From Flavobacteriales bacterium (GTDB lineage: Bacteria > Bacteroidota > Bacteroidia > Flavobacteriales_D > Crocinitomicaceae), in assembly GCA_947460825.1 (NCBI GenBank), contig CANHHA010000007.1, forward strand, positions 1 to 64,000: DNA of 64,000 nucleotides, in the 5' to 3' direction. Position numbers and translations under genes: made by a program. Numbering within the stretch: position 1 is the first letter of the stretch; the number at the start of each line of letters is the position of its first letter. Shown here in pieces: positions 1 to 64,000 of this stretch. The notes under the pieces are model-generated. The model searched no databases, was not told the DNA's origin, and saw only the letters and a program-made list of their open reading frames with translations.

Positions 1-372
1 TATCTTTCCTAATTTTTCCGCTAATTGTGCTTCAAGCTCCTCTAAGCGCAAGCCCTGAACAGAAATTCTGCCTAGTAGGGGCAGGTTGATTTCGCCTGTG
101 GGATTTACAACAAATCCGGATCCCTGAACCGCAGGGTTTTGTTCTTCACTAAGGGCAGCGATTGACAATAAGGCTTGTTCTCCCGAATTTGGATAGATTT
201 TGATCATTAATTCATCGCCGGTTTGGATCTTTTCAGCCGTGGTTTGACCGTCATACGACGAAATAATATACGATGGGTCTTTCGAAGGAGCGAGTAACTT
301 ATTGGAATTGTATACACCGCATGAACTGCTTAATATCAAAAGGACGCCAAAAATTATTTGTTTGCTATTCAT
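1..372 (-). CDS. Polysaccharide biosynthesis/export lipoprotein (Wza-like), partial, truncated by window edge
   Basis: Reverse-strand translation from ATG at 372: MNSKQIIFGVLLILSSSCGVYNSNKLLAPSKDPSYIISSYDGQTTAEKIQTGDELMIKIYPNSGEQALLSI...VNPTGEINLPLLGRISVQGLRLEELEAQLAEKLGKI. It has a lipobox and a Wza-type 'GEINLPLLGRI.V.G' motif. Confidence 0.75.
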   Translation of the reverse strand, partial: MNSKQIIFGVLLILSSSCGVYNSNKLLAPSKDPSYIISSYDGQTTAEKIQTGDELMIKIYPNSGEQALLSIAALSEEQNPAVQGSGFVVNPTGEINLPLLGRISVQGLRLEELEAQLAEKLGKI

Positions 373-1549
373 TGGGCAATAAGCTCGTATATAATTGGTG
401 CACATCTGCTACTAGGCGTTGATAACTGAATTTTTCTTTTACAAAGTTACAAGCATTTTGTGACATTTTAATCCTTAGATTCTTATTTAAGTGCAATTCA
501 ACGAGGTATTTACTAAGTTCATCTGAAGAATTCCCTTGAAGGATTATTCCTGTTTGGTTCACATCGATAATGTCTTTTACCCCCCCAACATTGGTGCTAA
601 TTACGGGGATTCCGCTCGCCTGTGCCTCAATTAAAGAAACGGGTGTCCCCTCATTGAATGAAGTTAAACACACGATGTCCATTGCTGGGTAGCATTCGAT
701 CATGTCAGTGACCCAAGATTTAAATACAAGCGAATTCACTAACCTTGGGTGATTTTCAGCCACATACGCTTCAAGCGCTTCCCGAAGTTCCCCATCCCCC
801 ACGATGTAAAACATAAAATCCTCCGGGTATTTTTGGTGCGTTAGTGCAGCGGCATCAATGAACAAGTGATGATTTTTTATCGGGGCAAGACGCCCCACAA
901 TAGCTACTGCGGTTTGTTGTGGTTTTAGGCTATATTCCAATCGGATGGATTCCCGATTTACTTTGCTGGCCTCAAACCGCGATAAGTCAAAGCCAAGGGG
1001 AATGATGCATGCTTTTTTTGATGGAACAATGCGGTATTTGTCAATGATTTCTAAATGTTGTGCAGAAGAGATGGTGATGATCATCGTACTGAACTTACCG
1101 AGCAATCGTTCAATAAGTACAACCATTCGGTTTATTATTGGATGGAAATACCCATGAAATACATGACCGTGATACGTGTGTACAATTACAGGTACTCCCA
1201 TTATGCGGGCCGCAATACGTCCGAGAATCCCTGCTTTTGAGGCATGCGTATGCACAATGTCTGGCTTAAAGGTTTTTATAATACGCATGAGTTGGAACAA
1301 GGTCCGGATATCACCAAGTAGGTTGATTTTTCTCGACATTGATGGAAGGATTTCAGCGGAAATTCCGTGGTGATCTAGAATGTAACGCGCATCATATTCG
1401 CTCTCTGTTGCACACCCGCCAACAAGCTTGGTTTCATAGTTATCTGGTAAGTATTTGCTTAAATATGTGACATTGTAGACCGGTCCACCTACATTAAAAC
1501 GGTTGATTATCCGCAACACTTTAATTTGCTGAGCATTTACATTTATCAT
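365..1549 (-). CDS. Glycosyltransferase family 4 (GT4) protein
   Basis: 394 aa; N-terminal 'RFNVGGP', 'HTHASKAGILGRIAA', 'GRLAPIKNHHLFIDAA' and C-terminal 'FNEGTPVSLIEAQASGIPVISTNVGGVKDII' typical of GT4. Confidence 0.9.
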   Translation of the reverse strand: MINVNAQQIKVLRIINRFNVGGPVYNVTYLSKYLPDNYETKLVGGCATESEYDARYILDHHGISAEILPSMSRKINLLGDIRTLFQLMRIIKTFKPDIVHTHASKAGILGRIAARIMGVPVIVHTYHGHVFHGYFHPIINRMVVLIERLLGKFSTMIITISSAQHLEIIDKYRIVPSKKACIIPLGFDLSRFEASKVNRESIRLEYSLKPQQTAVAIVGRLAPIKNHHLFIDAAALTHQKYPEDFMFYIVGDGELREALEAYVAENHPRLVNSLVFKSWVTDMIECYPAMDIVCLTSFNEGTPVSLIEAQASGIPVISTNVGGVKDIIDVNQTGIILQGNSSDELSKYLVELHLNKNLRIKMSQNACNFVKEKFSYQRLVADVHQLYTSLLPNE

Positions 1550-1616
1550 CCGTTACTGTTGAAAAGTACTTGGCATCTCTTAGCTCGAGTACATCGAATT
1601 TAGCATCTTTGTACCC

Positions 1617-3062
1617 ATGTTCATGCTACAAAGATATAGTTTACTCTTGGTCTTTTTAAGCGGCATTTGGAGCCATGCACAGTCAATTGACTCTTTGGTG
1701 AAGAATTTCGTGAACAACAAGGCACTTTCCGGGGCAAAAATCTCACTGTTGGCGGTGGAAGTTTCGAATTCGGATACCTTACTTTCTTATCAGTCCAATC
1801 TTGTTACAGCACCGGCCTCCACTACAAAGTTGTTTTCGACGGCTATGGCTTTGGAGATACTTGGACCGGAATACACCTTCGAAACCGGGGTTTACACGGA
1901 TGGAATTATAGTAAATGGTACCTTAAATGGGGATTTGTGGATTCGAGGTGGAGGAGATGTGTCCTTTGGTAGCAAGTTTTTTTTCGGAGAAGGAAAAGAA
2001 TTTGAAACCATCGATCGATGGATCGATAGTTTGCGAAAAATGGGGATCAATGCCATAAACGGGACTGTGTATGCCGATGCGTCGTCCTTTGGGTATGAAG
2101 GCACCCCACAAGGGTGGTCCGCCTGGGATGCTGGAAATTATTTTGGAGCTTTTCCCGCCGGGTTAAATGTTTACGATAACATCGCGAAGTATTATTTTAA
2201 AACCGGAAAACCAGGGACCAAGGCAAACTTCATTACCACGTCACCCTATCAAAAAAACCTAAAATTAACCTCAAAAATTGTGAGTTCCAATATCAAGGGG
2301 GATCAATCGAACCTTCAAGGTAAGGCCTACGACGACCATCGCCTTGCCACGGGAAAACTACCCGCTTACCAATCAAGTTACATGGTTAAGGGCTCGGTGG
2401 CGGATCCTGAGGATAATTTCGCGGAGGTTATGAGTAACAGATTTCTTTTGGATTCTTTTCCAGTAGCCGGAGGATTCAAAGCAAGTAAAGGGATGCGCTC
2501 ACCGGATTATGATGGTATGCAGCGCTTGTTTTTGAATCACGGAAGAACGGTGAAGGAAATCGCAACTTGGACGAACCGAAAAAGCGTGAATTTCTTTGCG
2601 GAAGGCTTGTTGAATGGAGTGGCGTTTAAGCTTACCGGAAAAGGAACAAATGCCCAGGCTATTCAAATTTACAAGCAGTTTTTTGGTTCTAAAATCGATA
2701 CAAATTCCTTGCTTTTATTTGACGGTAGCGGGCTATCTAGAAGTAATCGCATTGCAGCATCACACTTTTGTGATTTGCTAAGGTATATGACAACAAGCAC
2801 AGTGGGGGATCATTATTTAGAGACCTTGCCGATTGCTGGTCGCAGCGGAACGATTAGTGATTTGTGTAAAGGAGCTGCTGGGGATGGTCGAGTATTTGCG
2901 AAAAGTGGCACCATGACAGGAATTAAATCCTATGCGGGATATATTGAGACAATAAGCGGGAAAAAACTCGTTTTTGCTTTCATCGCTAATGGTTACAGTT
3001 GCGGACAATCCACCGTAAAAAAACAAATGGAAATCTTATTGAATGCGCTTTCAGCGCTTTAG
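1617..3062 (+). CDS. dacB: D-alanyl-D-alanine carboxypeptidase/endopeptidase (PBP4, S13 family)
   Basis: 481 aa with signal peptide; SxxK 'PASTTKLFSTA', 'SGLSRSNRI', KSG motif 'FAKSGTMTGIKSYAGYI'. Confidence 0.9.
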   Translation: MFMLQRYSLLLVFLSGIWSHAQSIDSLVKNFVNNKALSGAKISLLAVEVSNSDTLLSYQSNLVTAPASTTKLFSTAMALEILGPEYTFETGVYTDGIIVNGTLNGDLWIRGGGDVSFGSKFFFGEGKEFETIDRWIDSLRKMGINAINGTVYADASSFGYEGTPQGWSAWDAGNYFGAFPAGLNVYDNIAKYYFKTGKPGTKANFITTSPYQKNLKLTSKIVSSNIKGDQSNLQGKAYDDHRLATGKLPAYQSSYMVKGSVADPEDNFAEVMSNRFLLDSFPVAGGFKASKGMRSPDYDGMQRLFLNHGRTVKEIATWTNRKSVNFFAEGLLNGVAFKLTGKGTNAQAIQIYKQFFGSKIDTNSLLLFDGSGLSRSNRIAASHFCDLLRYMTTSTVGDHYLETLPIAGRSGTISDLCKGAAGDGRVFAKSGTMTGIKSYAGYIETISGKKLVFAFIANGYSCGQSTVKKQMEILLNALSAL

Positions 3063-4022
3063 TTCAGTGCTCAGGATTGCTTCCCAAAAGGAGGAGATGG
3101 AAATCCCCGCCACTTCGAGCATTTTAGGAACGATACTCTCCGATGAAAAGCCAGGGGTAGTATTCACTTCTATCACAAAGGGTATCCCTTTCACCAACAT
3201 AAAGTCGATGCGTGCGATGGATTTCAAATTCAACAGCGAATATATTCGTTTTGCTTGTGCCTGAATGTTGCGTGTCTGTGCTTCGGTAACCCGCGCAGGA
3301 GTGATTTCATGAGATTTGCCTTGATATTTGGCTTCATAATCAAAAAATTCATTTTCTGAAACGATTTCTGTTAGCGGTAAGGCAATCAGTTCCTCTGAAT
3401 TTCGGTAGACACCACAGGTGACCTCGACCCCATCTAAAAACGATTCTAACACTACCGTTTTACCTTCCTTAAAAGCTTGGTCGATTGCGCTCCTTAAATG
3501 CCCCGCTTCCTTGACCTTTGAAATCCCATAACTGGATCCTGAATCTGTGGGTTTAACAAAAAGAGGCAAGCCTAAGGTTTGAATGATTGCATGTTCGTCG
3601 ATTGAATCTCCCGCATGAAGCAATATTGAATTGGCTATTGGGATATCAAAGGAAGATAAAAACTGATTGCAGAACCACTTGTCAAAGGACAGCGCAGAGG
3701 ATAGTACGTTAGCATTCACATACGGAATTGACAACAGATCAAGGACGGCTTGGATTTTCCCGTTTTCTCCAGGATTCCCATGTATGTATACAATGGCACC
3801 GTCCAGCTCGACTCTTTTACCGTCTCTATATGTTATGTTTCCTTGGTTTAAATCAAATATACCGGGATTATACCCATTTTGAACAATCCAACCTTTTTCT
3901 GAAATAACGATTTGGTGGCCAATATAAGGCTCAGGAAGATTTGAAAGGATGGTACTGGCACTTTTAAGGGAGATGTCATACTCCGAGGAGTATCCACCAC
4001 AAATGATTCCGATGTGTTTCAT
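3051..4022 (-). CDS. ddl: D-alanine--D-alanine ligase
   Basis: 323 aa; ATP-grasp motifs 'GIICGGYSSEYDISLKSA', 'LPLFVKPTDSGSSYGISKV', 'GIPFVIEVNTTPGFSSESIVPKM'. Confidence 0.92.
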   Translation of the reverse strand: MKHIGIICGGYSSEYDISLKSASTILSNLPEPYIGHQIVISEKGWIVQNGYNPGIFDLNQGNITYRDGKRVELDGAIVYIHGNPGENGKIQAVLDLLSIPYVNANVLSSALSFDKWFCNQFLSSFDIPIANSILLHAGDSIDEHAIIQTLGLPLFVKPTDSGSSYGISKVKEAGHLRSAIDQAFKEGKTVVLESFLDGVEVTCGVYRNSEELIALPLTEIVSENEFFDYEAKYQGKSHEITPARVTEAQTRNIQAQAKRIYSLLNLKSIARIDFMLVKGIPFVIEVNTTPGFSSESIVPKMLEVAGISISSFWEAILSTELKR

Positions 4023-4118
4023 GTAGCGAAACTAAGTCATTTATAAGTTCCATAAATTGGTTGTTTGTGAATTTTTGAAAGGACAAATGTTGAAATTAAC
4101 CATGGATTATCTGTATTT

Positions 4119-5459
4119 TTGTCTGCTATGCGCATATTGTATCTATTTCTCTTTGTGGCATTCCATTATTCCTTTCGATTATATTTCAGAAAAATACGAA
4201 TCTTTAATACGAGTAACTATTTTTTTGGAAGGACCATTTTTGTAAGCAATCATCAAGGTTCTTTTATGGATCCACTACTCATTGCATCTCAACGAAAACC
4301 TATCGTTTTTTTCATGACACGGTCTGATGTGTTCAATAAATTCACCAGACCCTTTCTTTGGGCAGCGCACATGCTACCGATTTATCGCCAACGCGATGGG
4401 GTAGATACCAAGGTGAAAAATGCTAAGATTTTTGAAAAAACAAACATTGTGCTGAGTCGCAATCGAAATATTTTGATTTTTGGTGAGGGCTTTACAGACG
4501 ACCGGATTCAACGCCGCTTGCATTCCATAAAAAAAGGCCCCGCTCGAATTGGTTTTTCTGCCCTCGAGTATGCTGATTGGAACAAGGAAATTTACTTACA
4601 AGGGCTTGGTATCAACTACACCGACTTTAACCTGCGAAAAAGTGATGTTCTGATTGCGGCAGGAAAAAGGATTCGGTTAAATGATTTTCGAGCAGATTTT
4701 GAAGAGAACCCCGCCAAAACGATAACTGAGGTTACGCGCATCTTGGAGGCCGACATGCGAAGCTTAGTGACCGATGTCCACGATCCAGAGTGGGCCGATG
4801 TTCACGAGGATCTTATGATGTTTACCAGAAAAGGTATGCATCCTACCTGCTTTGATGATCAATTTACGCTGGAGGAACGGTGGGAGTATTCCATGAGTTT
4901 AGCCAATTGGATCAATGGGCTGAGTGAACAAGAACGTGAAGAACGAATGGCCTTGGTGAATCGCATTAAATCATACAAAAAACAACTAACGTTACTCAAG
5001 ATAACTGAAAATGAACGGTATTTATCTGAAATGAATGCCTGGAATTCAGCAAAGATCCTTATCCGGATGATGTTGCTCCTGCCGTTTTCTGTGTTGGGTG
5101 CACTGCACGCAGGATGGCTTACGATCCTCATTAAGAAATGGGTTGAGCGTGCCTTCAAACGGCCAGTATTTTGGGGTTCAACTAAAAAAGTACTCGCAAT
5201 TTTCATCGTGTTGATTGTAAACTTACCCCTACTTTTCATTCTCCCACATTACCTTCCCTGGTCCAATGTTTCAAACTGGATTTTTTCCTGCGTTTATTTT
5301 TTGGCACTGGGACTTTTTGCACAGTCTTTTTTAGTGCTGTTATCGGATATAAATTATTTGAAACGGGTTCGCTATATGGAGTCTATTGATTTGGGTCAAA
5401 TCAATCGTGAGCACTCGGCAATTTTACAAAAAATACTCGAAGATTTTCCGGCGGCATGA
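4119..5459 (+). CDS. 1-acyl-sn-glycerol-3-phosphate acyltransferase (PlsC-domain) membrane protein
   Basis: 446 aa; 'FVSNHQGSFMDPLLIA' (variant of the NHxxxxD motif) and 'ILIFGEGFTDDR'; C-terminal TM helices. Confidence 0.82.
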   Translation: MSAMRILYLFLFVAFHYSFRLYFRKIRIFNTSNYFFGRTIFVSNHQGSFMDPLLIASQRKPIVFFMTRSDVFNKFTRPFLWAAHMLPIYRQRDGVDTKVKNAKIFEKTNIVLSRNRNILIFGEGFTDDRIQRRLHSIKKGPARIGFSALEYADWNKEIYLQGLGINYTDFNLRKSDVLIAAGKRIRLNDFRADFEENPAKTITEVTRILEADMRSLVTDVHDPEWADVHEDLMMFTRKGMHPTCFDDQFTLEERWEYSMSLANWINGLSEQEREERMALVNRIKSYKKQLTLLKITENERYLSEMNAWNSAKILIRMMLLLPFSVLGALHAGWLTILIKKWVERAFKRPVFWGSTKKVLAIFIVLIVNLPLLFILPHYLPWSNVSNWIFSCVYFLALGLFAQSFLVLLSDINYLKRVRYMESIDLGQINREHSAILQKILEDFPAA

Positions 5460-6127
5460 TTTCTAGCATAGCCAGTGATTGGTCCATGCACTTGGCCGAT
5501 GAATTTCAAAAGCCCTATTTTAATAGGCTTGATTCCGAGGTCATGCAAGCGTATTTAGCTTTTCCTACCCATGTATTTCCGAAGAAAAACGACCTGTTTA
5601 CTGCCCTCGATGCCTGTGCTTTTTCTGACGTTAAGGTAGTTATTTTAGGGCAAGACCCTTATCCCACAAAAGGGTATGCACATGGTCTTTGTTTTTCGGT
5701 ACCCGCAGAGGTAACTACACTCCCGAAAAGTTTGCAAAACATAAGCAAGGAGTTGGAGTCGGATGTCGGAAAGCCTTTGTTGGGTAATGGAAATTTATTG
5801 CGTTGGGCAACACAAGGGGTGTTGATGTTAAATGCCATATTAACCGTGCATGAAGGAAAGCCAGGCAGTCATGCGTCGATGGGATGGGAGCAATTTACAG
5901 ATGCTGTCATTGAATTATTAGGAAAGCAAGAAAATCCAATCGTTTTTATCTTGTGGGGTGGATTTGCGAATTCAAAAAAAGCACTAATTACCGGCTCAAA
6001 ACACCTCATCTTGTCAGCGCCACATCCATCGCCACTTTCTGCTTACCGCGGTTTTTTTGGATGTAAGCATTTTAGCCGAACCAACGAATTTTTACAATCC
6101 ATCGGGAGTGAGCCGATTGATTGGTAG
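5456..6127 (+). CDS. ung: Uracil-DNA glycosylase, family 1
   Basis: 223 aa; 'VVILGQDPYPTKGYAHGLCFSVP' and 'LSAPHPSPLSAYRGFFGCKHFSRTN'. Confidence 0.96.
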   Translation: MISSIASDWSMHLADEFQKPYFNRLDSEVMQAYLAFPTHVFPKKNDLFTALDACAFSDVKVVILGQDPYPTKGYAHGLCFSVPAEVTTLPKSLQNISKELESDVGKPLLGNGNLLRWATQGVLMLNAILTVHEGKPGSHASMGWEQFTDAVIELLGKQENPIVFILWGGFANSKKALITGSKHLILSAPHPSPLSAYRGFFGCKHFSRTNEFLQSIGSEPIDW

Positions 6128-6148
6128 CATTTAACTATCTTTGGACAC

Positions 6149-7189
6149 ATGAATTTGATAAACGATTTATACCTAAAAGCCCATCGCGGAGAGGATATCC
6201 CGCGCTATCCGGTTTGGTTGATGAGGCAGGCAGGACGCATTCTGCCGGAATATAGAGCAGTAAGGGCAAAATTAAGTGGCTTTAAAGAATTGGTCGAAAC
6301 TCCGGAATTTGCAGCCGAGGTGACCATACAGCCTGTTGATTTACTTGGGGTAGATGCTGCCATTTTGTTTTCAGACATTCTTGTAGTACCTGATGCCATG
6401 GGATTGACCTATGAAATGATAGAACAGCGTGGACCTTACTTCCCAAAAACAATTCGTTCCCGGGCGGAGCTTTCATTGTTAGACCGTAATCCGGATGTGG
6501 CCGATCGCCTTTCCTATGTATTTGAAGCGATTCGTTTAACCAAACAAGGCCTTGAGCACCGGGTTCCACTGATTGGATTTGCCGGGGCACCGTGGACCAT
6601 ATTTTGCTACATGGTAGAGGGTAAAGGTTCAAAAACATTTTCGGAATCTAGAAAGTTGTTGTATACCGATCCTATTTTGGCACATGAGTTGTTAAGTCGT
6701 ATCACGGATTTCACGATTGAATATATGAAAGAACAACAAGGTGCAGGGGTAGATGCGTTACAGCTTTTTGATTCGTGGGCAGGTATTCTCGGAAGAGAAC
6801 AATATGAGATTTTTGGTCTTTCTTATATCCGCAAAATTGCTAAAGCGTTTGAAGGGTTCCCATTCACCGTATTCTCAAAGGGTGCCATAGCCTCTTTGCC
6901 TGAAATCACTGAAATACCATGCACATCCATCGGCTTAGATTGGAATATGGATATGAAATCAACCCGTAGTTTGGTCGGGGAAAATAAAACCTTACAGGGG
7001 AATTTGGACCCGTGTCTTTTGTATTCCGATAATAAAACAATTGAATTTGAAACAAATAAATTGCTGAATTCATTTGAAAGTCGAAGACATATTGTAAATT
7101 TGGGTCATGGCGTATACCCGGATATAGACCCGGAAAAAGTAAAAGTGCTAATTAATACCGTAAAAGAATATGAAACGAAACATTTTTAA
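6149..7189 (+). CDS. hemE: Uroporphyrinogen decarboxylase
   Basis: 346 aa; 'PRYPVWLMRQAGRILPEYRAVR', 'GFAGAPWTIFCYMVEG', 'NLGHGVYPDIDPEKV'. Confidence 0.96.
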   Translation: MNLINDLYLKAHRGEDIPRYPVWLMRQAGRILPEYRAVRAKLSGFKELVETPEFAAEVTIQPVDLLGVDAAILFSDILVVPDAMGLTYEMIEQRGPYFPKTIRSRAELSLLDRNPDVADRLSYVFEAIRLTKQGLEHRVPLIGFAGAPWTIFCYMVEGKGSKTFSESRKLLYTDPILAHELLSRITDFTIEYMKEQQGAGVDALQLFDSWAGILGREQYEIFGLSYIRKIAKAFEGFPFTVFSKGAIASLPEITEIPCTSIGLDWNMDMKSTRSLVGENKTLQGNLDPCLLYSDNKTIEFETNKLLNSFESRRHIVNLGHGVYPDIDPEKVKVLINTVKEYETKHF

Positions 7190-8555
7190 TGGCTTAGTCC
7201 TATGTGCATCTTTAGTCTTATCATTTCATGTGGCAGCACAAGGAAAAAAGGGTGAGAAAACAGCCCGTTTCTTCAAATATACATTTGATGAGTTTTCAAG
7301 CGACGAGGTGGAGGTTTCTGAGCCTGGTCAAATTTCTTTACTGAAAGGGTTAAAAGCTTCTACTTCATTTCCTGCAGATGTCTTTTATGGAGCTGGAGAA
7401 TTTGGAGCGGGTGTTAACATGTATGGATATGCATTACCGGTAGATCCCAAAACTGAACGCTTTGAAGGGAACGACAAAAATACCTTTATCACGACCGATG
7501 ATACAAAAGATGGAAATAAGGGGTATGCAGGAATAATAACCTACAAACCAGGGAAATTACAAAAAGAAAAAAGCTTCATTACGATTCCATTTTTTGAAGG
7601 GAAAACTCAAAAAATCATGATTAAAGGCAAAAAGTATTGCGTTGAGATGTCTATCTCTTTAGCAGAGGCCTCCAAATACGCAACAAATAACATCGGGATG
7701 ATGTTTGTGAAAGAACCTTCACAGTATCAGATTGAATTAGCCGAAGGCGAAGAGTCTGGACCTATTAATGTAGAGGCGAACCGCATTATGTACAACTACA
7801 AAAATAGAGTGTACGATTCGTATTCCGGGTGGGATAAGGTATGTGGAGTCTATGTGGCAAAAGGAGATGAAAAAGGGGTGGTAATCGGGAACTTTTTGTT
7901 TAATGAACAAACCCAAGCCGTTGTTCAAAAGAAAATTGCTGTAAATAAGCAAGAAAGAGATGCGGCAACGGGAGAATACACGGAGATTCCATCGGTGTTA
8001 GCCATGGCATACTACTATATCGATAACTTAAGAATTAAAGAGATGAGTGATAACGAGCCATGCAATTGTGTCAAAGTGGATACCTCTGCTTCGCAAGTTG
8101 AATTCTCCAAGGTGGTGATTACAAAAGAACCTGTGGTGTCGGATAAAATGACCGAAAAAGAGAAAATAGCAGCACAAGTGATTTATTACGCATTTGGAGA
8201 CAAAAAGGCAAATGAAGTAGGAAAAGCATGCATTGAGTACGTAGCTGAATATTTAAAAGCAAATCCATCAAAAAAGGTAATCATTTATGCACATAACGAT
8301 GAGACAGAAGATAGTTTAGCAACGGCCTTTGAGGATCTGCGTGAAACCTTGGAAAACTTGGATGACCAACGGGGTGAATATATTAAAACACGCCTTATGG
8401 AAAAATATGAGATATCAGAAAACCAAATTACCATCATTGCAGAGAATGCAGACAAGCCTAACGAGGCTGAAATGTCAGATGATCCAACATCTGAGGATCG
8501 AGAATTAAAGTTAGCGTATAACCGCAGGGTTGTATTCGAATTAACTGACAAATAA
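7170..8555 (+). CDS. Secreted protein with OmpA-like C-terminal region
   Basis: 461 aa, signal peptide; C-terminus 'VIIYAHNDETEDSLATAF...ELKLAYNRRVVFEL' resembles an OmpA-like domain end. Confidence 0.6.
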   Translation: MKRNIFNGLVLCASLVLSFHVAAQGKKGEKTARFFKYTFDEFSSDEVEVSEPGQISLLKGLKASTSFPADVFYGAGEFGAGVNMYGYALPVDPKTERFEGNDKNTFITTDDTKDGNKGYAGIITYKPGKLQKEKSFITIPFFEGKTQKIMIKGKKYCVEMSISLAEASKYATNNIGMMFVKEPSQYQIELAEGEESGPINVEANRIMYNYKNRVYDSYSGWDKVCGVYVAKGDEKGVVIGNFLFNEQTQAVVQKKIAVNKQERDAATGEYTEIPSVLAMAYYYIDNLRIKEMSDNEPCNCVKVDTSASQVEFSKVVITKEPVVSDKMTEKEKIAAQVIYYAFGDKKANEVGKACIEYVAEYLKANPSKKVIIYAHNDETEDSLATAFEDLRETLENLDDQRGEYIKTRLMEKYEISENQITIIAENADKPNEAEMSDDPTSEDRELKLAYNRRVVFELTDK

Positions 8556-8574
8556 CATTTAATGGGTTTAGTGT

Positions 8575-8601
8575 AATAAAGGGGCGAAGAGCCCCTTTAT
8601 T
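8575..8601. terminator. Bidirectional intrinsic terminator between convergent genes
   Basis: AATAAAGGGGC-GAAGA-GCCCCTTTATT: perfect 11-bp arms with A/T flanks, between the + CDS ending 8555 and the - CDS ending 8600. Confidence 0.8.
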
Positions 8602-9163
8602 ATTGAATAAAATCCTTTAGTGCTCGATGTAGGCTACGGGTAGGTAGCCCCATTACGTTGGTGTATGAGCCCACAATGCTACGAACACCAACTAATCCAA
8701 TCCACTCCTGAATCCCGTAAGATCCCGCCTTGTCAAGTGGTGTATACGTATCGATATAGTACGATATTTCTTGTGGAGTAAGTTGGTCAAACGTAACCGT
8801 AGTTAATTCATCGAAAATTAGATATCTATCTTGGAAGGTGATGCCCACCGCCGTGATTACTTCGTGGGTCTTTCCTGAGAGCAGGGTTAACATTTCCTCT
8901 GCTTCCCCCAATGAACTTGGTTTTCCGATAGGTCTACCATCCATAAAAACTAAGGTGTCTGCGCAAATGATCAGTTCATCGGCCGATTTGGTGGCGGATA
9001 ATTCCCGGAGTTTCTGCTGTGCAATATCTTTGGGAATATCCCGGTATGGTAGCTTTTCATTAACGAATTCTTCAAAGTCAATGCTTCTTACCTCAAAAGT
9101 TACTCCGAGTTGCGATAACAGTTCCTTTCTTCGTGGGGAGTTTGATCCAAGGATAATTTTCAT
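8600..9163 (-). CDS. maf: Maf family nucleotide pyrophosphatase
   Basis: 187 aa; 'ILGSNSPRRKELLSQLG', 'ADTLVFMDGRPIGKP', 'DKAGSYGIQEWIG'. Confidence 0.94.
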   Translation of the reverse strand: MKIILGSNSPRRKELLSQLGVTFEVRSIDFEEFVNEKLPYRDIPKDIAQQKLRELSATKSADELIICADTLVFMDGRPIGKPSSLGEAEEMLTLLSGKTHEVITAVGITFQDRYLIFDELTTVTFDQLTPQEISYYIDTYTPLDKAGSYGIQEWIGLVGVRSIVGSYTNVMGLPTRSLHRALKDFIQ

Positions 9164-10011
9164 AAAAAATATAGCGCGATGGTACCAAAAAACAAACTAA
9201 GTTTCAGCACCCGAGATATATGTTTCTCGCGGACATGAAATAACTGAAACAGCAAGATGCTTGCGCCTAAACATACGGCTCCTGTGAAAAAGATAGTAAA
9301 CGATGTACGTGTTGGAAAAGCATCCAACAAGGATCCAATCAGGTAAATAGGAACGATTAATAAACTAATTCCAGTGGCAATCCAACGCGCCTTATTGCTC
9401 CCGTAAACTATGGGCAACGAACGAACATTTCGCAAGGAATCACCTTCCATATCCTGGATGTCTTTTATGATTTCTCGAGAAAAGTTTAGGAGGAAAGCAA
9501 AAATAGAAAACAACAGCACCGGCCCTAAATTATTGGGCTGTATGCCCAAATCATAGATGGGTTTTAACGCGATGATCGGGGTGATTCCAACTAACAAAGC
9601 GATACTCAGATTCGACCAAAAAAGTCGTCGTTTTAGATTCACGGAGTAAGTCCATAGCAGGTACGTTGTAAAGAAATGAATAAACACGTAAAACCAGCTT
9701 TTAAATCTCCAACTTAGGTATAAGGATAAAACCAAGGCTATGGCATTAAAAACCCAATGAATGATGATTGCCCAGCGTCGCTTTATGGTTTTTTCAAGGA
9801 CGATTTTTTCAGGCTTATTGATTCGATCGGAACGGACATCAAAATAATCATTGATCGCATTTCCTGCTCCAGCCACCAATAGGGTAAAAACAACAAAAAG
9901 TATGAATTCAATTACAGGGGTAGCGTTTTTTGTTTGAGATACCCAAACCCCTCCCATGGTAAGCGCCAAGAGCAACAGATTAATACTTCGGATTAGTCTG
10001 AAAAAACTCAT
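9160..10011 (-). CDS. UbiA-family prenyltransferase (geranylgeranylglycerol-phosphate geranylgeranyltransferase-like)
   Basis: 283 aa polytopic; 'NAINDYFDVRSDRINKPEK' and 'REIIKDIQDMEGDSLRNVRSLPIVYG'. Confidence 0.88.
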   Translation of the reverse strand: MSFFRLIRSINLLLLALTMGGVWVSQTKNATPVIEFILFVVFTLLVAGAGNAINDYFDVRSDRINKPEKIVLEKTIKRRWAIIIHWVFNAIALVLSLYLSWRFKSWFYVFIHFFTTYLLWTYSVNLKRRLFWSNLSIALLVGITPIIALKPIYDLGIQPNNLGPVLLFSIFAFLLNFSREIIKDIQDMEGDSLRNVRSLPIVYGSNKARWIATGISLLIVPIYLIGSLLDAFPTRTSFTIFFTGAVCLGASILLFQLFHVREKHISRVLKLSLFFGTIALYFL

Positions 10012-12020
10012 TGCTTAATGATTTTATACACGGTTCTCCGGTTCGTTTGATGAGCCTTTTCTCGCTCTGTTTCCAAGCTTAATGCGGCGATTTCTGAATC
10101 GATAATGATTGGTTCACGTTCCCCAAAGCCAACAAAAGTTAGCCGATTTACATCAATGCGCTCCACTTGAATTAAATAGGTATAGACAGCTTTTGCCCGT
10201 TCCGTCGACAATTTTAAGTTGTCCTCCGCATTACCTCGAGTATCGGTATGACCACCCAATTCGATGTGTAAGTTGGGATTTGTCCGTAAGAAATTGGCGA
10301 GATTGTTGAGTTCGATGTTGGATTCTTTCCGTAAGGTTGAGCTGTTTAAATCGAAATATATGTTCTTTAGAATATTCGCTGTACCACTATTCAATGGATT
10401 CATGGGAATGTCCAAGTGATACGATGTTTGATTGGTATTATATGTTAAATCAAAACCCAAGGAAGTCATGGCATATCCGTCATACGTGACTTCAATCACA
10501 TATTGACGATTTGAGGGTAAAGGAACAGTAAAAGTTCCGTTAATCGCATCTGCATTACTTACGATGATGACCTCCCCTGAGGCAATATCTTTAAGCGTAA
10601 AATGACCTGGAATTGGATTGTTGCTCTGCGCATCAAAAACACGCCCATCAAAATAATAAGTAGTAGTAGGTTGAAATTCTTTAGGGAGTTCAAAATAGTA
10701 AATGTCAAGATCACCATATCCTCCTGCTCGATCGGATGCAAAAAATGCCAGGTTACCCTCCGCCGAGACAATTAATGAGTTTTCATCAAATTTCGTGTTA
10801 ATCGGATACCCCAAATTTTTTGGCTTAGACCAGTTTCCCTGATTATCCATTTGGCTCATAAATATATCTGAACCACCCATTCCGGCATGTCCCCTCGATG
10901 CAAAGTATAAGGTTTTTCCATCCGGATGAATACACACGGATTCTTCAGCGAAAGGGGTATTAATTACATCGGAAAGACGCTCAGCAGCACCCCACTTTCC
11001 TTGTTCCGATAATTTACTCACATATATATCACTGTTGCGTTGATCAGCACCCTTGCCCCGTAAGCCGCGCACAAAATACAAGGTTTTACCATCTGCAGAC
11101 AAGGAGGGTTGGGTTTCCCAATGATACGAATTAACATCTCCAGGTAGATTAACAGGGTTTGACCATCGAGTACCAATTTTTTGGGTGAAGAACAAATCGC
11201 AGCTACCTTTTCCTTTGCGTTGCTCCCCGTAGGTTCCAGTTTCGTCGATACAAGCCACAAAAATCAGACTTCGTCCATCTGCAGAAATCGTAGGCGCACC
11301 CTCATTGTGTTCTGTATTCACATGCTCAGGCATTGGTGTTGCTGTGGACCATTTATTCTCCCGATTAAGCGATGTGAAAAAGTCTTCTTGGATGGTGCTT
11401 CCAAAGGGTAAGGCGCGGGTAAACATCAACTCTTTACCATTCACCGTTAGGGTAGGATAATATTCCGCAAATTGCGTATTCACTCCTGGGCCAGCATTGA
11501 CGGGATTGAAGGGCTTAGGGTGCTTTATCGCATCAATGGCAAAAAGCGCGTTGTCATATATTGAGTAACCTGATTTTAAATATTCTTCATTTGCATTGGG
11601 ATGATTGATAAAGGATTTAATATTAGCAAGTGCCTTGTCGTAGGTGCCTTGGTCAAGGTATAAATCAGCAAGGCGGTAAAATGTCATTCCCGTTCTAGAA
11701 TGGTTGGGAGATACACGTAGTGCATTTTCGAAATCTTCTATAGCGCCTGATTTGTCGCGCAGATTCATGTGATATTCTCCGCGAAGCACGTAGGCTTCCC
11801 AAAAATTCGGATCCTTTTTAAGCGCTTTATCTACAAGCTCAATTCCCGCCTTGAAATCAGGCATTCGAGTTTCAGGGTCTAATTGCTGCGTAGGAATGAA
11901 TTGCGCCTCCTTAAAAAGCTTGGTCGCCTTTTTACTCGAACTACTAAATTGAGCAAAGGACAAATGGCTAATAAGCATGCATACAATGACCAACAAGCTG
12001 GTGCGTTCTAATCGATTCAT
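10008..12020 (-). CDS. OmpA-family protein with TPR, PD40/WD40-like and carboxypeptidase-regulatory-like regions (PorE-like architecture)
   Basis: 670 aa; TPR N-terminus, repeated 'TPTISADGRSLIFVA', 'QPSLSADGKTLYFV', 'SVCIHPDGKTLYFAS', C-terminal 'IELGGHTDTRGNAEDNLKLSTERAKAV'. Confidence 0.85.
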   Translation of the reverse strand: MNRLERTSLLVIVCMLISHLSFAQFSSSSKKATKLFKEAQFIPTQQLDPETRMPDFKAGIELVDKALKKDPNFWEAYVLRGEYHMNLRDKSGAIEDFENALRVSPNHSRTGMTFYRLADLYLDQGTYDKALANIKSFINHPNANEEYLKSGYSIYDNALFAIDAIKHPKPFNPVNAGPGVNTQFAEYYPTLTVNGKELMFTRALPFGSTIQEDFFTSLNRENKWSTATPMPEHVNTEHNEGAPTISADGRSLIFVACIDETGTYGEQRKGKGSCDLFFTQKIGTRWSNPVNLPGDVNSYHWETQPSLSADGKTLYFVRGLRGKGADQRNSDIYVSKLSEQGKWGAAERLSDVINTPFAEESVCIHPDGKTLYFASRGHAGMGGSDIFMSQMDNQGNWSKPKNLGYPINTKFDENSLIVSAEGNLAFFASDRAGGYGDLDIYYFELPKEFQPTTTYYFDGRVFDAQSNNPIPGHFTLKDIASGEVIIVSNADAINGTFTVPLPSNRQYVIEVTYDGYAMTSLGFDLTYNTNQTSYHLDIPMNPLNSGTANILKNIYFDLNSSTLRKESNIELNNLANFLRTNPNLHIELGGHTDTRGNAEDNLKLSTERAKAVYTYLIQVERIDVNRLTFVGFGEREPIIIDSEIAALSLETEREKAHQTNRRTVYKIIKQ

Positions 12021-12619
12021 CAGGGAATATTTAGAAATTTATGGGTTTGTAACGATAACCTCCATCGAGGGTTACGCATTATGAAATCAATGATTTGTTC
12101 CTGGAGTTCGTCTTTTTTACTCCATTCGGGTTGAAGGTACAGTAAACAATTCTCGTTCACTTGTTTGGCATGTTCTTCCGCCCACGCTATGTCTGAGGGA
12201 TGGTAAATTACGACCTTCAACTCATTTGCTAGCGCATAGGCTTCAGGATGAGGCTTTTTAAATTTTTTAGGAGAAAAGGTATACCAGTTTACGGCGCCGT
12301 TTAATGCATAACAACCCGAGGTTTCTATGGAAATATATTTATTTTCCGTTTGAAGCATATCGGTTAATGCCGATAAATCGTGCATGGCAGGCTCCCCGCC
12401 CGTGATGACAATGAAATCGAACCCCTCACTCAGCGCCTTGATTTCCTCCAGTGAATAGGCTTTACCTGCACCTGCATCCCAACTTTCCTTTACGTCGCAC
12501 CAAACACATCCAACATCACATCCAGATAATCGAAGAAAGTACGCTGAACGTCCAGTATGGAACCCTTCACCCTGTAAAGTTCCGAAATGCTCCATGAGTT
12601 GATAAGCGCGCTGCTCCAT
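12020..12619 (-). CDS. queE: 7-carboxy-7-deazaguanine synthase (radical SAM)
   Basis: 199 aa; 'FGTLQGEGFHTGRSAYFLRLSGCDVGCVWCDVKESWD', 'VITGGEPAMHDL'. Confidence 0.92.
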   Translation of the reverse strand: MEQRAYQLMEHFGTLQGEGFHTGRSAYFLRLSGCDVGCVWCDVKESWDAGAGKAYSLEEIKALSEGFDFIVITGGEPAMHDLSALTDMLQTENKYISIETSGCYALNGAVNWYTFSPKKFKKPHPEAYALANELKVVIYHPSDIAWAEEHAKQVNENCLLYLQPEWSKKDELQEQIIDFIMRNPRWRLSLQTHKFLNIP

Positions 12620-12712
12620 ACCAACAAATTTAAGCTTACTTTACTATGTTTGGCCAAAAAGGTCACCATTTAATCTATCTTTTTATATTTGTTAAAATTA
12701 AATGAACAAGCT

Positions 12713-13660
12713 ATGAAAAAGATTACCCTATGTTTTGGCCTTACTTTATCCTTTTTATACAGTGCTCAGTCCCAAATTGGGAACAGCGACATGGAGCAAT
12801 GGGAAAATGTAACAGCGCCTACCGAAGAGCCTATAAATTGGAATAGTTTTAAGACTGGATCAGGAAATCTTTCAGGCTTTGCAAATAAGCAGATTGAGCG
12901 TTCTGCGAATGTTCGTGCTGGTGCGTCGGGTATGTATTGCGCCCGCATTTGGTCTACCAGCGTACTTGGAATTGTTGCCAACGGAACCATGACCTGTGGT
13001 CGAATTAACATGGGGAGTGCAACGCCAGCCAACGCAGCGAACTATAACTATTCTTCTATCGCGGATGCAAACTTTTCAGAGGCATGTGTTGATTCTCCGG
13101 ATTCTATCGTGTTTTGGGTAAAGTATACGCAAGCAGGTGGGGGTATTCAAAATGCGCGTATTCACGCGGTTTTACATGATGCTTTTGATGTACACGATCC
13201 CATCGATGCCAATTCACAACCTCATGTAATTGCCACGGCTGAATTAAATTATGCCGCAACGGGAGGGAATTGGGTGCGTAAATCAATTCCATTTACGTAT
13301 ACAGCGAATTCTGGATTGGTACCAGGGTATGTATTGGTTACCTTTGCAACCAACTCAACTCCGGGTGGTGGTGCAGCGAATGATGAAGTACTAATTGATG
13401 ATATTTCACTCGTTTATAATGGCGGTGTTGGACTTGAGGAAGCTTCAATCGCGCCGATGCATGCAAATTATTCAAATGAGGAATTGAGCTTGTTCGGACA
13501 AACTCAAGGTGCCTTGATGGTTTATTCCATGAATGGGGCTGAAGTTTATAACGGGTTGATCAATGGAAAAGCTACAATTTCTCTAACAGCAGGAATCTAC
13601 GTGGCACGTCTGATCGACCAAAAAGGAAATGTCTTTTCAGCGAAGTTCTCGGTTAACTAA
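12713..13660 (+). CDS. Secreted protein with T9SS-type C-terminal sorting region
   Basis: The ORF track begins at a TTG at 12689; ATG at 12713 gives signal peptide MKKITLCFGLTLSFLYSAQS. C-terminus '...GAEVYNGLINGKATISLTAGIYVARLIDQKGNVFSAKFSV' resembles a T9SS CTD. Confidence 0.75.
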   Translation: MKKITLCFGLTLSFLYSAQSQIGNSDMEQWENVTAPTEEPINWNSFKTGSGNLSGFANKQIERSANVRAGASGMYCARIWSTSVLGIVANGTMTCGRINMGSATPANAANYNYSSIADANFSEACVDSPDSIVFWVKYTQAGGGIQNARIHAVLHDAFDVHDPIDANSQPHVIATAELNYAATGGNWVRKSIPFTYTANSGLVPGYVLVTFATNSTPGGGAANDEVLIDDISLVYNGGVGLEEASIAPMHANYSNEELSLFGQTQGALMVYSMNGAEVYNGLINGKATISLTAGIYVARLIDQKGNVFSAKFSVN

Positions 13661-13665
13661 GGAAA

Positions 13666-16056
13666 TTGAAGTACGTATTAATTCTATTGGGGCTTGTAAC
13701 AACCTTGGTGGGGTACAGTCAGTCCACCGTTAAAGGAATTGTTCGGGGGGAAAACAATGAACCCATAGAAGGGGCAATCCTTGTATATCGAAAGGACATT
13801 ACCATCGGTGCTCAATCAGATGCCAATGGGTACTATGAATTGTTCCTTCCCTCAGGCGCTATAAAAGTAGTGGTGCGTTTTTCAGGCATGCGCAATGATA
13901 CCTTGTCTCTAAATTTAGCACCTAATGAGGTGGCAGAAGTGAATGTTACCCTGAAACCATACAGCATTAAGAAAGATCAGGTAACGGTTTCGGTAGGGAA
14001 ATTTGATAAGCCCCTGGAAGAACAAACCGTAACTATGGTGGTGTTGAAACCATCCCTCATCGAAAACAAAAATACCCGAAGCATTGAAACGGCCTTGGAT
14101 CAAACACCCGGCTTAAATATTTTAGATGGGGAGCCTCAAATTAGAGGTGGAAGTGGTTTTACCTTTGGTGTGGGTTCAAAAGTGGCTGTAATTGTTGATG
14201 ACATGCCGATGCTTTCTGGCGATGCAGGTCGTCCAGAGTGGGGCTTTGTTCCAGTAGAAAACATTAGCCAAGTGGAAATAATCAAGGGTGCCGCGAGTGT
14301 ACTCTCAGGTAGTTCAGCACTTTCAGGGTCTATTCACATCCGAACAGCATATCCAACTTCCAAGCCCTTGAATAAGATTAATTTTTACTCAGGGTTTTAT
14401 TCTGCGCCATCCGTTCCAGGGGCTCAATGGTGGACCGATATTCCATTGATTGCCGGTGCAAATTTTATTCACGCAAAAGCGTACAACAACTGGGATGTTG
14501 TGGTGGGTGGAAACGTGAATTATGACCACGGATACATCGGCGCACCCAAGCCCGGACAATATGTGATCGATACCATCTCAAATTTTACAGACCGGCAAAT
14601 GGCCATGAAACGGGCTCGGGTAAATTTTAATATTCGTCACCGTTCTTCAAAGATTACAGGTTTAAGTTATGGCCTAAATGGCAATGTAATGTTGGCCCAA
14701 GGGAACATGTCTTTCGCTTGGTTAGACGATACATCAGGATTATATCGTGCCTATCCCGGTGCTGTGTTTTTACAAGATCAGACCATTTTTAATTTAGATC
14801 CTTTTGTACAATTAATAACCAGTACCCACGGAAACCACAACCTCAGAACCCGTATATTGCACAGTGACAATCAAATGACTGCTAACCAAGATAATCAGGC
14901 AACCACCTACTATGCTGATTATATGTTTAAGCGCACCTATAAACAATTAAATGGACTTGATTTTATTGGTGGGATTACCAGTTCATACGTTAATTCTTTT
15001 GCAAATATGTATGTGGGAAGCGGAAGTCCCAACAACCGCTTGCTTAATCTGTCTGCATACACTCAAATGGAGAAATCCTTCAATAAAATTTTAAATGTTT
15101 CTGCAGGGGCGAGGCTCGAATATTTTCAATTGAATGATACCGTGACCGCCATTAAACCAATTTTTAGATGCGGAGCAAGTCTAAAGCTGTACCAAGAAAC
15201 CTACCTACGCGCCTCGTTTGGACAAGGATATCGCTTTCCAACCATTACAGAGCGTTTTATTAAAACTGGCGTTGGGAATTTTGGGGTTTTTCCAAATCCG
15301 AGGCTATTACCTGAAAGCAGTTGGAACGCTGAAGTAGGGGTGAAGCAAGGATTGAAATTGGGGGGTGTTTATGCCTATCTTGATGCGGCCTTCTTTTGGC
15401 AGGAATATCAAAATACCATTGAGTACATGTTTGGGATTTGGGATGTGGCGAATGCGCCAGGATCTTTTGCAGGATTTAAATTCTTGAATACAGGAAGGTC
15501 CAGAGTAGTGGGCATTGATTTATCATTGGCCGGAAAAAGTAACATCAACAAGAACCTTGAGATATCGTTTTTAACAGGCTATAATTACATCGTTCCTACA
15601 ACGCTCAATCCAGACTATGTGTACGCCATTGATGATATCAATCGGATCTACAGTTACAACACAACCTCCATGGATTCCGCCAGTGGGATTTTAAAATATC
15701 GTTTTCTACATAATGTGAAATTTGATGCGGAATTAACCTATAAATCTAAGTTCTCTGTAGGTTTAAGCATGAAGTATTTTAGTAAGATCGTTAATATGGA
15801 TGCGATTATTAAAGACTTCGAAGAAACCACAGCGGCTTCAGGTGGTGATAAGCAAAACATTCGATACATGGATTATTTTAATGCACATCGATTCGGGAAC
15901 ATCATCTTTGACGCGCGCGCTTCATACAGTGTGAATGAACACCATAAGGTTGCGCTGGTGGGTTCGAATATCTTGAATCGAAGTTATTCGCTACGTCCGC
16001 TTAAAATCGAACCTCCGCGATCTATCATGCTACAGTATACATGGAAGATAAGTTAG
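13666..16056 (+). CDS. TonB-dependent receptor (carboxypeptidase-like regulatory domain, plug, barrel)
   Basis: 796 aa; 'VKGIVRGENNEPIEGAILVYRKD', plug 'ALDQTPGLNILDGEPQIRGGSGFTFG', 'VEIIKGAASVLSGSSALSGSIHIRT'. Probable TTG start. Confidence 0.9.
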   Translation: MKYVLILLGLVTTLVGYSQSTVKGIVRGENNEPIEGAILVYRKDITIGAQSDANGYYELFLPSGAIKVVVRFSGMRNDTLSLNLAPNEVAEVNVTLKPYSIKKDQVTVSVGKFDKPLEEQTVTMVVLKPSLIENKNTRSIETALDQTPGLNILDGEPQIRGGSGFTFGVGSKVAVIVDDMPMLSGDAGRPEWGFVPVENISQVEIIKGAASVLSGSSALSGSIHIRTAYPTSKPLNKINFYSGFYSAPSVPGAQWWTDIPLIAGANFIHAKAYNNWDVVVGGNVNYDHGYIGAPKPGQYVIDTISNFTDRQMAMKRARVNFNIRHRSSKITGLSYGLNGNVMLAQGNMSFAWLDDTSGLYRAYPGAVFLQDQTIFNLDPFVQLITSTHGNHNLRTRILHSDNQMTANQDNQATTYYADYMFKRTYKQLNGLDFIGGITSSYVNSFANMYVGSGSPNNRLLNLSAYTQMEKSFNKILNVSAGARLEYFQLNDTVTAIKPIFRCGASLKLYQETYLRASFGQGYRFPTITERFIKTGVGNFGVFPNPRLLPESSWNAEVGVKQGLKLGGVYAYLDAAFFWQEYQNTIEYMFGIWDVANAPGSFAGFKFLNTGRSRVVGIDLSLAGKSNINKNLEISFLTGYNYIVPTTLNPDYVYAIDDINRIYSYNTTSMDSASGILKYRFLHNVKFDAELTYKSKFSVGLSMKYFSKIVNMDAIIKDFEETTAASGGDKQNIRYMDYFNAHRFGNIIFDARASYSVNEHHKVALVGSNILNRSYSLRPLKIEPPRSIMLQYTWKIS

Positions 16057-16064
16057 TCTTTTTA

Positions 16065-16094
16065 TTGCGATTCTAAAATATAGATGTATCTTTG
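16065..16094 (+). promoter_or_regulatory. Bacteroidota-type promoter upstream of rpsP
   Basis: TTG (16065-16067), 19-nt spacer, TATCTTTG (16087-16094); matches the Bacteroidetes primary sigma -33/-7 consensus (TTG ... TAnnTTTG). Confidence 0.6.
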
Positions 16095-16147
16095 CACCCT
16101 GATTTTTTTTATTAACCGGGGTTTTGCACCCCAATTTATAAACGCAT

Positions 16148-16855
16148 ATGGCAACAAGAATTCGTCTACAAAGACACGGTAAAAAAGGAAAAGCATTTTT
16201 TCACATTGTAGCTGCAGACAGCAGAGCAAAAAGAGATGGTAAATTCATCGAGAAATTAGGCACATACAACCCAGTATTAAATCCTGCAGTAATTGACATT
16301 AACTTCGAACGCACCTTGCATTGGGTGACGGTAGGAGCAGAAATGAGCGATACGGCACGTGCAATACTTTCTTACAAAGGAGTATTATTTAAAAGTCACT
16401 TATTGAAAGGTGTCGATAAAGGTGCATTCACATTAGAGGAAGCTGAAAATAAATTTAATGTTTGGCTCTTAGAAAAAGAGAATAAAGTCCAATCTAAAAA
16501 AGAGGGTCTTTCGAAAGCATCCGATAAAGAGAAAGCAGAGCGTTTGAAAGTTGAAATGGAAAAGAATGCCATCAAGGCTGCTGCGTTAGAAGCTAAAATG
16601 AATCCAGTAGTGGAAGAAGCTCCAGCAGTGGAAGAAGCTCCAGCAGCAGAAGAAGCTCCAGCAGCAGAAGAAGCTCCAGCAGCAGAAGAAGCTCCAGCAG
16701 TAGAAGAAGCTCCAGCAGCAGCAGAAGCTCCAGCAGCAGAAGAAGCTCCAGCAGTGGAAGAAGCTCCAGCAGCGGAGGAAGCTCCAGCAGCGGAAGAAGC
16801 TCCAGCAGCGGAAGAAGCTCCAGCAGCGGAGGATACAACAGAAACAGCAGAATAA
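16148..16855 (+). CDS. rpsP: 30S ribosomal protein S16 with long repetitive Glu/Ala/Pro C-terminal extension
   Basis: 235 aa; 'MATRIRLQRHGKKGKAFFHIVAADSRAKRDGKFIEKLGTYNPV' is canonical S16; C-terminal (EEAPAA/V)n. Confidence 0.95.
   Translation: MATRIRLQRHGKKGKAFFHIVAADSRAKRDGKFIEKLGTYNPVLNPAVIDINFERTLHWVTVGAEMSDTARAILSYKGVLFKSHLLKGVDKGAFTLEEAENKFNVWLLEKENKVQSKKEGLSKASDKEKAERLKVEMEKNAIKAAALEAKMNPVVEEAPAVEEAPAAEEAPAAEEAPAAEEAPAVEEAPAAAEAPAAEEAPAVEEAPAAEEAPAAEEAPAAEEAPAAEDTTETAE
16609..16830 (+). repeat. 18-bp in-frame tandem repeat (VNTR) in rpsP, consensus GAAGAAGCTCCAGCAGCA
   Basis: About 12 consecutive hexapeptide units EEAPA[A/V] (one AEAPAA), with synonymous third-position variation at DNA level. 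Confidence 0.9.
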
Positions 16856-16866
16856 TAGTTATCCCA

Positions 16867-17388
16867 TTGGAGGGATTCATAGAAATCGGTCATATTGCGA
16901 AACTTCACGGATTCAAAGGTGAAGTTTCGTTGTTTTTAGACGTTACCAATTCAGACGATTATCGAGATTTATCCGTGGTTTTTTTTAATATGGATGGGAT
17001 ATCAACCCCCTTCCATATTGTTCGCATAAAACCAATGAATAAGGGCTTTCTTGTGTTAACGTTTGAAGGTATTTCAACCGAAGCGGAAGCTAGAACTCTT
17101 TTAAGAAAAGCTGTGTTTCTTCCAGAAGTGGTGTTGCAAGAATTAGATGAGCATACCTTCTACGATCATGAGGTGAAAGGCTTTACGGTAATAGATACGG
17201 TTCGAGGAAACATTGGAACTGTTGTTAGTATCATCGATCATTCCTCAAATCCCTTGCTTCAAATCGATTGTGATGGACAAGAAATCTTGGTCCCTTTGAA
17301 TCTAGACTTGAATAAGACCATTAATCGAACCGATAAAACGCTTACCATTACAACCCCTGAGGGTTTGCTTGATATCTACCTGGGTTAA
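16867..17388 (+). CDS. rimM: Ribosome maturation factor RimM
   Basis: 173 aa; 'GFIEIGHIAKLHGFKGEVSLFL', 'FYDHEVKGFTVIDTVRGNIGTV', 'ILVPLNLDLN'. Located directly after rpsP; TTG start. Confidence 0.9.
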   Translation: MEGFIEIGHIAKLHGFKGEVSLFLDVTNSDDYRDLSVVFFNMDGISTPFHIVRIKPMNKGFLVLTFEGISTEAEARTLLRKAVFLPEVVLQELDEHTFYDHEVKGFTVIDTVRGNIGTVVSIIDHSSNPLLQIDCDGQEILVPLNLDLNKTINRTDKTLTITTPEGLLDIYLG

Positions 17389-18527
17389 TTTAATAATCCA
17401 AGACAAATTTTCATGCGGATCACATGTTTTGCGGCGTCAATTACTTGCGCCTTAAATTCCTTGTCTTTTTTGTATCGCGCCAGTAATTCTTGATGTGTTT
17501 TAGCTGCGTCAACGGGCATTAAAACAATGTGACAACCGGCCTCGATGGCTTTACTCGCGCTTTGTGGTACATTGACCACACCGCCCATGTTCATGGCATC
17601 CGTTACTACTAAGCCATTGAATTTTAACTCGTTTTTTAATAAATCCGTAACGATGGATTTTGAGCAGGTAGACGGAAGTCCATTCGTTTGATATTTCTTG
17701 TTGTTTATAACTGCAATATGTGCGACCATGATGGAAAGTACGCCTTGTTTTATTAGTTCTGGGTAAGTGCTGATTTCCTTTAATTCGCCATCTATAGTTT
17801 GTAAGGAAGAATGTGTATCTCCACTAACCAATCCATGACCTGGAAAGTGTTTTGCCGTGGCTATAATATTCTTCTTTTGAGTCTCTTGAATAAAGGTATT
17901 AGACCACGGGATAAGTTGTCCAGGTTTTGAACCAAATCCTCTGTAGCCTACCGTAGCATTACCTGCCACATCAACCACAGGGGCAAAATTATAATTGATC
18001 CCAATGTCAATTAAATCGGTTGAAATTTGCTGAGACACTTGAATTACTTCATCGATAGAACTGATTTCAGCTGCTTTTTTAACGGGCGTTGAACCAGTTA
18101 TTTTACGATTAACTAAACTAGGTTCTGCATCCGCGCTGTATAGAAAGGGTAAATTACCTAAGGATTTATTCGTTTTTTCAAAGGATGAAATCATGGAGGT
18201 GAATTCACTTTTTGTACCATTTAACATCAATACACCGCCAATAATCCGGTGATTAATGTGGTCTTCTATCATAGCTTGTGTTTGCCCATATTTCCCAACG
18301 GCAGGCATGATAAGTTGTGCGATAATTGCTGTATCATCTAATTGTTTTAGAACGTCATTTACAGCGTTATCTAAATCTGAATTTGCGCTTAAGAAATCAG
18401 TTAATTTGAATTTTATTTCAGTTTCAGGTTTAGGGACTTCGGGAGTTAACTTGGTATCTGCCTGTTGAGAACAAGCGAATAAGCCTAAAAGTGTAGAAAA
18501 GAGTAGAAAAGTGAATTTCAAGTTCAT
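17385..18527 (-). CDS. Glycoside hydrolase family 3 beta-N-acetylhexosaminidase-like lipoprotein
   Basis: 'IATAKHFPGHGLVSGDTHSSLQTID' and 'GLVVTDAMNMGGVV' are GH3/NagZ signatures. Start at 18527 gives lipoprotein signal MNLKFTFLLFSTLLGLFACS. Confidence 0.9.
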   Translation of the reverse strand: MNLKFTFLLFSTLLGLFACSQQADTKLTPEVPKPETEIKFKLTDFLSANSDLDNAVNDVLKQLDDTAIIAQLIMPAVGKYGQTQAMIEDHINHRIIGGVLMLNGTKSEFTSMISSFEKTNKSLGNLPFLYSADAEPSLVNRKITGSTPVKKAAEISSIDEVIQVSQQISTDLIDIGINYNFAPVVDVAGNATVGYRGFGSKPGQLIPWSNTFIQETQKKNIIATAKHFPGHGLVSGDTHSSLQTIDGELKEISTYPELIKQGVLSIMVAHIAVINNKKYQTNGLPSTCSKSIVTDLLKNELKFNGLVVTDAMNMGGVVNVPQSASKAIEAGCHIVLMPVDAAKTHQELLARYKKDKEFKAQVIDAAKHVIRMKICLGLLN

Positions 18528-18704
18528 AGCATATTTTTTATCAAAAGTATAAAGCATTTAGTTGCCGCAAGGAGTATGCCGCGTTTCTTTTCAACATCCC
18601 ATCTTGGATTGCAATGTTATGAGCTGAGTAATTTAATGTAAATTTAATGTTAAGTTCAGCGCAATTATTTTGATAATTAGTCGACTAACATTTAAAATCA
18701 CGTA

Positions 18705-20963
18705 ATGAAATACCTTAGTTTAATTCTACTTTGTTCGCTAACGCACCTTTTTTCTGCTCAAGGCTTATACGACAAAAATACGGTCCAAACGGTCGAAGTA
18801 TTCTTCGCACAAGCCAATTGGGATGCTTTATTGGATAACCTTGCACAAACTACGGAGGATTATTTATTAGCCGATTCTGCAAGAATAAATGGTGTTGTGT
18901 TTGATTCGGTAGGGGTAAAGTATAAAGGGAATAGCTCGTATAACTCAAGTAATAACAAAAATCCACTGCATATAAACCTGGATTGGGTTCATAGTAATAA
19001 CGATTATCAAGGTTATACCTCTTTAAAGCTTCAAAACTTATATATGGATCCATCCATGATTAGAGAAGTGCTTTCCTATGCAATCCTTGAAAATTATATG
19101 GATTGTCCGAAATCGAATTTCGCCAATGTATACATTAACGGTACGCTTAGAGGCCTGTATTCAAGTGCAGAAAGTATAGATGATCGGTTCAATACCAATC
19201 ATTATTATGACCAGGAAGGATCTTTTTTTAAATGTAATCCCATCGGTGGGGCAGGACCAGGGGGCGGAACATCCCCTGATTTGAAATACATAAACGCTGA
19301 TACCACAGCATATGCCACTGGGTATGAATTGAAATCAGCCTATGGGTGGACAAACTTAGTAGACATGATTAATACCTTGAATAATAATTTTTCGGTGATT
19401 GAAGATAAATTGGATTTAGATCGTGCCATTTGGATGTTGGCATTTAACAATGTGTTAGTGAATTTAGATTCTTACAACGGTGCATTTCGTCAAAATTATT
19501 ATTTATATCGCGACATAAATAATCGGTTTGTTCCAACGGTTTGGGACTTAAATATGAGTTTCAACAGTTTCCCAGGAGGAACAGGTTCAGGTTCCGGAGG
19601 TCCAACCTTGGATCCTATGTCCAACAGTAATTCTAATAATCATCCATTGATTAAAAAAATCTTAGCTGATCCAATGTATAAACGAATGTATATGGCCCAT
19701 GTTCGAACGATGGTTCAAGAAATGTTTACCTCCAATTGGTATATAACACAGGCAAATACCTTGAGAAATACAATTGATTCCTATGTTCAAGCGGACCCGT
19801 TTAAGTTTTATACATATACCCAATACCAAAATAGTTTAACTACTGCGGTTACCGGAGGGGGTGGGCCTGGAGGAGGTAATTCAATCCCTGGAATTCAAAC
19901 CCTAATGAATGGTCGAGTTGCGTATTTCAGTACGAACCAAAATTACACCTTGGTAGCACCAACCATTAACAGTTATGCTGCATCAAATCCAACACCGGTA
20001 TTTAATGAGACATTCTTTATCACATCTGCTGTTACCAATGAAACCGCTGTATATATAGGGTATCGCACCTCCCATGAACTTCGATTTACCCGCATTCCTA
20101 TGTTCGACGATGGAAATCATGGAGATGGAGCAGCTGGAGATCACACCTACGGCGCTTCCGTTATTGCAAACGGTCCCATCTTCGAATATTACATCTATGC
20201 CGATAATGCCAACGCTGGATTGTTTAGTCCGCAGCGGGCTGAGCATGAATTTCATTCACTGGATTTGAATATCCCTGCACCAACTGTGGGGCAAGTTCAA
20301 ATTAATGAAGCCATGTCAGACAATGAATTAACACATGATGACCCCTATGGCGAGTCGAATGACTGGGTGGAATTACACAACACCACTGCTAATGCTTTGG
20401 ATTTATCTGGCCTGTACTTGAGTGATGATGTTATTGCGCCTCAAAAATGGATGATACCATCAAATACCGTAATCCTCCCGAATGACTATTTAATCATTTG
20501 GACCGATAATGACACGCTGCAAACAACCGGCTTGCACACCAATTTTAAGCTGGGCGCTACAGGTGATTATGTTCGTCTATCCAATGGAATAACAATCCTT
20601 GATCAAGTAACGCTTCCTGCATTGTTAACGGATGAATCCTATGCGCGCTGTCCAGAAACAGGCGTCGTGTTTGACTATGCGGCTCCAACGTTTGATGCCA
20701 TGAACAATTGTTTTGCCGGTACTGAACCGATTTCATTTGAACCGATACTCTATCCGAATCCAGCAAGTGATATGGTAAATCTTAAGCTTACACAGCAAGC
20801 TCACATTGAAGTGATGGATATGAATGGAAGGGAAGTCTTCACTGAAGGTAATGCCATTGGATTGATTCAGCTCACAACATCGGCATGGACCAATGGGCTT
20901 TATATAGTGGTTATTCGCGATAATCAAGGTGAAACACATTGCTTAAAGTTAATTAAGCAATAA
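18705..20963 (+). CDS. CotH kinase family protein with lamin-tail domain and T9SS C-terminal sorting domain
   Basis: 752 aa; 'VGVKYKGNSSYNSSNNKNPLHINLD', 'LKLQNLYMDPSMIREVLSY', 'PTVWDLNMSF'; lamin-tail 'INEAMSDNELTHDDPYGESNDWVELHNTT'; CTD 'EPILYPNPASDMVNLKL'. Confidence 0.88.
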   Translation: MKYLSLILLCSLTHLFSAQGLYDKNTVQTVEVFFAQANWDALLDNLAQTTEDYLLADSARINGVVFDSVGVKYKGNSSYNSSNNKNPLHINLDWVHSNNDYQGYTSLKLQNLYMDPSMIREVLSYAILENYMDCPKSNFANVYINGTLRGLYSSAESIDDRFNTNHYYDQEGSFFKCNPIGGAGPGGGTSPDLKYINADTTAYATGYELKSAYGWTNLVDMINTLNNNFSVIEDKLDLDRAIWMLAFNNVLVNLDSYNGAFRQNYYLYRDINNRFVPTVWDLNMSFNSFPGGTGSGSGGPTLDPMSNSNSNNHPLIKKILADPMYKRMYMAHVRTMVQEMFTSNWYITQANTLRNTIDSYVQADPFKFYTYTQYQNSLTTAVTGGGGPGGGNSIPGIQTLMNGRVAYFSTNQNYTLVAPTINSYAASNPTPVFNETFFITSAVTNETAVYIGYRTSHELRFTRIPMFDDGNHGDGAAGDHTYGASVIANGPIFEYYIYADNANAGLFSPQRAEHEFHSLDLNIPAPTVGQVQINEAMSDNELTHDDPYGESNDWVELHNTTANALDLSGLYLSDDVIAPQKWMIPSNTVILPNDYLIIWTDNDTLQTTGLHTNFKLGATGDYVRLSNGITILDQVTLPALLTDESYARCPETGVVFDYAAPTFDAMNNCFAGTEPISFEPILYPNPASDMVNLKLTQQAHIEVMDMNGREVFTEGNAIGLIQLTTSAWTNGLYIVVIRDNQGETHCLKLIKQ

Positions 20964-21329
20964 CTATTCTTGTGCTAAATGGTTCTGAATCATCTGCACC
21001 ACTAAATGGCGTTGATGAATTTCTCTCAGGTAGAATTGATTTACTTTCTTCGAAATAAATTTACGTTTACTGTAACCAAAAGTAAGAACCCCAAAGGCTT
21101 TTCGGATAAAGTTTAAATTAGGAGAATAATCTAAATCCATACGACCAATGGCTTGTAGCTCTTCATTAATTCCTGGGCTTAAATCCATTTTAATGGCTTG
21201 CTGACGAATGCCTTCAATAAGGGTGTCGTAACGCTCCAATTTGATTCGCTCGTAGGTTCTGGTTTTCAAAAACCGTGTGTACTGAAAGTCTGCATCGGTG
21301 AACGCATGAAATAATTCTTCGATTGTCAT
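20964..21329 (-). CDS. Hypothetical protein
   Basis: 121-aa ORF filling the gap between the CotH-like gene and rimO; Lys/Arg-rich; no recognised family. Confidence 0.6.
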   Translation of the reverse strand: MTIEELFHAFTDADFQYTRFLKTRTYERIKLERYDTLIEGIRQQAIKMDLSPGINEELQAIGRMDLDYSPNLNFIRKAFGVLTFGYSKRKFISKKVNQFYLREIHQRHLVVQMIQNHLAQE

Positions 21330-21409
21330 AATTGAATGTGGACCGCAAATGTAATAAAAGGAATAGAATAGGGCATGTTTTACACTCCAATTGTCTAATT
21401 TTACACCCT

Positions 21410-22720
21410 ATGAAAACGAAATCAACCCGAAAAAATAAGGTCAACGTAGTAACACTCGGATGTTCTAAAAACACCTTTGATTCGGAAATTATGATGGCTC
21501 AACTCAAGGCGAATAGTTTTGACGTCGGTCATGAACGAAACGAGGAATCGGAGATTGTAATAATCAACACCTGTGGTTTTATCGATAACGCTAAACAAGA
21601 GTCAATTGATACCATTCTTCAGTATGTAAACGCGAAACAACAGGGTTTAGTGGACAAAGTCTACGTGACCGGTTGCCTCTCAGAGCGTTACCGAAGCGAT
21701 TTGGAACAAGAAATCCCCGAGGTTGATGCATATTTTGGAACGCGTGAATTACCAAGGTTATTAAAAACGCTCAAAGCAGATTATAAATATGAGTTGGTTG
21801 GAGAACGTTTACTTACCACGCCAAATCATTATGCGTACTTTAAAATCGCAGAAGGCTGTGATCGTCCATGTTCCTTTTGTGCCATCCCTTTGATGCGCGG
21901 ACAGCATGTGTCAACACCCATGGATCAATTAATTAAGAATGCCACTCAATTAGCGAAACAAGGGGTAAAAGAGCTCTTGTTGATTGCACAAGATTTGACC
22001 TATTACGGCTTAGATATTTACAAGAAACGGAACCTAGCTGAATTAGTAGATAAATTATCAGATATTGAAGGAATTGAATGGATTAGGCTGCATTACGCCT
22101 TTCCTGCTGGGTTTCCCATGGATGTGTTAGACGTGATGCGTGACCGTTCCAATGTATGTAATTACTTGGATATTCCATTGCAACACGGGTCTACGGCGAT
22201 GCTTAAAGCAATGCGCAGAGGCATTACCCGCGAAAAAACGGAGGAATTAATTGATGCGATACGACAGAAAGTCCCTGGCATTGCGTTGCGAACAACCTTG
22301 ATTGCTGGATTTCCTGGGGAAACAGCACAGGATTTCGAAGAAATGATGGGATTTGTTGAACGTAGTCGTTTTGACCGACTGGGAATCTTTACCTATTCCC
22401 ATGAAGACAATACGCATGCCTTTTCAATGACGGATGATGTGCCCGATGCGGTAAAACAACAGCGCGCAGATGCGGTTATGGAACTGCAATCCGGTATTAG
22501 TTATGAACTGAATCAAGCAAAGATTGGAAATACCTATAAAACATTGTTTGATCGGGTGGAAGGGGATTACTTTGTCGGAAGAACCGAATTCGATTCTCCT
22601 GAGGTGGATAATGAAGTTCGAGTAAAACGAACACCTTCCTTATATGTGCCAATTGGCGCATTTTCTCAAGTAAAAATCACCTCGGCAGATCATTATGATT
22701 TGTATGGTGACATATTGTGA
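21410..22720 (+). CDS. rimO: Ribosomal protein S12 methylthiotransferase RimO
   Basis: 'KVNVVTLGCSKNTFDSEIMMAQL', radical SAM 'AEGCDRPCSFCAIPLMRG', TRAM-like C-terminus. Start taken as ATG 21410 (MKTKSTRK) rather than track start 21332. Confidence 0.95.
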   Translation: MKTKSTRKNKVNVVTLGCSKNTFDSEIMMAQLKANSFDVGHERNEESEIVIINTCGFIDNAKQESIDTILQYVNAKQQGLVDKVYVTGCLSERYRSDLEQEIPEVDAYFGTRELPRLLKTLKADYKYELVGERLLTTPNHYAYFKIAEGCDRPCSFCAIPLMRGQHVSTPMDQLIKNATQLAKQGVKELLLIAQDLTYYGLDIYKKRNLAELVDKLSDIEGIEWIRLHYAFPAGFPMDVLDVMRDRSNVCNYLDIPLQHGSTAMLKAMRRGITREKTEELIDAIRQKVPGIALRTTLIAGFPGETAQDFEEMMGFVERSRFDRLGIFTYSHEDNTHAFSMTDDVPDAVKQQRADAVMELQSGISYELNQAKIGNTYKTLFDRVEGDYFVGRTEFDSPEVDNEVRVKRTPSLYVPIGAFSQVKITSADHYDLYGDIL

Positions 22721-22752
22721 TTAGATTTACTAATAATTAAACAAATAAAAAC

Positions 22753-23895
22753 ATGAAAAATCTGTTATCACTCACTGTTCTTTCAATGCTTTTAGTATTG
22801 AATAATGCGTGGGCACAACCTGTATCGCCCCTTACTGTAATTGATGCTTCAAGTCCAAATGCCTGTGACGGTTCGGCATCCATCACGAATCCAAATATTG
22901 TTATTACCAATACTATTGTTTGGTACTCGAACGGCGCGATTTTAGCGCAAGGGGTAACCAGTGTTTCTAACCTTTGTGCAGGAACGTATGGCGTGTATTA
23001 TACAACCTTCATTGATTCTGTTACGGCAACCTTTGTAATTTCGGGGAATCCATGCAACAGTTTGCAGGCGGTAATCACGGGGACAGCTGCAAGTTCTCCA
23101 AATGCATTCGATGGATCAGCTTCAGTAACTGCTGTTGGCGGTTCTGCACCGTACGTATACAATTGGAGTATTGGGTCTGTGTCAAGTACAATTAATGGGC
23201 TTGGTGTTGGCGTTTATACCTGCTGTGTTACGGATATGAATGGCTGTGTGAGCTGCGATAGTTTTACCGTTTCGGCGACCATAAATCCAGGAAATGACAC
23301 CGTTTTTATAATTAACAACAATAACATTCCGAACGTAATGGATTCGCTTGGAATGCAACAAGTGCTTGATTGCAGCATAGATTACAATGCCATTGGTGCA
23401 GCCTTTATTTCTGGTTCCCAGTATGTTCCAAGCGGTAACCCAAATGCGCTAGATAGCATTTATCTTACTTGGCAAGTATATGATACCTTGGTGCCTGCCA
23501 ATGTAATGGCGACGTATGTGGTTGGATATTCTTTATTCCCTCCATTAGCGCAATCCTACACCGCAAGTTTAGAGATTCATTGCCCGCAGAAGAATACGAA
23601 TTATAATACCTTACTAGTAATCGATCAATTCTATACGTCACAATTGGGAATAACGGAACCTACGTTCGTACCAAGCATTTGCGTTCAGGACGGATGTGCA
23701 TCGGTAGCGCTAGGAGCAAGTTCTCGTGGCACATTAACCGTTTATTCGATTAGCGGAAGCAAAATGACTTCACAGAACGTGATGGAGGTTTCCAACGCGC
23801 AAATTCCGGTTTCTTCATGGAGCACGGGCGTTTACTTCTTGCATTACACCCTAAGTTCTGGTGCTCAGGGCGTGGTGCGTTTTGTGAAGGAGTAG
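22753..23895 (+). CDS. Secreted protein with SprB-like repeat segment and T9SS-like C-terminus
   Basis: 380 aa, signal peptide; 'SSPNAFDGSASVTAVGGSAPYVYNWS' (SprB-repeat type) and C-terminal 'LTVYSISGSKMTSQNV...STGVYFLHYTLSSGAQGVVRFVKE'. Confidence 0.75.
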   Translation: MKNLLSLTVLSMLLVLNNAWAQPVSPLTVIDASSPNACDGSASITNPNIVITNTIVWYSNGAILAQGVTSVSNLCAGTYGVYYTTFIDSVTATFVISGNPCNSLQAVITGTAASSPNAFDGSASVTAVGGSAPYVYNWSIGSVSSTINGLGVGVYTCCVTDMNGCVSCDSFTVSATINPGNDTVFIINNNNIPNVMDSLGMQQVLDCSIDYNAIGAAFISGSQYVPSGNPNALDSIYLTWQVYDTLVPANVMATYVVGYSLFPPLAQSYTASLEIHCPQKNTNYNTLLVIDQFYTSQLGITEPTFVPSICVQDGCASVALGASSRGTLTVYSISGSKMTSQNVMEVSNAQIPVSSWSTGVYFLHYTLSSGAQGVVRFVKE

Positions 23896-23986
23896 TTTAA
23901 TGAATTATATATTTCTATATATTTAAAATATTTATTTACATTAGTTCTGTTCTTATAGTTTTATAGTACATTTTAATCCAGGAGTT

Positions 23987-25528
23987 ATGCGATTTACCTT
24001 TTTAGTGCTTTTATTATTTCCGATATTATTGTTTGGTCAGGATTATTACATCATTAAGAATTCTAAAAAGACTCAAAGTATTTTTAATTTGGATGATGAT
24101 AACTCATTAATGAGTATTTTGCTACGTAATAAATGGGTTTTTGGTCCAAGCGGAGCTATTTACAACGATGAACTAAATAATCCTGAAGGGTTTAGTACAG
24201 GTCACTATACTTTAACCTTTGAGGGGTCTCCCTGGCAGGGAATATTCCAAGGTGTGCAAATAGAATATTATACGGATTTTCAGCATTTTGAATCATTTGA
24301 TAGTTGGGTAAATAATTATGTTCAACGTGATTTTGATGTTATGGGTGTTGGTCCTAATTGGATGCCTGATATTTTAATGCAAAAATGGGATCCTGAATTT
24401 GAAGCTGCGTGGTATGTGGCAAATAAGTCTGCGAATGAGAGCGGATCTGATGTTGTAATTAATAGCCTACCCAAAGTTATGTATTTTGATTTTAGAAATA
24501 TTGATGCGATAATTGTTAAGAAAAATTCAAAGGATAGCACGTATCGTAACTCAGATGGTACCTTTTCTGCTATAGCAAGACCAAATGATAGAATTTATTT
24601 TGTTCAAAAGTCGGAAATGAAGGATAAATGGGAAGTTGTTTACAATGCTTCTCTTGAAGATGTTTTGATGTTGAAAGCTAATTTCAATAGTAATTGTCGA
24701 CAATCGTCTTATGAACCAGTTTCAGATTACGTTGAATTAAAAGGTGTCACAAAGGATAATGTAATTACGATGATGCGGCAATTGCAAATGGAGGAAATGA
24801 ACAAGCAGGATGGCAGTCCTTTGAAAATTATTGATTCACATCAAAAACGTGAAACTGAAATTGGTAAATTGTATTCAGAACCTTTAGTTGGGTTTTATCA
24901 AGGTCAAGAAATTTGGTATATGACAGATTTTCGAAACTATACAACACATGAAGATTGGATAAACTTTTATATGAATAGTGATTATGATGCTCTTATGATT
25001 GGCGAAAAATGGTTCCCCACTCATAACCTATATTTATCGGATACTTCAGTTAAAAAGGCTTGGGATAAGGCTATGGAAAAGGCTATTACTACTGGCACAG
25101 ATCAGCCAATTATAATGGAAAAAACGGCTGTATTTTGGAATGAAGTGTTAAATCCCGCGGTTTATTTACAAATGGAAATTATAAAAGGTGAACATAGTTT
25201 TAATAAAATTGCTAGGAATATTTTGATTTGTAGATCCGTGGGGCCAGACTTAGGACAAATATATTTCGATAGGGAAGAAAGGATTAATTCGGGTGTTGTA
25301 CCTGCACTCGTTTTCAAATTAGATTTATTTAAGTATGATGGCAATACATTATCTAAAAGAGATTCGCTGGTTGATAAAAGGAATTCAATGTTGAATAGTA
25401 TAATCAGTACTTACGGTAAAATTAATTTCAATTACGAATGGGAAAAGATCTTCTTCAATAAATCTTTATTACTACCATTCAGCAAAGAACAACTTTCTTT
25501 CAAATTAGTAAACGGACCAATCGATTAA
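23987..25528 (+). CDS. Hypothetical secreted protein with two internally duplicated domains
   Basis: 513 aa, signal peptide MRFTFLVLLLFPILLFGQ; internal repeats at residues ~80-178 and ~299-400. Confidence 0.75.
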   Translation: MRFTFLVLLLFPILLFGQDYYIIKNSKKTQSIFNLDDDNSLMSILLRNKWVFGPSGAIYNDELNNPEGFSTGHYTLTFEGSPWQGIFQGVQIEYYTDFQHFESFDSWVNNYVQRDFDVMGVGPNWMPDILMQKWDPEFEAAWYVANKSANESGSDVVINSLPKVMYFDFRNIDAIIVKKNSKDSTYRNSDGTFSAIARPNDRIYFVQKSEMKDKWEVVYNASLEDVLMLKANFNSNCRQSSYEPVSDYVELKGVTKDNVITMMRQLQMEEMNKQDGSPLKIIDSHQKRETEIGKLYSEPLVGFYQGQEIWYMTDFRNYTTHEDWINFYMNSDYDALMIGEKWFPTHNLYLSDTSVKKAWDKAMEKAITTGTDQPIIMEKTAVFWNEVLNPAVYLQMEIIKGEHSFNKIARNILICRSVGPDLGQIYFDREERINSGVVPALVFKLDLFKYDGNTLSKRDSLVDKRNSMLNSIISTYGKINFNYEWEKIFFNKSLLLPFSKEQLSFKLVNGPID

Positions 25529-25609
25529 TTCTTTGATTCGAAGAGTTTTAATTTGTCGAATTTTATTGGTTGAGAACCTTTGTTTGGTTTTATTAGCTAC
25601 GGAATTGTC

Positions 25610-26312
25610 AAAGCATCCTGGGTCGGACAGTATAGATGTTGGATATTTGTGTATAACCTTGGACTCCATCGGAGTCCGATAGTTTACAGTATAATCGTCC
25701 CCAACAAAGCGACTCCATAGGAGTCGAATGTTTCACCTGTAATTGAATACAAATAAGCTGCTCCACGGGGTTGAAGATACAACAAGGCATCAGTGAATCG
25801 AATGTTGGCTGTGCTTTGTTCGAGCCCGCTGGGGTCGGGCAGTATAGGTATTGGATATTTGTGTATAACCTTGGACTCCAGCGGAGTCCGATAGTTTACA
25901 GTATAATCGTCCCCAACAAAGCGACTCCATAGGAGTCGAATGTTTCACCTATAATTGAATACAGATAAGCTGCTCCAGGGAGTTGAAGATTGAACAAGGC
26001 ATCTGTGAATCGAATGTTGGCTGTGCTGTATTCGACCCCGCTGGGGTCGTGAAGTATTGGTAATGGATCTAATATACAATCTAGAACTCCAGCGGAGTCC
26101 AGTGTTTCACCTGTAATTGAATACGAATGTGTTGCTCCACGGAGTTGAAGATTCAACAAGGCATCTGTGAATTGATTGTTGGTGTTGCTTTGTTCGACCC
26201 CGCTGGGGTCGCGAAGTATTGGTGATGGATGTTTGTGTATAACCTAGGACTCCAATGGAGTCCTATAGTTTAAAGTGCCATCGTCCCGAACAAAGCGACT
26301 CCATAGGAGTCG
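25610..26312. repeat. REP/BIME-like array A: ~212-bp units carrying three classes of short palindromes, no transposase in the array
   Basis: GGACTCC-N3-GGAGTCC at 25661-25677, 25873-25889, 26084-26100 (one mismatch), 26247-26263. CGACTCCATAGGAGTCG at 25710-25726, 25922-25938, 26296-26312. CGACCCCGCTGGGGTCG at 26033-26049 and 26195-26211, imperfect at 25821-25837. Linkers also repeat (gatagtttacagtataatcgtccccaacaaag; aatgtttcacctgtaattgaatac; ttgaagattcaacaaggcatctgtgaatcgaatgttggctgtgct). Confidence 0.93.
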
Positions 26313-26479
26313 AATGTTTTCCATGTCAATTATAATTAATTCTAAGAAGGGATTACGAGCACGCTCGTTTTCCGGGAATAGGGCTCAATCCAAGCATAAA
26401 GCCCACCTTGCATTTGCAAGGCTCGGACTTTTTTGTTTATTCCCTCACTCAAGTAAGCTTGGTTCGTTCCTAAACAAAA

Positions 26480-26505
26480 AAGTCCGCTTCTTTCGAAGTG
26501 GACTT
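26480..26505 (-). terminator. Intrinsic terminator downstream of tRNA-Lys
   Basis: Minus strand AAGTCCACTTC-GAAA-GAAGCGGACTT followed by TTTTGTTT (one internal mismatch). Confidence 0.65.
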
Positions 26506-26511
26506 ATTTTG

Positions 26512-26584
26512 TGATCCCGCTGGGATTCGAACCCAGGGCCCATACATTAAAAGTGTATTGCTCTACCAGCTGAGCTACGGAATC
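26512..26584 (-). tRNA. tRNA-Lys (anticodon TTT)
   Basis: Minus strand GATTCCGTAGCTCAGCTGGTAGAGCAATACACTTTTAATGTATGGGCCCTGGGTTCGAATCCCAGCGGGATCA: 7-bp acceptor stem (GATTCCG/CGGGATC, one G-T), D-loop, CTTTTAA anticodon loop, TTCGAATC T-loop; CCA not encoded. Confidence 0.95.
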
Positions 26585-26670
26585 GCTGATTTGAGGGTGC
26601 AAATATACCAAAAATATTCTTCTCGCAATCCTTTATTCGGTATTTTTGGTAAATATAATTATATACGCCG

Positions 26671-27186
26671 ATGCCTTTGTCGAAACACATATGTTTACTC
26701 GGGTTTATGGGGGCAGGGAAATCTACCCTTGGGACCGCCTTGGCGGAGCGCTTAAACGTTTCGTGGATTGACAGTGATCTGTGGATTGAGCAGACCCAAC
26801 AACGATCAATTCAAGAGATAATCACTGCGTTTGGTTGGCCGGCCTTTCGTGCCTTCGAACAGGAGTTCACGATGTCAATGGCTACCCAGGAGCCTTCTGT
26901 TATTTCTTGTGGTGGAGGATTTCCCTTAGCTAAAGAAAATTGGCTCTGGATTTCTCAGTACTGTACCTCCATATACCTTCAGGTGGATAGCGAACTGCTG
27001 TGTGAAAGGCTTTCAGTAGATCAAGGATCAAGACCCTTACTGGCGAATCTGAATCAAGAATCGCTTAAGTTATTCATTACTTCCGAATTGAAGCATAGAG
27101 AACCTATTTACGAGAAAGCAGATGTTATTGTAAATGGCAATGGTACGGCAGAGGAGACGATTTCTCTCCTGGAGACATTAATATAA
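26671..27186 (+). CDS. aroK: Shikimate kinase
   Basis: 171 aa; 'ICLLGFMGAGKSTLGTALAERLNVSWIDSDLWIEQ', 'VISCGGGFPL'. Confidence 0.92.
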   Translation: MPLSKHICLLGFMGAGKSTLGTALAERLNVSWIDSDLWIEQTQQRSIQEIITAFGWPAFRAFEQEFTMSMATQEPSVISCGGGFPLAKENWLWISQYCTSIYLQVDSELLCERLSVDQGSRPLLANLNQESLKLFITSELKHREPIYEKADVIVNGNGTAEETISLLETLI

Positions 27187-27852
27187 ATCGCGTCGATAAC
27201 CAAGTTGAAATAAAAAGTTTAAGCGAGAATAGGTGTGGCTATTTTCACCTGCACTATTATTAACAACATTTAATACCGAATAAGTTCCCGTAATGTCGAA
27301 GAAGAGGGTTCCTCTTACCGGTATGGTGTATTTAACACCTCCCTGTATCCCTAACGCTAAGTAGTAAATACTTCCTTTGGTTGGATTGGCATTCGGTAAC
27401 GTATATTTCCCCTCCCACTCATAGGTTTCCGTGTAATCTAATTTCGAGAACTTTGCGCTGGTAGTATTAATTCCTATCCCAAATACACTTCCTCCATACA
27501 GGGCCAATCCGTTGTCATAGTCATTGAGCATATACGATCGCGTTCCCCCTTCAATGAGAAAGGTATGGGATCGCACGTTGTATGGAACAGAAAGCGTATA
27601 TGGCGAAGTAGCCACATCAATGGCGGTCATATTAGCGTAACGTGTTGTGCTGTCTTGGTTTGGTAAAAAGGCTGAAGCTCTAACGAAAAAGGTTAAATCG
27701 CTAGACCGTGGTATTTCCAAACCCAGGTTGAATCCAAAAGATTTTTTTTGCGTACCAACGCCATTTAATATTCCTGTACCCCCAGAAATACTCATTTGAG
27801 CTTGGCTCGTTAAACAAAGGCTAGTAAACAATATTGCGATTAAAAACTTCAT
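27178..27852 (-). CDS. Outer-membrane beta-barrel-like hypothetical protein
   Basis: Signal peptide MKFLIAILFTSLCLTSQAQ from 27852; alternating aromatic/polar strands and C-terminal 'SRLNFLFQLGYRRDLY'. Confidence 0.65.
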   Translation of the reverse strand: MKFLIAILFTSLCLTSQAQMSISGGTGILNGVGTQKKSFGFNLGLEIPRSSDLTFFVRASAFLPNQDSTTRYANMTAIDVATSPYTLSVPYNVRSHTFLIEGGTRSYMLNDYDNGLALYGGSVFGIGINTTSAKFSKLDYTETYEWEGKYTLPNANPTKGSIYYLALGIQGGVKYTIPVRGTLFFDITGTYSVLNVVNNSAGENSHTYSRLNFLFQLGYRRDLY

Positions 27853-27982
27853 AATAATCCAGGTTCTCATAGACGTTATAACAAATGTAGTTCAGACACC
27901 TTGATTAAACAAGTTAATTCAATTTTAAGTTTTGTTAATGTTATTAAAATTATTGCGATGTTTTTTCTAACTTCGTTGTCGT

Positions 27983-28948
27983 ATGAAGCGTCAATTGGCT
28001 TTTTCCTTAGTACTTGCAACCCTGTCGTTTATTGCGACAAAGGCCATCGAGTCCTATGGCGTCGATCAGTTTTATGAATATCAGGCTACCCATTTCCAAA
28101 AAGAGAGTGGATATTTTGATTTACAACACCCCGTAAGCATCCAGTATCTTCCCACGGGATTGATTCCATTCAGTGAAATTTCCAGTATGGACAGCCTTCA
28201 CCTCATGGCCATGCAAGGGAGTGGATTAAACGGTCTAGTTCGTTTAAATTCGGATTCCAATTCTTTTTCAATCCTTTCGCCCTTAAAATCAACGCAGCAT
28301 TTGTCTGCTTTTGTACAGGTAGATTCCACCTTGTATTTATTTGATGATCGCATGGATGTTTACACTTCCACCTTTCCGTATGATTCCTCATCGACACGTA
28401 AAATTTCACAGGAACGGCCAAATTGGAAAAGTAATTCCGCATGTTTTCATCAGGCCACGCATCGAATATATTTCAATCCTGAAGTAGATCATCCAGAAAC
28501 AAATCGACTTCGTGCCGTGTATACGTTTAATCTGAATAAAAACCGTTTTGTTTCCGAGCCATTATTTTCTTACGATGTTGATGCCGTGGAGCGCTTCGCC
28601 TCAGAACATGGAATTAGAATCCATGCGAACAGAGTAACTTCATTAAAAGACACTGTGTTGGGATTAACTGTTATACCGAGTGCCATAGCGGTACACCCCA
28701 AAACAAATGAAGTATATATACTATCAGCCATTGATCATTCATTAGTGGTATTTAACCAGTTTGGATTCATTACCAATTATTCTGAATTGGATGCTGGGCT
28801 ATTTCCAAATCCAACTGGATTAACCTTTGCTCAAAATGGGGATTTGTTAATTTCTAACGAGGATTTTATTAAAAATTCAATCGTTCGGATCTCCTGGAAC
28901 AAACTTTGGCAATCCAAAGGTGGAAAAGGATTGGTTTTTGGACGTTAA
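27983..28948 (+). CDS. Hypothetical secreted beta-propeller-like protein
   Basis: 321 aa; 'AIAVHPKTNEVYILSAIDHSLVVFNQFG' and 'NPTGLTFAQNGDLLISNE' resemble SdiA-regulated/NHL-type propeller blades. Confidence 0.65.
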   Translation: MKRQLAFSLVLATLSFIATKAIESYGVDQFYEYQATHFQKESGYFDLQHPVSIQYLPTGLIPFSEISSMDSLHLMAMQGSGLNGLVRLNSDSNSFSILSPLKSTQHLSAFVQVDSTLYLFDDRMDVYTSTFPYDSSSTRKISQERPNWKSNSACFHQATHRIYFNPEVDHPETNRLRAVYTFNLNKNRFVSEPLFSYDVDAVERFASEHGIRIHANRVTSLKDTVLGLTVIPSAIAVHPKTNEVYILSAIDHSLVVFNQFGFITNYSELDAGLFPNPTGLTFAQNGDLLISNEDFIKNSIVRISWNKLWQSKGGKGLVFGR

Positions 28949-29526
28949 TCCAAAAGCAGTAATCTTCCCATAGGTCCCTCGCACATCAATAAATCGAGCG
29001 CTGATAAATTATTAATGAAGGGTGTTTGGTAACTAAATACTTGCTGATATTCCGTAAAGGATTTTCGTGTTAACCAATCGATTTGACGTAAGTCTGTTGC
29101 CTCGTATGGTTTGAATTCGTTCGTGTACCCAATTGAAACAGGCAAATCCCATGCTTCAATGAATAGCTGTAAAATTTGTGCGTTTAGTGCTGAAAGTTCA
29201 CGGGGAGGATTTAGCAATAAAGACTCGATTTCGAGGTCATAAAAATCAAAATACGGGGATTTCCCATACGCAGTTTTTATCGCTCGCCAGTGTTTAATTC
29301 CCCACAGGGGTTCATCGCCAATTCGGACTTCACCCACGGATTGCTTTTCCAACTGATGTGAAATAGGAACGGTTAGGCGCAGAATGCCCTCGGAACCTAA
29401 AATTTCGCATCGATTTCGAATGCTCTGCTTGATCCAATGTTCGTGATGATCAATCCATACGATCTTGTGCCTACATAGTTCCTTCACATAGTGAATGCTG
29501 GGGAAATATGCCGTTGGGAAAATCAC
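28945..29526 (-). CDS. WbqC family protein
   Basis: 193 aa; 'AYFPSIHYVKELC...IWIDHHEHWIKQSIRNRCEI', 'HWRAIKTAYGKSPYFDFYD'. Confidence 0.9.
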   Translation of the reverse strand: MIFPTAYFPSIHYVKELCRHKIVWIDHHEHWIKQSIRNRCEILGSEGILRLTVPISHQLEKQSVGEVRIGDEPLWGIKHWRAIKTAYGKSPYFDFYDLEIESLLLNPPRELSALNAQILQLFIEAWDLPVSIGYTNEFKPYEATDLRQIDWLTRKSFTEYQQVFSYQTPFINNLSALDLLMCEGPMGRLLLLD

Positions 29527-31449
29527 CTATGCCAAATACTTGAAAATGGCAATTAATACTCCGATTCCTAAGGCGAAACCAATGAGCTGCAGTATACTAA
29601 AGGAACCTTCTTGACTCACGTTTTTAAGGATCCGTTCCATTCTAAATCCTTTATAAGGGCTTTTAGATAACCAAACTAAGGAAGCTCTACCAACGATGTG
29701 ATCTTCCGGTACAAATCCCCATACTCGGGAATCGGCTGAATTATAGCGGTTATCTCCCATCATCCAATAATAGTCCATTCCAAAGGTATAGGTGCTTGAT
29801 TTTTTACCATCGATAAGAATGGTTCCGTCTTTCTTTTCCACTAAAGAGTGCCCTTCGTAAGCACTAATAATTCTTCGGTACCAGGCAATATTCTCGGCAC
29901 TGATTGATACGGTAGTGCCTTTTTTAGGAACCGTGAATTCTTGGAAATCCGTCATGGTATTATTCACGTAAAAATCCTTTGGAAAACACTCTAAATTTTC
30001 AATCAAATCCTCAGGGGAAGGGGTTCGTTTCTCAACCGTGTACGATGGGCGGTCTATGTGTGCTTTAAACTTAGCCGTTGGATATGCCTGTTGTATCTCT
30101 CGTTTCTCACGTGGACTGATGTTTAACACATACGGATTCGTAGAGTCGCCTTCTTCAAAATCGAACCGTGAACCATCCGGGGCATTCTCTAACCCATAGA
30201 CATCAAATAATTCCTGCGCGTTAAAGGTGGTTGAGGACTTACTTACATCCCACTTAAATGCCATATTGTCAAAGATCTTAGCTGGTTTTCCATTGCGGTA
30301 TACGGTAGCATTGGAAACTTTAATGACATCACCGGGAGTTCCAATGCATCGCTTAATGTAATTCTCACGTTTATCCACTGGACGGTAGATTAAGCCACCG
30401 TGGGACATCCCTTCAGCATTCTCGGAAGAGTAAATGGGGAATAAGCCGTTTTTCATATTTTCACGTGCAATATTTCGCCAATAATCGATGTTATCGATGA
30501 ACGTCATAAACTTGAGGGAGTCTGCTGCATTCACTCCCTTTCCAAGTAAGTTATTTTTAATTCGAAACTGCCAAATCGCCTCGTTATTGATAATTCCATG
30601 GTAGTCATGGCCCATTAAGCCGTTAGGGATTCTTGGGTCATACACCGCAGTGTCTCCGGAGGGGTAATTAAATACTACAATGTCATAGGGTTTGATTTTT
30701 CCAAAGCCCGGTAAGCGGAAATAGGATCCTTTCTCAATTGTTAAATAGGATGGAATATTAACCCATGGAACGTTGTTGTGTACAAGCGGATAGGAGAGGG
30801 GGGTAATCGGAACTTTTGGTCCGAAGGCCAATTTATTCACAAATAAGAAGTCGCCCACAAGCATCGTTTTTTCCATGGATCCTGTAGGGATTTGGAAAGG
30901 TTCAAAGACATAGGTTCGAATAACGGTTGCCGCAATCAGTGCAAAAAGTAAGGAATCTCCCCACTCTTTGACTCCAGATTTACTTCCGGCTTTCCTTTTG
31001 CTAATCAAGGAAAACAAAAATTCTAAGGCATGGCCTAAAACCGGTAAACACATAAAAAGCACGAGGTGGTCTCCCCATTTCCGTGCCTCAATTTCTTTGG
31101 CGTTATTCCAGTTTGTTTCAGGAACTATGCATGCTTTTTCATCCCTTCCAAGTTGATACATAATCCAATACGGGAGGAAAATACCTTGAAGGGTTTCCAC
31201 CATTGTAAACTTACCAAATCGTCGGATTAAACTTACATTGGCGACCATCATCATAATAAGATGAACCCCGGGAATGAGCATGAGCACAGTCCAGAATGGT
31301 TTTTTACTGGTATGCTTAAACACTAGGAAATAATTATACAACGGAATGTAGGCATGCGAAGCTGGTAATTCCATTTTTTGAAATAATTTCCCCCATTGTC
31401 CTATAAAGGGATTTATTAAAATTAACAGGTAAAAAAAGATAAAACTCAT
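29527..31449 (-). CDS. lepB: Signal peptidase I with N-terminal membrane extension
   Basis: 640 aa; 'FQIPTGSMEKTMLVGDFLFVNK', 'YIKRCIGTPGDVI', 'YYWMMGDNRYNSADSRVWGFVPEDHIVGRA'. Confidence 0.93.
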   Translation of the reverse strand: MSFIFFYLLILINPFIGQWGKLFQKMELPASHAYIPLYNYFLVFKHTSKKPFWTVLMLIPGVHLIMMMVANVSLIRRFGKFTMVETLQGIFLPYWIMYQLGRDEKACIVPETNWNNAKEIEARKWGDHLVLFMCLPVLGHALEFLFSLISKRKAGSKSGVKEWGDSLLFALIAATVIRTYVFEPFQIPTGSMEKTMLVGDFLFVNKLAFGPKVPITPLSYPLVHNNVPWVNIPSYLTIEKGSYFRLPGFGKIKPYDIVVFNYPSGDTAVYDPRIPNGLMGHDYHGIINNEAIWQFRIKNNLLGKGVNAADSLKFMTFIDNIDYWRNIARENMKNGLFPIYSSENAEGMSHGGLIYRPVDKRENYIKRCIGTPGDVIKVSNATVYRNGKPAKIFDNMAFKWDVSKSSTTFNAQELFDVYGLENAPDGSRFDFEEGDSTNPYVLNISPREKREIQQAYPTAKFKAHIDRPSYTVEKRTPSPEDLIENLECFPKDFYVNNTMTDFQEFTVPKKGTTVSISAENIAWYRRIISAYEGHSLVEKKDGTILIDGKKSSTYTFGMDYYWMMGDNRYNSADSRVWGFVPEDHIVGRASLVWLSKSPYKGFRMERILKNVSQEGSFSILQLIGFALGIGVLIAIFKYLA

Positions 31450-31453
31450 GTGC

Positions 31454-32167
31454 TTATATTATTTGTAAAACATCTTTCATCGTGAAAACGCCTTGTTTTC
31501 CGAGTGCGAATTCTGCCGCTAGAATAGCGCCTAGTGCAAATCCGTCACGGTTGTGAGCTTCATGCCTCAGCGTAATGGTATCTATGGTGGATGTTGCCCT
31601 GATTTCGTGAGTTCCGGGTACATCGGGAAGGCGTTTCGCCTCAATTAATAATTCGTTATTATCGGTTACAGCATTCAATGACCACGTTTTGTAGGCTGGG
31701 TGCTTTTCAATAATTCCTGCTGCCAGCGTGAGTGCAGTACCACTCGGTGAATCTAGTTTTTGAAGGTGGTGAATTTCTTCAATGGATAGGGCGTATTGAG
31801 GATATGCAGCCAACATTTGTGCTAAATTCTCTGTGAGCTGTTGGAATATATTTACGCCGATACTAAAATTAGATGCATGTACCAAACAAGTATTTGCGGC
31901 TTCAATTTGTTGGGTAATTTGCGGCAAATGGGCGCTCCATGCGGTAGTTCCAACCACTATGGGTAAGTGTTGTTGAATCGCCGTTTCAATATGGCCTACC
32001 ACCAGTTCTGGACGGGTGAATTCAATGGCTACATCTGCGTTGGTTTGAGTGGCAAGGGTATAGGGACTTGCAGTATTGAAAATTGAACAAATTTCATGAC
32101 CTCGCTCTTTCGCTAAGCGCTCGATGGTTTTACCCATTTTCCCATATCCCACCAGTGCAATTTTCAT
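31454..32167 (-). CDS. dapB: 4-hydroxy-tetrahydrodipicolinate reductase
   Basis: 237 aa; 'KIALVGYGKMGKTIE', 'EIHHLQKLDSPSGTAL', 'LRHEAHNRDGFALGAILAA'. Confidence 0.93.
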   Translation of the reverse strand: MKIALVGYGKMGKTIERLAKERGHEICSIFNTASPYTLATQTNADVAIEFTRPELVVGHIETAIQQHLPIVVGTTAWSAHLPQITQQIEAANTCLVHASNFSIGVNIFQQLTENLAQMLAAYPQYALSIEEIHHLQKLDSPSGTALTLAAGIIEKHPAYKTWSLNAVTDNNELLIEAKRLPDVPGTHEIRATSTIDTITLRHEAHNRDGFALGAILAAEFALGKQGVFTMKDVLQII

Positions 32168-32171
32168 GAAA

Positions 32172-32708
32172 TCAATGGAGGTTTAGTTTAGCGGTCAACC
32201 CGAAACTGTTGTAATTTAAAAACGAGGGTCTTACCATCAGGCTAAGATTTTTGGATACGTCAAAAGATAGGAAATGAGCTTCTACTGCGGCATCAAGGAT
32301 TTGAAGGGCATATACCGCGCCTAATCCTAAAATGGAGAGGTCACGTAATCTCGCATATTGATCATACAAGGAAACGAGCGCTTGGTCATCGTAATCTATC
32401 CATTGCGGGTCTCCGATACTCCCGGCTTGCCGCACTGCATATTCGGATTTAATGCCTTGCACCATGCGCTGATTTTGAATGAGTATATAAGTGGTCCCTC
32501 CCAATCCTGCTGCAATTAGAGGAACTTTCCAAAAGGCATTTTTTCTTCCAGTAGTATGAATGCTGTTAAATACTTGTCCTGCTCCGGGAAGACACGCTGA
32601 AAAAAGTGCGGCCTTTCTAAACGGGATCAGGGTGTCTTTGGATGTTTGTTGTGCTGAAATCAAACACAGCGTACACGCTATGAAACTAAATAAAATCAGC
32701 AATTTCAT
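32172..32708 (-). CDS. DUF5683-type membrane protein
   Basis: 178 aa; 'RKAALFSACLPGAGQVFN...FWKVPLIAAGLGGTTYIL', within the conserved dapB-parB neighbourhood. Confidence 0.75.
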   Translation of the reverse strand: MKLLILFSFIACTLCLISAQQTSKDTLIPFRKAALFSACLPGAGQVFNSIHTTGRKNAFWKVPLIAAGLGGTTYILIQNQRMVQGIKSEYAVRQAGSIGDPQWIDYDDQALVSLYDQYARLRDLSILGLGAVYALQILDAAVEAHFLSFDVSKNLSLMVRPSFLNYNSFGLTAKLNLH

Positions 32709-33565
32709 TTATTACTTAAGGTTTCGATGAGCATATTCAATTGTTCCATAGAATTGAAGGATACGGTAATTTTTCCTTTTCCTTTTGCATCTTGACTCAC
32801 CTGAACGCGCAAGCCCAGGGTTGATTTAAGTTGTTTCTCAATGGATTGAACTACGGCAGATTTTTGGGTTGACTTGCCTGGAGTTGGCTTGGGTTTGCTG
32901 TTTGATTTCCCCCATTGTTCCACTTCTCGCACGCTCAATTGGTTGGTTCTTATGGCATTAAACGCCTTGATTTGCTCCGTTTCATCCTGAATACTCAATA
33001 GGGCGCGTGCATGTCCCATGGTTAATTGTTGATCGCGAACGGCTGCCTGAATTTCTGCAGGTAATTTCAGTAATCGAAGGTGGTTAGCAATGTCTGACCG
33101 TGATTTTGAAATTTTAATCCCGAGTTCAGATTGGGTGTATTTACATTCCTCGATGAGGCGCGAATAGGATAAGCCAATTTCTATGGAGTTTAAATTTTCC
33201 CGTTGAATGTTCTCTACCAACGCCATTTCTAACATGGCTTGATCGTTTGCAACGCGAATGTAGGCAGGTACGGCACTTAATCCTGCCAAATGAGAGGCAC
33301 GAAGACGCCGTTCTCCCGAAATCAGTTGATATCGGTTTGGACTGATTTGTCGTAAGGTCAGGGGTTGAATGATGCCCAACTCCTTGATTGATGAAGCCAA
33401 TTCTTCGAGCGCTTCCGCTTCAAAATGTGTTCTTGGATTAAATGGGTTTGTCTCTATGCATGCGATTTCCACCATGGTTGTACCGCCAATGCCGGGTTCA
33501 TTGTTGGAGAGTAAGGCACCTAAGCCGCGTCCCAATGCGGGTCCTTTTTTGTTATTCGAAGTCAT
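32705..33565 (-). CDS. parB: Chromosome partitioning protein ParB
   Basis: 286 aa; 'KGPALGRGLGALL', 'NPFNPRTHFEAEALEELASSIKELGIIQPLTLR', 'LISGERRLRASHLAG', 'MGHARALLSI'. Confidence 0.95.
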   Translation of the reverse strand: MTSNNKKGPALGRGLGALLSNNEPGIGGTTMVEIACIETNPFNPRTHFEAEALEELASSIKELGIIQPLTLRQISPNRYQLISGERRLRASHLAGLSAVPAYIRVANDQAMLEMALVENIQRENLNSIEIGLSYSRLIEECKYTQSELGIKISKSRSDIANHLRLLKLPAEIQAAVRDQQLTMGHARALLSIQDETEQIKAFNAIRTNQLSVREVEQWGKSNSKPKPTPGKSTQKSAVVQSIEKQLKSTLGLRVQVSQDAKGKGKITVSFNSMEQLNMLIETLSNK

Positions 33566-34373
33566 TTTCTAATTCAAAATCAATGTGTTTATCCGAATTA
33601 CCCATTTTGGTAAGGTTGTTTTTTTGTAGAATCTCACGAGCGAGGTTGAGGTAATTAATGGCGCCTTTCGAGGCAGCGTCATGCATAATTACAGGAATTC
33701 CATGGCTCGAAGATTCCGAAAGGGTAGTGTTGCGATGTATAATGGTATCGAACACTAAGCGTTGAAAGTGTGTTTTAACTTCATCAACTACTTGATTGGC
33801 AAGCCTTAATCGTGTGTCATACATGGTTAGTAACATTCCTTCTATTTCTAAGGTGGGGTTTAACCTACCCTGTACAATCTTGATGGTATTGATCAGCTTA
33901 CTAAGTCCTTCCAGGGCAAAATACTCACATTGAACTGGAATTAACACCGAGTCTGCCGCAACCAATGAATTCACAGTAATTAGGCCCAGCGACGGGGAGC
34001 AATCGATCAATATTACATCGTACTGATCAGAAACTTCTTCTAAGGCCTTTTTGAGTAAAAATTCCCTATCCTCTAAATTGATCATTTCGAGCTCAGCACC
34101 AACCAAGTCAATGTGAGAGGGTAATAAATAAAGATTGGGGGTATTGGTTTCAAGGATAAGCGATGCGGTTGAAGCACCATTGACTAAACAATCATAAATG
34201 TTATGTACATTTTTCGGATCGAACCCTAAGCCTGATGTCGAGTTGGCTTGCGGATCTGCATCAATAATGAGTGTTTTGTATTCCAGTACGCCTAGGCAGC
34301 CGCCTAAATTGATGGTGGTAGTTGTTTTACCAACTCCTCCTTTCTGATTTGCTATTGCAATGGTTTTTGCCAT
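33552..34373 (-). CDS. parA: Chromosome partitioning ATPase ParA
   Basis: 'MAKTIAIANQKGGVGKTTTTINLGGCLG' deviant Walker A; start at 34373 rather than track start 34442. Confidence 0.95.
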   Translation of the reverse strand: MAKTIAIANQKGGVGKTTTTINLGGCLGVLEYKTLIIDADPQANSTSGLGFDPKNVHNIYDCLVNGASTASLILETNTPNLYLLPSHIDLVGAELEMINLEDREFLLKKALEEVSDQYDVILIDCSPSLGLITVNSLVAADSVLIPVQCEYFALEGLSKLINTIKIVQGRLNPTLEIEGMLLTMYDTRLRLANQVVDEVKTHFQRLVFDTIIHRNTTLSESSSHGIPVIMHDAASKGAINYLNLAREILQKNNLTKMGNSDKHIDFELENDFE

Positions 34374-34477
34374 ACTACAAAAATAGTGATTCATCGATGC
34401 TTCTGCAAGTTCGTTTTCTGGGTTAATTCGCCTTTTTATCAACCATTTTCATTATTTTTGTTAAATCATTCGCAGTT

Positions 34478-34909
34478 ATGCCAAAGAACACACACCTCCG
34501 TATCGGTCGAGCAAAACACAACCAAGTTATATTGGACCACGAGCAAATTGCAGCGGAGCATTTGGAGTTGTTCGCAGATGCTGAGGGAAACGTTTTTATT
34601 ACCGATTTAGGTTCTGCTCAAGGAACCAAAGTCAATGGGCATGTGCTCAAAGGTTTTGTGCAGTTAAAGGATATGGATGAAGTGGTACTCGGCGGGAAGG
34701 TTAAGTTTAATTGGAAGAAATATCGAAATATTGAACAAACTGTACCGAAAGATATCGGAAAGCGTCCTCCAATTGAGATTCAACATACCTCTCCAGCCCC
34801 GAAGAAACGAGCGGATAAGCAAGCTGTTTTGGCGGTGGAGTCGAAAAGTTTGCTCATTATTTATGGAATTATCGCCTTACTCATTCTGATGATTTATCTT
34901 ATAAATTAG
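34478..34909 (+). CDS. FHA domain protein with C-terminal TM segment
   Basis: 143 aa; 'LRIGRAKHNQVILDHEQIAAEHLELFADAEGNVFITDLGSAQGTKVNGHVLKG'; C-terminal hydrophobic helix. Confidence 0.85.
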   Translation: MPKNTHLRIGRAKHNQVILDHEQIAAEHLELFADAEGNVFITDLGSAQGTKVNGHVLKGFVQLKDMDEVVLGGKVKFNWKKYRNIEQTVPKDIGKRPPIEIQHTSPAPKKRADKQAVLAVESKSLLIIYGIIALLILMIYLIN

Positions 34910-34982
34910 TTGGGATTTTAGGTATAATTAAAAAAAATTAGTAATATTGCACCCCCAAAGTGGTGAATTTAATATCAGAATC

Positions 34983-35345
34983 ATGAACTTAATCAGTGAA
35001 ATTCAAAAAGAAATAATTGCCTTAAACGATCTACCTTCATTTAAATCTGGAGATACCGTTTCAGTAAGCTATAAAATTAAAGAAGGTAATAAAGAACGTA
35101 CCCAGCAATTTCAAGGTGTTGTATTGCAACGCAGAGGTGCAGGAGCTACCGAAACCTTTACTGTCCGTAAAATGTCCGGAAATATCGGTGTTGAGCGTAT
35201 TTTCCCAGTAAACTCTCCATTCATCGAAGCGATCAACATCATCAAACGAGGAGATGTTCGAAGAGCTCGTATTTTCTACTTCCGTGAGCGTACTGGTAAG
35301 TCAGCACGTATTCGTGAGAAAAAGCAATTCAAGAAAGAAGCGTAA
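34983..35345 (+). CDS. rplS: 50S ribosomal protein L19
   Basis: 'FKSGDTVSVSYKIKEGNKERTQQFQGVVLQRRGAGATETFTVRKMSGNIGVERIFPVNSPFI'; ATG 34983. Confidence 0.96.
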   Translation: MNLISEIQKEIIALNDLPSFKSGDTVSVSYKIKEGNKERTQQFQGVVLQRRGAGATETFTVRKMSGNIGVERIFPVNSPFIEAINIIKRGDVRRARIFYFRERTGKSARIREKKQFKKEA

Positions 35346-35367
35346 ATCGCTTCCGAAAATATATGTT

Positions 35368-35386
35368 AAGGGCCCGAAAGGCCCTT
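35368..35386 (+). terminator. Intrinsic terminator after rplS
   Basis: AAGGGCC-CGAAA-GGCCCTT followed by a T-run. Confidence 0.8.
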
Positions 35387-35388
35387 TT

Positions 35389-37437
35389 TTATTGACTAAT
35401 AAGTAAGAACTCAGTTCGGCGATTATTAGCGCGGTTTTGCTCGTTCGTGTTGGGATACTTTGGATTTTTTTCTCCGAATCCCTTGCTGGAAAGACGGGTT
35501 GCGTCTACTCCTTGCGCTACTAGAAATTTCAATACGGTATTGGCTCGAGATTCAGATAGGGCCAAATTCTTCTCATCATCTCCAAGATCATCCGTGTGCC
35601 CATGTATGGCGATGGTTAGTGATGCATTTTCATTTAAGTATTCGGAAAATCGCTTTAAAATAAGGGTTGAGCTTTCTGCTAATTCATAGGAATCTGTACC
35701 AAACAAAATGTCTTTAATGTTATAGGTTTTCCCTGCCTTCAATGCTTCCGATTTCATCGATACTGTTACGCTGTTGGCGTTAAGTTGATCTTTAGTAATT
35801 ATGGAGGAATTGAATGCGCTTCCTTCCTTTTTTAGGGTAACCGTAATTGGTTCATCGGTATTCATTTTTAACACGACAGCATACTTACCGTCATCATTAT
35901 TTACGTCCATCACTACCTTTTCTCCATTCGATCCATAGGCAACCTCAATTTTACCATCTACCACCGCTTGATTCTTCTCGTCGGTGAGTTGCCCCTTTAA
36001 TATAACTACCGATTTTGGTTGTGCTTTTAGGTATAAATCAAACCCGTAGATGTTCCAATTTCCACCTTGTTGACTCGAATAATAGGCGAAATCTCCCTTT
36101 GTTGAAACAAAGACCCCCAGTTCATCCCCGGTGGTATTAATCGGATATCCAATATTCTCTGCCTTACTCCAACCTTCTTCGGTTTTTCGGATGTAATAAA
36201 TATCTAGACCCCCAACGCCAGGTCGTTCTTCTGATGATTCCGATACAAAATATAGAGTTTCTCCATCTTGATGAAAGAAGGGGCTTTTATCTTTTCCGGC
36301 GGTATTTATTTCGTTGAAAGGTTTACCCTCCGACCACGTTCCGTCATCTTTTTTGATGGCAATATAAATGTCGTTATTCCTCGACCCTTTTCTTAAGGTT
36401 GCATAGAAAAGTGTCTTACCATCGGCCGAAAGAGATGGTTGTGCTTCCCATCCGTCTTTGGTGTTGATCCCAGGGCCCATATTCACAAGTGGTGTCCATT
36501 GGTAATCGTTTCCCCCTTTACCCGTTCGTTTGTATGAGGTAGTAAATAAATCACAATTGAGATAAGTTTGCGAATAAACGGTTTCCTTTTTACACGCACA
36601 GATGATCATTTCTTTGTTATCCGCAGATAAGGTAGCGGTACCATAGTTAAAAAAGGACCCATCGTTCAACGGGGCAGGGACTGGAACTCCGTAGTTAAAT
36701 ACATTTTCATTGAGCGACAAGCGTTCAGATACCGTAAACTCCTCTATAATATGGTCGGAAATATCACCGAGGTTTTTGCGGTTTACTTTACGCGTAAAAA
36801 ACATTAGGTCGTTATCGGGTGAAATCATCGGGAAATATTCGTCGAGGTCGGAGCTTACCTGTTCAATCAATATCGGTTCAAATGGAACTGGATTCTCGGT
36901 AAATGCTTTCGCCCGAAGATGCCGCTCGATGAAAGCGCCGGCGGTTTTCTTCTTTTCGGCGTGATCAGCAGCTAATCTCGTAAAATCATCTTCAGGTAAA
37001 GCAACTAATTCCGTGAGGTATGGGATAGCCTTTTCAGTTTCCCCCTTGGTAACAAGCATTACTGCGAGATTATACAACATTTCTTCATGAAAGGTAGGGC
37101 ATTTTTTATAGGCAGAGGAATACAGCACAAAGGCCTGTGCTTCATATCGAGCTGCTTCCGATTCCTTTTTAGGATCCTCGCCTAATTTTCCAGCTAGCGC
37201 ATAGGCTTTTTGGGCCATGATAAATGGGATTTCTGCATTATTAGGATAACTTGCATTGAGTTCTTGAAAAATCAAGCTCGCTTTATTTATATCCATTTCA
37301 TCACGAAAGGGTTGTAAAGCTTTGATTAGTTTTTTGTCGCTGCTAATGCAGGGGTCGGATTGACCAAAACTGAGAAACGAGAAAAATAATAAAAAGTAGC
37401 ACGGTATCCATCGGGGCATAGGCAAAAAATTAGTCAA
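35389..37437 (-). CDS. OmpA-family protein with TPR and PD40 repeats (second PorE-like paralogue in window)
   Basis: 682 aa; 'QPSLSADGKTLFYATLRKGSRNNDIYIA', 'SPFFHQDGETLYFVSES', C-terminal 'AIHGHTDDLGDDEKNLALSESRANTVLKFLVAQGVD'. Confidence 0.85.
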   Translation of the reverse strand: MTNFLPMPRWIPCYFLLFFSFLSFGQSDPCISSDKKLIKALQPFRDEMDINKASLIFQELNASYPNNAEIPFIMAQKAYALAGKLGEDPKKESEAARYEAQAFVLYSSAYKKCPTFHEEMLYNLAVMLVTKGETEKAIPYLTELVALPEDDFTRLAADHAEKKKTAGAFIERHLRAKAFTENPVPFEPILIEQVSSDLDEYFPMISPDNDLMFFTRKVNRKNLGDISDHIIEEFTVSERLSLNENVFNYGVPVPAPLNDGSFFNYGTATLSADNKEMIICACKKETVYSQTYLNCDLFTTSYKRTGKGGNDYQWTPLVNMGPGINTKDGWEAQPSLSADGKTLFYATLRKGSRNNDIYIAIKKDDGTWSEGKPFNEINTAGKDKSPFFHQDGETLYFVSESSEERPGVGGLDIYYIRKTEEGWSKAENIGYPINTTGDELGVFVSTKGDFAYYSSQQGGNWNIYGFDLYLKAQPKSVVILKGQLTDEKNQAVVDGKIEVAYGSNGEKVVMDVNNDDGKYAVVLKMNTDEPITVTLKKEGSAFNSSIITKDQLNANSVTVSMKSEALKAGKTYNIKDILFGTDSYELAESSTLILKRFSEYLNENASLTIAIHGHTDDLGDDEKNLALSESRANTVLKFLVAQGVDATRLSSKGFGEKNPKYPNTNEQNRANNRRTEFLLISQ

Positions 37438-37475
37438 TACCTTTTAAGTAAATTATGCTGTAAAGGTTACACTTA

Positions 37476-38492
37476 TTATACCTTTTTTAATGCCGATATA
37501 CAAACTTCAATGTCGGATCTTTGTATATTCAAGTGGGTCACAAAGCGTATCATACCCGGACCGAAGGCCATGCATAAAATCCCCTTTTCTTTGAGGTCTT
37601 GAATTATAAGGTCGCGCCGTTCAGCTTGGGTAAGGGTTATAACAACAATATTTGTTTCTACGGGATAAATTTCTTTTACCCAAGGCAGGGTAATTAAACA
37701 GGATTCAAGGAGTTTTGCGTGTACGTGATCTTCGTTTAAACGAGAAACGTGCCGTGTCAATGCGTAATACCCACCGGCAGCAATGATTCCAGCCTGGCGC
37801 ATGCCACCGCCTAAGACTTTTCTAATTCTGCGTGCTTTGTGAATGAAGTCGGAGGAACCTATCAGTAATGAGCCAACCGGAGCCCCAAGTCCTTTGGAAA
37901 GGCACAGTGAAATGCTATCAAATGACTGGGCATAGGTAGCTGGGGTTTGCTTATTCACGGTTAGCGCGTTAAATAGTCTGGCTCCATCTAAGTGTAGCGG
38001 TAGGTTTTGATGCTTACAAAACGCAGCAATCCGTTGGATTTCTTCGAACTCATAAACAGCACCCCCACCGCGATTGGCAGTATCTTCAATGGAAACGAGT
38101 TGAGTAAGGGGTAAGTGAATGTCTTCTGGGTTATTTATTGCGGCTTGAAGATCCGAAGCGTTTATTTTCCCGTGATTTCCCCTAAGTAATTTCATGGAAC
38201 ATTGGCTGTTTCTTGCAATTCCGCCCCCTTCGTATTTGTAGATATGACTCTCTTGATGGCAAATTACCTCGCCTCCCGGCGCGGTGTGAACCATAATTGC
38301 AATCTGGTTGGTCTGTGTTCCAGATGCACAAAACAAGGCTGCCTCTTTCTTGAATAAATCCGCAGTATATTGTTCCAGTTGATTAACACTGGGATCTTCA
38401 TTAAATACATCGTCTCCTACAGGTGCAGCGGCCATGTATTTGCGCATGGCTTGGGTTGGAATGGTTACCGTATCGCTTCTTAAATCGATCAT
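37476..38492 (-). CDS. ltaE: Low-specificity L-threonine aldolase
   Basis: 338 aa; 'MIDLRSDTVTIPTQAMRKYMAAAPVGDDVFNEDPSVNQLE', 'LPLHLDGARLFNA', 'SLCLSKGLGAPVGSLLIGS'. Confidence 0.93.
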   Translation of the reverse strand: MIDLRSDTVTIPTQAMRKYMAAAPVGDDVFNEDPSVNQLEQYTADLFKKEAALFCASGTQTNQIAIMVHTAPGGEVICHQESHIYKYEGGGIARNSQCSMKLLRGNHGKINASDLQAAINNPEDIHLPLTQLVSIEDTANRGGGAVYEFEEIQRIAAFCKHQNLPLHLDGARLFNALTVNKQTPATYAQSFDSISLCLSKGLGAPVGSLLIGSSDFIHKARRIRKVLGGGMRQAGIIAAGGYYALTRHVSRLNEDHVHAKLLESCLITLPWVKEIYPVETNIVVITLTQAERRDLIIQDLKEKGILCMAFGPGMIRFVTHLNIQRSDIEVCISALKKV

Positions 38493-38524
38493 TCTGGGTA
38501 TCTTTGGTTAAAAGTGTAAAAGTA

Positions 38525-39280
38525 ATGTTTTGGATTATTCCCTTGGTTGCTTTCTTGGCATCGATTCTAACCTTTTTCTCAGGCTTTGGTTTGGGTACCC
38601 TGTTGATGGCTGCCATGCTTTGGTATTATCCCCCGGAATTAGCCATAGCGTTAACGGCTTTGGTCCATTTGTTAAATTCAGCAGTTAAATCCACGATGAA
38701 TCGGCACGTGCAATGGCGGATTGTTTGGCTTTTCGGAATTCCGTCGATGCTTGCAGCATTTTTTGGGGCAAGGCTCTTAACTAATTTAAGCGCACACCCC
38801 GCGGAGTTGTTTGATTTGACTGAATCCTCTTTGACCCATCCTGTGAGTTTTTTGTCGTTTCTGATTGGTTTATTTTTGATGATTTTCAGCATTGCTGAGT
38901 GGGGGATAAACGGTAAATCCGTTAGCGCACCCTTGTGGATTGGAGGACTTATTTCAGGTTTTATGGGCGGTCTCAGCGGGCATCAAGGCGCCTTGCGAAG
39001 TTTATTTTTATTGCGTGAAATACCTGATGTGCGCACGTTAGTTTCCACCTTGGCCTTTATTGGCTTACTTACCGATGTGGCGCGTAATGCGGTGTATCTG
39101 AATACTTTGCCATGGGAAAAGGTTGATTTATTCCAACTCTCGGTTACGGGAATCGCAGCTACACTTGGCGTATTGGTTGGTACTCGGATGTTGAAGAAGG
39201 TTTCAATCCAACTTCTTCATCGCTTGATTACCCTTGGAATCTTTACCTTAGGATCTTCCATGCTTTTGGGCCTACTTTAG
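38525..39280 (+). CDS. Sulfite exporter TauE/SafE family membrane protein
   Basis: Polytopic; 'SGFGLGTLLMAAMLWYYPPELAIALTALVHLLNS', 'GLISGFMGGLSGHQGALRSLFLL'. Start 38525 avoids overlap with ltaE. Confidence 0.85.
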   Translation: MFWIIPLVAFLASILTFFSGFGLGTLLMAAMLWYYPPELAIALTALVHLLNSAVKSTMNRHVQWRIVWLFGIPSMLAAFFGARLLTNLSAHPAELFDLTESSLTHPVSFLSFLIGLFLMIFSIAEWGINGKSVSAPLWIGGLISGFMGGLSGHQGALRSLFLLREIPDVRTLVSTLAFIGLLTDVARNAVYLNTLPWEKVDLFQLSVTGIAATLGVLVGTRMLKKVSIQLLHRLITLGIFTLGSSMLLGLL

Positions 39281-40293
39281 GATTTATCCTTAGCCCTGCG
39301 CTCTTTGCGTTTCTTTCGCTTGGTTTTCTTGGTATCACCTGGTGTCATGTCTTTTGGATCATCATCCGCTGTGATTTCTGTAGATTTTTCTGTTTTATTG
39401 ACATCATAAAGCACTTTTTTATCGCCGTATTCATCAATTTCCATTTCGTATTGTTTGATGCCTTTTTTATCGTAAATCGTTTGGTGTATTGTTTTTCCTT
39501 TCTCGTTATTGACTAGATGCTCTCCGATCGGAATATTCTTTTTAAAGGTGCTCTTTGAAAGTATGGTCCCGTCTTCCTGGTACTTGATAAAATCACCGTC
39601 TTTTTGGTCCATCATCCACATTTCAATTCCCGCTTCCTTTCCACTGCTGAAGAAATAGGTTTGTTTTCCATGTTTTTTACCTTCTTTATAGTTCAGGCTT
39701 ACCTCGGGCTTACCTTCCTCGCTAAACTTAAGGTGCATTCCATCCAAGAGGCCATTTTTGTATTGAACGATTTTGAAGCGTTTCCCATCGGGAAAGTACT
39801 CCCGTTGAATTCCATCTCGAATATCATTTAGGAAGTTCATATACACTAAAGTGTCACCATTGCGATTGAATTCTTTGGTAACACCATTCAACTTCCCATT
39901 CAAAAAAGTTTCCTCTTTTGATATCTTTCCGGTGGAATCAAAAAAGAATTGCTGTGTGCCATTTCTAATTCCTATGATGTGACGTTGTATGGCCTTGATG
40001 CATCCGGAACTGTAATAGCAGGTGTCTGACCCATCTCGCTTTCCATTCACACAATACATCTCATCCAAGACATAACCCCCACGGTTATAAGTCTGTCCCG
40101 TCCCATTAAACGGTGTGTACAAATCTTTGGTGAGGACATAGGTATTGATTTCTTGATCATAAGTAACTTGATCATATAAATTTAAATACCGCCTTGGTTC
40201 AGCCTTCTTTTTAACGTTTCCGCAAGGACTTTTTTCCTGGCTCATGACCGCGTTAACAACGAGGACAAGAACAATGACTATGTATTTTTTCAT
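39277..40293 (-). CDS. YwqK/MORN-like repeat protein
   Basis: 338 aa; repeated 'NGKLNGVTKEFNRNGDTLVYMNFLNDIRDGIQREYFPDGKRFKIVQYKNGLLDGMHLKFSEEGKPEVSLNYKEGKKHGKQTYFFSSG'. Confidence 0.8.
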   Translation of the reverse strand: MKKYIVIVLVLVVNAVMSQEKSPCGNVKKKAEPRRYLNLYDQVTYDQEINTYVLTKDLYTPFNGTGQTYNRGGYVLDEMYCVNGKRDGSDTCYYSSGCIKAIQRHIIGIRNGTQQFFFDSTGKISKEETFLNGKLNGVTKEFNRNGDTLVYMNFLNDIRDGIQREYFPDGKRFKIVQYKNGLLDGMHLKFSEEGKPEVSLNYKEGKKHGKQTYFFSSGKEAGIEMWMMDQKDGDFIKYQEDGTILSKSTFKKNIPIGEHLVNNEKGKTIHQTIYDKKGIKQYEMEIDEYGDKKVLYDVNKTEKSTEITADDDPKDMTPGDTKKTKRKKRKERRAKDKS

Positions 40294-40688
40294 ATATGTA
40301 AAGATGTTAATGCTACGCTCATGGGTTCAGGGATTTCAATCGTTTGTTTGGTGTGGTTGTTAAAACAAACCAATGTGCTGGTTCCGGTTGCGCACAACGT
40401 GGAGCCTACATAAACCTGATACCCTAAGCTAAAACTCTTGGTTCCAATTGCGGTTACAAAAACGGTAATCTTGGGTAGGTCATGAAGTCTAATCGACGAT
40501 AAATAAGTAGCTTCATTTTTAACAAGCACTACTCCTTGTGTCATCCAATCCCAGTCTTTTCCGAGCAAGGGGTGAAAGTAATGAATTCGAGCCATTTCAA
40601 AATAGTTAAAATAGGCTACGTTGTTTACATGGCCAAGTAAATCGATGTCCGAAAAGCGTACTTGAACTTCAAAAGGGCTACTGTGCAT
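40290..40688 (-). CDS. Hotdog-fold acyl-CoA thioesterase
   Basis: 132 aa; 'VQVRFSDIDLLGHVNNVAYFNYFEMARIHYF'. Confidence 0.9.
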   Translation of the reverse strand: MHSSPFEVQVRFSDIDLLGHVNNVAYFNYFEMARIHYFHPLLGKDWDWMTQGVVLVKNEATYLSSIRLHDLPKITVFVTAIGTKSFSLGYQVYVGSTLCATGTSTLVCFNNHTKQTIEIPEPMSVALTSLHI

Positions 40689-42552
40689 CTAATTGCTGGA
40701 ATTGGGAGTTATTGCTTTTAAATTCTGGAACAATTTGTTTCATGATCGCTACCCGTTGCATAAGCGAGGTGTTAGATTCAAGCAGTAATTCAATCTGCGG
40801 ATTCAATTCCGAGGTGATTTCACGAGTTTTTGCAATCAGTATTTTGGGATGATGGGTTGTTAATGTAGTTTCTGAATCCGCTAATAATTCCTCGTAGAGT
40901 TTCTCTCCCGGACGTAAGCCAGAGATTTTAATTTCAATGTCCTTGCCGGGTTCCAAGCCATGAAGCAGGATCATTTTTCTGGCTAATTCGATGATAGGAA
41001 CAGATTCACCCATGTCAAATACATAGATTTCTCCACCCTTACCCATGGAAAAAGCTTCTAATACCAATTGGCATGCCTCGGGTATAGTCATGAAATATCT
41101 GGTGATGCGTTCATCAGTTACGGTAATCGGTCCACCTTGTTCAATTTGTCGTTGAAAAAGTGGGATAACAGATCCGTTGGAGCCTAGTACATTTCCAAAG
41201 CGGGTGGTGATGAATTTGGTAATTCCCAGGTGATTTTTATTCTGCACAATCATTTCGGCGATGCGCTTACTTGCACCCATAATATTAGTTGGGTTAACCG
41301 CTTTGTCCGTTGAAATGAAAATAAACTTTTCCAGGTTGAATGCAACGGCGCACTCGGTTAAATTCCTCGTTCCTAAAATATTAGTAATGATTGCCTCGTG
41401 TGGATTTTCTTCCATTAATGGGACATGTTTGTAGGCGGCTGCATGAAAGACAATGTGCGGATTGAACTCTTCAAAAATACTCCGTATCGATTCGAAGTTT
41501 CGAATATCTCCGATTCGGAAATGTATGCGAAGTTCATGTGGGTAGTCAATTAATTCCTGTTGCAGTTCATAAAGTGGAGATTCTGCTTGATCTAAGAGTA
41601 TGAGGTTCGCTACGTTATACTTAATCACTTCCTTTGCGATACCACTACCGATAGACCCCGCAGCCCCTGTGATAATTATGGTTTTCCCCGCCATTTCAGC
41701 CGCTAAGCTGCTTTGAGCTAATTGAATATGTGCCCGACCTAACAATTCCGAAATATTAATTTGACCTATCTTTTTTGGGGTTAATTCCCCATTGACCCAG
41801 GTATTAGGATCTTGCACCCGCTGAATTTTTACTTGTTTTGAAAGACAGATTTCCACGAGATTCCTCAATAATTCCGGGTTGAGTGTACGAATGGCAACAA
41901 TGACTTTTTCGATTCGTAGGGAGGAAAGTAAGGAATCCATTTGGTTCGCGTCGAAAACCTTGATCCCATCGATTCTATTGCCTACAAGCGCAGTGTTATT
42001 GTCCACAAACCCTATAATTTTTTGCTGAATGCGATTATCGTTTTCTATGGTGCGTTTGGCAATTATTCCCATGGCTCCCGCCCCGAATACCAAGACACGT
42101 TCTCCAATCTCAGCGGACTTTACCGTTTCGATATACCATAGTTTAATGGCAAATCTACTCCCTATAAGAAACATAAGACTAATCATAAACTCCATTAGAA
42201 TTATGGAGCTGGGAAACAAGTAGGTAGTGTTCCAAATGGTGGCGCGTAAGGCACTAATGACAATAAAAATCAAGGTAGCGCTGAGATTGGCTTTGAGTAT
42301 GCGCTGTGAATCTTGGGTTGAGGTGTAGCGAACTAGGCCTTTGTGGATTCCAAATAGAATAAAAACGACCCCTTTGATGCATAAATAGAGGATGAATTCG
42401 GGCCAATGTTGGAGCCATTCGTTTTTCATCGCATACAGATTGGTATTTAAATCGAAGCGAATAAAATAGGCAAGGACTAGTGAAAAGACAGAAATAATTA
42501 AATCAATTACGATTATTATCCAACGAGGGGTTGCCGTTCTTAATTTAATCAT
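40678..42552 (-). CDS. Membrane nucleotide-sugar epimerase/dehydratase (CapD/WbpM-like)
   Basis: 624 aa; N-terminal TM helices; 'GKTIIITGAAGSIGSGIAKEV', 'VFHAAAYKHVPLMEENPHEAI', 'FISTDKAVNPTNIMGASKR'. Confidence 0.92.
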   Translation of the reverse strand: MIKLRTATPRWIIIVIDLIISVFSLVLAYFIRFDLNTNLYAMKNEWLQHWPEFILYLCIKGVVFILFGIHKGLVRYTSTQDSQRILKANLSATLIFIVISALRATIWNTTYLFPSSIILMEFMISLMFLIGSRFAIKLWYIETVKSAEIGERVLVFGAGAMGIIAKRTIENDNRIQQKIIGFVDNNTALVGNRIDGIKVFDANQMDSLLSSLRIEKVIVAIRTLNPELLRNLVEICLSKQVKIQRVQDPNTWVNGELTPKKIGQINISELLGRAHIQLAQSSLAAEMAGKTIIITGAAGSIGSGIAKEVIKYNVANLILLDQAESPLYELQQELIDYPHELRIHFRIGDIRNFESIRSIFEEFNPHIVFHAAAYKHVPLMEENPHEAIITNILGTRNLTECAVAFNLEKFIFISTDKAVNPTNIMGASKRIAEMIVQNKNHLGITKFITTRFGNVLGSNGSVIPLFQRQIEQGGPITVTDERITRYFMTIPEACQLVLEAFSMGKGGEIYVFDMGESVPIIELARKMILLHGLEPGKDIEIKISGLRPGEKLYEELLADSETTLTTHHPKILIAKTREITSELNPQIELLLESNTSLMQRVAIMKQIVPEFKSNNSQFQQLDAQ

Positions 42553-42569
42553 GAAATCAAAGGTAAAAA

Positions 42570-42593
42570 AAAAGACCGCGATTGCGGTCTTTT
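42570..42593 (-). terminator. Intrinsic terminator downstream of the minus-strand hypothetical gene
   Basis: AAAAGACCGC-GATT-GCGGTCTTTT with a T-run on the minus strand. Confidence 0.75.
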
Positions 42594-42611
42594 ACTTCAA
42601 TTAGTATCGTT

Positions 42612-43055
42612 TTAGTTCAATCGAACGATGTTCATTTTAAGGTCGCTCAACACTTCCTTAATGTATCCATCTTTCATAGAAACGAATACCGAGAGTGCTG
42701 GGTTCGTATCTCCGTAGCAATTTCCTGCTTTGGTTTCACCCGCTTCAAGATTGAACGTAAATGTATATTCTGGGTTATCACACGTTCTGCAATTTCCGTT
42801 ATCCAAGTCATAATACATATCCTCTCTTACTTTAAGAGATGCGGCAACGGCATTTGAATTTGTAATACTTAATAACTTAAACGTCATGGTTTCATGGCGA
42901 TCTTCATTGGTACATGTGGTTAATTGCGCCGTAATACTTACGCCGTTTTCGCTGTACAATACTTCAGGGGAACCTACAGCAGTACTTGTCATTTTTTGAC
43001 CAAATGAAGTCAGTGAAATCGAAGCTAATAATCCGAAAAAAGCAATACGTAACAT
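42612..43055 (-). CDS. Hypothetical secreted protein
   Basis: 147 aa, signal peptide MLRIAFFGLLASISLTSFGQ; no recognised family. Confidence 0.65.
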   Translation of the reverse strand: MLRIAFFGLLASISLTSFGQKMTSTAVGSPEVLYSENGVSITAQLTTCTNEDRHETMTFKLLSITNSNAVAASLKVREDMYYDLDNGNCRTCDNPEYTFTFNLEAGETKAGNCYGDTNPALSVFVSMKDGYIKEVLSDLKMNIVRLN

Positions 43056-43159
43056 AAGCGGTGGTTTTTATTAAATTTATACATGTCTAAGACGACAAAT
43101 CTCCTTGAATTGTTGCTTTGAACGCTTAAAATTATTCAATATTTTTGAATCTTAAAAAA

Positions 43160-43609
43160 ATGATTGAAATAGAACGTAAATTTTTGATCGGAAACATGGA
43201 TTTACTGAGTCCATGGCTGTTGAATGGGCGAACTATTCAACAAGGTTATTTGTTTGTGGCGCCTGATAAATCATGTAGGATTCGCTTGAAGGGGGAACGG
43301 GGGTTTATCACCTTGAAGTTCGGTGACTCCGCATTAGTTCGGTCGGAATTTGAATATGAAATCCCTCAACCTGAGGCAGAGGCCTTGCTCCGTCATTGTT
43401 CAAAAGTGCTTTCGAAAACGCGATTTGAGGTTATGGTCGATTCCCATGTTTGGGAAATTGATGTCTTTCATGAAAAACTCGAAGGACTCATAGTCGCTGA
43501 AATTGAATTATCTCGAGAAGACGAAACTTTTGTACTACCCGATTGGGTTGGCAAGGAAGTTACTGCAGATAAATCGTATCTGAATGTAAATTTGATTGAA
43601 CGGTTATAG
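43160..43609 (+). CDS. CYTH domain protein
   Basis: 'MIEIERKFLIGN', 'IQQGYLFVAPDKSCRIRLKGERGFITLKF', 'EIDVFHEKLEGLIVAEIELSRED'. Confidence 0.9.
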   Translation: MIEIERKFLIGNMDLLSPWLLNGRTIQQGYLFVAPDKSCRIRLKGERGFITLKFGDSALVRSEFEYEIPQPEAEALLRHCSKVLSKTRFEVMVDSHVWEIDVFHEKLEGLIVAEIELSREDETFVLPDWVGKEVTADKSYLNVNLIERL

Positions 43610-43930
43610 TCTTTCTATGGGGGATGTGATGCAATCCACGACGTTACCTCCGATTTCGAAGGTGAAAAAGGCATTAAAATCCGCAATGTTTTCCGTCTCA
43701 AAAAACGAAACGTTTTGCTCCGTGAGTTGATTGATTTCGTTTAGTGTGATTTTTTTTATGTATTTCATGAGTACTTGATCTTCATCCCAAATATCCTCCT
43801 CAATTAAATACAAGGTGGGTTCATGAAAGGGAATGAATTCTTTGTCCTCGATGTAGGGTTCTAATATGTTCCAAAATTTCTGGGTTGGAGTTACTTTTAA
43901 ATAGGCTCTATTGATGGTTTTCATAGTCAT
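43604..43930 (-). CDS. Hypothetical protein
   Basis: 108-aa ORF overlapping the upstream same-strand gene by 4 bp (operon-like). Confidence 0.55.
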   Translation of the reverse strand: MTMKTINRAYLKVTPTQKFWNILEPYIEDKEFIPFHEPTLYLIEEDIWDEDQVLMKYIKKITLNEINQLTEQNVSFFETENIADFNAFFTFEIGGNVVDCITSPIERL

Positions 43931-44556
43931 TGTTTAGGTGTTTTGGGAAATGTCCATCGGCATGATTGTCCAGTTCCTTGTTCTATGATGATCCGGATGG
44001 AATCGGTTGGATAGGAATATCGTTGGTAACGCTCCCATTGCTTGCGATTAATTTTACCGCTCGAATTAATTTCAACGATTGAGGCGCTATTGATTAATAT
44101 GAGCACATTTTCTTTGGATATTTTTTGCCTTTCAAACCACTCCAATTGTTGGTTATTAGGCCCGTAATGGTCTAGCCAGTTAAATAACGCATTTATTCGG
44201 GTGTTACTGTCCTTGAATTTCCATTCACCAACATACATGGATTTTTCACCTTCTCGAAGTACAAAACGGGTGGGGTATTGTCCTTTTGGATGCGGAAAAC
44301 GATCCAGAAAGTGTGCAGTTTCATCAACTTCGATTGCATCAAAATTCAAGCCAACACTATCGTTGGTGTACTTCATGAGATACGGAGCAAGGGTATCTTG
44401 TTTGGCAAGTTGCTTCCGGTGTGTTTGTGTTCGTTTGGGTTGAATATCTTCAAACCTCTTATTTTTTCCTTCTGACTTGCTAGAACAGGCGCATAGTGCC
44501 ATGGCACCAATGGCAATACTCCATATGAATTTGAGGGTTAGTAAGGGTTTGTACAT
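43927..44556 (-). CDS. Hypothetical lipoprotein
   Basis: 209 aa; lipobox-like 'IAIGAMALCACSSKSEG'. Confidence 0.6.
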   Translation of the reverse strand: MYKPLLTLKFIWSIAIGAMALCACSSKSEGKNKRFEDIQPKRTQTHRKQLAKQDTLAPYLMKYTNDSVGLNFDAIEVDETAHFLDRFPHPKGQYPTRFVLREGEKSMYVGEWKFKDSNTRINALFNWLDHYGPNNQQLEWFERQKISKENVLILINSASIVEINSSGKINRKQWERYQRYSYPTDSIRIIIEQGTGQSCRWTFPKTPKQ

Positions 44557-44623
44557 GCTCCTACAATTTTAACGATTTCTAAGATATGTTAAGGTCACTT
44601 TTGTTATTTTTGTAAAAAAAGAA

Positions 44624-45172
44624 ATGATGAAAAAATTAGGTATGTATTTTTCTATGGTATTGTTGCTCTCTGCATGCGCAACACAAGTGCCTTACACAAA
44701 TTTAATTCGAGATGAATTTGCGCTTGATTCAGAGGAGAAATTAACCAAAGTTCAATTTTATATTTCTCACACCATTGTAATGGATGAGGAGGTAAAAAAT
44801 GAAAATTCAACTACCACCACCAATGGAACGCTCATCAACAGCTCAAGTACTAAAAAGGAATCGGTAATAGTTCAAGCGGGAACCCCTTGTGTTTTTGATT
44901 CATATGGTACCAAAGGTGAAATTCTGGTTCGTTTTGAAATCGGGGAAGGAAAAACCTTGAAATTCTTTTCGAAGAATGAAGCCAATCGCCGGTATTATTT
45001 TGATGTGGAATGGAATCAACCCGGTGGACCCAAAATTCAATATGGGGATGTGACGTATAAAATCGATGTTATGCGAGGTAGTCCGCGCTCTGCATACATC
45101 AAAGTTGCGAAAAAGAAACTCGAAAAGGTGAAACGCAAAGATCGCTTTGTTCGAGGAATGAAAGTGAAATAA
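44624..45172 (+). CDS. Hypothetical lipoprotein
   Basis: 182 aa; 'MKKLGMYFSMVLLLSACATQVPYT' lipobox. Confidence 0.7.
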   Translation: MMKKLGMYFSMVLLLSACATQVPYTNLIRDEFALDSEEKLTKVQFYISHTIVMDEEVKNENSTTTTNGTLINSSSTKKESVIVQAGTPCVFDSYGTKGEILVRFEIGEGKTLKFFSKNEANRRYYFDVEWNQPGGPKIQYGDVTYKIDVMRGSPRSAYIKVAKKKLEKVKRKDRFVRGMKVK

Positions 45173-45180
45173 CACCTAAA

Positions 45181-45204
45181 GCCATTCGAATCGAATGGCT
45201 TTTT
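45181..45204 (+). terminator. Intrinsic terminator
   Basis: GCCATTCGA-A-TCGAATGGC followed by TTTTT. Confidence 0.7.
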
Positions 45205-45216
45205 AATAAATACCCT

Positions 45217-48200
45217 ATGAAGCATTTCCTCATCCTATGTTTATTGGTGCAAGCCAGTATGTATGCTCAAAAAAAATCGGCCACTAAAGAATCATCAGCC
45301 CTGCCTTTTGATGAGGGTACTGTTTCCACATTAAGTTTCCGCATGGTTGGTCCCGCGCTCACTTCCGGGAGGGTAGCTGATATTGCCGTTCATCCTACCA
45401 ATAAGGATTTATGGTATGTCGCGGCAGCCAGTGGTGGGGTATGGCTTACCAAGAATCACGGCATCACGTTTCAGCCTATTTTCGATGGCTACGGAAGTTA
45501 TTCTATTGGTTGCGTGAAACTATCTCCATCGAATCCAAATACCGTTTGGGTGGGTTCCGGAGAAAACAATAATCAACGTTCCGTAAGTTATGGTGATGGG
45601 GTTTATAAATCCGTAGACGGTGGAAAATCGTTTACTAACATGGGTCTCAAACAATCAGAGCATATTGGAAGTATTGTTATTCATCCAACGAATGAACATG
45701 TTTTATGGGTTGCGGCGTATGGTCCTCTTTGGAGTAAAGGCGGAGAACGCGGCGTATATAAGTCTGTGGATGGCGGTAAAACCTGGAAACGAACCTTGTT
45801 TATTTCCGATGATACCGGAGTGGCCGAAGTAGTGATTGATCCAAGCAATCCCGAAATTCTGTATGCTTCTGCACATCAGCGCAGAAGACATGAATGGACG
45901 TATATCGGAGGAGGACCTGAATCTACGCTGTATAAGTCCACCGACGGTGGAGAAACCTGGCGTGAAATTGCATCGGGATTGCCAAAATTAGACATGGGTC
46001 GAATCGGCCTTGCAGTATCTCCTGCAGATCCCAATTGGGTCTATGCGATTGTTGAAGGGCGTTATGATAAGGGGGGTGTTTATTTGAGTACCAATAAAGG
46101 AGAATCTTGGAACAAACAAGGAGGGTTTTCTACCAGTGGAAACTATTATCAGGAAATTTTTTGTGACCCATCCAATAAACGTAAGGTATTTGCAATGGAC
46201 ACCTACATGCATCATTCGGAAGATGCCGGCGTTACCTTTAAGCCAACGGGTGAATCACATAAGCACGTAGATAATCATGTCATTTGGATTGACCCATCGA
46301 ATACCGACCACTGGTTGGTTGGATGTGATGGCGGGGTTTATGAAACCTATAGTCATGCCAAGGAATGGCGGTTTTTTGACAACCTACCCATTACGCAATT
46401 TTATAAAGTAACTACAGACAACGATTATCCATTTTATAACATTTACGGTGGTACCCAAGATAATAATTCCATGGGTGGTCCTTCAGGCACAACGAATGTT
46501 AGTGGGATATTAAATACGGATTGGTTTATTACGAATGGGGGAGATGGATTTGAGTCGGCAACGGATTGGAATAATCCAAACATTACATATGCCCAAGCGC
46601 AGTATGGTTGGTTGGTGCGTTACGATAAACAAAGTGGAGAGAAAGTTCCGATTCAACCCATGCCAGCTAAAGGTCAACCCGGGTATCGTTGGAATTGGGA
46701 TGCGCCATTGCTCGTTTCGAAACATGATGCATCTACCTTGTATTTCGCAGCGAATAAGGTGTTTAAGTCTGCCAATAAAGGAGATGATTGGACTGAAATT
46801 TCACCAGATTTAACGCGACAATTGGATCGCAATAAAGTTCCTGTCATGGGACAGGTTTGGAGCATTGATGCAGTGATGAAGAATGCATCTACTACGGTTT
46901 ATGGTAATGTGGTGGCCATGGATGAATCGCCTCTTAAAAAAGGAGTGCTCTTTGCAGGTACAGACGATGGCTTAATCCAAGTTTCGCAAAATGAGGGCAA
47001 GGATTGGAAAAAGATCGAGGCCATTCCAGGGGTTCCCGCTCAAACTCGGGTGAATATGTTGACGGCATCACGATTTAATGATCAAGTGGTTTATGCAGCA
47101 TTTAATAACCAGCGTAACGGGGATTTCAAACCGTATGTGTTTAAGTCGTCAGATTGTGGAGTTACTTGGACCTCCATTTCAAGTAATTTACCTGAACGCG
47201 GAACGGTTTACTGCATTAAGCAAGATTTTAAAACACCCAATTTACTATTTGTTGGAACAGAGTTTGGGGCATATTTCACCACCGACGAAGGACAACATTG
47301 GACAAAACTAAGTGGCTTACCAACCATTGCGGTGTATGATTTAGATATTCAAGAGCGGGAGTGTGATTTGGTAGCGGCTACCTTTGGACGTGGGTTTTAT
47401 GTATTGGACAACTACAGTCCGCTTAGGGGCTTAACCACAGAGGTGCTGAATAAAAAAGCACACCTGTTTGATACCGAAGATGCATTATTGTATGTACCAG
47501 CGGATCCCCTAGGATTGGAAGGTACAGGATTTCAGGGCCATAATATGTGGGCCTCGGAGAATCCGTCTTTTGGGGCAGTGTTCAATCTGTATCTTAAAGA
47601 GGGGATACCATCAATGAAAAGTAAACGTCAAGAAAAAGAGAAGGCGCTTGAAAAGGATAAAAAAGAAGTGACTTACCCATCGATGAATGAATTGCGCGCA
47701 GAACTTCAGGAAACAAAAGCTACTTGTATTTGGGCTATTTCTAATGACGCTGGTAAAGAGATTAAGCGTTTTACTACAACCCCTGCTAAGGGTATTTCTC
47801 GTGTAACGTGGAATTTAAGAAGCAATCCAACAACCACAGTGAATGGCGGTAATAATGGATTTTTAGTGCCGGCTGGTAACTATTCGCTGGAAGTTTATAT
47901 GGTAAGTAATAAAGGAATAGACACCTTGGTGAAGCAGCATGTATTCAATGTGAAGGCATTGAGCAATCAAACCTTAATTGCGAAAAATCCTGAAGAGCTA
48001 AATGCATTCAGAAAAGAGGTAGCAGAAGTGAGTAGAAAAGTTAGCGGCGTAGGAGAAATCATGCAGGAATTTAGCACGCAGCTTGGGTTAGTTGAATCCG
48101 CTTTATTGAATTATCCAAATACAGATATTAGCATGTTACGAGAAATAAAAAGCTTAAGTCTTGGATTAGATTCTTGTAAACTCATTATGTATGGCGATGA

Positions 48201-48459
48201 ATTGTTAACTAAACATGAATTTGAATCAGCACCGAGTATGACGGGACGTTTGGGCATGGTGGAGTATATGTTGTATGACAATACCTCGGGGGTAACCAAT
48301 ACGCATCGAGCGAATTTAGCTGCAGTGAAGGAAGAATTTTCAGGAGTTTCAGTCCGAATTAAACAACTGCTTACCACGTTTTATGGAATCGAAGAGCGTT
48401 TAGCGCAAGTTCCAATTCCGTATACCAAATCCAGAGGACTGCTCTGGAAGGAGGAATAA
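45217..48459 (+). CDS. VPS10/sortilin-like BNR-repeat beta-propeller protein
   Basis: 1080 aa; multiple 'GVYKSVDGGKTWKR', 'TLYKSTDGGETWREI', 'GVYLSTNKGESWNK', 'YFTTDEGQHWTKL' Asp-box repeats. Confidence 0.88.
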   Translation: MKHFLILCLLVQASMYAQKKSATKESSALPFDEGTVSTLSFRMVGPALTSGRVADIAVHPTNKDLWYVAAASGGVWLTKNHGITFQPIFDGYGSYSIGCVKLSPSNPNTVWVGSGENNNQRSVSYGDGVYKSVDGGKSFTNMGLKQSEHIGSIVIHPTNEHVLWVAAYGPLWSKGGERGVYKSVDGGKTWKRTLFISDDTGVAEVVIDPSNPEILYASAHQRRRHEWTYIGGGPESTLYKSTDGGETWREIASGLPKLDMGRIGLAVSPADPNWVYAIVEGRYDKGGVYLSTNKGESWNKQGGFSTSGNYYQEIFCDPSNKRKVFAMDTYMHHSEDAGVTFKPTGESHKHVDNHVIWIDPSNTDHWLVGCDGGVYETYSHAKEWRFFDNLPITQFYKVTTDNDYPFYNIYGGTQDNNSMGGPSGTTNVSGILNTDWFITNGGDGFESATDWNNPNITYAQAQYGWLVRYDKQSGEKVPIQPMPAKGQPGYRWNWDAPLLVSKHDASTLYFAANKVFKSANKGDDWTEISPDLTRQLDRNKVPVMGQVWSIDAVMKNASTTVYGNVVAMDESPLKKGVLFAGTDDGLIQVSQNEGKDWKKIEAIPGVPAQTRVNMLTASRFNDQVVYAAFNNQRNGDFKPYVFKSSDCGVTWTSISSNLPERGTVYCIKQDFKTPNLLFVGTEFGAYFTTDEGQHWTKLSGLPTIAVYDLDIQERECDLVAATFGRGFYVLDNYSPLRGLTTEVLNKKAHLFDTEDALLYVPADPLGLEGTGFQGHNMWASENPSFGAVFNLYLKEGIPSMKSKRQEKEKALEKDKKEVTYPSMNELRAELQETKATCIWAISNDAGKEIKRFTTTPAKGISRVTWNLRSNPTTTVNGGNNGFLVPAGNYSLEVYMVSNKGIDTLVKQHVFNVKALSNQTLIAKNPEELNAFRKEVAEVSRKVSGVGEIMQEFSTQLGLVESALLNYPNTDISMLREIKSLSLGLDSCKLIMYGDELLTKHEFESAPSMTGRLGMVEYMLYDNTSGVTNTHRANLAAVKEEFSGVSVRIKQLLTTFYGIEERLAQVPIPYTKSRGLLWKEE

Positions 48460-48557
48460 GGTGCTGGAGTAAACCATGCGTTCGTTCAGGTAATAAGTTG
48501 GGTGATATGTTATGTAGCGGATAGATTTCCGTAGGAATGCCTCTATTCCTAAATTGC

Positions 48558-50357
48558 ATGTCGAAACAAATTTTTTTATCCTTAAATCGGGAGCTATTAT
48601 TACATGGCTATTATCTTCGCCTTAAATTAAACAGAGAAGAGGAACGCGTATTAAATTATCGCAATGGAATTCGTGCAGCCATCAAGGGTGAAACGAACCT
48701 TTCTGAAGTTCCATTTTTTGTTCAATTACAATCGATGTATGAGGGGTCAAAAATCCCTTTATTAAGTTCATCAACATCGTTGGAGCTTTTTAAAAGATAT
48801 TCAAGGAATAAGGTGGTGTTTCCATGTTTGATGTATCTCTCGAAGAAACTCGACTCCTCAAAACTTATTGATTCTCCCGTTTATTGGGATCTGGTGATTC
48901 AGCATTTAAATTTAAACGCAAAGGATACAATTGATCATAAAAAACCAGCCTTAAATCTGCTCGTTTCATTATCCAAAAAACTATTGAACATTGAAAATAC
49001 CGATCGATTTATCATCCTTTTTAAGTTTATTTTAAATAATACTACAGATGGTATTTATTCGTGTTTACAGCGTTTTGAGTTAGGTGCGAATGTACTGGGT
49101 CACCAAATTAACTGGGCTAAGCCCATCCGGATTCAAAAGCTCTTTCAGTTATTTACTTATTTACAGAAACATAATGCACCACCTGCGGCATATGAGTTTT
49201 TATGTATTGAATTAGTTCCACGCTTAAACGAAAAAGTGTTTTTAGAGGAAGGCGAACGGTTCGTTGAGTTCATAATACAACTCTATACGTACATTACAAT
49301 TGACTGTTTATATACCTTAAATTTTCAAACGTTAACTGGGTTATACGCCATCTACCGTATAAACCCATCAGTTTTTGAAAATGTTGATTTTGTAGTAATT
49401 AATAAAAAATTTGAGCTTAAATCGCAGGGCAAAGCAATTGATTTTTATAGGTTCCATGGGTATTCTTCCATCATTATTGAACACCTTTTTAGATCTTGGG
49501 GAATATCAATTTATTTTACACGCAATTTCATTGGTGGAAAGCTTACGTACAGAGAGGAACAGTGGCTAAGTGAATTAATCCGGGGAGGTAATTTAGTGTA
49601 TGCGAAAGATTTGCCATGTACGGTTTCAAAAAAATTGGCTCATATCTTTAATACATTACCGGGATCATTTGATGATTCTTCTATTCAGGGTACGGTAACG
49701 GATGGTTTAATAAAAACAGCCTTATTTGAACATACAGGGGACTTAGCTTACGTTTTATATGTTCATCGCTTTATACGTAATGTAGACGAAAGTGAATTTT
49801 GGATTAAAACAGCTATGTTCTTGCATCGGCAAGGACTTCGTGTTGAAACAGGAGGAATAGGAGAGCTCTTTGATTACATTCGCTACCAGGTGTTTACCTT
49901 AAACCGAACGATCGATTTCTCAAAAAAGAAACTCCGAAATTTACAGCAGGATGTCGAAGAATGGCACACTGAATTGAATAACGCTAGACGCTATGGGCAT
50001 CAGGGACTGGTTAAACTTCCTGATTACGGAATCAGCACCTATGCGTATGAAAAACAAGGTAAACAATATATAATCAAGCAGTTAAAAACCAATAAAGAAT
50101 TAATTGATGAAGGTACCGCTTTAAAACATTGTGTTGGTCTTTACACATCACATTGCTTACAGAGTGGTTCCTTTATTTTTTCATTGCGGGAATTAAGGGT
50201 AAATGAGCAAGAAGAAACAGAGGAGAAACGGTGTGTAACGATTGAAATAAATCGCAATCGAATAATTCAGAAAAAAGGACAATATAATCGAACGTGTAAC
50301 CCAATAGAACTTGCAATCATATCCGAATGGATGCGAGAATATAAAATCGCAAGTTAG
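48558..50357 (+). CDS. PcfJ-domain-like protein
   Basis: ~600 aa; C-terminal 'LIDEGTALKHCVGLYTSHCLQSGSFIFSLRELR...KRCVTIEINRNRIIQKKGQYNRTCN' matches the PcfJ-like domain pattern. Alternative start 48537. Confidence 0.7.
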   Translation: MSKQIFLSLNRELLLHGYYLRLKLNREEERVLNYRNGIRAAIKGETNLSEVPFFVQLQSMYEGSKIPLLSSSTSLELFKRYSRNKVVFPCLMYLSKKLDSSKLIDSPVYWDLVIQHLNLNAKDTIDHKKPALNLLVSLSKKLLNIENTDRFIILFKFILNNTTDGIYSCLQRFELGANVLGHQINWAKPIRIQKLFQLFTYLQKHNAPPAAYEFLCIELVPRLNEKVFLEEGERFVEFIIQLYTYITIDCLYTLNFQTLTGLYAIYRINPSVFENVDFVVINKKFELKSQGKAIDFYRFHGYSSIIIEHLFRSWGISIYFTRNFIGGKLTYREEQWLSELIRGGNLVYAKDLPCTVSKKLAHIFNTLPGSFDDSSIQGTVTDGLIKTALFEHTGDLAYVLYVHRFIRNVDESEFWIKTAMFLHRQGLRVETGGIGELFDYIRYQVFTLNRTIDFSKKKLRNLQQDVEEWHTELNNARRYGHQGLVKLPDYGISTYAYEKQGKQYIIKQLKTNKELIDEGTALKHCVGLYTSHCLQSGSFIFSLRELRVNEQEETEEKRCVTIEINRNRIIQKKGQYNRTCNPIELAIISEWMREYKIAS

Positions 50358-50360
50358 GCA

Positions 50361-51899
50361 CTAACTTAGGATTATATGCCAAATGATATAGGTGCAGTAC
50401 GTTAATGTAATTCCGAGCAACAGCGCTATGCTCACGAGATAGATTATCTGCTTACGAGACCCTATGATGGGTAAGAGCTTTTCTTCAACGGTTTTGGTTT
50501 GGTTGGTTGAGATTAAGGTGACAGTAATCCAAGTTACGGTGGTAAGCAAGGTTACCACTAAAATTCTCGATTCTTCCATTGGTAATTGCCTTAATGGACT
50601 GTTTTCGTGTAGATAGGGATAAATTAAGGTGAATACTCCGGAACTCAACATCGCGCTTAACTGAGACCAGGCATTGATTCTAAACCATATCCACCGCAGT
50701 ATAAATACAGGAGCTACTCCGGCAGAAATAGAAAATGTAATTTTAATGAGTTCCAGGAGGTTCGATACATTAAGCGCCACAAGAACAGATAACACGCTTA
50801 ATGCAAGCATCATAAATATCGAAAAAGAGTGGTGTTCCTTTCGCTTCTTATTGGGATTTATCCATCCATTCCATGCGTCAATGACTAAAAAGGAAGCTCC
50901 CCAATTCAGTAGTGATTCGGCAGTTGTTATAAACATGGCAAAGAATCCTAAAAATACGATGTCTTTACTATACGATGGTAACAGATTAAACAGGGAACTC
51001 ACATAGGCGAGTTCACCCGGCATGCTATGTTCTGAATAACCCAGTAAAGCCACCACATGAATTACCATAAAAAAACCAAGTAAAAAGGAGATTAGGATTG
51101 GTGTGAGTCCCGCTTTAATGGCGTCTTTTGGGGTTTTTACTGCTGTAAAGCGCGAGGTTTCAGCTCCACCACCATCGAATAAGTAACAACTCCACCATTG
51201 CACGCCAAGGTAAATAAACAAGGAAAACCAAGCCGATGAATCGGTAGGGAATAAGCTCCGTTTGGAAGGGTGCTCAACCAAAAATTTCATCCAATCCTTT
51301 TCAAAAATAAATACCTTTCCAACAAAGAAAAAAATTACGAAAAAACTAATAATAAACAGGACGGTGTGCAGCACATCCAGTTTGAGTTTGATGTCGAGTA
51401 CATTCTTGATGGCAAATAATAGCATGATACCACCCCCAATACAGGTGCTTTGGACTGGAGAAATTCCATAAAAAACCTGAATTACTCGAGCAAATCCAAT
51501 TAAATGAAAACTCACCGCTAAGGTCACAACCAATCCCCCCACATAAAGGGCTCTAAATCGATGTAGCCATACTCCTGCTTTTCCAGGAAATCGAAACAAT
51601 ATGAATTGATTGTCGGTAGCTAAGTTGAGTTTATGCCACAGCGGTGCAAATACGAGCGGTACTACAAAAACCCCGAGATTACCCGCCCAAACCATCCACA
51701 TGCCTTGCATTCCATGTTCGGAAATGATCCCAGAAATCAATTGTCCTTGATCCACCGATAGAAATAACATATACAAGGACAAGCCGGAAATCCACCAAGG
51801 GACTTTTTGGTTGGATTTAAAAATTGAGCCGTTTACATTCTTCCATTGAAAGAATGTGATGCTAATCACGAGTAAAAGATATATCGAAATAAGTAACAT
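50361..51899 (-). CDS. Sodium:solute symporter family protein
   Basis: 512 aa polytopic; 'WWISGLSLYMLFLSVDQGQLISGI', 'QWWSCYLFDGGGAETSRFTAVKTPKDAIKAG'. Confidence 0.82.
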   Translation of the reverse strand: MLLISIYLLLVISITFFQWKNVNGSIFKSNQKVPWWISGLSLYMLFLSVDQGQLISGIISEHGMQGMWMVWAGNLGVFVVPLVFAPLWHKLNLATDNQFILFRFPGKAGVWLHRFRALYVGGLVVTLAVSFHLIGFARVIQVFYGISPVQSTCIGGGIMLLFAIKNVLDIKLKLDVLHTVLFIISFFVIFFFVGKVFIFEKDWMKFLVEHPSKRSLFPTDSSAWFSLFIYLGVQWWSCYLFDGGGAETSRFTAVKTPKDAIKAGLTPILISFLLGFFMVIHVVALLGYSEHSMPGELAYVSSLFNLLPSYSKDIVFLGFFAMFITTAESLLNWGASFLVIDAWNGWINPNKKRKEHHSFSIFMMLALSVLSVLVALNVSNLLELIKITFSISAGVAPVFILRWIWFRINAWSQLSAMLSSGVFTLIYPYLHENSPLRQLPMEESRILVVTLLTTVTWITVTLISTNQTKTVEEKLLPIIGSRKQIIYLVSIALLLGITLTYCTYIIWHIILS

Positions 51900-52057
51900 T
51901 ATATGATGCTAGGCATTGTATAATACAAATTACCAAAATTTATGAGATTATAGGGTAAAATATGTTTTTACTCAAATTTAACCTTTTGTGACCCCAATTG
52001 TCTCTTTTAATTTCTTATTTTGCATAAACCGCGATACTAACGTTTACAAAAGATTCA

Positions 52058-53152
52058 ATGCCAAAACCAAAATTCCGTATTTCACAAGCCGTATTAAATG
52101 CGCTTAAAATGAAATTGGAAGATGCCTTAAGTTGTCGAATTCAGACCAAACCGGATTGCAAGCAAGCGGCACTTGTTATATCGGATAAGACGGGAAAGAA
52201 GATTTCTGAAAGTACAGTGTATAGGCTTTTTCTGTGGGAAAAAAACATCATTTCGCCGTATGTACAAACCTTAGAAATTTTAGCAGAATTTATTGGGTAC
52301 CCATCTTGGTTTGCATTAGAGGATCACCTACATGAGTTGTGTAAATTCCGAATAAAGAGTGGCGTATTTGCTGATGCATTTGATCGAGAACCATATAGCG
52401 TTCTATTTCACTGCATTCAAATGAAGTCATTCGATGCCTTGCGGAGTTTTTTTAATCAATTTCCTTCGGATGTTTCTTTTGAAAAGAAATTAATCTTAGG
52501 AGAAGAAATTTATGCCGGCTTATATCGAAACCCAGAATCAACGACTGATTTTTATAAAGAATTTCATGCAGTGCCGATCGTTAGAGAATCCTTTTTTGAA
52601 TACTTCGCAGACCCGCAGTTTAAACTACAACATTACGAAGAGGGATTAAATCTATACCTTCAAAACATTCATCCGGATGAATCGCTGCAGTGTTTACAAG
52701 ATTATATCTTCGCCAATTGTTTATTGTTAAGGCACTATTTCTTCACTAAGAATGTTAGCACCTTGGAAGCATTGGGCGATCGACTTTATGTACAATTACG
52801 CGTGAATCAAGATTCGCTAGACCAAATCCACGTATACCCACACATAAGATATCGTTGTTATTATTTGTTTTACAGGTATTTTCATGTGGGCTTTGATGAA
52901 ATCTACTGGCAATGGTTGGTGCAATACGCCATACAACTAGCCCACAAACACATAGGTTGGGAACGTAAAATAATAATTCACACGGTATTAGATGCATTAC
53001 AATTTGATGAAGTTCATCAAAATCTAACCTACGAGCAGTTTAGTAAAGAATTTACAGAGCTCTTTGGCTTAATCCCTCCGCATCTAAATCAAGGTCCGGT
53101 TCAACAGCGCATCCGGTTTTTTGACACGAATGCAGCGCAAATATTTGATTAG
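52058..53152 (+). CDS. Hypothetical protein, paralogue of 53250..54362; putative HTH-like N-terminus
   Basis: 364 aa; 'KKISESTVYRLFLWEKNIISPYVQTLEILAEFIGYPSWFAL'; aligns along its length with the convergent neighbour. Confidence 0.75.
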   Translation: MPKPKFRISQAVLNALKMKLEDALSCRIQTKPDCKQAALVISDKTGKKISESTVYRLFLWEKNIISPYVQTLEILAEFIGYPSWFALEDHLHELCKFRIKSGVFADAFDREPYSVLFHCIQMKSFDALRSFFNQFPSDVSFEKKLILGEEIYAGLYRNPESTTDFYKEFHAVPIVRESFFEYFADPQFKLQHYEEGLNLYLQNIHPDESLQCLQDYIFANCLLLRHYFFTKNVSTLEALGDRLYVQLRVNQDSLDQIHVYPHIRYRCYYLFYRYFHVGFDEIYWQWLVQYAIQLAHKHIGWERKIIIHTVLDALQFDEVHQNLTYEQFSKEFTELFGLIPPHLNQGPVQQRIRFFDTNAAQIFD

Positions 53153-53249
53153 TTGGAGATTTTCACAACACATTAGGATAGTATATTGCCATGGAACAAA
53201 TGTGGTCACTCCATTTCGGTCAAGTCAGGAATAATATATAGCTTCCAAC

Positions 53250-54362
53250 TTAAGAAGCTCGGAAAATTCGTTGGCCATTAAAATAGGTAGAGGCATTAGG
53301 GTCTAATAGACGGAGGACTTCCAAGGGAGTTAGTCCGTAATAATTGTGGTGAAAATGTTCAAAGTTTTTGGGATAACGCACCATAACTTCTTCCAGAAAG
53401 GTTTCTTGAAGTGTTGGATTGATCCCTAAGGTTTCAACGCATGTGTGCAAGATGATACGCCGCTCATGAAGAGAGGATTGCTCCATGATTGAAATGAGAT
53501 ACGGATAAAACCATTCCCAATATTCTGTATCGAATCCGATGGATGGGTACCGGTATAAAAGGTAGTAGGCGAAATACCTAACCCGAGGAAAAATATGAAC
53601 CTCCGCTAATTCGGATTCATTGTACAAGTGATTCTGATACAATAAGTTACCGTATTGTATAGATTTTTTTTGGTTTCCATTGAAAAAATAATATCTAAAA
53701 ACTAGGGCATTTGCGAAAATCAAACCTTGAAGCTCTTGGGGTGATTTTTCGGGACTGAGATGTTGTAAATAGCATTGTAGTCCAAATTCATATTGAGGTA
53801 TCCTAAATTCAGGATCTGCCATCATTTCAAAAAATCCTTCGCGAATGATAGGTAGATTACTAAATTTCTTAAAGAATGGAACATTGGAGCCAGGGTTTTC
53901 TTTGAGAATGTTAAATATTTCTTCACCCAAAAGTTGCTTCTTCGTTATGGAGAGATCGTCGGAGAACTGTTCAAGAAACGGATATACCGATTTGTATTCT
54001 TTGTTGTATATACATAAACGTAAAAGACTTTTATAGGATTGATCAGGAGGAATGATCCCGGATATAAACTGAAAATCGTATAACTCTTGGTAGAAATGGC
54101 AGAAAGCTGTCCAGTCGTTGAAGTCAATAAATTGGGCAAGAATGTCTAAGGTGTGTAAATACGGTTTATTCGTGTTATTGGGGTGTAAGAAAATGCGGTA
54201 AAGGGTATTTCCGGAAACAGAAGTTTGGGTTTTATTGAATACTAAAAGACTCAATTTTTCACAATTTGCTTTATTAAAAAGACGGAAATTGCAATGTGAT
54301 TCAATCATCCATTTCAGACCGTGCACTAAATATTCGGCAAGAGGGTACGAAGGTTTTGGCAT
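53250..54362 (-). CDS. Hypothetical protein, paralogue of 52058..53152; putative HTH-like N-terminus
   Basis: 370 aa; 'TSVSGNTLYRIFLHPNNTNKPYLHTLDILAQFIDFNDWTAF', 'LGEEIFNILKENPGSNVPFFKKFSNLPIIREGFFEMMADPEFRIPQYEFGLQCYLQHLSPE'. Confidence 0.75.
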   Translation of the reverse strand: MPKPSYPLAEYLVHGLKWMIESHCNFRLFNKANCEKLSLLVFNKTQTSVSGNTLYRIFLHPNNTNKPYLHTLDILAQFIDFNDWTAFCHFYQELYDFQFISGIIPPDQSYKSLLRLCIYNKEYKSVYPFLEQFSDDLSITKKQLLGEEIFNILKENPGSNVPFFKKFSNLPIIREGFFEMMADPEFRIPQYEFGLQCYLQHLSPEKSPQELQGLIFANALVFRYYFFNGNQKKSIQYGNLLYQNHLYNESELAEVHIFPRVRYFAYYLLYRYPSIGFDTEYWEWFYPYLISIMEQSSLHERRIILHTCVETLGINPTLQETFLEEVMVRYPKNFEHFHHNYYGLTPLEVLRLLDPNASTYFNGQRIFRAS

Positions 54363-54526
54363 TACAATTATGTAATTTAAAATTAGCCAAATTCGAAAAG
54401 TAAAGCAGAATAAACATAAGATTAAGTTGGATTAAGTTATTTTATTAGCCTATTCCTTACCGCCAAGCGTTTATTTTTGCAAAGCACAAAGCATTTTTTA
54501 AAGCTTTTCGATATACTTTTTTAGGA

Positions 54527-55039
54527 ATGAAAACAATTAAATTCGGTCCTGTATTTTTTATCTTACTTACCGTTTCTTTAGGAAAACTTGGCCATGCACA
54601 GACGATAAATCCTCAATCCATTAATAGCGGAGGGAACAGCTTGGCTCAAGTAAATGGAACCTTGAGTTTTACGGTTGGGGAATTGGTTGTATTTGGTTTG
54701 ATTGACATTCAGGGCAATACGCTTGGTGGAGGATTTACGTCAGGAGCCACCTTATCCACATTAAGCATTCAAGAAATAGATGTTTCAAATTTGGATGTAA
54801 ATGTGTTCCCTAACCCAACCCACAATTTAATTAATATTCAAATCAATCAATTATGTTTTGATGAATTAGTTGTAACGATTACAGATTTGTTAGGTAAGGA
54901 CGTTTACTATGGTAAATATGCTGGAATTCCCAATATAATTCGAATCAATACCGCCTCGTATACAAGTGGAACATATATTTTGTCTTTGAAAAATCAAAAC
55001 AACCAAGTGCTTAGCACATTTAAAGTAACTAAAAACTAA
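54527..55039 (+). CDS. Small secreted protein with T9SS C-terminal sorting domain
   Basis: 170 aa; signal peptide; 'NLDVNVFPNPTHNLINIQI...YTSGTYILSLKNQNNQVLSTFKVTKN'. Confidence 0.85.
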   Translation: MKTIKFGPVFFILLTVSLGKLGHAQTINPQSINSGGNSLAQVNGTLSFTVGELVVFGLIDIQGNTLGGGFTSGATLSTLSIQEIDVSNLDVNVFPNPTHNLINIQINQLCFDELVVTITDLLGKDVYYGKYAGIPNIIRINTASYTSGTYILSLKNQNNQVLSTFKVTKN

Positions 55040-55044
55040 CCGTA

Positions 55045-56265
55045 ATGCACAAAATAAGACTAATTATTGGGTTGCTGTTTATTCTGTTAAATTTCCAGGT
55101 AAATTCTCAAATCCCACCGAATGCATTTAACTACAGCGCTGTGGCAAGAGATGCTCAAAGCATTCCTATAGCCAATACTACTATTGGCATTCAAATAAGT
55201 ATCTTGAAAGGTTCTTCATCGGGTGCCTCTCAATATATTGAGAATCATACCGTGTTGACAGATGCTTTTGGACTTTTTAATTTGGCAATTGGCACTGGAT
55301 CAATACAAAGCGGTTCAATGGCTACAATCGACTGGAGCAACGATAACTACTACCTGAAAGTAGGAATGGACGCAGCAGGTGGAACAAACTTTCTTGTAAT
55401 GGGAACTACTCAGTTGTTAAGTGTTCCTTATGCCATGTATGCAAAAAATGCAGGTGGGATTGGAGGCCTACCAGTCCCCACCGTAACAACAAATGTGGTT
55501 ACAGAAATAGGTTCAAACCATGCTAAGTTTAGCGGTGTTATCGGTGGTGTTAATGCAAATTACATTGTATCAAAAGGAGTTGTTATCTCACAAACACCTA
55601 ACCCAACTACTCAAAACCCATTGGCAAACGTACTTTCTGCTGGCGATAGTATTGGTCCTTATGATGTTAATGATTTTGCTTATTATAATAACACTGCTAA
55701 CGGTCCATTATTGCCAAATACTACTTATTATGTGCGTGCTTATGCGACAACAGAAAACAATATCACTTTTTACGGTAACGAAGTTAGTTTTACGACCTTA
55801 GGTGTTGGCCAAATAGGTACGGGTGGCGGTATTGTGTTTTTTGCTAAAGCGAATAGCACCGGTGGATGGCAGTACCTTGAAATAGCAACGAATGATCAAA
55901 GTACTGGAATTTCGTGGGGTTGTGAAGTTGGACCATCATTAAATACAGGGATGGGTTTAGGCGCGGGATCAACGAATACATCGTTAATTGTGGGTACGTG
56001 TAATGAAGTGAATTTTGCCGCAAAACTTTGCGATAATTTATCGTTGGGCGGTCAAACAGATTGGTTTTTACCTTCAGGGTATGAACTCATATTGGCGGCT
56101 CAACAGGCAAATAGCCAAGTTACTCAGGATTTATTAGCGAGTACATATTGGACTAGCTACTCCAGCTCAATCTATTTTGGGCAAGCTGAATCTTTGGTTA
56201 ACGGTGGCTTGTATCTACAAAGTAGATCAAATCTGTTGCATGTTCGCGCAATCAGGGCTTTTTAA
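55045..56265 (+). CDS. Secreted protein with FN3-like and DUF1566/Lcl-like C-terminal domain
   Basis: 406 aa; 'IGTGGGIVFFAKANSTGGWQYLEIA...WGC...GGQTDWFLPSGYELILAAQQ...YWTSYSSS...HVRAIRAF'. Confidence 0.7.
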   Translation: MHKIRLIIGLLFILLNFQVNSQIPPNAFNYSAVARDAQSIPIANTTIGIQISILKGSSSGASQYIENHTVLTDAFGLFNLAIGTGSIQSGSMATIDWSNDNYYLKVGMDAAGGTNFLVMGTTQLLSVPYAMYAKNAGGIGGLPVPTVTTNVVTEIGSNHAKFSGVIGGVNANYIVSKGVVISQTPNPTTQNPLANVLSAGDSIGPYDVNDFAYYNNTANGPLLPNTTYYVRAYATTENNITFYGNEVSFTTLGVGQIGTGGGIVFFAKANSTGGWQYLEIATNDQSTGISWGCEVGPSLNTGMGLGAGSTNTSLIVGTCNEVNFAAKLCDNLSLGGQTDWFLPSGYELILAAQQANSQVTQDLLASTYWTSYSSSIYFGQAESLVNGGLYLQSRSNLLHVRAIRAF

Positions 56266-56338
56266 TAAAATTGATATCATCTTTAATGAAGTTAAAGACG
56301 TGGTGATATTTTAGTTAGAACAATAACAATGTAATCCT

Positions 56339-57073
56339 ATGCATACAACGATGAACCAAATTCTAAATTTATACAGGTCAAAATACCCGTTTCATTCCTT
56401 CTATGAATTGGCATCCGCCAAAATTATGAAGAACAATGCGCTTTTGGGAGAAAATTACCCTTATCTCGTAGATAACTCATCCCTTCTTGGTCTTAAATTT
56501 AAAGCAAACCCAGGGGACATAAGGGTTGACTTGCCCATTTGGTTTGGCGACCCATCAAAGGTTAAGCTAAAAGTTATGATATTGGGTAGAGAACCGAGAA
56601 ATAGCCACGATAAGTTCAACATAGAAGTAAGTAATGAACATAATTTTGTTTTCGGAACTCCTTTTGGCATAGAATATTGGTCAGAGAAAAATAAATATTA
56701 CCGATCTTTTAAAAATTTGATTAAAAACGATGAGATATTAACTTATTTCTCGGATGTAGTAAAAACCTACGAGGTTAAACAATCAAAAACTGAGAGTGAT
56801 CTCCATGCCAAAGTTAGTTTTTGGAAAAAAGCTGAAATGGAAAAAGATAACCTAGTTTTTTTGAAGACTGAGGTGGATTTGTTAAATCCCGATGTTATTA
56901 TTGGTTTAGGAAACGATAGCTATAATTTCCTTAAAAAGCACTTTAAATCATTTGATGTTCAAAAAGTTATACATCCTAATGCTAGGCAAGACAAGAAATC
57001 AGGTCTGAATGCATGGGTAACAGCCGAAATTAAGATATCGGAAATAATAAAATCCTCAAAAAGTATAGCATGA
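56339..57073 (+). CDS. Hypothetical protein with uracil-DNA-glycosylase-fold-like motifs
   Basis: 244 aa; 'LKVMILGREPRNS' (motif-A-like) and 'LLNPDVIIGLGNDSYNFLKKHF...VIHPNARQ' (motif-B-like). Confidence 0.5.
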   Translation: MHTTMNQILNLYRSKYPFHSFYELASAKIMKNNALLGENYPYLVDNSSLLGLKFKANPGDIRVDLPIWFGDPSKVKLKVMILGREPRNSHDKFNIEVSNEHNFVFGTPFGIEYWSEKNKYYRSFKNLIKNDEILTYFSDVVKTYEVKQSKTESDLHAKVSFWKKAEMEKDNLVFLKTEVDLLNPDVIIGLGNDSYNFLKKHFKSFDVQKVIHPNARQDKKSGLNAWVTAEIKISEIIKSSKSIA

Positions 57074-57528
57074 ATAAGTTGATTTATTTAAAAGCAATAT
57101 TTTTGATCATGTTGTTGGTTAATTCCAACGGAAGTTGGTCCCAGGGTAATCTTCAATTCTCTCAAGTTATCAACCTCACTCCGGGTAATACGTATACCGT
57201 ACCTGCAAATAAAGTATTAAAAATTGAATCATTAACATTCCAATCTCTTCCCATATATACCACAAGTTTGCAATCACAACAGTGTGCTGGAAATAATACT
57301 TGCCAATGTACATGGTCCGCCCAGTCATATTTGAATATTGGTTCCTTATCTTACTCATCGCAATTGGCTATTTCTAGTTCTATCGGACCTTGCCCTGCCA
57401 CTAATTCGGCTAGTGTTACTCTTCCAAACATAGTTTTCCCAATATGGTTAAACGCAGGCAAACAAATTTCTATACAAAATATAACGGGCGTTATGTTATC
57501 AGCAATAGAGTTTAATATTATTCCATGA
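57070..57528 (+). CDS. Hypothetical secreted protein
   Basis: 152 aa; signal-peptide-like N-terminus; 4-bp overlap with the upstream gene. Confidence 0.6.
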   Translation: MNKLIYLKAIFLIMLLVNSNGSWSQGNLQFSQVINLTPGNTYTVPANKVLKIESLTFQSLPIYTTSLQSQQCAGNNTCQCTWSAQSYLNIGSLSYSSQLAISSSIGPCPATNSASVTLPNIVFPIWLNAGKQISIQNITGVMLSAIEFNIIP

Positions 57529-57616
57529 TGGCTTAAGCGCATCGCTGTAGTATTATAATAAATCTTATCAAGATATATGTCAACTCATTATGCACATCAA
57601 TCCTTTGATGTTGATG

Positions 57617-57970
57617 CTATCTCAACCTCCCCACCATCAAAAACACCCCAAACCCCGCTCCAAGAGAGAGTACTATATTAACGGCAAGAAGCGCCCATTG
57701 TCCTTGCTCAAACAACTGAACATTCTCAGCTGAAAAGGTGCTGAAGGTGCTAAATCCTCCACAAAATCCAACCCCAATCAATGGTAACAACCACGCAGGT
57801 TTGTCTCCAGATTTTAAATATATAACCAACAAGGCAAGGAGGGCCGTAGCAAGAACATTGCTGACCAAGGTAGCCCAAGGGAAATGCTTTGATTGTACCA
57901 GCTGTTGAGCAATGAAGTAACGAAGCATACTGCCCATCCCGCCGCCAATAAATACTAAGATCCAGTTCAT
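57617..57970 (-). CDS. crcB: Fluoride efflux channel CrcB
   Basis: 117 aa; 'FIGGGMGSMLRYFIAQQL', 'PWATLVSNVLATALLALL', 'GFCGGFSTFSTFSAE'. Confidence 0.94.
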   Translation of the reverse strand: MNWILVFIGGGMGSMLRYFIAQQLVQSKHFPWATLVSNVLATALLALLVIYLKSGDKPAWLLPLIGVGFCGGFSTFSTFSAENVQLFEQGQWALLAVNIVLSLGAGFGVFLMVGRLR

Positions 57971-58545
57971 AGGTCTAATGTTTTTTTAGCGAAAACCTGT
58001 GCGGCAAATCCAAGGAGACCACCAACAAGTATTCCCGCAAAGATATCACTTGGATAATGCACCCCTAAATACATGCGGCTGTAACATACCAAGATTCCCC
58101 AGATTCCCAATACCCACAACCAGAGATTATTCTTGCGATGAATGAGTGGAACGATAAAAAAATAAAATCCTGCATAGTTCGCGGCATGTGAAGAAATGAA
58201 CCCGTATTGTCCTCCGCGATAATACACCCCAGGAGATTCCTCGTAATAATGCAGTTTCGGGCCTATAACTAAGTGATGTGAGGGCCTGTAACGTTTAACC
58301 CCTTCTTTGAAAACGCGGCTCGATATAAGGTCTGTTAGGATTACCGTTAGTAAAATTACCCCAAAAATATACAGGGATTTTTTCCATGCATATTGTCTGA
58401 AAAGGATCGCCAGTGTTATTGCGTATAAGGGGAACGATATCCATGTTTTGCTCGCATACCAAAAAAAGTAATCTAACCATGGAGTATTCCATCCGTTAAT
58501 AAGCACTAGGAGTTCTTGGTCTATATGCTCAAGCCATCCGATCAT
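57967..58545 (-). CDS. PAP2 family phosphatase
   Basis: 192 aa; '[10 protein letters not shown]', '[13 protein letters not shown]', '[16 protein letters not shown]'. Confidence 0.92.
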
Positions 58546-59534
58546 TCATTCAAGGCTTTCCAAATCATATCTTTCAATTCAGACAAACCCGTTTGAGCTA
58601 CTGCGGAGATAAAACAAACCGGTAAATCTTTAGGGAGTAATTTAGTCATTTGCTTCATCATGAGTTCATCCAACATATCGCTTTTGGTAATAGCCAACAT
58701 ACGCGTTTTGTGCACCAATTCCGGATTGTATTTTTTGAGCTCCTTCAGTAGAATTTTGTATTCTTTTTTAATGTCGCTGCTGTCTGCTGGTATCATGAAA
58801 AGCAACACAGAATTCCGTTCAATGTGTCTGAGGAAACGCAAACCAAGACCTTTTCCCTCATGTGCACCTTCAATAATCCCAGGAATGTCTGCCATTACAA
58901 AAGAACGATGGTCTCGGTATGAGACAATTCCTAAGTTAGGCCTTAGTGTGGTAAATGGATAATCCCCAATTTCTGGTTTGGCTGCAGACAGCACTGAAAG
59001 CAAGGTGCTTTTACCGGCATTTGGAAATCCGACTAACCCAACATCAGCAAGGATTTTTAATTCCAAGATTTTCCATCCCTCCATGCCTGTTTCACCGGGT
59101 TGAGCGTACCTTGGTGTTTGGTTGGTTGGCGATTTAAAATGGTCGTTTCCGAGTCCTCCACGTCCGCCGCGCTCAATGATTTTCTCCTCTCCCTCTTCGG
59201 TAATTTCAAACAAGACTTCACCGGTTTCACCATCTTTTGCAATCGTACCAAGAGGTACTTCTATGTAGCTGTCTTTTCCTTGCGCACCGGTTTTGAGTGC
59301 CCCTGAACCATGAACGCCATGATCAGCCTTGATATGTTTTTGGTATTTTAAATGTAGTAAGGTCCACAGCTGTTTGTTTCCTCGAACAATAATATGCCCC
59401 CCACGACCACCGTCTCCTCCATCTGGTCCACCTTTCGGTATATACTTTTCTCTTCTAAAGTGGGTTGAACCGCCTCCGCCGTTACCTGATTTTGTGTGGA
59501 TTTTAACGTAATCAACGAAATTGTCTGAAGCCAT
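58542..59534 (-). CDS. obgE: GTPase Obg/CgtA
   Basis: 330 aa; Gly-rich OBG domain, '[37 protein letters not shown]', '[18 protein letters not shown]'. Confidence 0.96.
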
Positions 59535-60109
59535 TATTTTTTTGAATCAATTGCGGAAAAAAGCCGCTCGGTTATGGAATCTATGGTGCCGATTCCATCG
59601 ATTGCAATATACTTGTGTTGAGCTGCATAGTAATCCTTAACAGGAGCTGTTTCTCGGTTGTACACGGCAATTCGGTTGGCAATAATTTCTGGGTCTGCAT
59701 CATCGGCTCGACCACTGCTGATGGCTCTTGTAGTTAATCGAGCTTTAAGTTCTTCTTCCGCAACCTCGAGACCGAGCATCACGGTAATGGCTGTATTCAA
59801 TGTTTCAAGAAGCGTATCCAAGGCATTAGCTTGCGGATTTGTTCTAGGAAAGCCATCAAAGATGAATCCCTTGGGATCGTGTTGCTTCAACACTTCATTC
59901 TTTAACATATCAATGGTTACTTCGTCTGGTACCAAGTGACCTTGGTCCATGTAGGTACGCGCAAGTTTACCGAGTTCTGTTTCATTTTTTAAATGATACC
60001 GAAAGATATCTCCGGTGGAGAGATGAACTAGCTTATATCGTTCAATGAGTCGTTCTGATTGGGTGCCTTTGCCTGCCCCCGGAGGTCCAAATAATACAAT
60101 GTTTAACAT
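59534..60109 (-). CDS. adk: Adenylate kinase
   Basis: 191 aa; '[37 protein letters not shown]', '[16 protein letters not shown]'. Confidence 0.96.
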
Positions 60110-60114
60110 ATGTC

Positions 60115-60651
60115 TTAAGATTTGACTTGGTAAATTGCGGATAAATTACGTCCGTGTTGGTCATAGTCTAATCCATAACCTACTACGAATTTATTGGGAA
60201 TCTCAAAACCATAATATTTCGGTGGATGGATCCCACGATAGGCCTCCTTTTTAAAAAGTGTGGCACAAACTTCAATGGATACAGGCTCTTGAATGGAGAG
60301 TAATTTTATTACCTTATCGATGGTGATTCCCGTGTCTACAATATCTTCAATAATAATTACGTGCCGATCTTTCACGGTTCCCGTTAATCCAATGAGTTCA
60401 TCAACCCGGCCCGTGGTTTCCGTTCCTGCATACGAACTTACTTTCATGAACGAAATTTCACAGGGAAGCGTGATTCGTTTCATTAGGTCTGAGGTAAACA
60501 TGAATGCGCCATTCAATACCGAAAGAAAGATCAATTCTTTTCCTTCATAATCTGTGTTTATTCGATGGGCCAACGAATCAACAGCGGCGAGAATCTCGGA
60601 TTCACTGAGATACGGAATGAATGATTTATCGTGTAATTGAATGGTTTCCAT
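60115..60651 (-). CDS. hpt: Hypoxanthine phosphoribosyltransferase
   Basis: 178 aa; 'VIIIEDIVDTGITIDKVI' PRPP motif; 'FVVGYGLDYDQHGRNLSAIYQV'. Confidence 0.94.
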   Translation of the reverse strand: METIQLHDKSFIPYLSESEILAAVDSLAHRINTDYEGKELIFLSVLNGAFMFTSDLMKRITLPCEISFMKVSSYAGTETTGRVDELIGLTGTVKDRHVIIIEDIVDTGITIDKVIKLLSIQEPVSIEVCATLFKKEAYRGIHPPKYYGFEIPNKFVVGYGLDYDQHGRNLSAIYQVKS

Positions 60652-60744
60652 ACGTAATGTGGGTCAAAGGTACTAAAAAACCAAAAACGAATGAAGTGAA
60701 ACAATACGTGCTTTAGCTATCTTTGTCAGAAATACGGATATTGG

Positions 60745-61869
60745 ATGTATAAAAAGATTGGCGTGCTTGGCGGTGGTCAGCTCGGACGAATGCTCATTCA
60801 AGAAGCAATAAACTTGGATGTTGAACTCCATTGTTTAGAGAATGATGATGACGCACCTTGTGCGAAAATTGCCCATGGATTTAAAAAAGGTTCCATTACC
60901 GATAAACAAACGGTACTTGATTTCGGTGCTGCATTTGATCTAATAACCGTTGAAATAGAGAATGTCTCGATTGAAGCGCTCTATGAATTGGAAGGATTGG
61001 GAAAAAAGGTATTTCCGCAACCTCGGGTACTGGAATTAATAAAAGATAAAGGCCTTCAGAAACAATTTTATGCGCAGCATAATATCCCAACGGCTCCCTT
61101 CATGTTATTGGATGCTAATTCAGATGACATTCCTCCGTTGGATTTTCCATTTGTACAAAAGCTCCGCGTTGGAGGATATGATGGTAAAGGGGTTAAAATA
61201 ATACGTTCTCAAACGGATTGGGAAAATCGATTTACTCTTCCATCTGTGATTGAAGCGATGATTCCCTTTGAGAAAGAATTGTCGGTAATTGTAGCCAGAA
61301 ATCCAAATGGTGAAGCAACCTGCTTTGATGCGGTAGAATGTGAATTCAATTCGGAAGCAAATTTGGTGGAATTTCAGTTTTCACCGGCAGCCATTTCCAA
61401 AGAAATAGAAGCCAAGGCTCAGGAAATTGCCAAGCATGTGATTTCAACCTTAGATATGGTGGGTTTGTTGGCGGTAGAGTTCTTTCTTACTGAATCCGGG
61501 GAGTTGTTAGTCAATGAAATCGCTCCACGGCCACATAATTCCGGACATCACACCATCGAGTGTTGCTATACCTCACAATTTGCGCAGCATTTGAGAGCAA
61601 TTTTGAATTTACCCTTGGGAGACACACGCTTGATTATGCCTGGGGCCATGCTGAATATTGTTGGAGAAAAGGGATTTGAAGGACCTGCCGTTTATCAAGG
61701 GTTGCAGGATGTTTTAGCAATGTCAGGAGTGTATGTGCATTTGTACGGTAAATCAACTACGAAACCTTTTCGGAAAATGGGTCATGTGACCGTGTTGGGA
61801 AGAGAGATATCTGAAATAAAAGAGCGAATCGAGTACATAAAAACAACCTTATTATGTCAAAGCTACTAA
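60745..61869 (+). CDS. purK: 5-(carboxyamino)imidazole ribonucleotide synthase
   Basis: 374 aa; 'KIGVLGGGQLGRMLIQEAINL', 'KLRVGGYDGKGV', 'NEIAPRPHNSGHHTIECCYTSQFAQHLRAIL'. Confidence 0.96.
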   Translation: MYKKIGVLGGGQLGRMLIQEAINLDVELHCLENDDDAPCAKIAHGFKKGSITDKQTVLDFGAAFDLITVEIENVSIEALYELEGLGKKVFPQPRVLELIKDKGLQKQFYAQHNIPTAPFMLLDANSDDIPPLDFPFVQKLRVGGYDGKGVKIIRSQTDWENRFTLPSVIEAMIPFEKELSVIVARNPNGEATCFDAVECEFNSEANLVEFQFSPAAISKEIEAKAQEIAKHVISTLDMVGLLAVEFFLTESGELLVNEIAPRPHNSGHHTIECCYTSQFAQHLRAILNLPLGDTRLIMPGAMLNIVGEKGFEGPAVYQGLQDVLAMSGVYVHLYGKSTTKPFRKMGHVTVLGREISEIKERIEYIKTTLLCQSY

Positions 61870-62507
61870 GTTACAGCATGGGATGTTTACTGCTTATCTT
61901 TATAAGCAGTGCATGCAAGGCGAATAAAAAAGCGTGTTCAATTCCAAAAGCTTCCGTAAAACAGGAAATAGAGCAGTGGAAAGCAGAATTATTGATTAAC
62001 GGTGAGGTAGGTCCTCCGTGCAAAAGGCGATACGATATTTGGATTGAAGAAAATCCAAATTATTATTACGGAATGCAACCGGTAAAGGAACTGAGCTCAG
62101 ATTTAAATGAGGATGGTAAAGAGGAGTTACTTTGTTATTTTCCGGCGGTTAACTGCGTTGGAGGAAATGGAACTGATTCAGATTTTGCGATGTTCTTGTT
62201 TCATAAGGATAGCATGTTACTAACCAATAAACGAATCAGTCTACAAATAGAAGAATATATCGAAGCTACCATTTATTCCAACCGTCTTGGTGAGAAAACG
62301 ATCGAAATAACAGATGTAAATATATTTTATGAATCAATGACGCGAACGATCAATGGCCGCTATGCGCTTTGGGTGTATGAAGATGCCCACTGTTGTCCAT
62401 CCTACGAAGGTACATTTAGCTATGATCCGTTTGAATTATCGATTGAAATGATGGATAAAACGCTTGGTGAAATCACCAATGATGCAGCTGAGATGCGCGG
62501 GTTTTAA
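61854..62507 (+). CDS. Hypothetical lipoprotein
   Basis: 217 aa; 'MGCLLLIFISSACKANKK' lipobox; 'SDLNEDGKEELLCYF' FG-GAP-like Ca-binding motif. Confidence 0.65.
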   Translation: MSKLLSYSMGCLLLIFISSACKANKKACSIPKASVKQEIEQWKAELLINGEVGPPCKRRYDIWIEENPNYYYGMQPVKELSSDLNEDGKEELLCYFPAVNCVGGNGTDSDFAMFLFHKDSMLLTNKRISLQIEEYIEATIYSNRLGEKTIEITDVNIFYESMTRTINGRYALWVYEDAHCCPSYEGTFSYDPFELSIEMMDKTLGEITNDAAEMRGF

Positions 62508-62523
62508 TCGGGTATAAATTTGT

Positions 62524-62882
62524 GTACGACTCCGAAGGAGTCGATTTAATTCGGTTTCCATTAGGTAAAATATAGGACTCCTTCGGAGTCTCAAATGTTA
62601 CACGAACAATTGAGCTCTAAATGAGACGACTCCATTCGGAGTCGAATTAAACTTCGTTGGTGTAGTTGTAAATCGGGGTCCTTTTGGTAAGAATTAGGAC
62701 TCCATCGGAGTCCGATGTATTAACAAAGAATCGAGCTCAAAAGAGACGACTCCATCGGAGTCGAATTAAACCTCGTTGATGTAGTTGTAAATCGGGGTCC
62801 TTTTGGTAAGAACTAGGACTCCATCGGAGTCCGATGTATTAACAAAGAATCGATCTCAAAAGAGACGACTCCATCGGAGTCG
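62524..62882. repeat. REP/BIME-like array B-left (leader palindrome plus 3 hairpin pairs, 119-bp pair period in the regular part)
   Basis: Palindromes: 62527-62543 (CGACTCC GAA GGAGTCG), 62575-62590, 62627-62644, 62697-62713, 62747-62763, 62816-62832, 62866-62882. A-to-A spacing 62697 to 62816 = 119; B-to-B 62747 to 62866 = 119. Confidence 0.95.
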
Positions 62883-62939
62883 AACCATACAAAACCTAAA
62901 CAACGAAAAATAAAATATAAAAAATGTTGTTTAAGAGCT

Positions 62940-63407
62940 ATGCCAAATACCTATTCTCAAATATATATTCACCTCGTTTTCGCGGTAAAATATCGACAAT
63001 CTTTGATAAATGAATCCTGGGAAACTGAGCTTTACAAGTATATTAATGGTGTTATTCAAAACAAGGGTCAGCTTCCTATCGCGATTAATGGAATGCCAGA
63101 TCATATTCACATTCTATTTATCATGAAGCCTACCTGTTGCATATCTGATTTGGTACGAGAAATTAAAAAATCGAGCACTGAATTTATTACCGTAAAAGGT
63201 TTTGTGCGCACCAAATTTCAATGGCAACAAGGTTTTGGCGCATTTTCTTACAGTCAGTCTTCGTTGGGAAATGTGAAGCGATATATAGAAAATCAAAAAC
63301 ATCATCATGCGGTAAAAACGTTTAAGAGAGAATATCAAGAATTTTTAAGCATGTTTGATATTGATTATAATCAGGATTATTTGTTTGATTGGATTCTTGA
63401 AAAATAG
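62940..63407 (+). mobile_element. RAYT-type / IS200-IS605-like Y1 transposase CDS embedded in REP-like arrays
   Basis: 155 aa; 'YSQIYIHLVFAVKYRQ', HUH motif 'NGMPDHIHILFIMKP' (HIH at residues 55-57), 'GFGAFSYSQSSLGNVKRYIENQKHHH' with candidate catalytic Tyr115. No TnpB nearby. Confidence 0.93.
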
Positions 63408-63763
63408 GTACGACTCCGAAGGAGTCGATTTAATTCGGTTTCCATTAGGTAAAATATAGGACTCCATCGGAGTCCGATGTATTAACAAAGAATCGATCTC
63501 AAAAGAGACGACTCCATCGGAGTCGAATTAAACTTCGTTGGTGTAGTTGTAAATCGGGGTCCTTTTGGTAAGAATTAGGACTCCATCGGAGTCCGATGTA
63601 TTAACCAAGGATCGATCTCAAAAGAGACGACTCCATCGGAGTCGAACTAAACCTCGTTGATGTAGTTGTAAATCGGGGTCCTTTTGGTAAGAATTAGGAC
63701 TCCATCGGAGTCCGATGTATTAACAAAGAATCGAGCTCAAAAGAGACGACTCCATCGGAGTCG
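63408..63763. repeat. REP/BIME-like array B-right (leader palindrome plus 3 hairpin pairs, 119-bp pair period)
   Basis: Palindromes: 63411-63427 (CGACTCC GAA GGAGTCG), 63459-63475, 63509-63525, 63578-63594, 63628-63644, 63697-63713, 63747-63763. Leader linker atttaattcggtttccattaggtaaaatata is identical to the left array. Confidence 0.95.
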
Positions 63764-63801
63764 AACAAATTGTGGACGCAATGTACGACTGCTCGTCAAA
63801 T

Positions 63802-64000
63802 TCAAAGTTTTAACAATTCTGATTTGGCAATCCTCACATAATAATTTGTGGCATTTGGATAATCGGCAGCGTTGCCATTCAAAAGTAGAATATCAATGTA
63901 ATTTGAGTTTATGTTCGCACTGTTCATGCGATTGCTGAGGTATATATAGTTTCCTGAGGTAAATGCGGGAGTTTTTATACAAGTCAGTGGACCATCGATG
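63802..64000 (-). CDS. Partial hypothetical protein, C-terminal end, truncated by window edge
   Basis: Open minus frame ending ...IDGPLTCIKTPAFTSGNYIYLSNRMNSANINSNYIDILLLNGNAADYPNATNYYVRIAKSELLKL*, stop at 63802-63804. Confidence 0.5.
   Translation of the reverse strand, partial: IDGPLTCIKTPAFTSGNYIYLSNRMNSANINSNYIDILLLNGNAADYPNATNYYVRIAKSELLKL

Follow-up and report, generated by a model that had tools for sequence, protein, structure and literature searches.

A putative subclass-1.2 Y1 transposase beside arrays of 3'-tagged hairpins in a Flavobacteriales bacterium: a probable REPtron-like system on the IS200 branch

In the window, that is, the whole 64,000-nucleotide stretch of DNA analysed here, a 155-residue ORF for a Y1/HUH transposase (62940..63407, plus strand; putatively TnpA-Y1 subclass 1.2 from its motifs and family models) lies between two arrays of seven palindromes each, an arrangement described in an earlier note on this DNA and confirmed by direct reading of the sequence, the repeats, and the hairpin list. 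The upstream array (array 1; 62527..62882) consists of GACTCC-N3/4-GGAGTC hairpins starting at 62527, 62575, 62627 (with a 4-nt loop), 62697, 62747, 62816, and 62866, and the downstream array (array 2; 63411..63763), which begins 3 bases past the transposase stop codon, contains hairpins in the same order starting at 63411, 63459, 63509, 63578, 63628, 63697, and 63747. The reported spacing also held, with the two palindrome forms designated A and B being 50 bp apart (once 52) and the pairs repeating every 119 bp (once 120). The earlier note had further described both arrays as a lone leader palindrome followed by three A/B pairs; the seven palindromes and their common order stand, but the second palindrome of array 1, at 62575 (GGACTCCTTCGGAGTCT), has a TTC loop and matches form A imperfectly; array 1 consequently lacks three identical A/B pairs. 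Moreover, judged by loop and 3' flank, palindromes 1 and 2 of array 1 are in the minus orientation and the remainder in the plus orientation, so that the supposed lone leader in fact forms an inverted pair with its neighbour, being the outer hairpin of the two. This leader doublet (62524..62591, minus strand), recognized from the repeats together with loop and flank, comprises a GAA-loop and a TTC-loop hairpin 48 bp apart, and the repeats reveal a second copy of the leader sequence directly 3' of the transposase stop codon (63408..63475). The leader occupies this same place in the sister genome G007, indicating that the direct framing is no local accident of this genome, and two sister species have the leader sequence unaccompanied by the transposase. 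On folding as single-stranded DNA, three tested stretches gave the expected 7-bp stems and 3-nt loops. Rfam comparison of the array sequence matched no RNA family, and an RNA family in the array was dismissed on this ground.

A transposase-free array of the same hairpin family is located at 25661..26312 (plus strand) between a 513-aa ORF and tRNA-Lys, and includes two GACCCC-stem variants. Within it, CGACCCCGCTGGGGTCG hairpins occur at window positions 26033 and 26195, and another is found at position 6454 of contig C53 of the same genome; they are possibly the trace of another transposase type.

The transposase contains the HUH motif H55-I56-H57, W95-Q96, and Y115-xxx-Q119-xx-H122H123, and shows the DH[IV]H and WQ motifs of subclass 1.2. 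Alignment bore out the HUH and Tyr residues proposed earlier: H55, H57, and Y115 are invariant both in 16 homologues and in 80, and Q119, H122, and H123 are likewise invariant in the 16, with H123 remaining invariant and Q119 and H122 conserved in at least 90% in the set of 80. The protein matched Pfam Y1_Tnp with 98.4 bits and passed the NCBIfam IS200 equivalog model (IS200/IS605; 75 bits against a cut-off of 55), whereas it failed the RAYT equivalog model NF047646 (24.9 bits against a cut-off of 80), and its active site reads Y115-IEN-Q, that is, Y-xxx-Q instead of Y-xxx-NP; the label 'RAYT-type', in the strict sense, was accordingly abandoned. The solved structures related by sequence were Y1 transposases, the best being 2xm3, the ISDra2 TnpA of the IS200/IS605 family. 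In Quentin et al. 2018 (PMC6006769), subclass 1.2 is characterized by a Y-xxx-Q-xx-HH motif, is listed without REP, and is generally without typical IS200 ends. On the basis of motifs and family models rather than a joint tree, we assign the protein putatively to class 1 (the IS200 branch), TnpA-Y1 subclass 1.2.

The transposase gene is single-copy; the genome has four PF01797 matches, none of them near-identical, and its remaining Y1 genes show at most 41% identity to the window protein and are accompanied by other palindromes. A second subclass-1.2-like transposase (C53:5583-6314, 41% identical) has an upstream array of GCCCYTTCRGGGC hairpins with a period of ~24 bp. Among 39 genomes, the GCCCYTTCRGGGC pattern was found only in the three with the C53-type gene and its hairpins (this genome, G000, together with G004 and G007), apart from one copy in G001. 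A third Y1 transposase (C2:96581-96943) adjoins long palindromes, GGGTGTGGGTTTAAACCCACACCC and a GCGGATTTAAATCCGC relative.

A genome-wide search for the exact pattern GACTCCN3GGAGTC gave 39 copies in the 2.66 Mb draft genome and none for the reversed-pattern control, the copies being placed at five sites, namely C7:25661-26312, the transposase locus, and contigs C26, C34, and C35. Hairpins thus both flank the gene and lie elsewhere in the genome, the combination by which a REPtron is recognized, and the copies elsewhere support the earlier proposal of a REPtron-like Y1/HUH transposase with dispersed cognate hairpins. By pattern search, GACTCC hairpins were present in three of 35 genus genomes (G000, G007, whose gene is 95% identical, and G001), the copy number being zero in 32 of the 34 genomes other than G000; examination of individual loci added two further species, G452 and G458. 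An equal palindrome density in relatives lacking the gene, which the earlier note had named as evidence against its proposal, was not observed. Hairpins are present in the fragmented genome G001, where the transposase gene was not detected, and in G452, where the gene is absent at the purK site.

Comparison of sister species at individual sites revealed differences in the arrays. At the AHCY site, the hairpins numbered 10 in G000, five in G458, four in G007, and three in G452, with none in G001, G004, G471, or G451. The MnmA site, at which the array lies between convergent genes, had six in G000 and two each in G458 and G452, with none in G007, G471, G004, or G451, and the empty junctions were near-exact in G471, G004, and G451. 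At the purK site, the gene and arrays were present in G000, G007, and G458, and G452 had the leader doublet without the gene; GACTCC hairpins were not listed for G004 or G471 in this comparison. These occupied and empty sites show that arrays were gained or lost and that their copy number changed. A lipoprotein-like gene lies between purK and the array (61854-62507), and its tblastn hits at the purK site, among 15 loci compared, were found only in the transposase-bearing G000, G007, and G458.

The association of hairpins with relatives of the transposase was analyzed in 80 loci from a profile search, scoring the copies of the most repeated hairpin within 600 bp of the gene, with a threshold of at least two. 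In 72 of the 80 relatives, a hairpin particular to the locus reached this threshold, as compared with 0 of 1600 shuffles and 0 of 50 distal windows. Comparable results were obtained with a second sample of loci from whole genomes, of which 26 of 29 had repeated hairpins (two of these loci being already present in the first set). The hairpin copies reached up to 11 per subclass-1.2 locus, and in nine parsable IS200-type genes without the HH motif, serving as subclass-1.1 controls, the top hairpin occurred as one copy in seven and as two in two. Hairpins also occur beside members outside Bacteroidota, in records titled Neomarinimicrobiota, Poribacteria, Cloacimonadota, and Ignavibacteria, and the profile matched in 188 of 395 genomes. 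Given the cognate hairpins at 72 of 80 and 26 of 29 loci, the 2018 listing of subclass 1.2 as having no REP does not hold here, and the protein assignment stands. A literature search found REPs for subclass 1.2 nowhere reported, in a search that covered subscription journals little, and an earlier report is possible. Other Y-xxx-Q-xx-HH proteins (L218, L219, L222, L226, and L228) have repeated palindromes of greater length in their flanks, for example CCCGTGGTTGAAACCACGGG, and these may represent another hairpin design within subclass 1.2.

The hairpins follow a common plan consisting of a stem of 5–7 bp, a loop of 3–4 nt (3 nt in 236 and 4 nt in 48 recurrent hairpins), a 5' A, and a 3' tag of approximately GNCATNTTNATAG, with CC nearly always at the stem end before the loop. 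When orientation was assigned by the loop alone (purine-first), the 3' side in 66 loci gave a consensus of about G-N-[CA]-A-T-N-T-T-N-A-T-A-G, and the 5' side past the A at -1 was near background; a 5' GT[AG]G foot was absent from these 66 loci and from the flanks of the window hairpins themselves. The tag signal over +1..+13 amounted to 5.80 bits by loop orientation versus at most 2.20 bits with random flips, and in 23 hold-out loci [AC]T at +4/+5 was present in 93% on the 3' side versus 18% on the 5' side. The window hairpins have AT at +4/+5 in most copies and read near AAC, not TAG, at +11..+13. In 26 arrays, the last hairpin agreed with the internal units as far as about +8, beyond which its identity fell to ~0.4–0.65 at +9..+13, where the internal units retain at least 0.93; this divergence, measured against the best-matching internal unit and thus a pattern rather than a mapped cut site, suggests that the right boundary of the unit is defined inside the tag. 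The strongest coupling in the 66 subclass-1.2 loci was that between -1 and +1 (A.G in 45, G.C in 8, and T.A in 7); pairing of the tag between +3..+5 and +10..+13 was outside the strongest couplings and was rejected. A fixed outer-end signature, GNAC, seen in the outward-facing hairpins of several arrays of the window family, was also dropped, since internal hairpins of the C26 array read GNAC too.

Of 117 neighbour distances below 100 nt, 76 corresponded to a pitch of 46–54 nt, and hairpins 40–60 nt apart across the family were direct in 63 cases and inverted (divergent) in one. BIME and REPIN units are inverted hairpin pairs, whereas 63 of 64 pairs here are direct, and the likeness to BIMEs drawn in the earlier note was not upheld.

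The recurrent stems, perfectly paired by the search definition, fall into 15 types that differ among loci and follow the protein phylogeny. Mapped on the protein tree, the stem required 32 changes versus a minimum of 39 and a mean of 44 after shuffling, and nearest neighbours agreed in stem in 25 of 68 cases versus a null mean of 10.1. Moreover, the three genomes that have the GCTCC-type transposase contained 19, 22, and 22 GCTCC hairpins, as compared with none for the control and 0–2 in G000, G279, G179, G192, G166, and G177, and the cognate genomes G289 and G354 had 33 ATCCC and 25 ACCGC hairpins, respectively. Across 11 genomes, a hairpin type was thus enriched mainly where the matching transposase was present; exceptions were G354 and G289, each with more than one hairpin type, and G166, which has 31 ATCCC hairpins and none at its best locus. 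Stem and protein may be related because the flank and the gene were inherited together. Position 77 of the protein correlates with stem position -5, with just three phylogenetically independent pairs; a residue code for hairpin choice is not independent of phylogeny on this basis, and we make no such claim.

Collectively, each protein lineage has hairpins of its own, which are 3'-tagged and arranged mostly head-to-tail at ~50 nt, are present also at a distance from the gene, and come and go as whole arrays; both the association and the hairpin design are well supported computationally. Hairpin recognition on single-stranded DNA is established for IS200/IS605 and RAYT relatives, and by analogy with this known biochemistry of the family the transposase would bind, cut, and move the hairpins. 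On the IS200 branch, the locus probably forms a REPtron-like system in which a single-copy subclass-1.2 transposase recognizes and moves its tagged cognate hairpins. Presumably, the protein would bind the hairpin and its 3' tag on single-stranded DNA and cut within the tag, and hairpin units of ~50 nt would be excised and reinserted, so that arrays would spread and change in length with the gene staying put. Counting against this proposal, 39 copies in five places are fewer than in typical REP families, hairpins occur in G001 with no transposase detected and in G452 with none at purK, and G354 and G289 each have more than one hairpin type; the changes in copy number could also have arisen from slippage at the hairpins.

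An ordinary IS200/IS605 insertion sequence, moving as a unit and having unusually many end hairpins, would agree with the passed IS200 model, with the presence of the gene at the purK locus in some sister species and its absence in others, and with the direct rather than inverted hairpins, an arrangement that fits the end hairpins of IS200/IS605; we consider it unlikely, however, as the gene is single-copy with other Y1 genes at most 41% identical and beside different palindromes, the hairpins have spread without it, and the subclass-1.1 controls show one or two copies of the top hairpin as against up to 11. The single-sided tag bears on a further explanation, namely that the hairpins are host elements (terminators or mRNA stabilizers) multiplied by replication slippage, the transposase being incidental or using them as landing sites. 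REPs elsewhere in bacteria serve in such roles (PMC6006769), the arrays are intergenic, that at MnmA lies between convergent genes, and the copy number of the 50-bp unit varies at one site. This explanation nevertheless predicts neither a one-sided tag, nor lineage-specific stems beside nearly every relative, nor the lack of hairpins in 32 of the 34 other genomes of the genus, and it needs an equal hairpin density beside unrelated genes, whereas the distal windows gave 0 of 50; it is improbable. A canonical class 2 RAYT/REP system with BIME-type inverted units, as earlier proposed, is very unlikely: it would account for the REP-like hairpins that frame the gene, for their copies dispersed in the genome, and for the inverted leader doublet, but the tested class 2 features contradict it, the protein belonging putatively to the IS200 branch with Y-xxx-Q and not Y-xxx-NP, the 5' GT[AG]G being missing, and the pairs being mostly direct.

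Extending the REPtron-like reading, we tentatively suggest, at somewhat under an even chance, that the IS200 side of the Y1 family has, in subclass 1.2, a widespread REP system of a further kind, whose ~50-nt mobile unit consists of a hairpin plus 3' tag and builds head-to-tail arrays. If true, insertion sequences and REP/RAYT systems would be bridged by subclass 1.2 as a living intermediate. The finding widens the range of REP systems to subclass 1.2, which is unlike RAYT/BIME in its protein class, in the side on which the tag lies, and in the mostly direct orientation of its hairpins. As many as half of the sampled Bacteroidota genomes had a match to this transposase group, which was previously described without repeats. 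If the association holds, this group would be a common source of dispersed hairpins in these genomes, with a clear recognition motif, and an intermediate for the origin of REP systems from insertion sequences.

With the IS200/IS605 elements IS608 and ISDra2, whose hairpin ends are recognized on single-stranded DNA, the present system shares the transposase family and the Y-xxx-Q active site, and differs in its single-copy gene, as opposed to the multiple near-identical copies per genome expected of subclass 1.1, in that no two-ended element was seen, and in the many hairpins per locus. It resembles REPtrons (TnpA-REP, RAYT) in having a Y1 gene amid cognate hairpins, dispersed intergenic copies, and a hairpin family of its own for each gene, whereas its putative class 1 protein, a 3' tag in place of the 5' GT[AG]G foot, and mostly direct pairs at ~50 nt set it apart. 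The TnpA-Y1 class 3 of PMC6006769 similarly resembles both insertion sequences and REPtrons, with atypical hairpins sometimes in high copy number, but is characterized by Y-xxxx-Q, a CnGA 5' foot, and other phyla. Finally, the protein agrees with TnpA-Y1 subclass 1.2 of PMC6006769 in DHIH, WQ, Y-xxx-Q-xx-HH, a size of ~150 aa, low copy number, and occurrence in Bacteroidota, and departs from it in that no REP is given there, whereas cognate hairpin arrays accompany most of the members sampled here.
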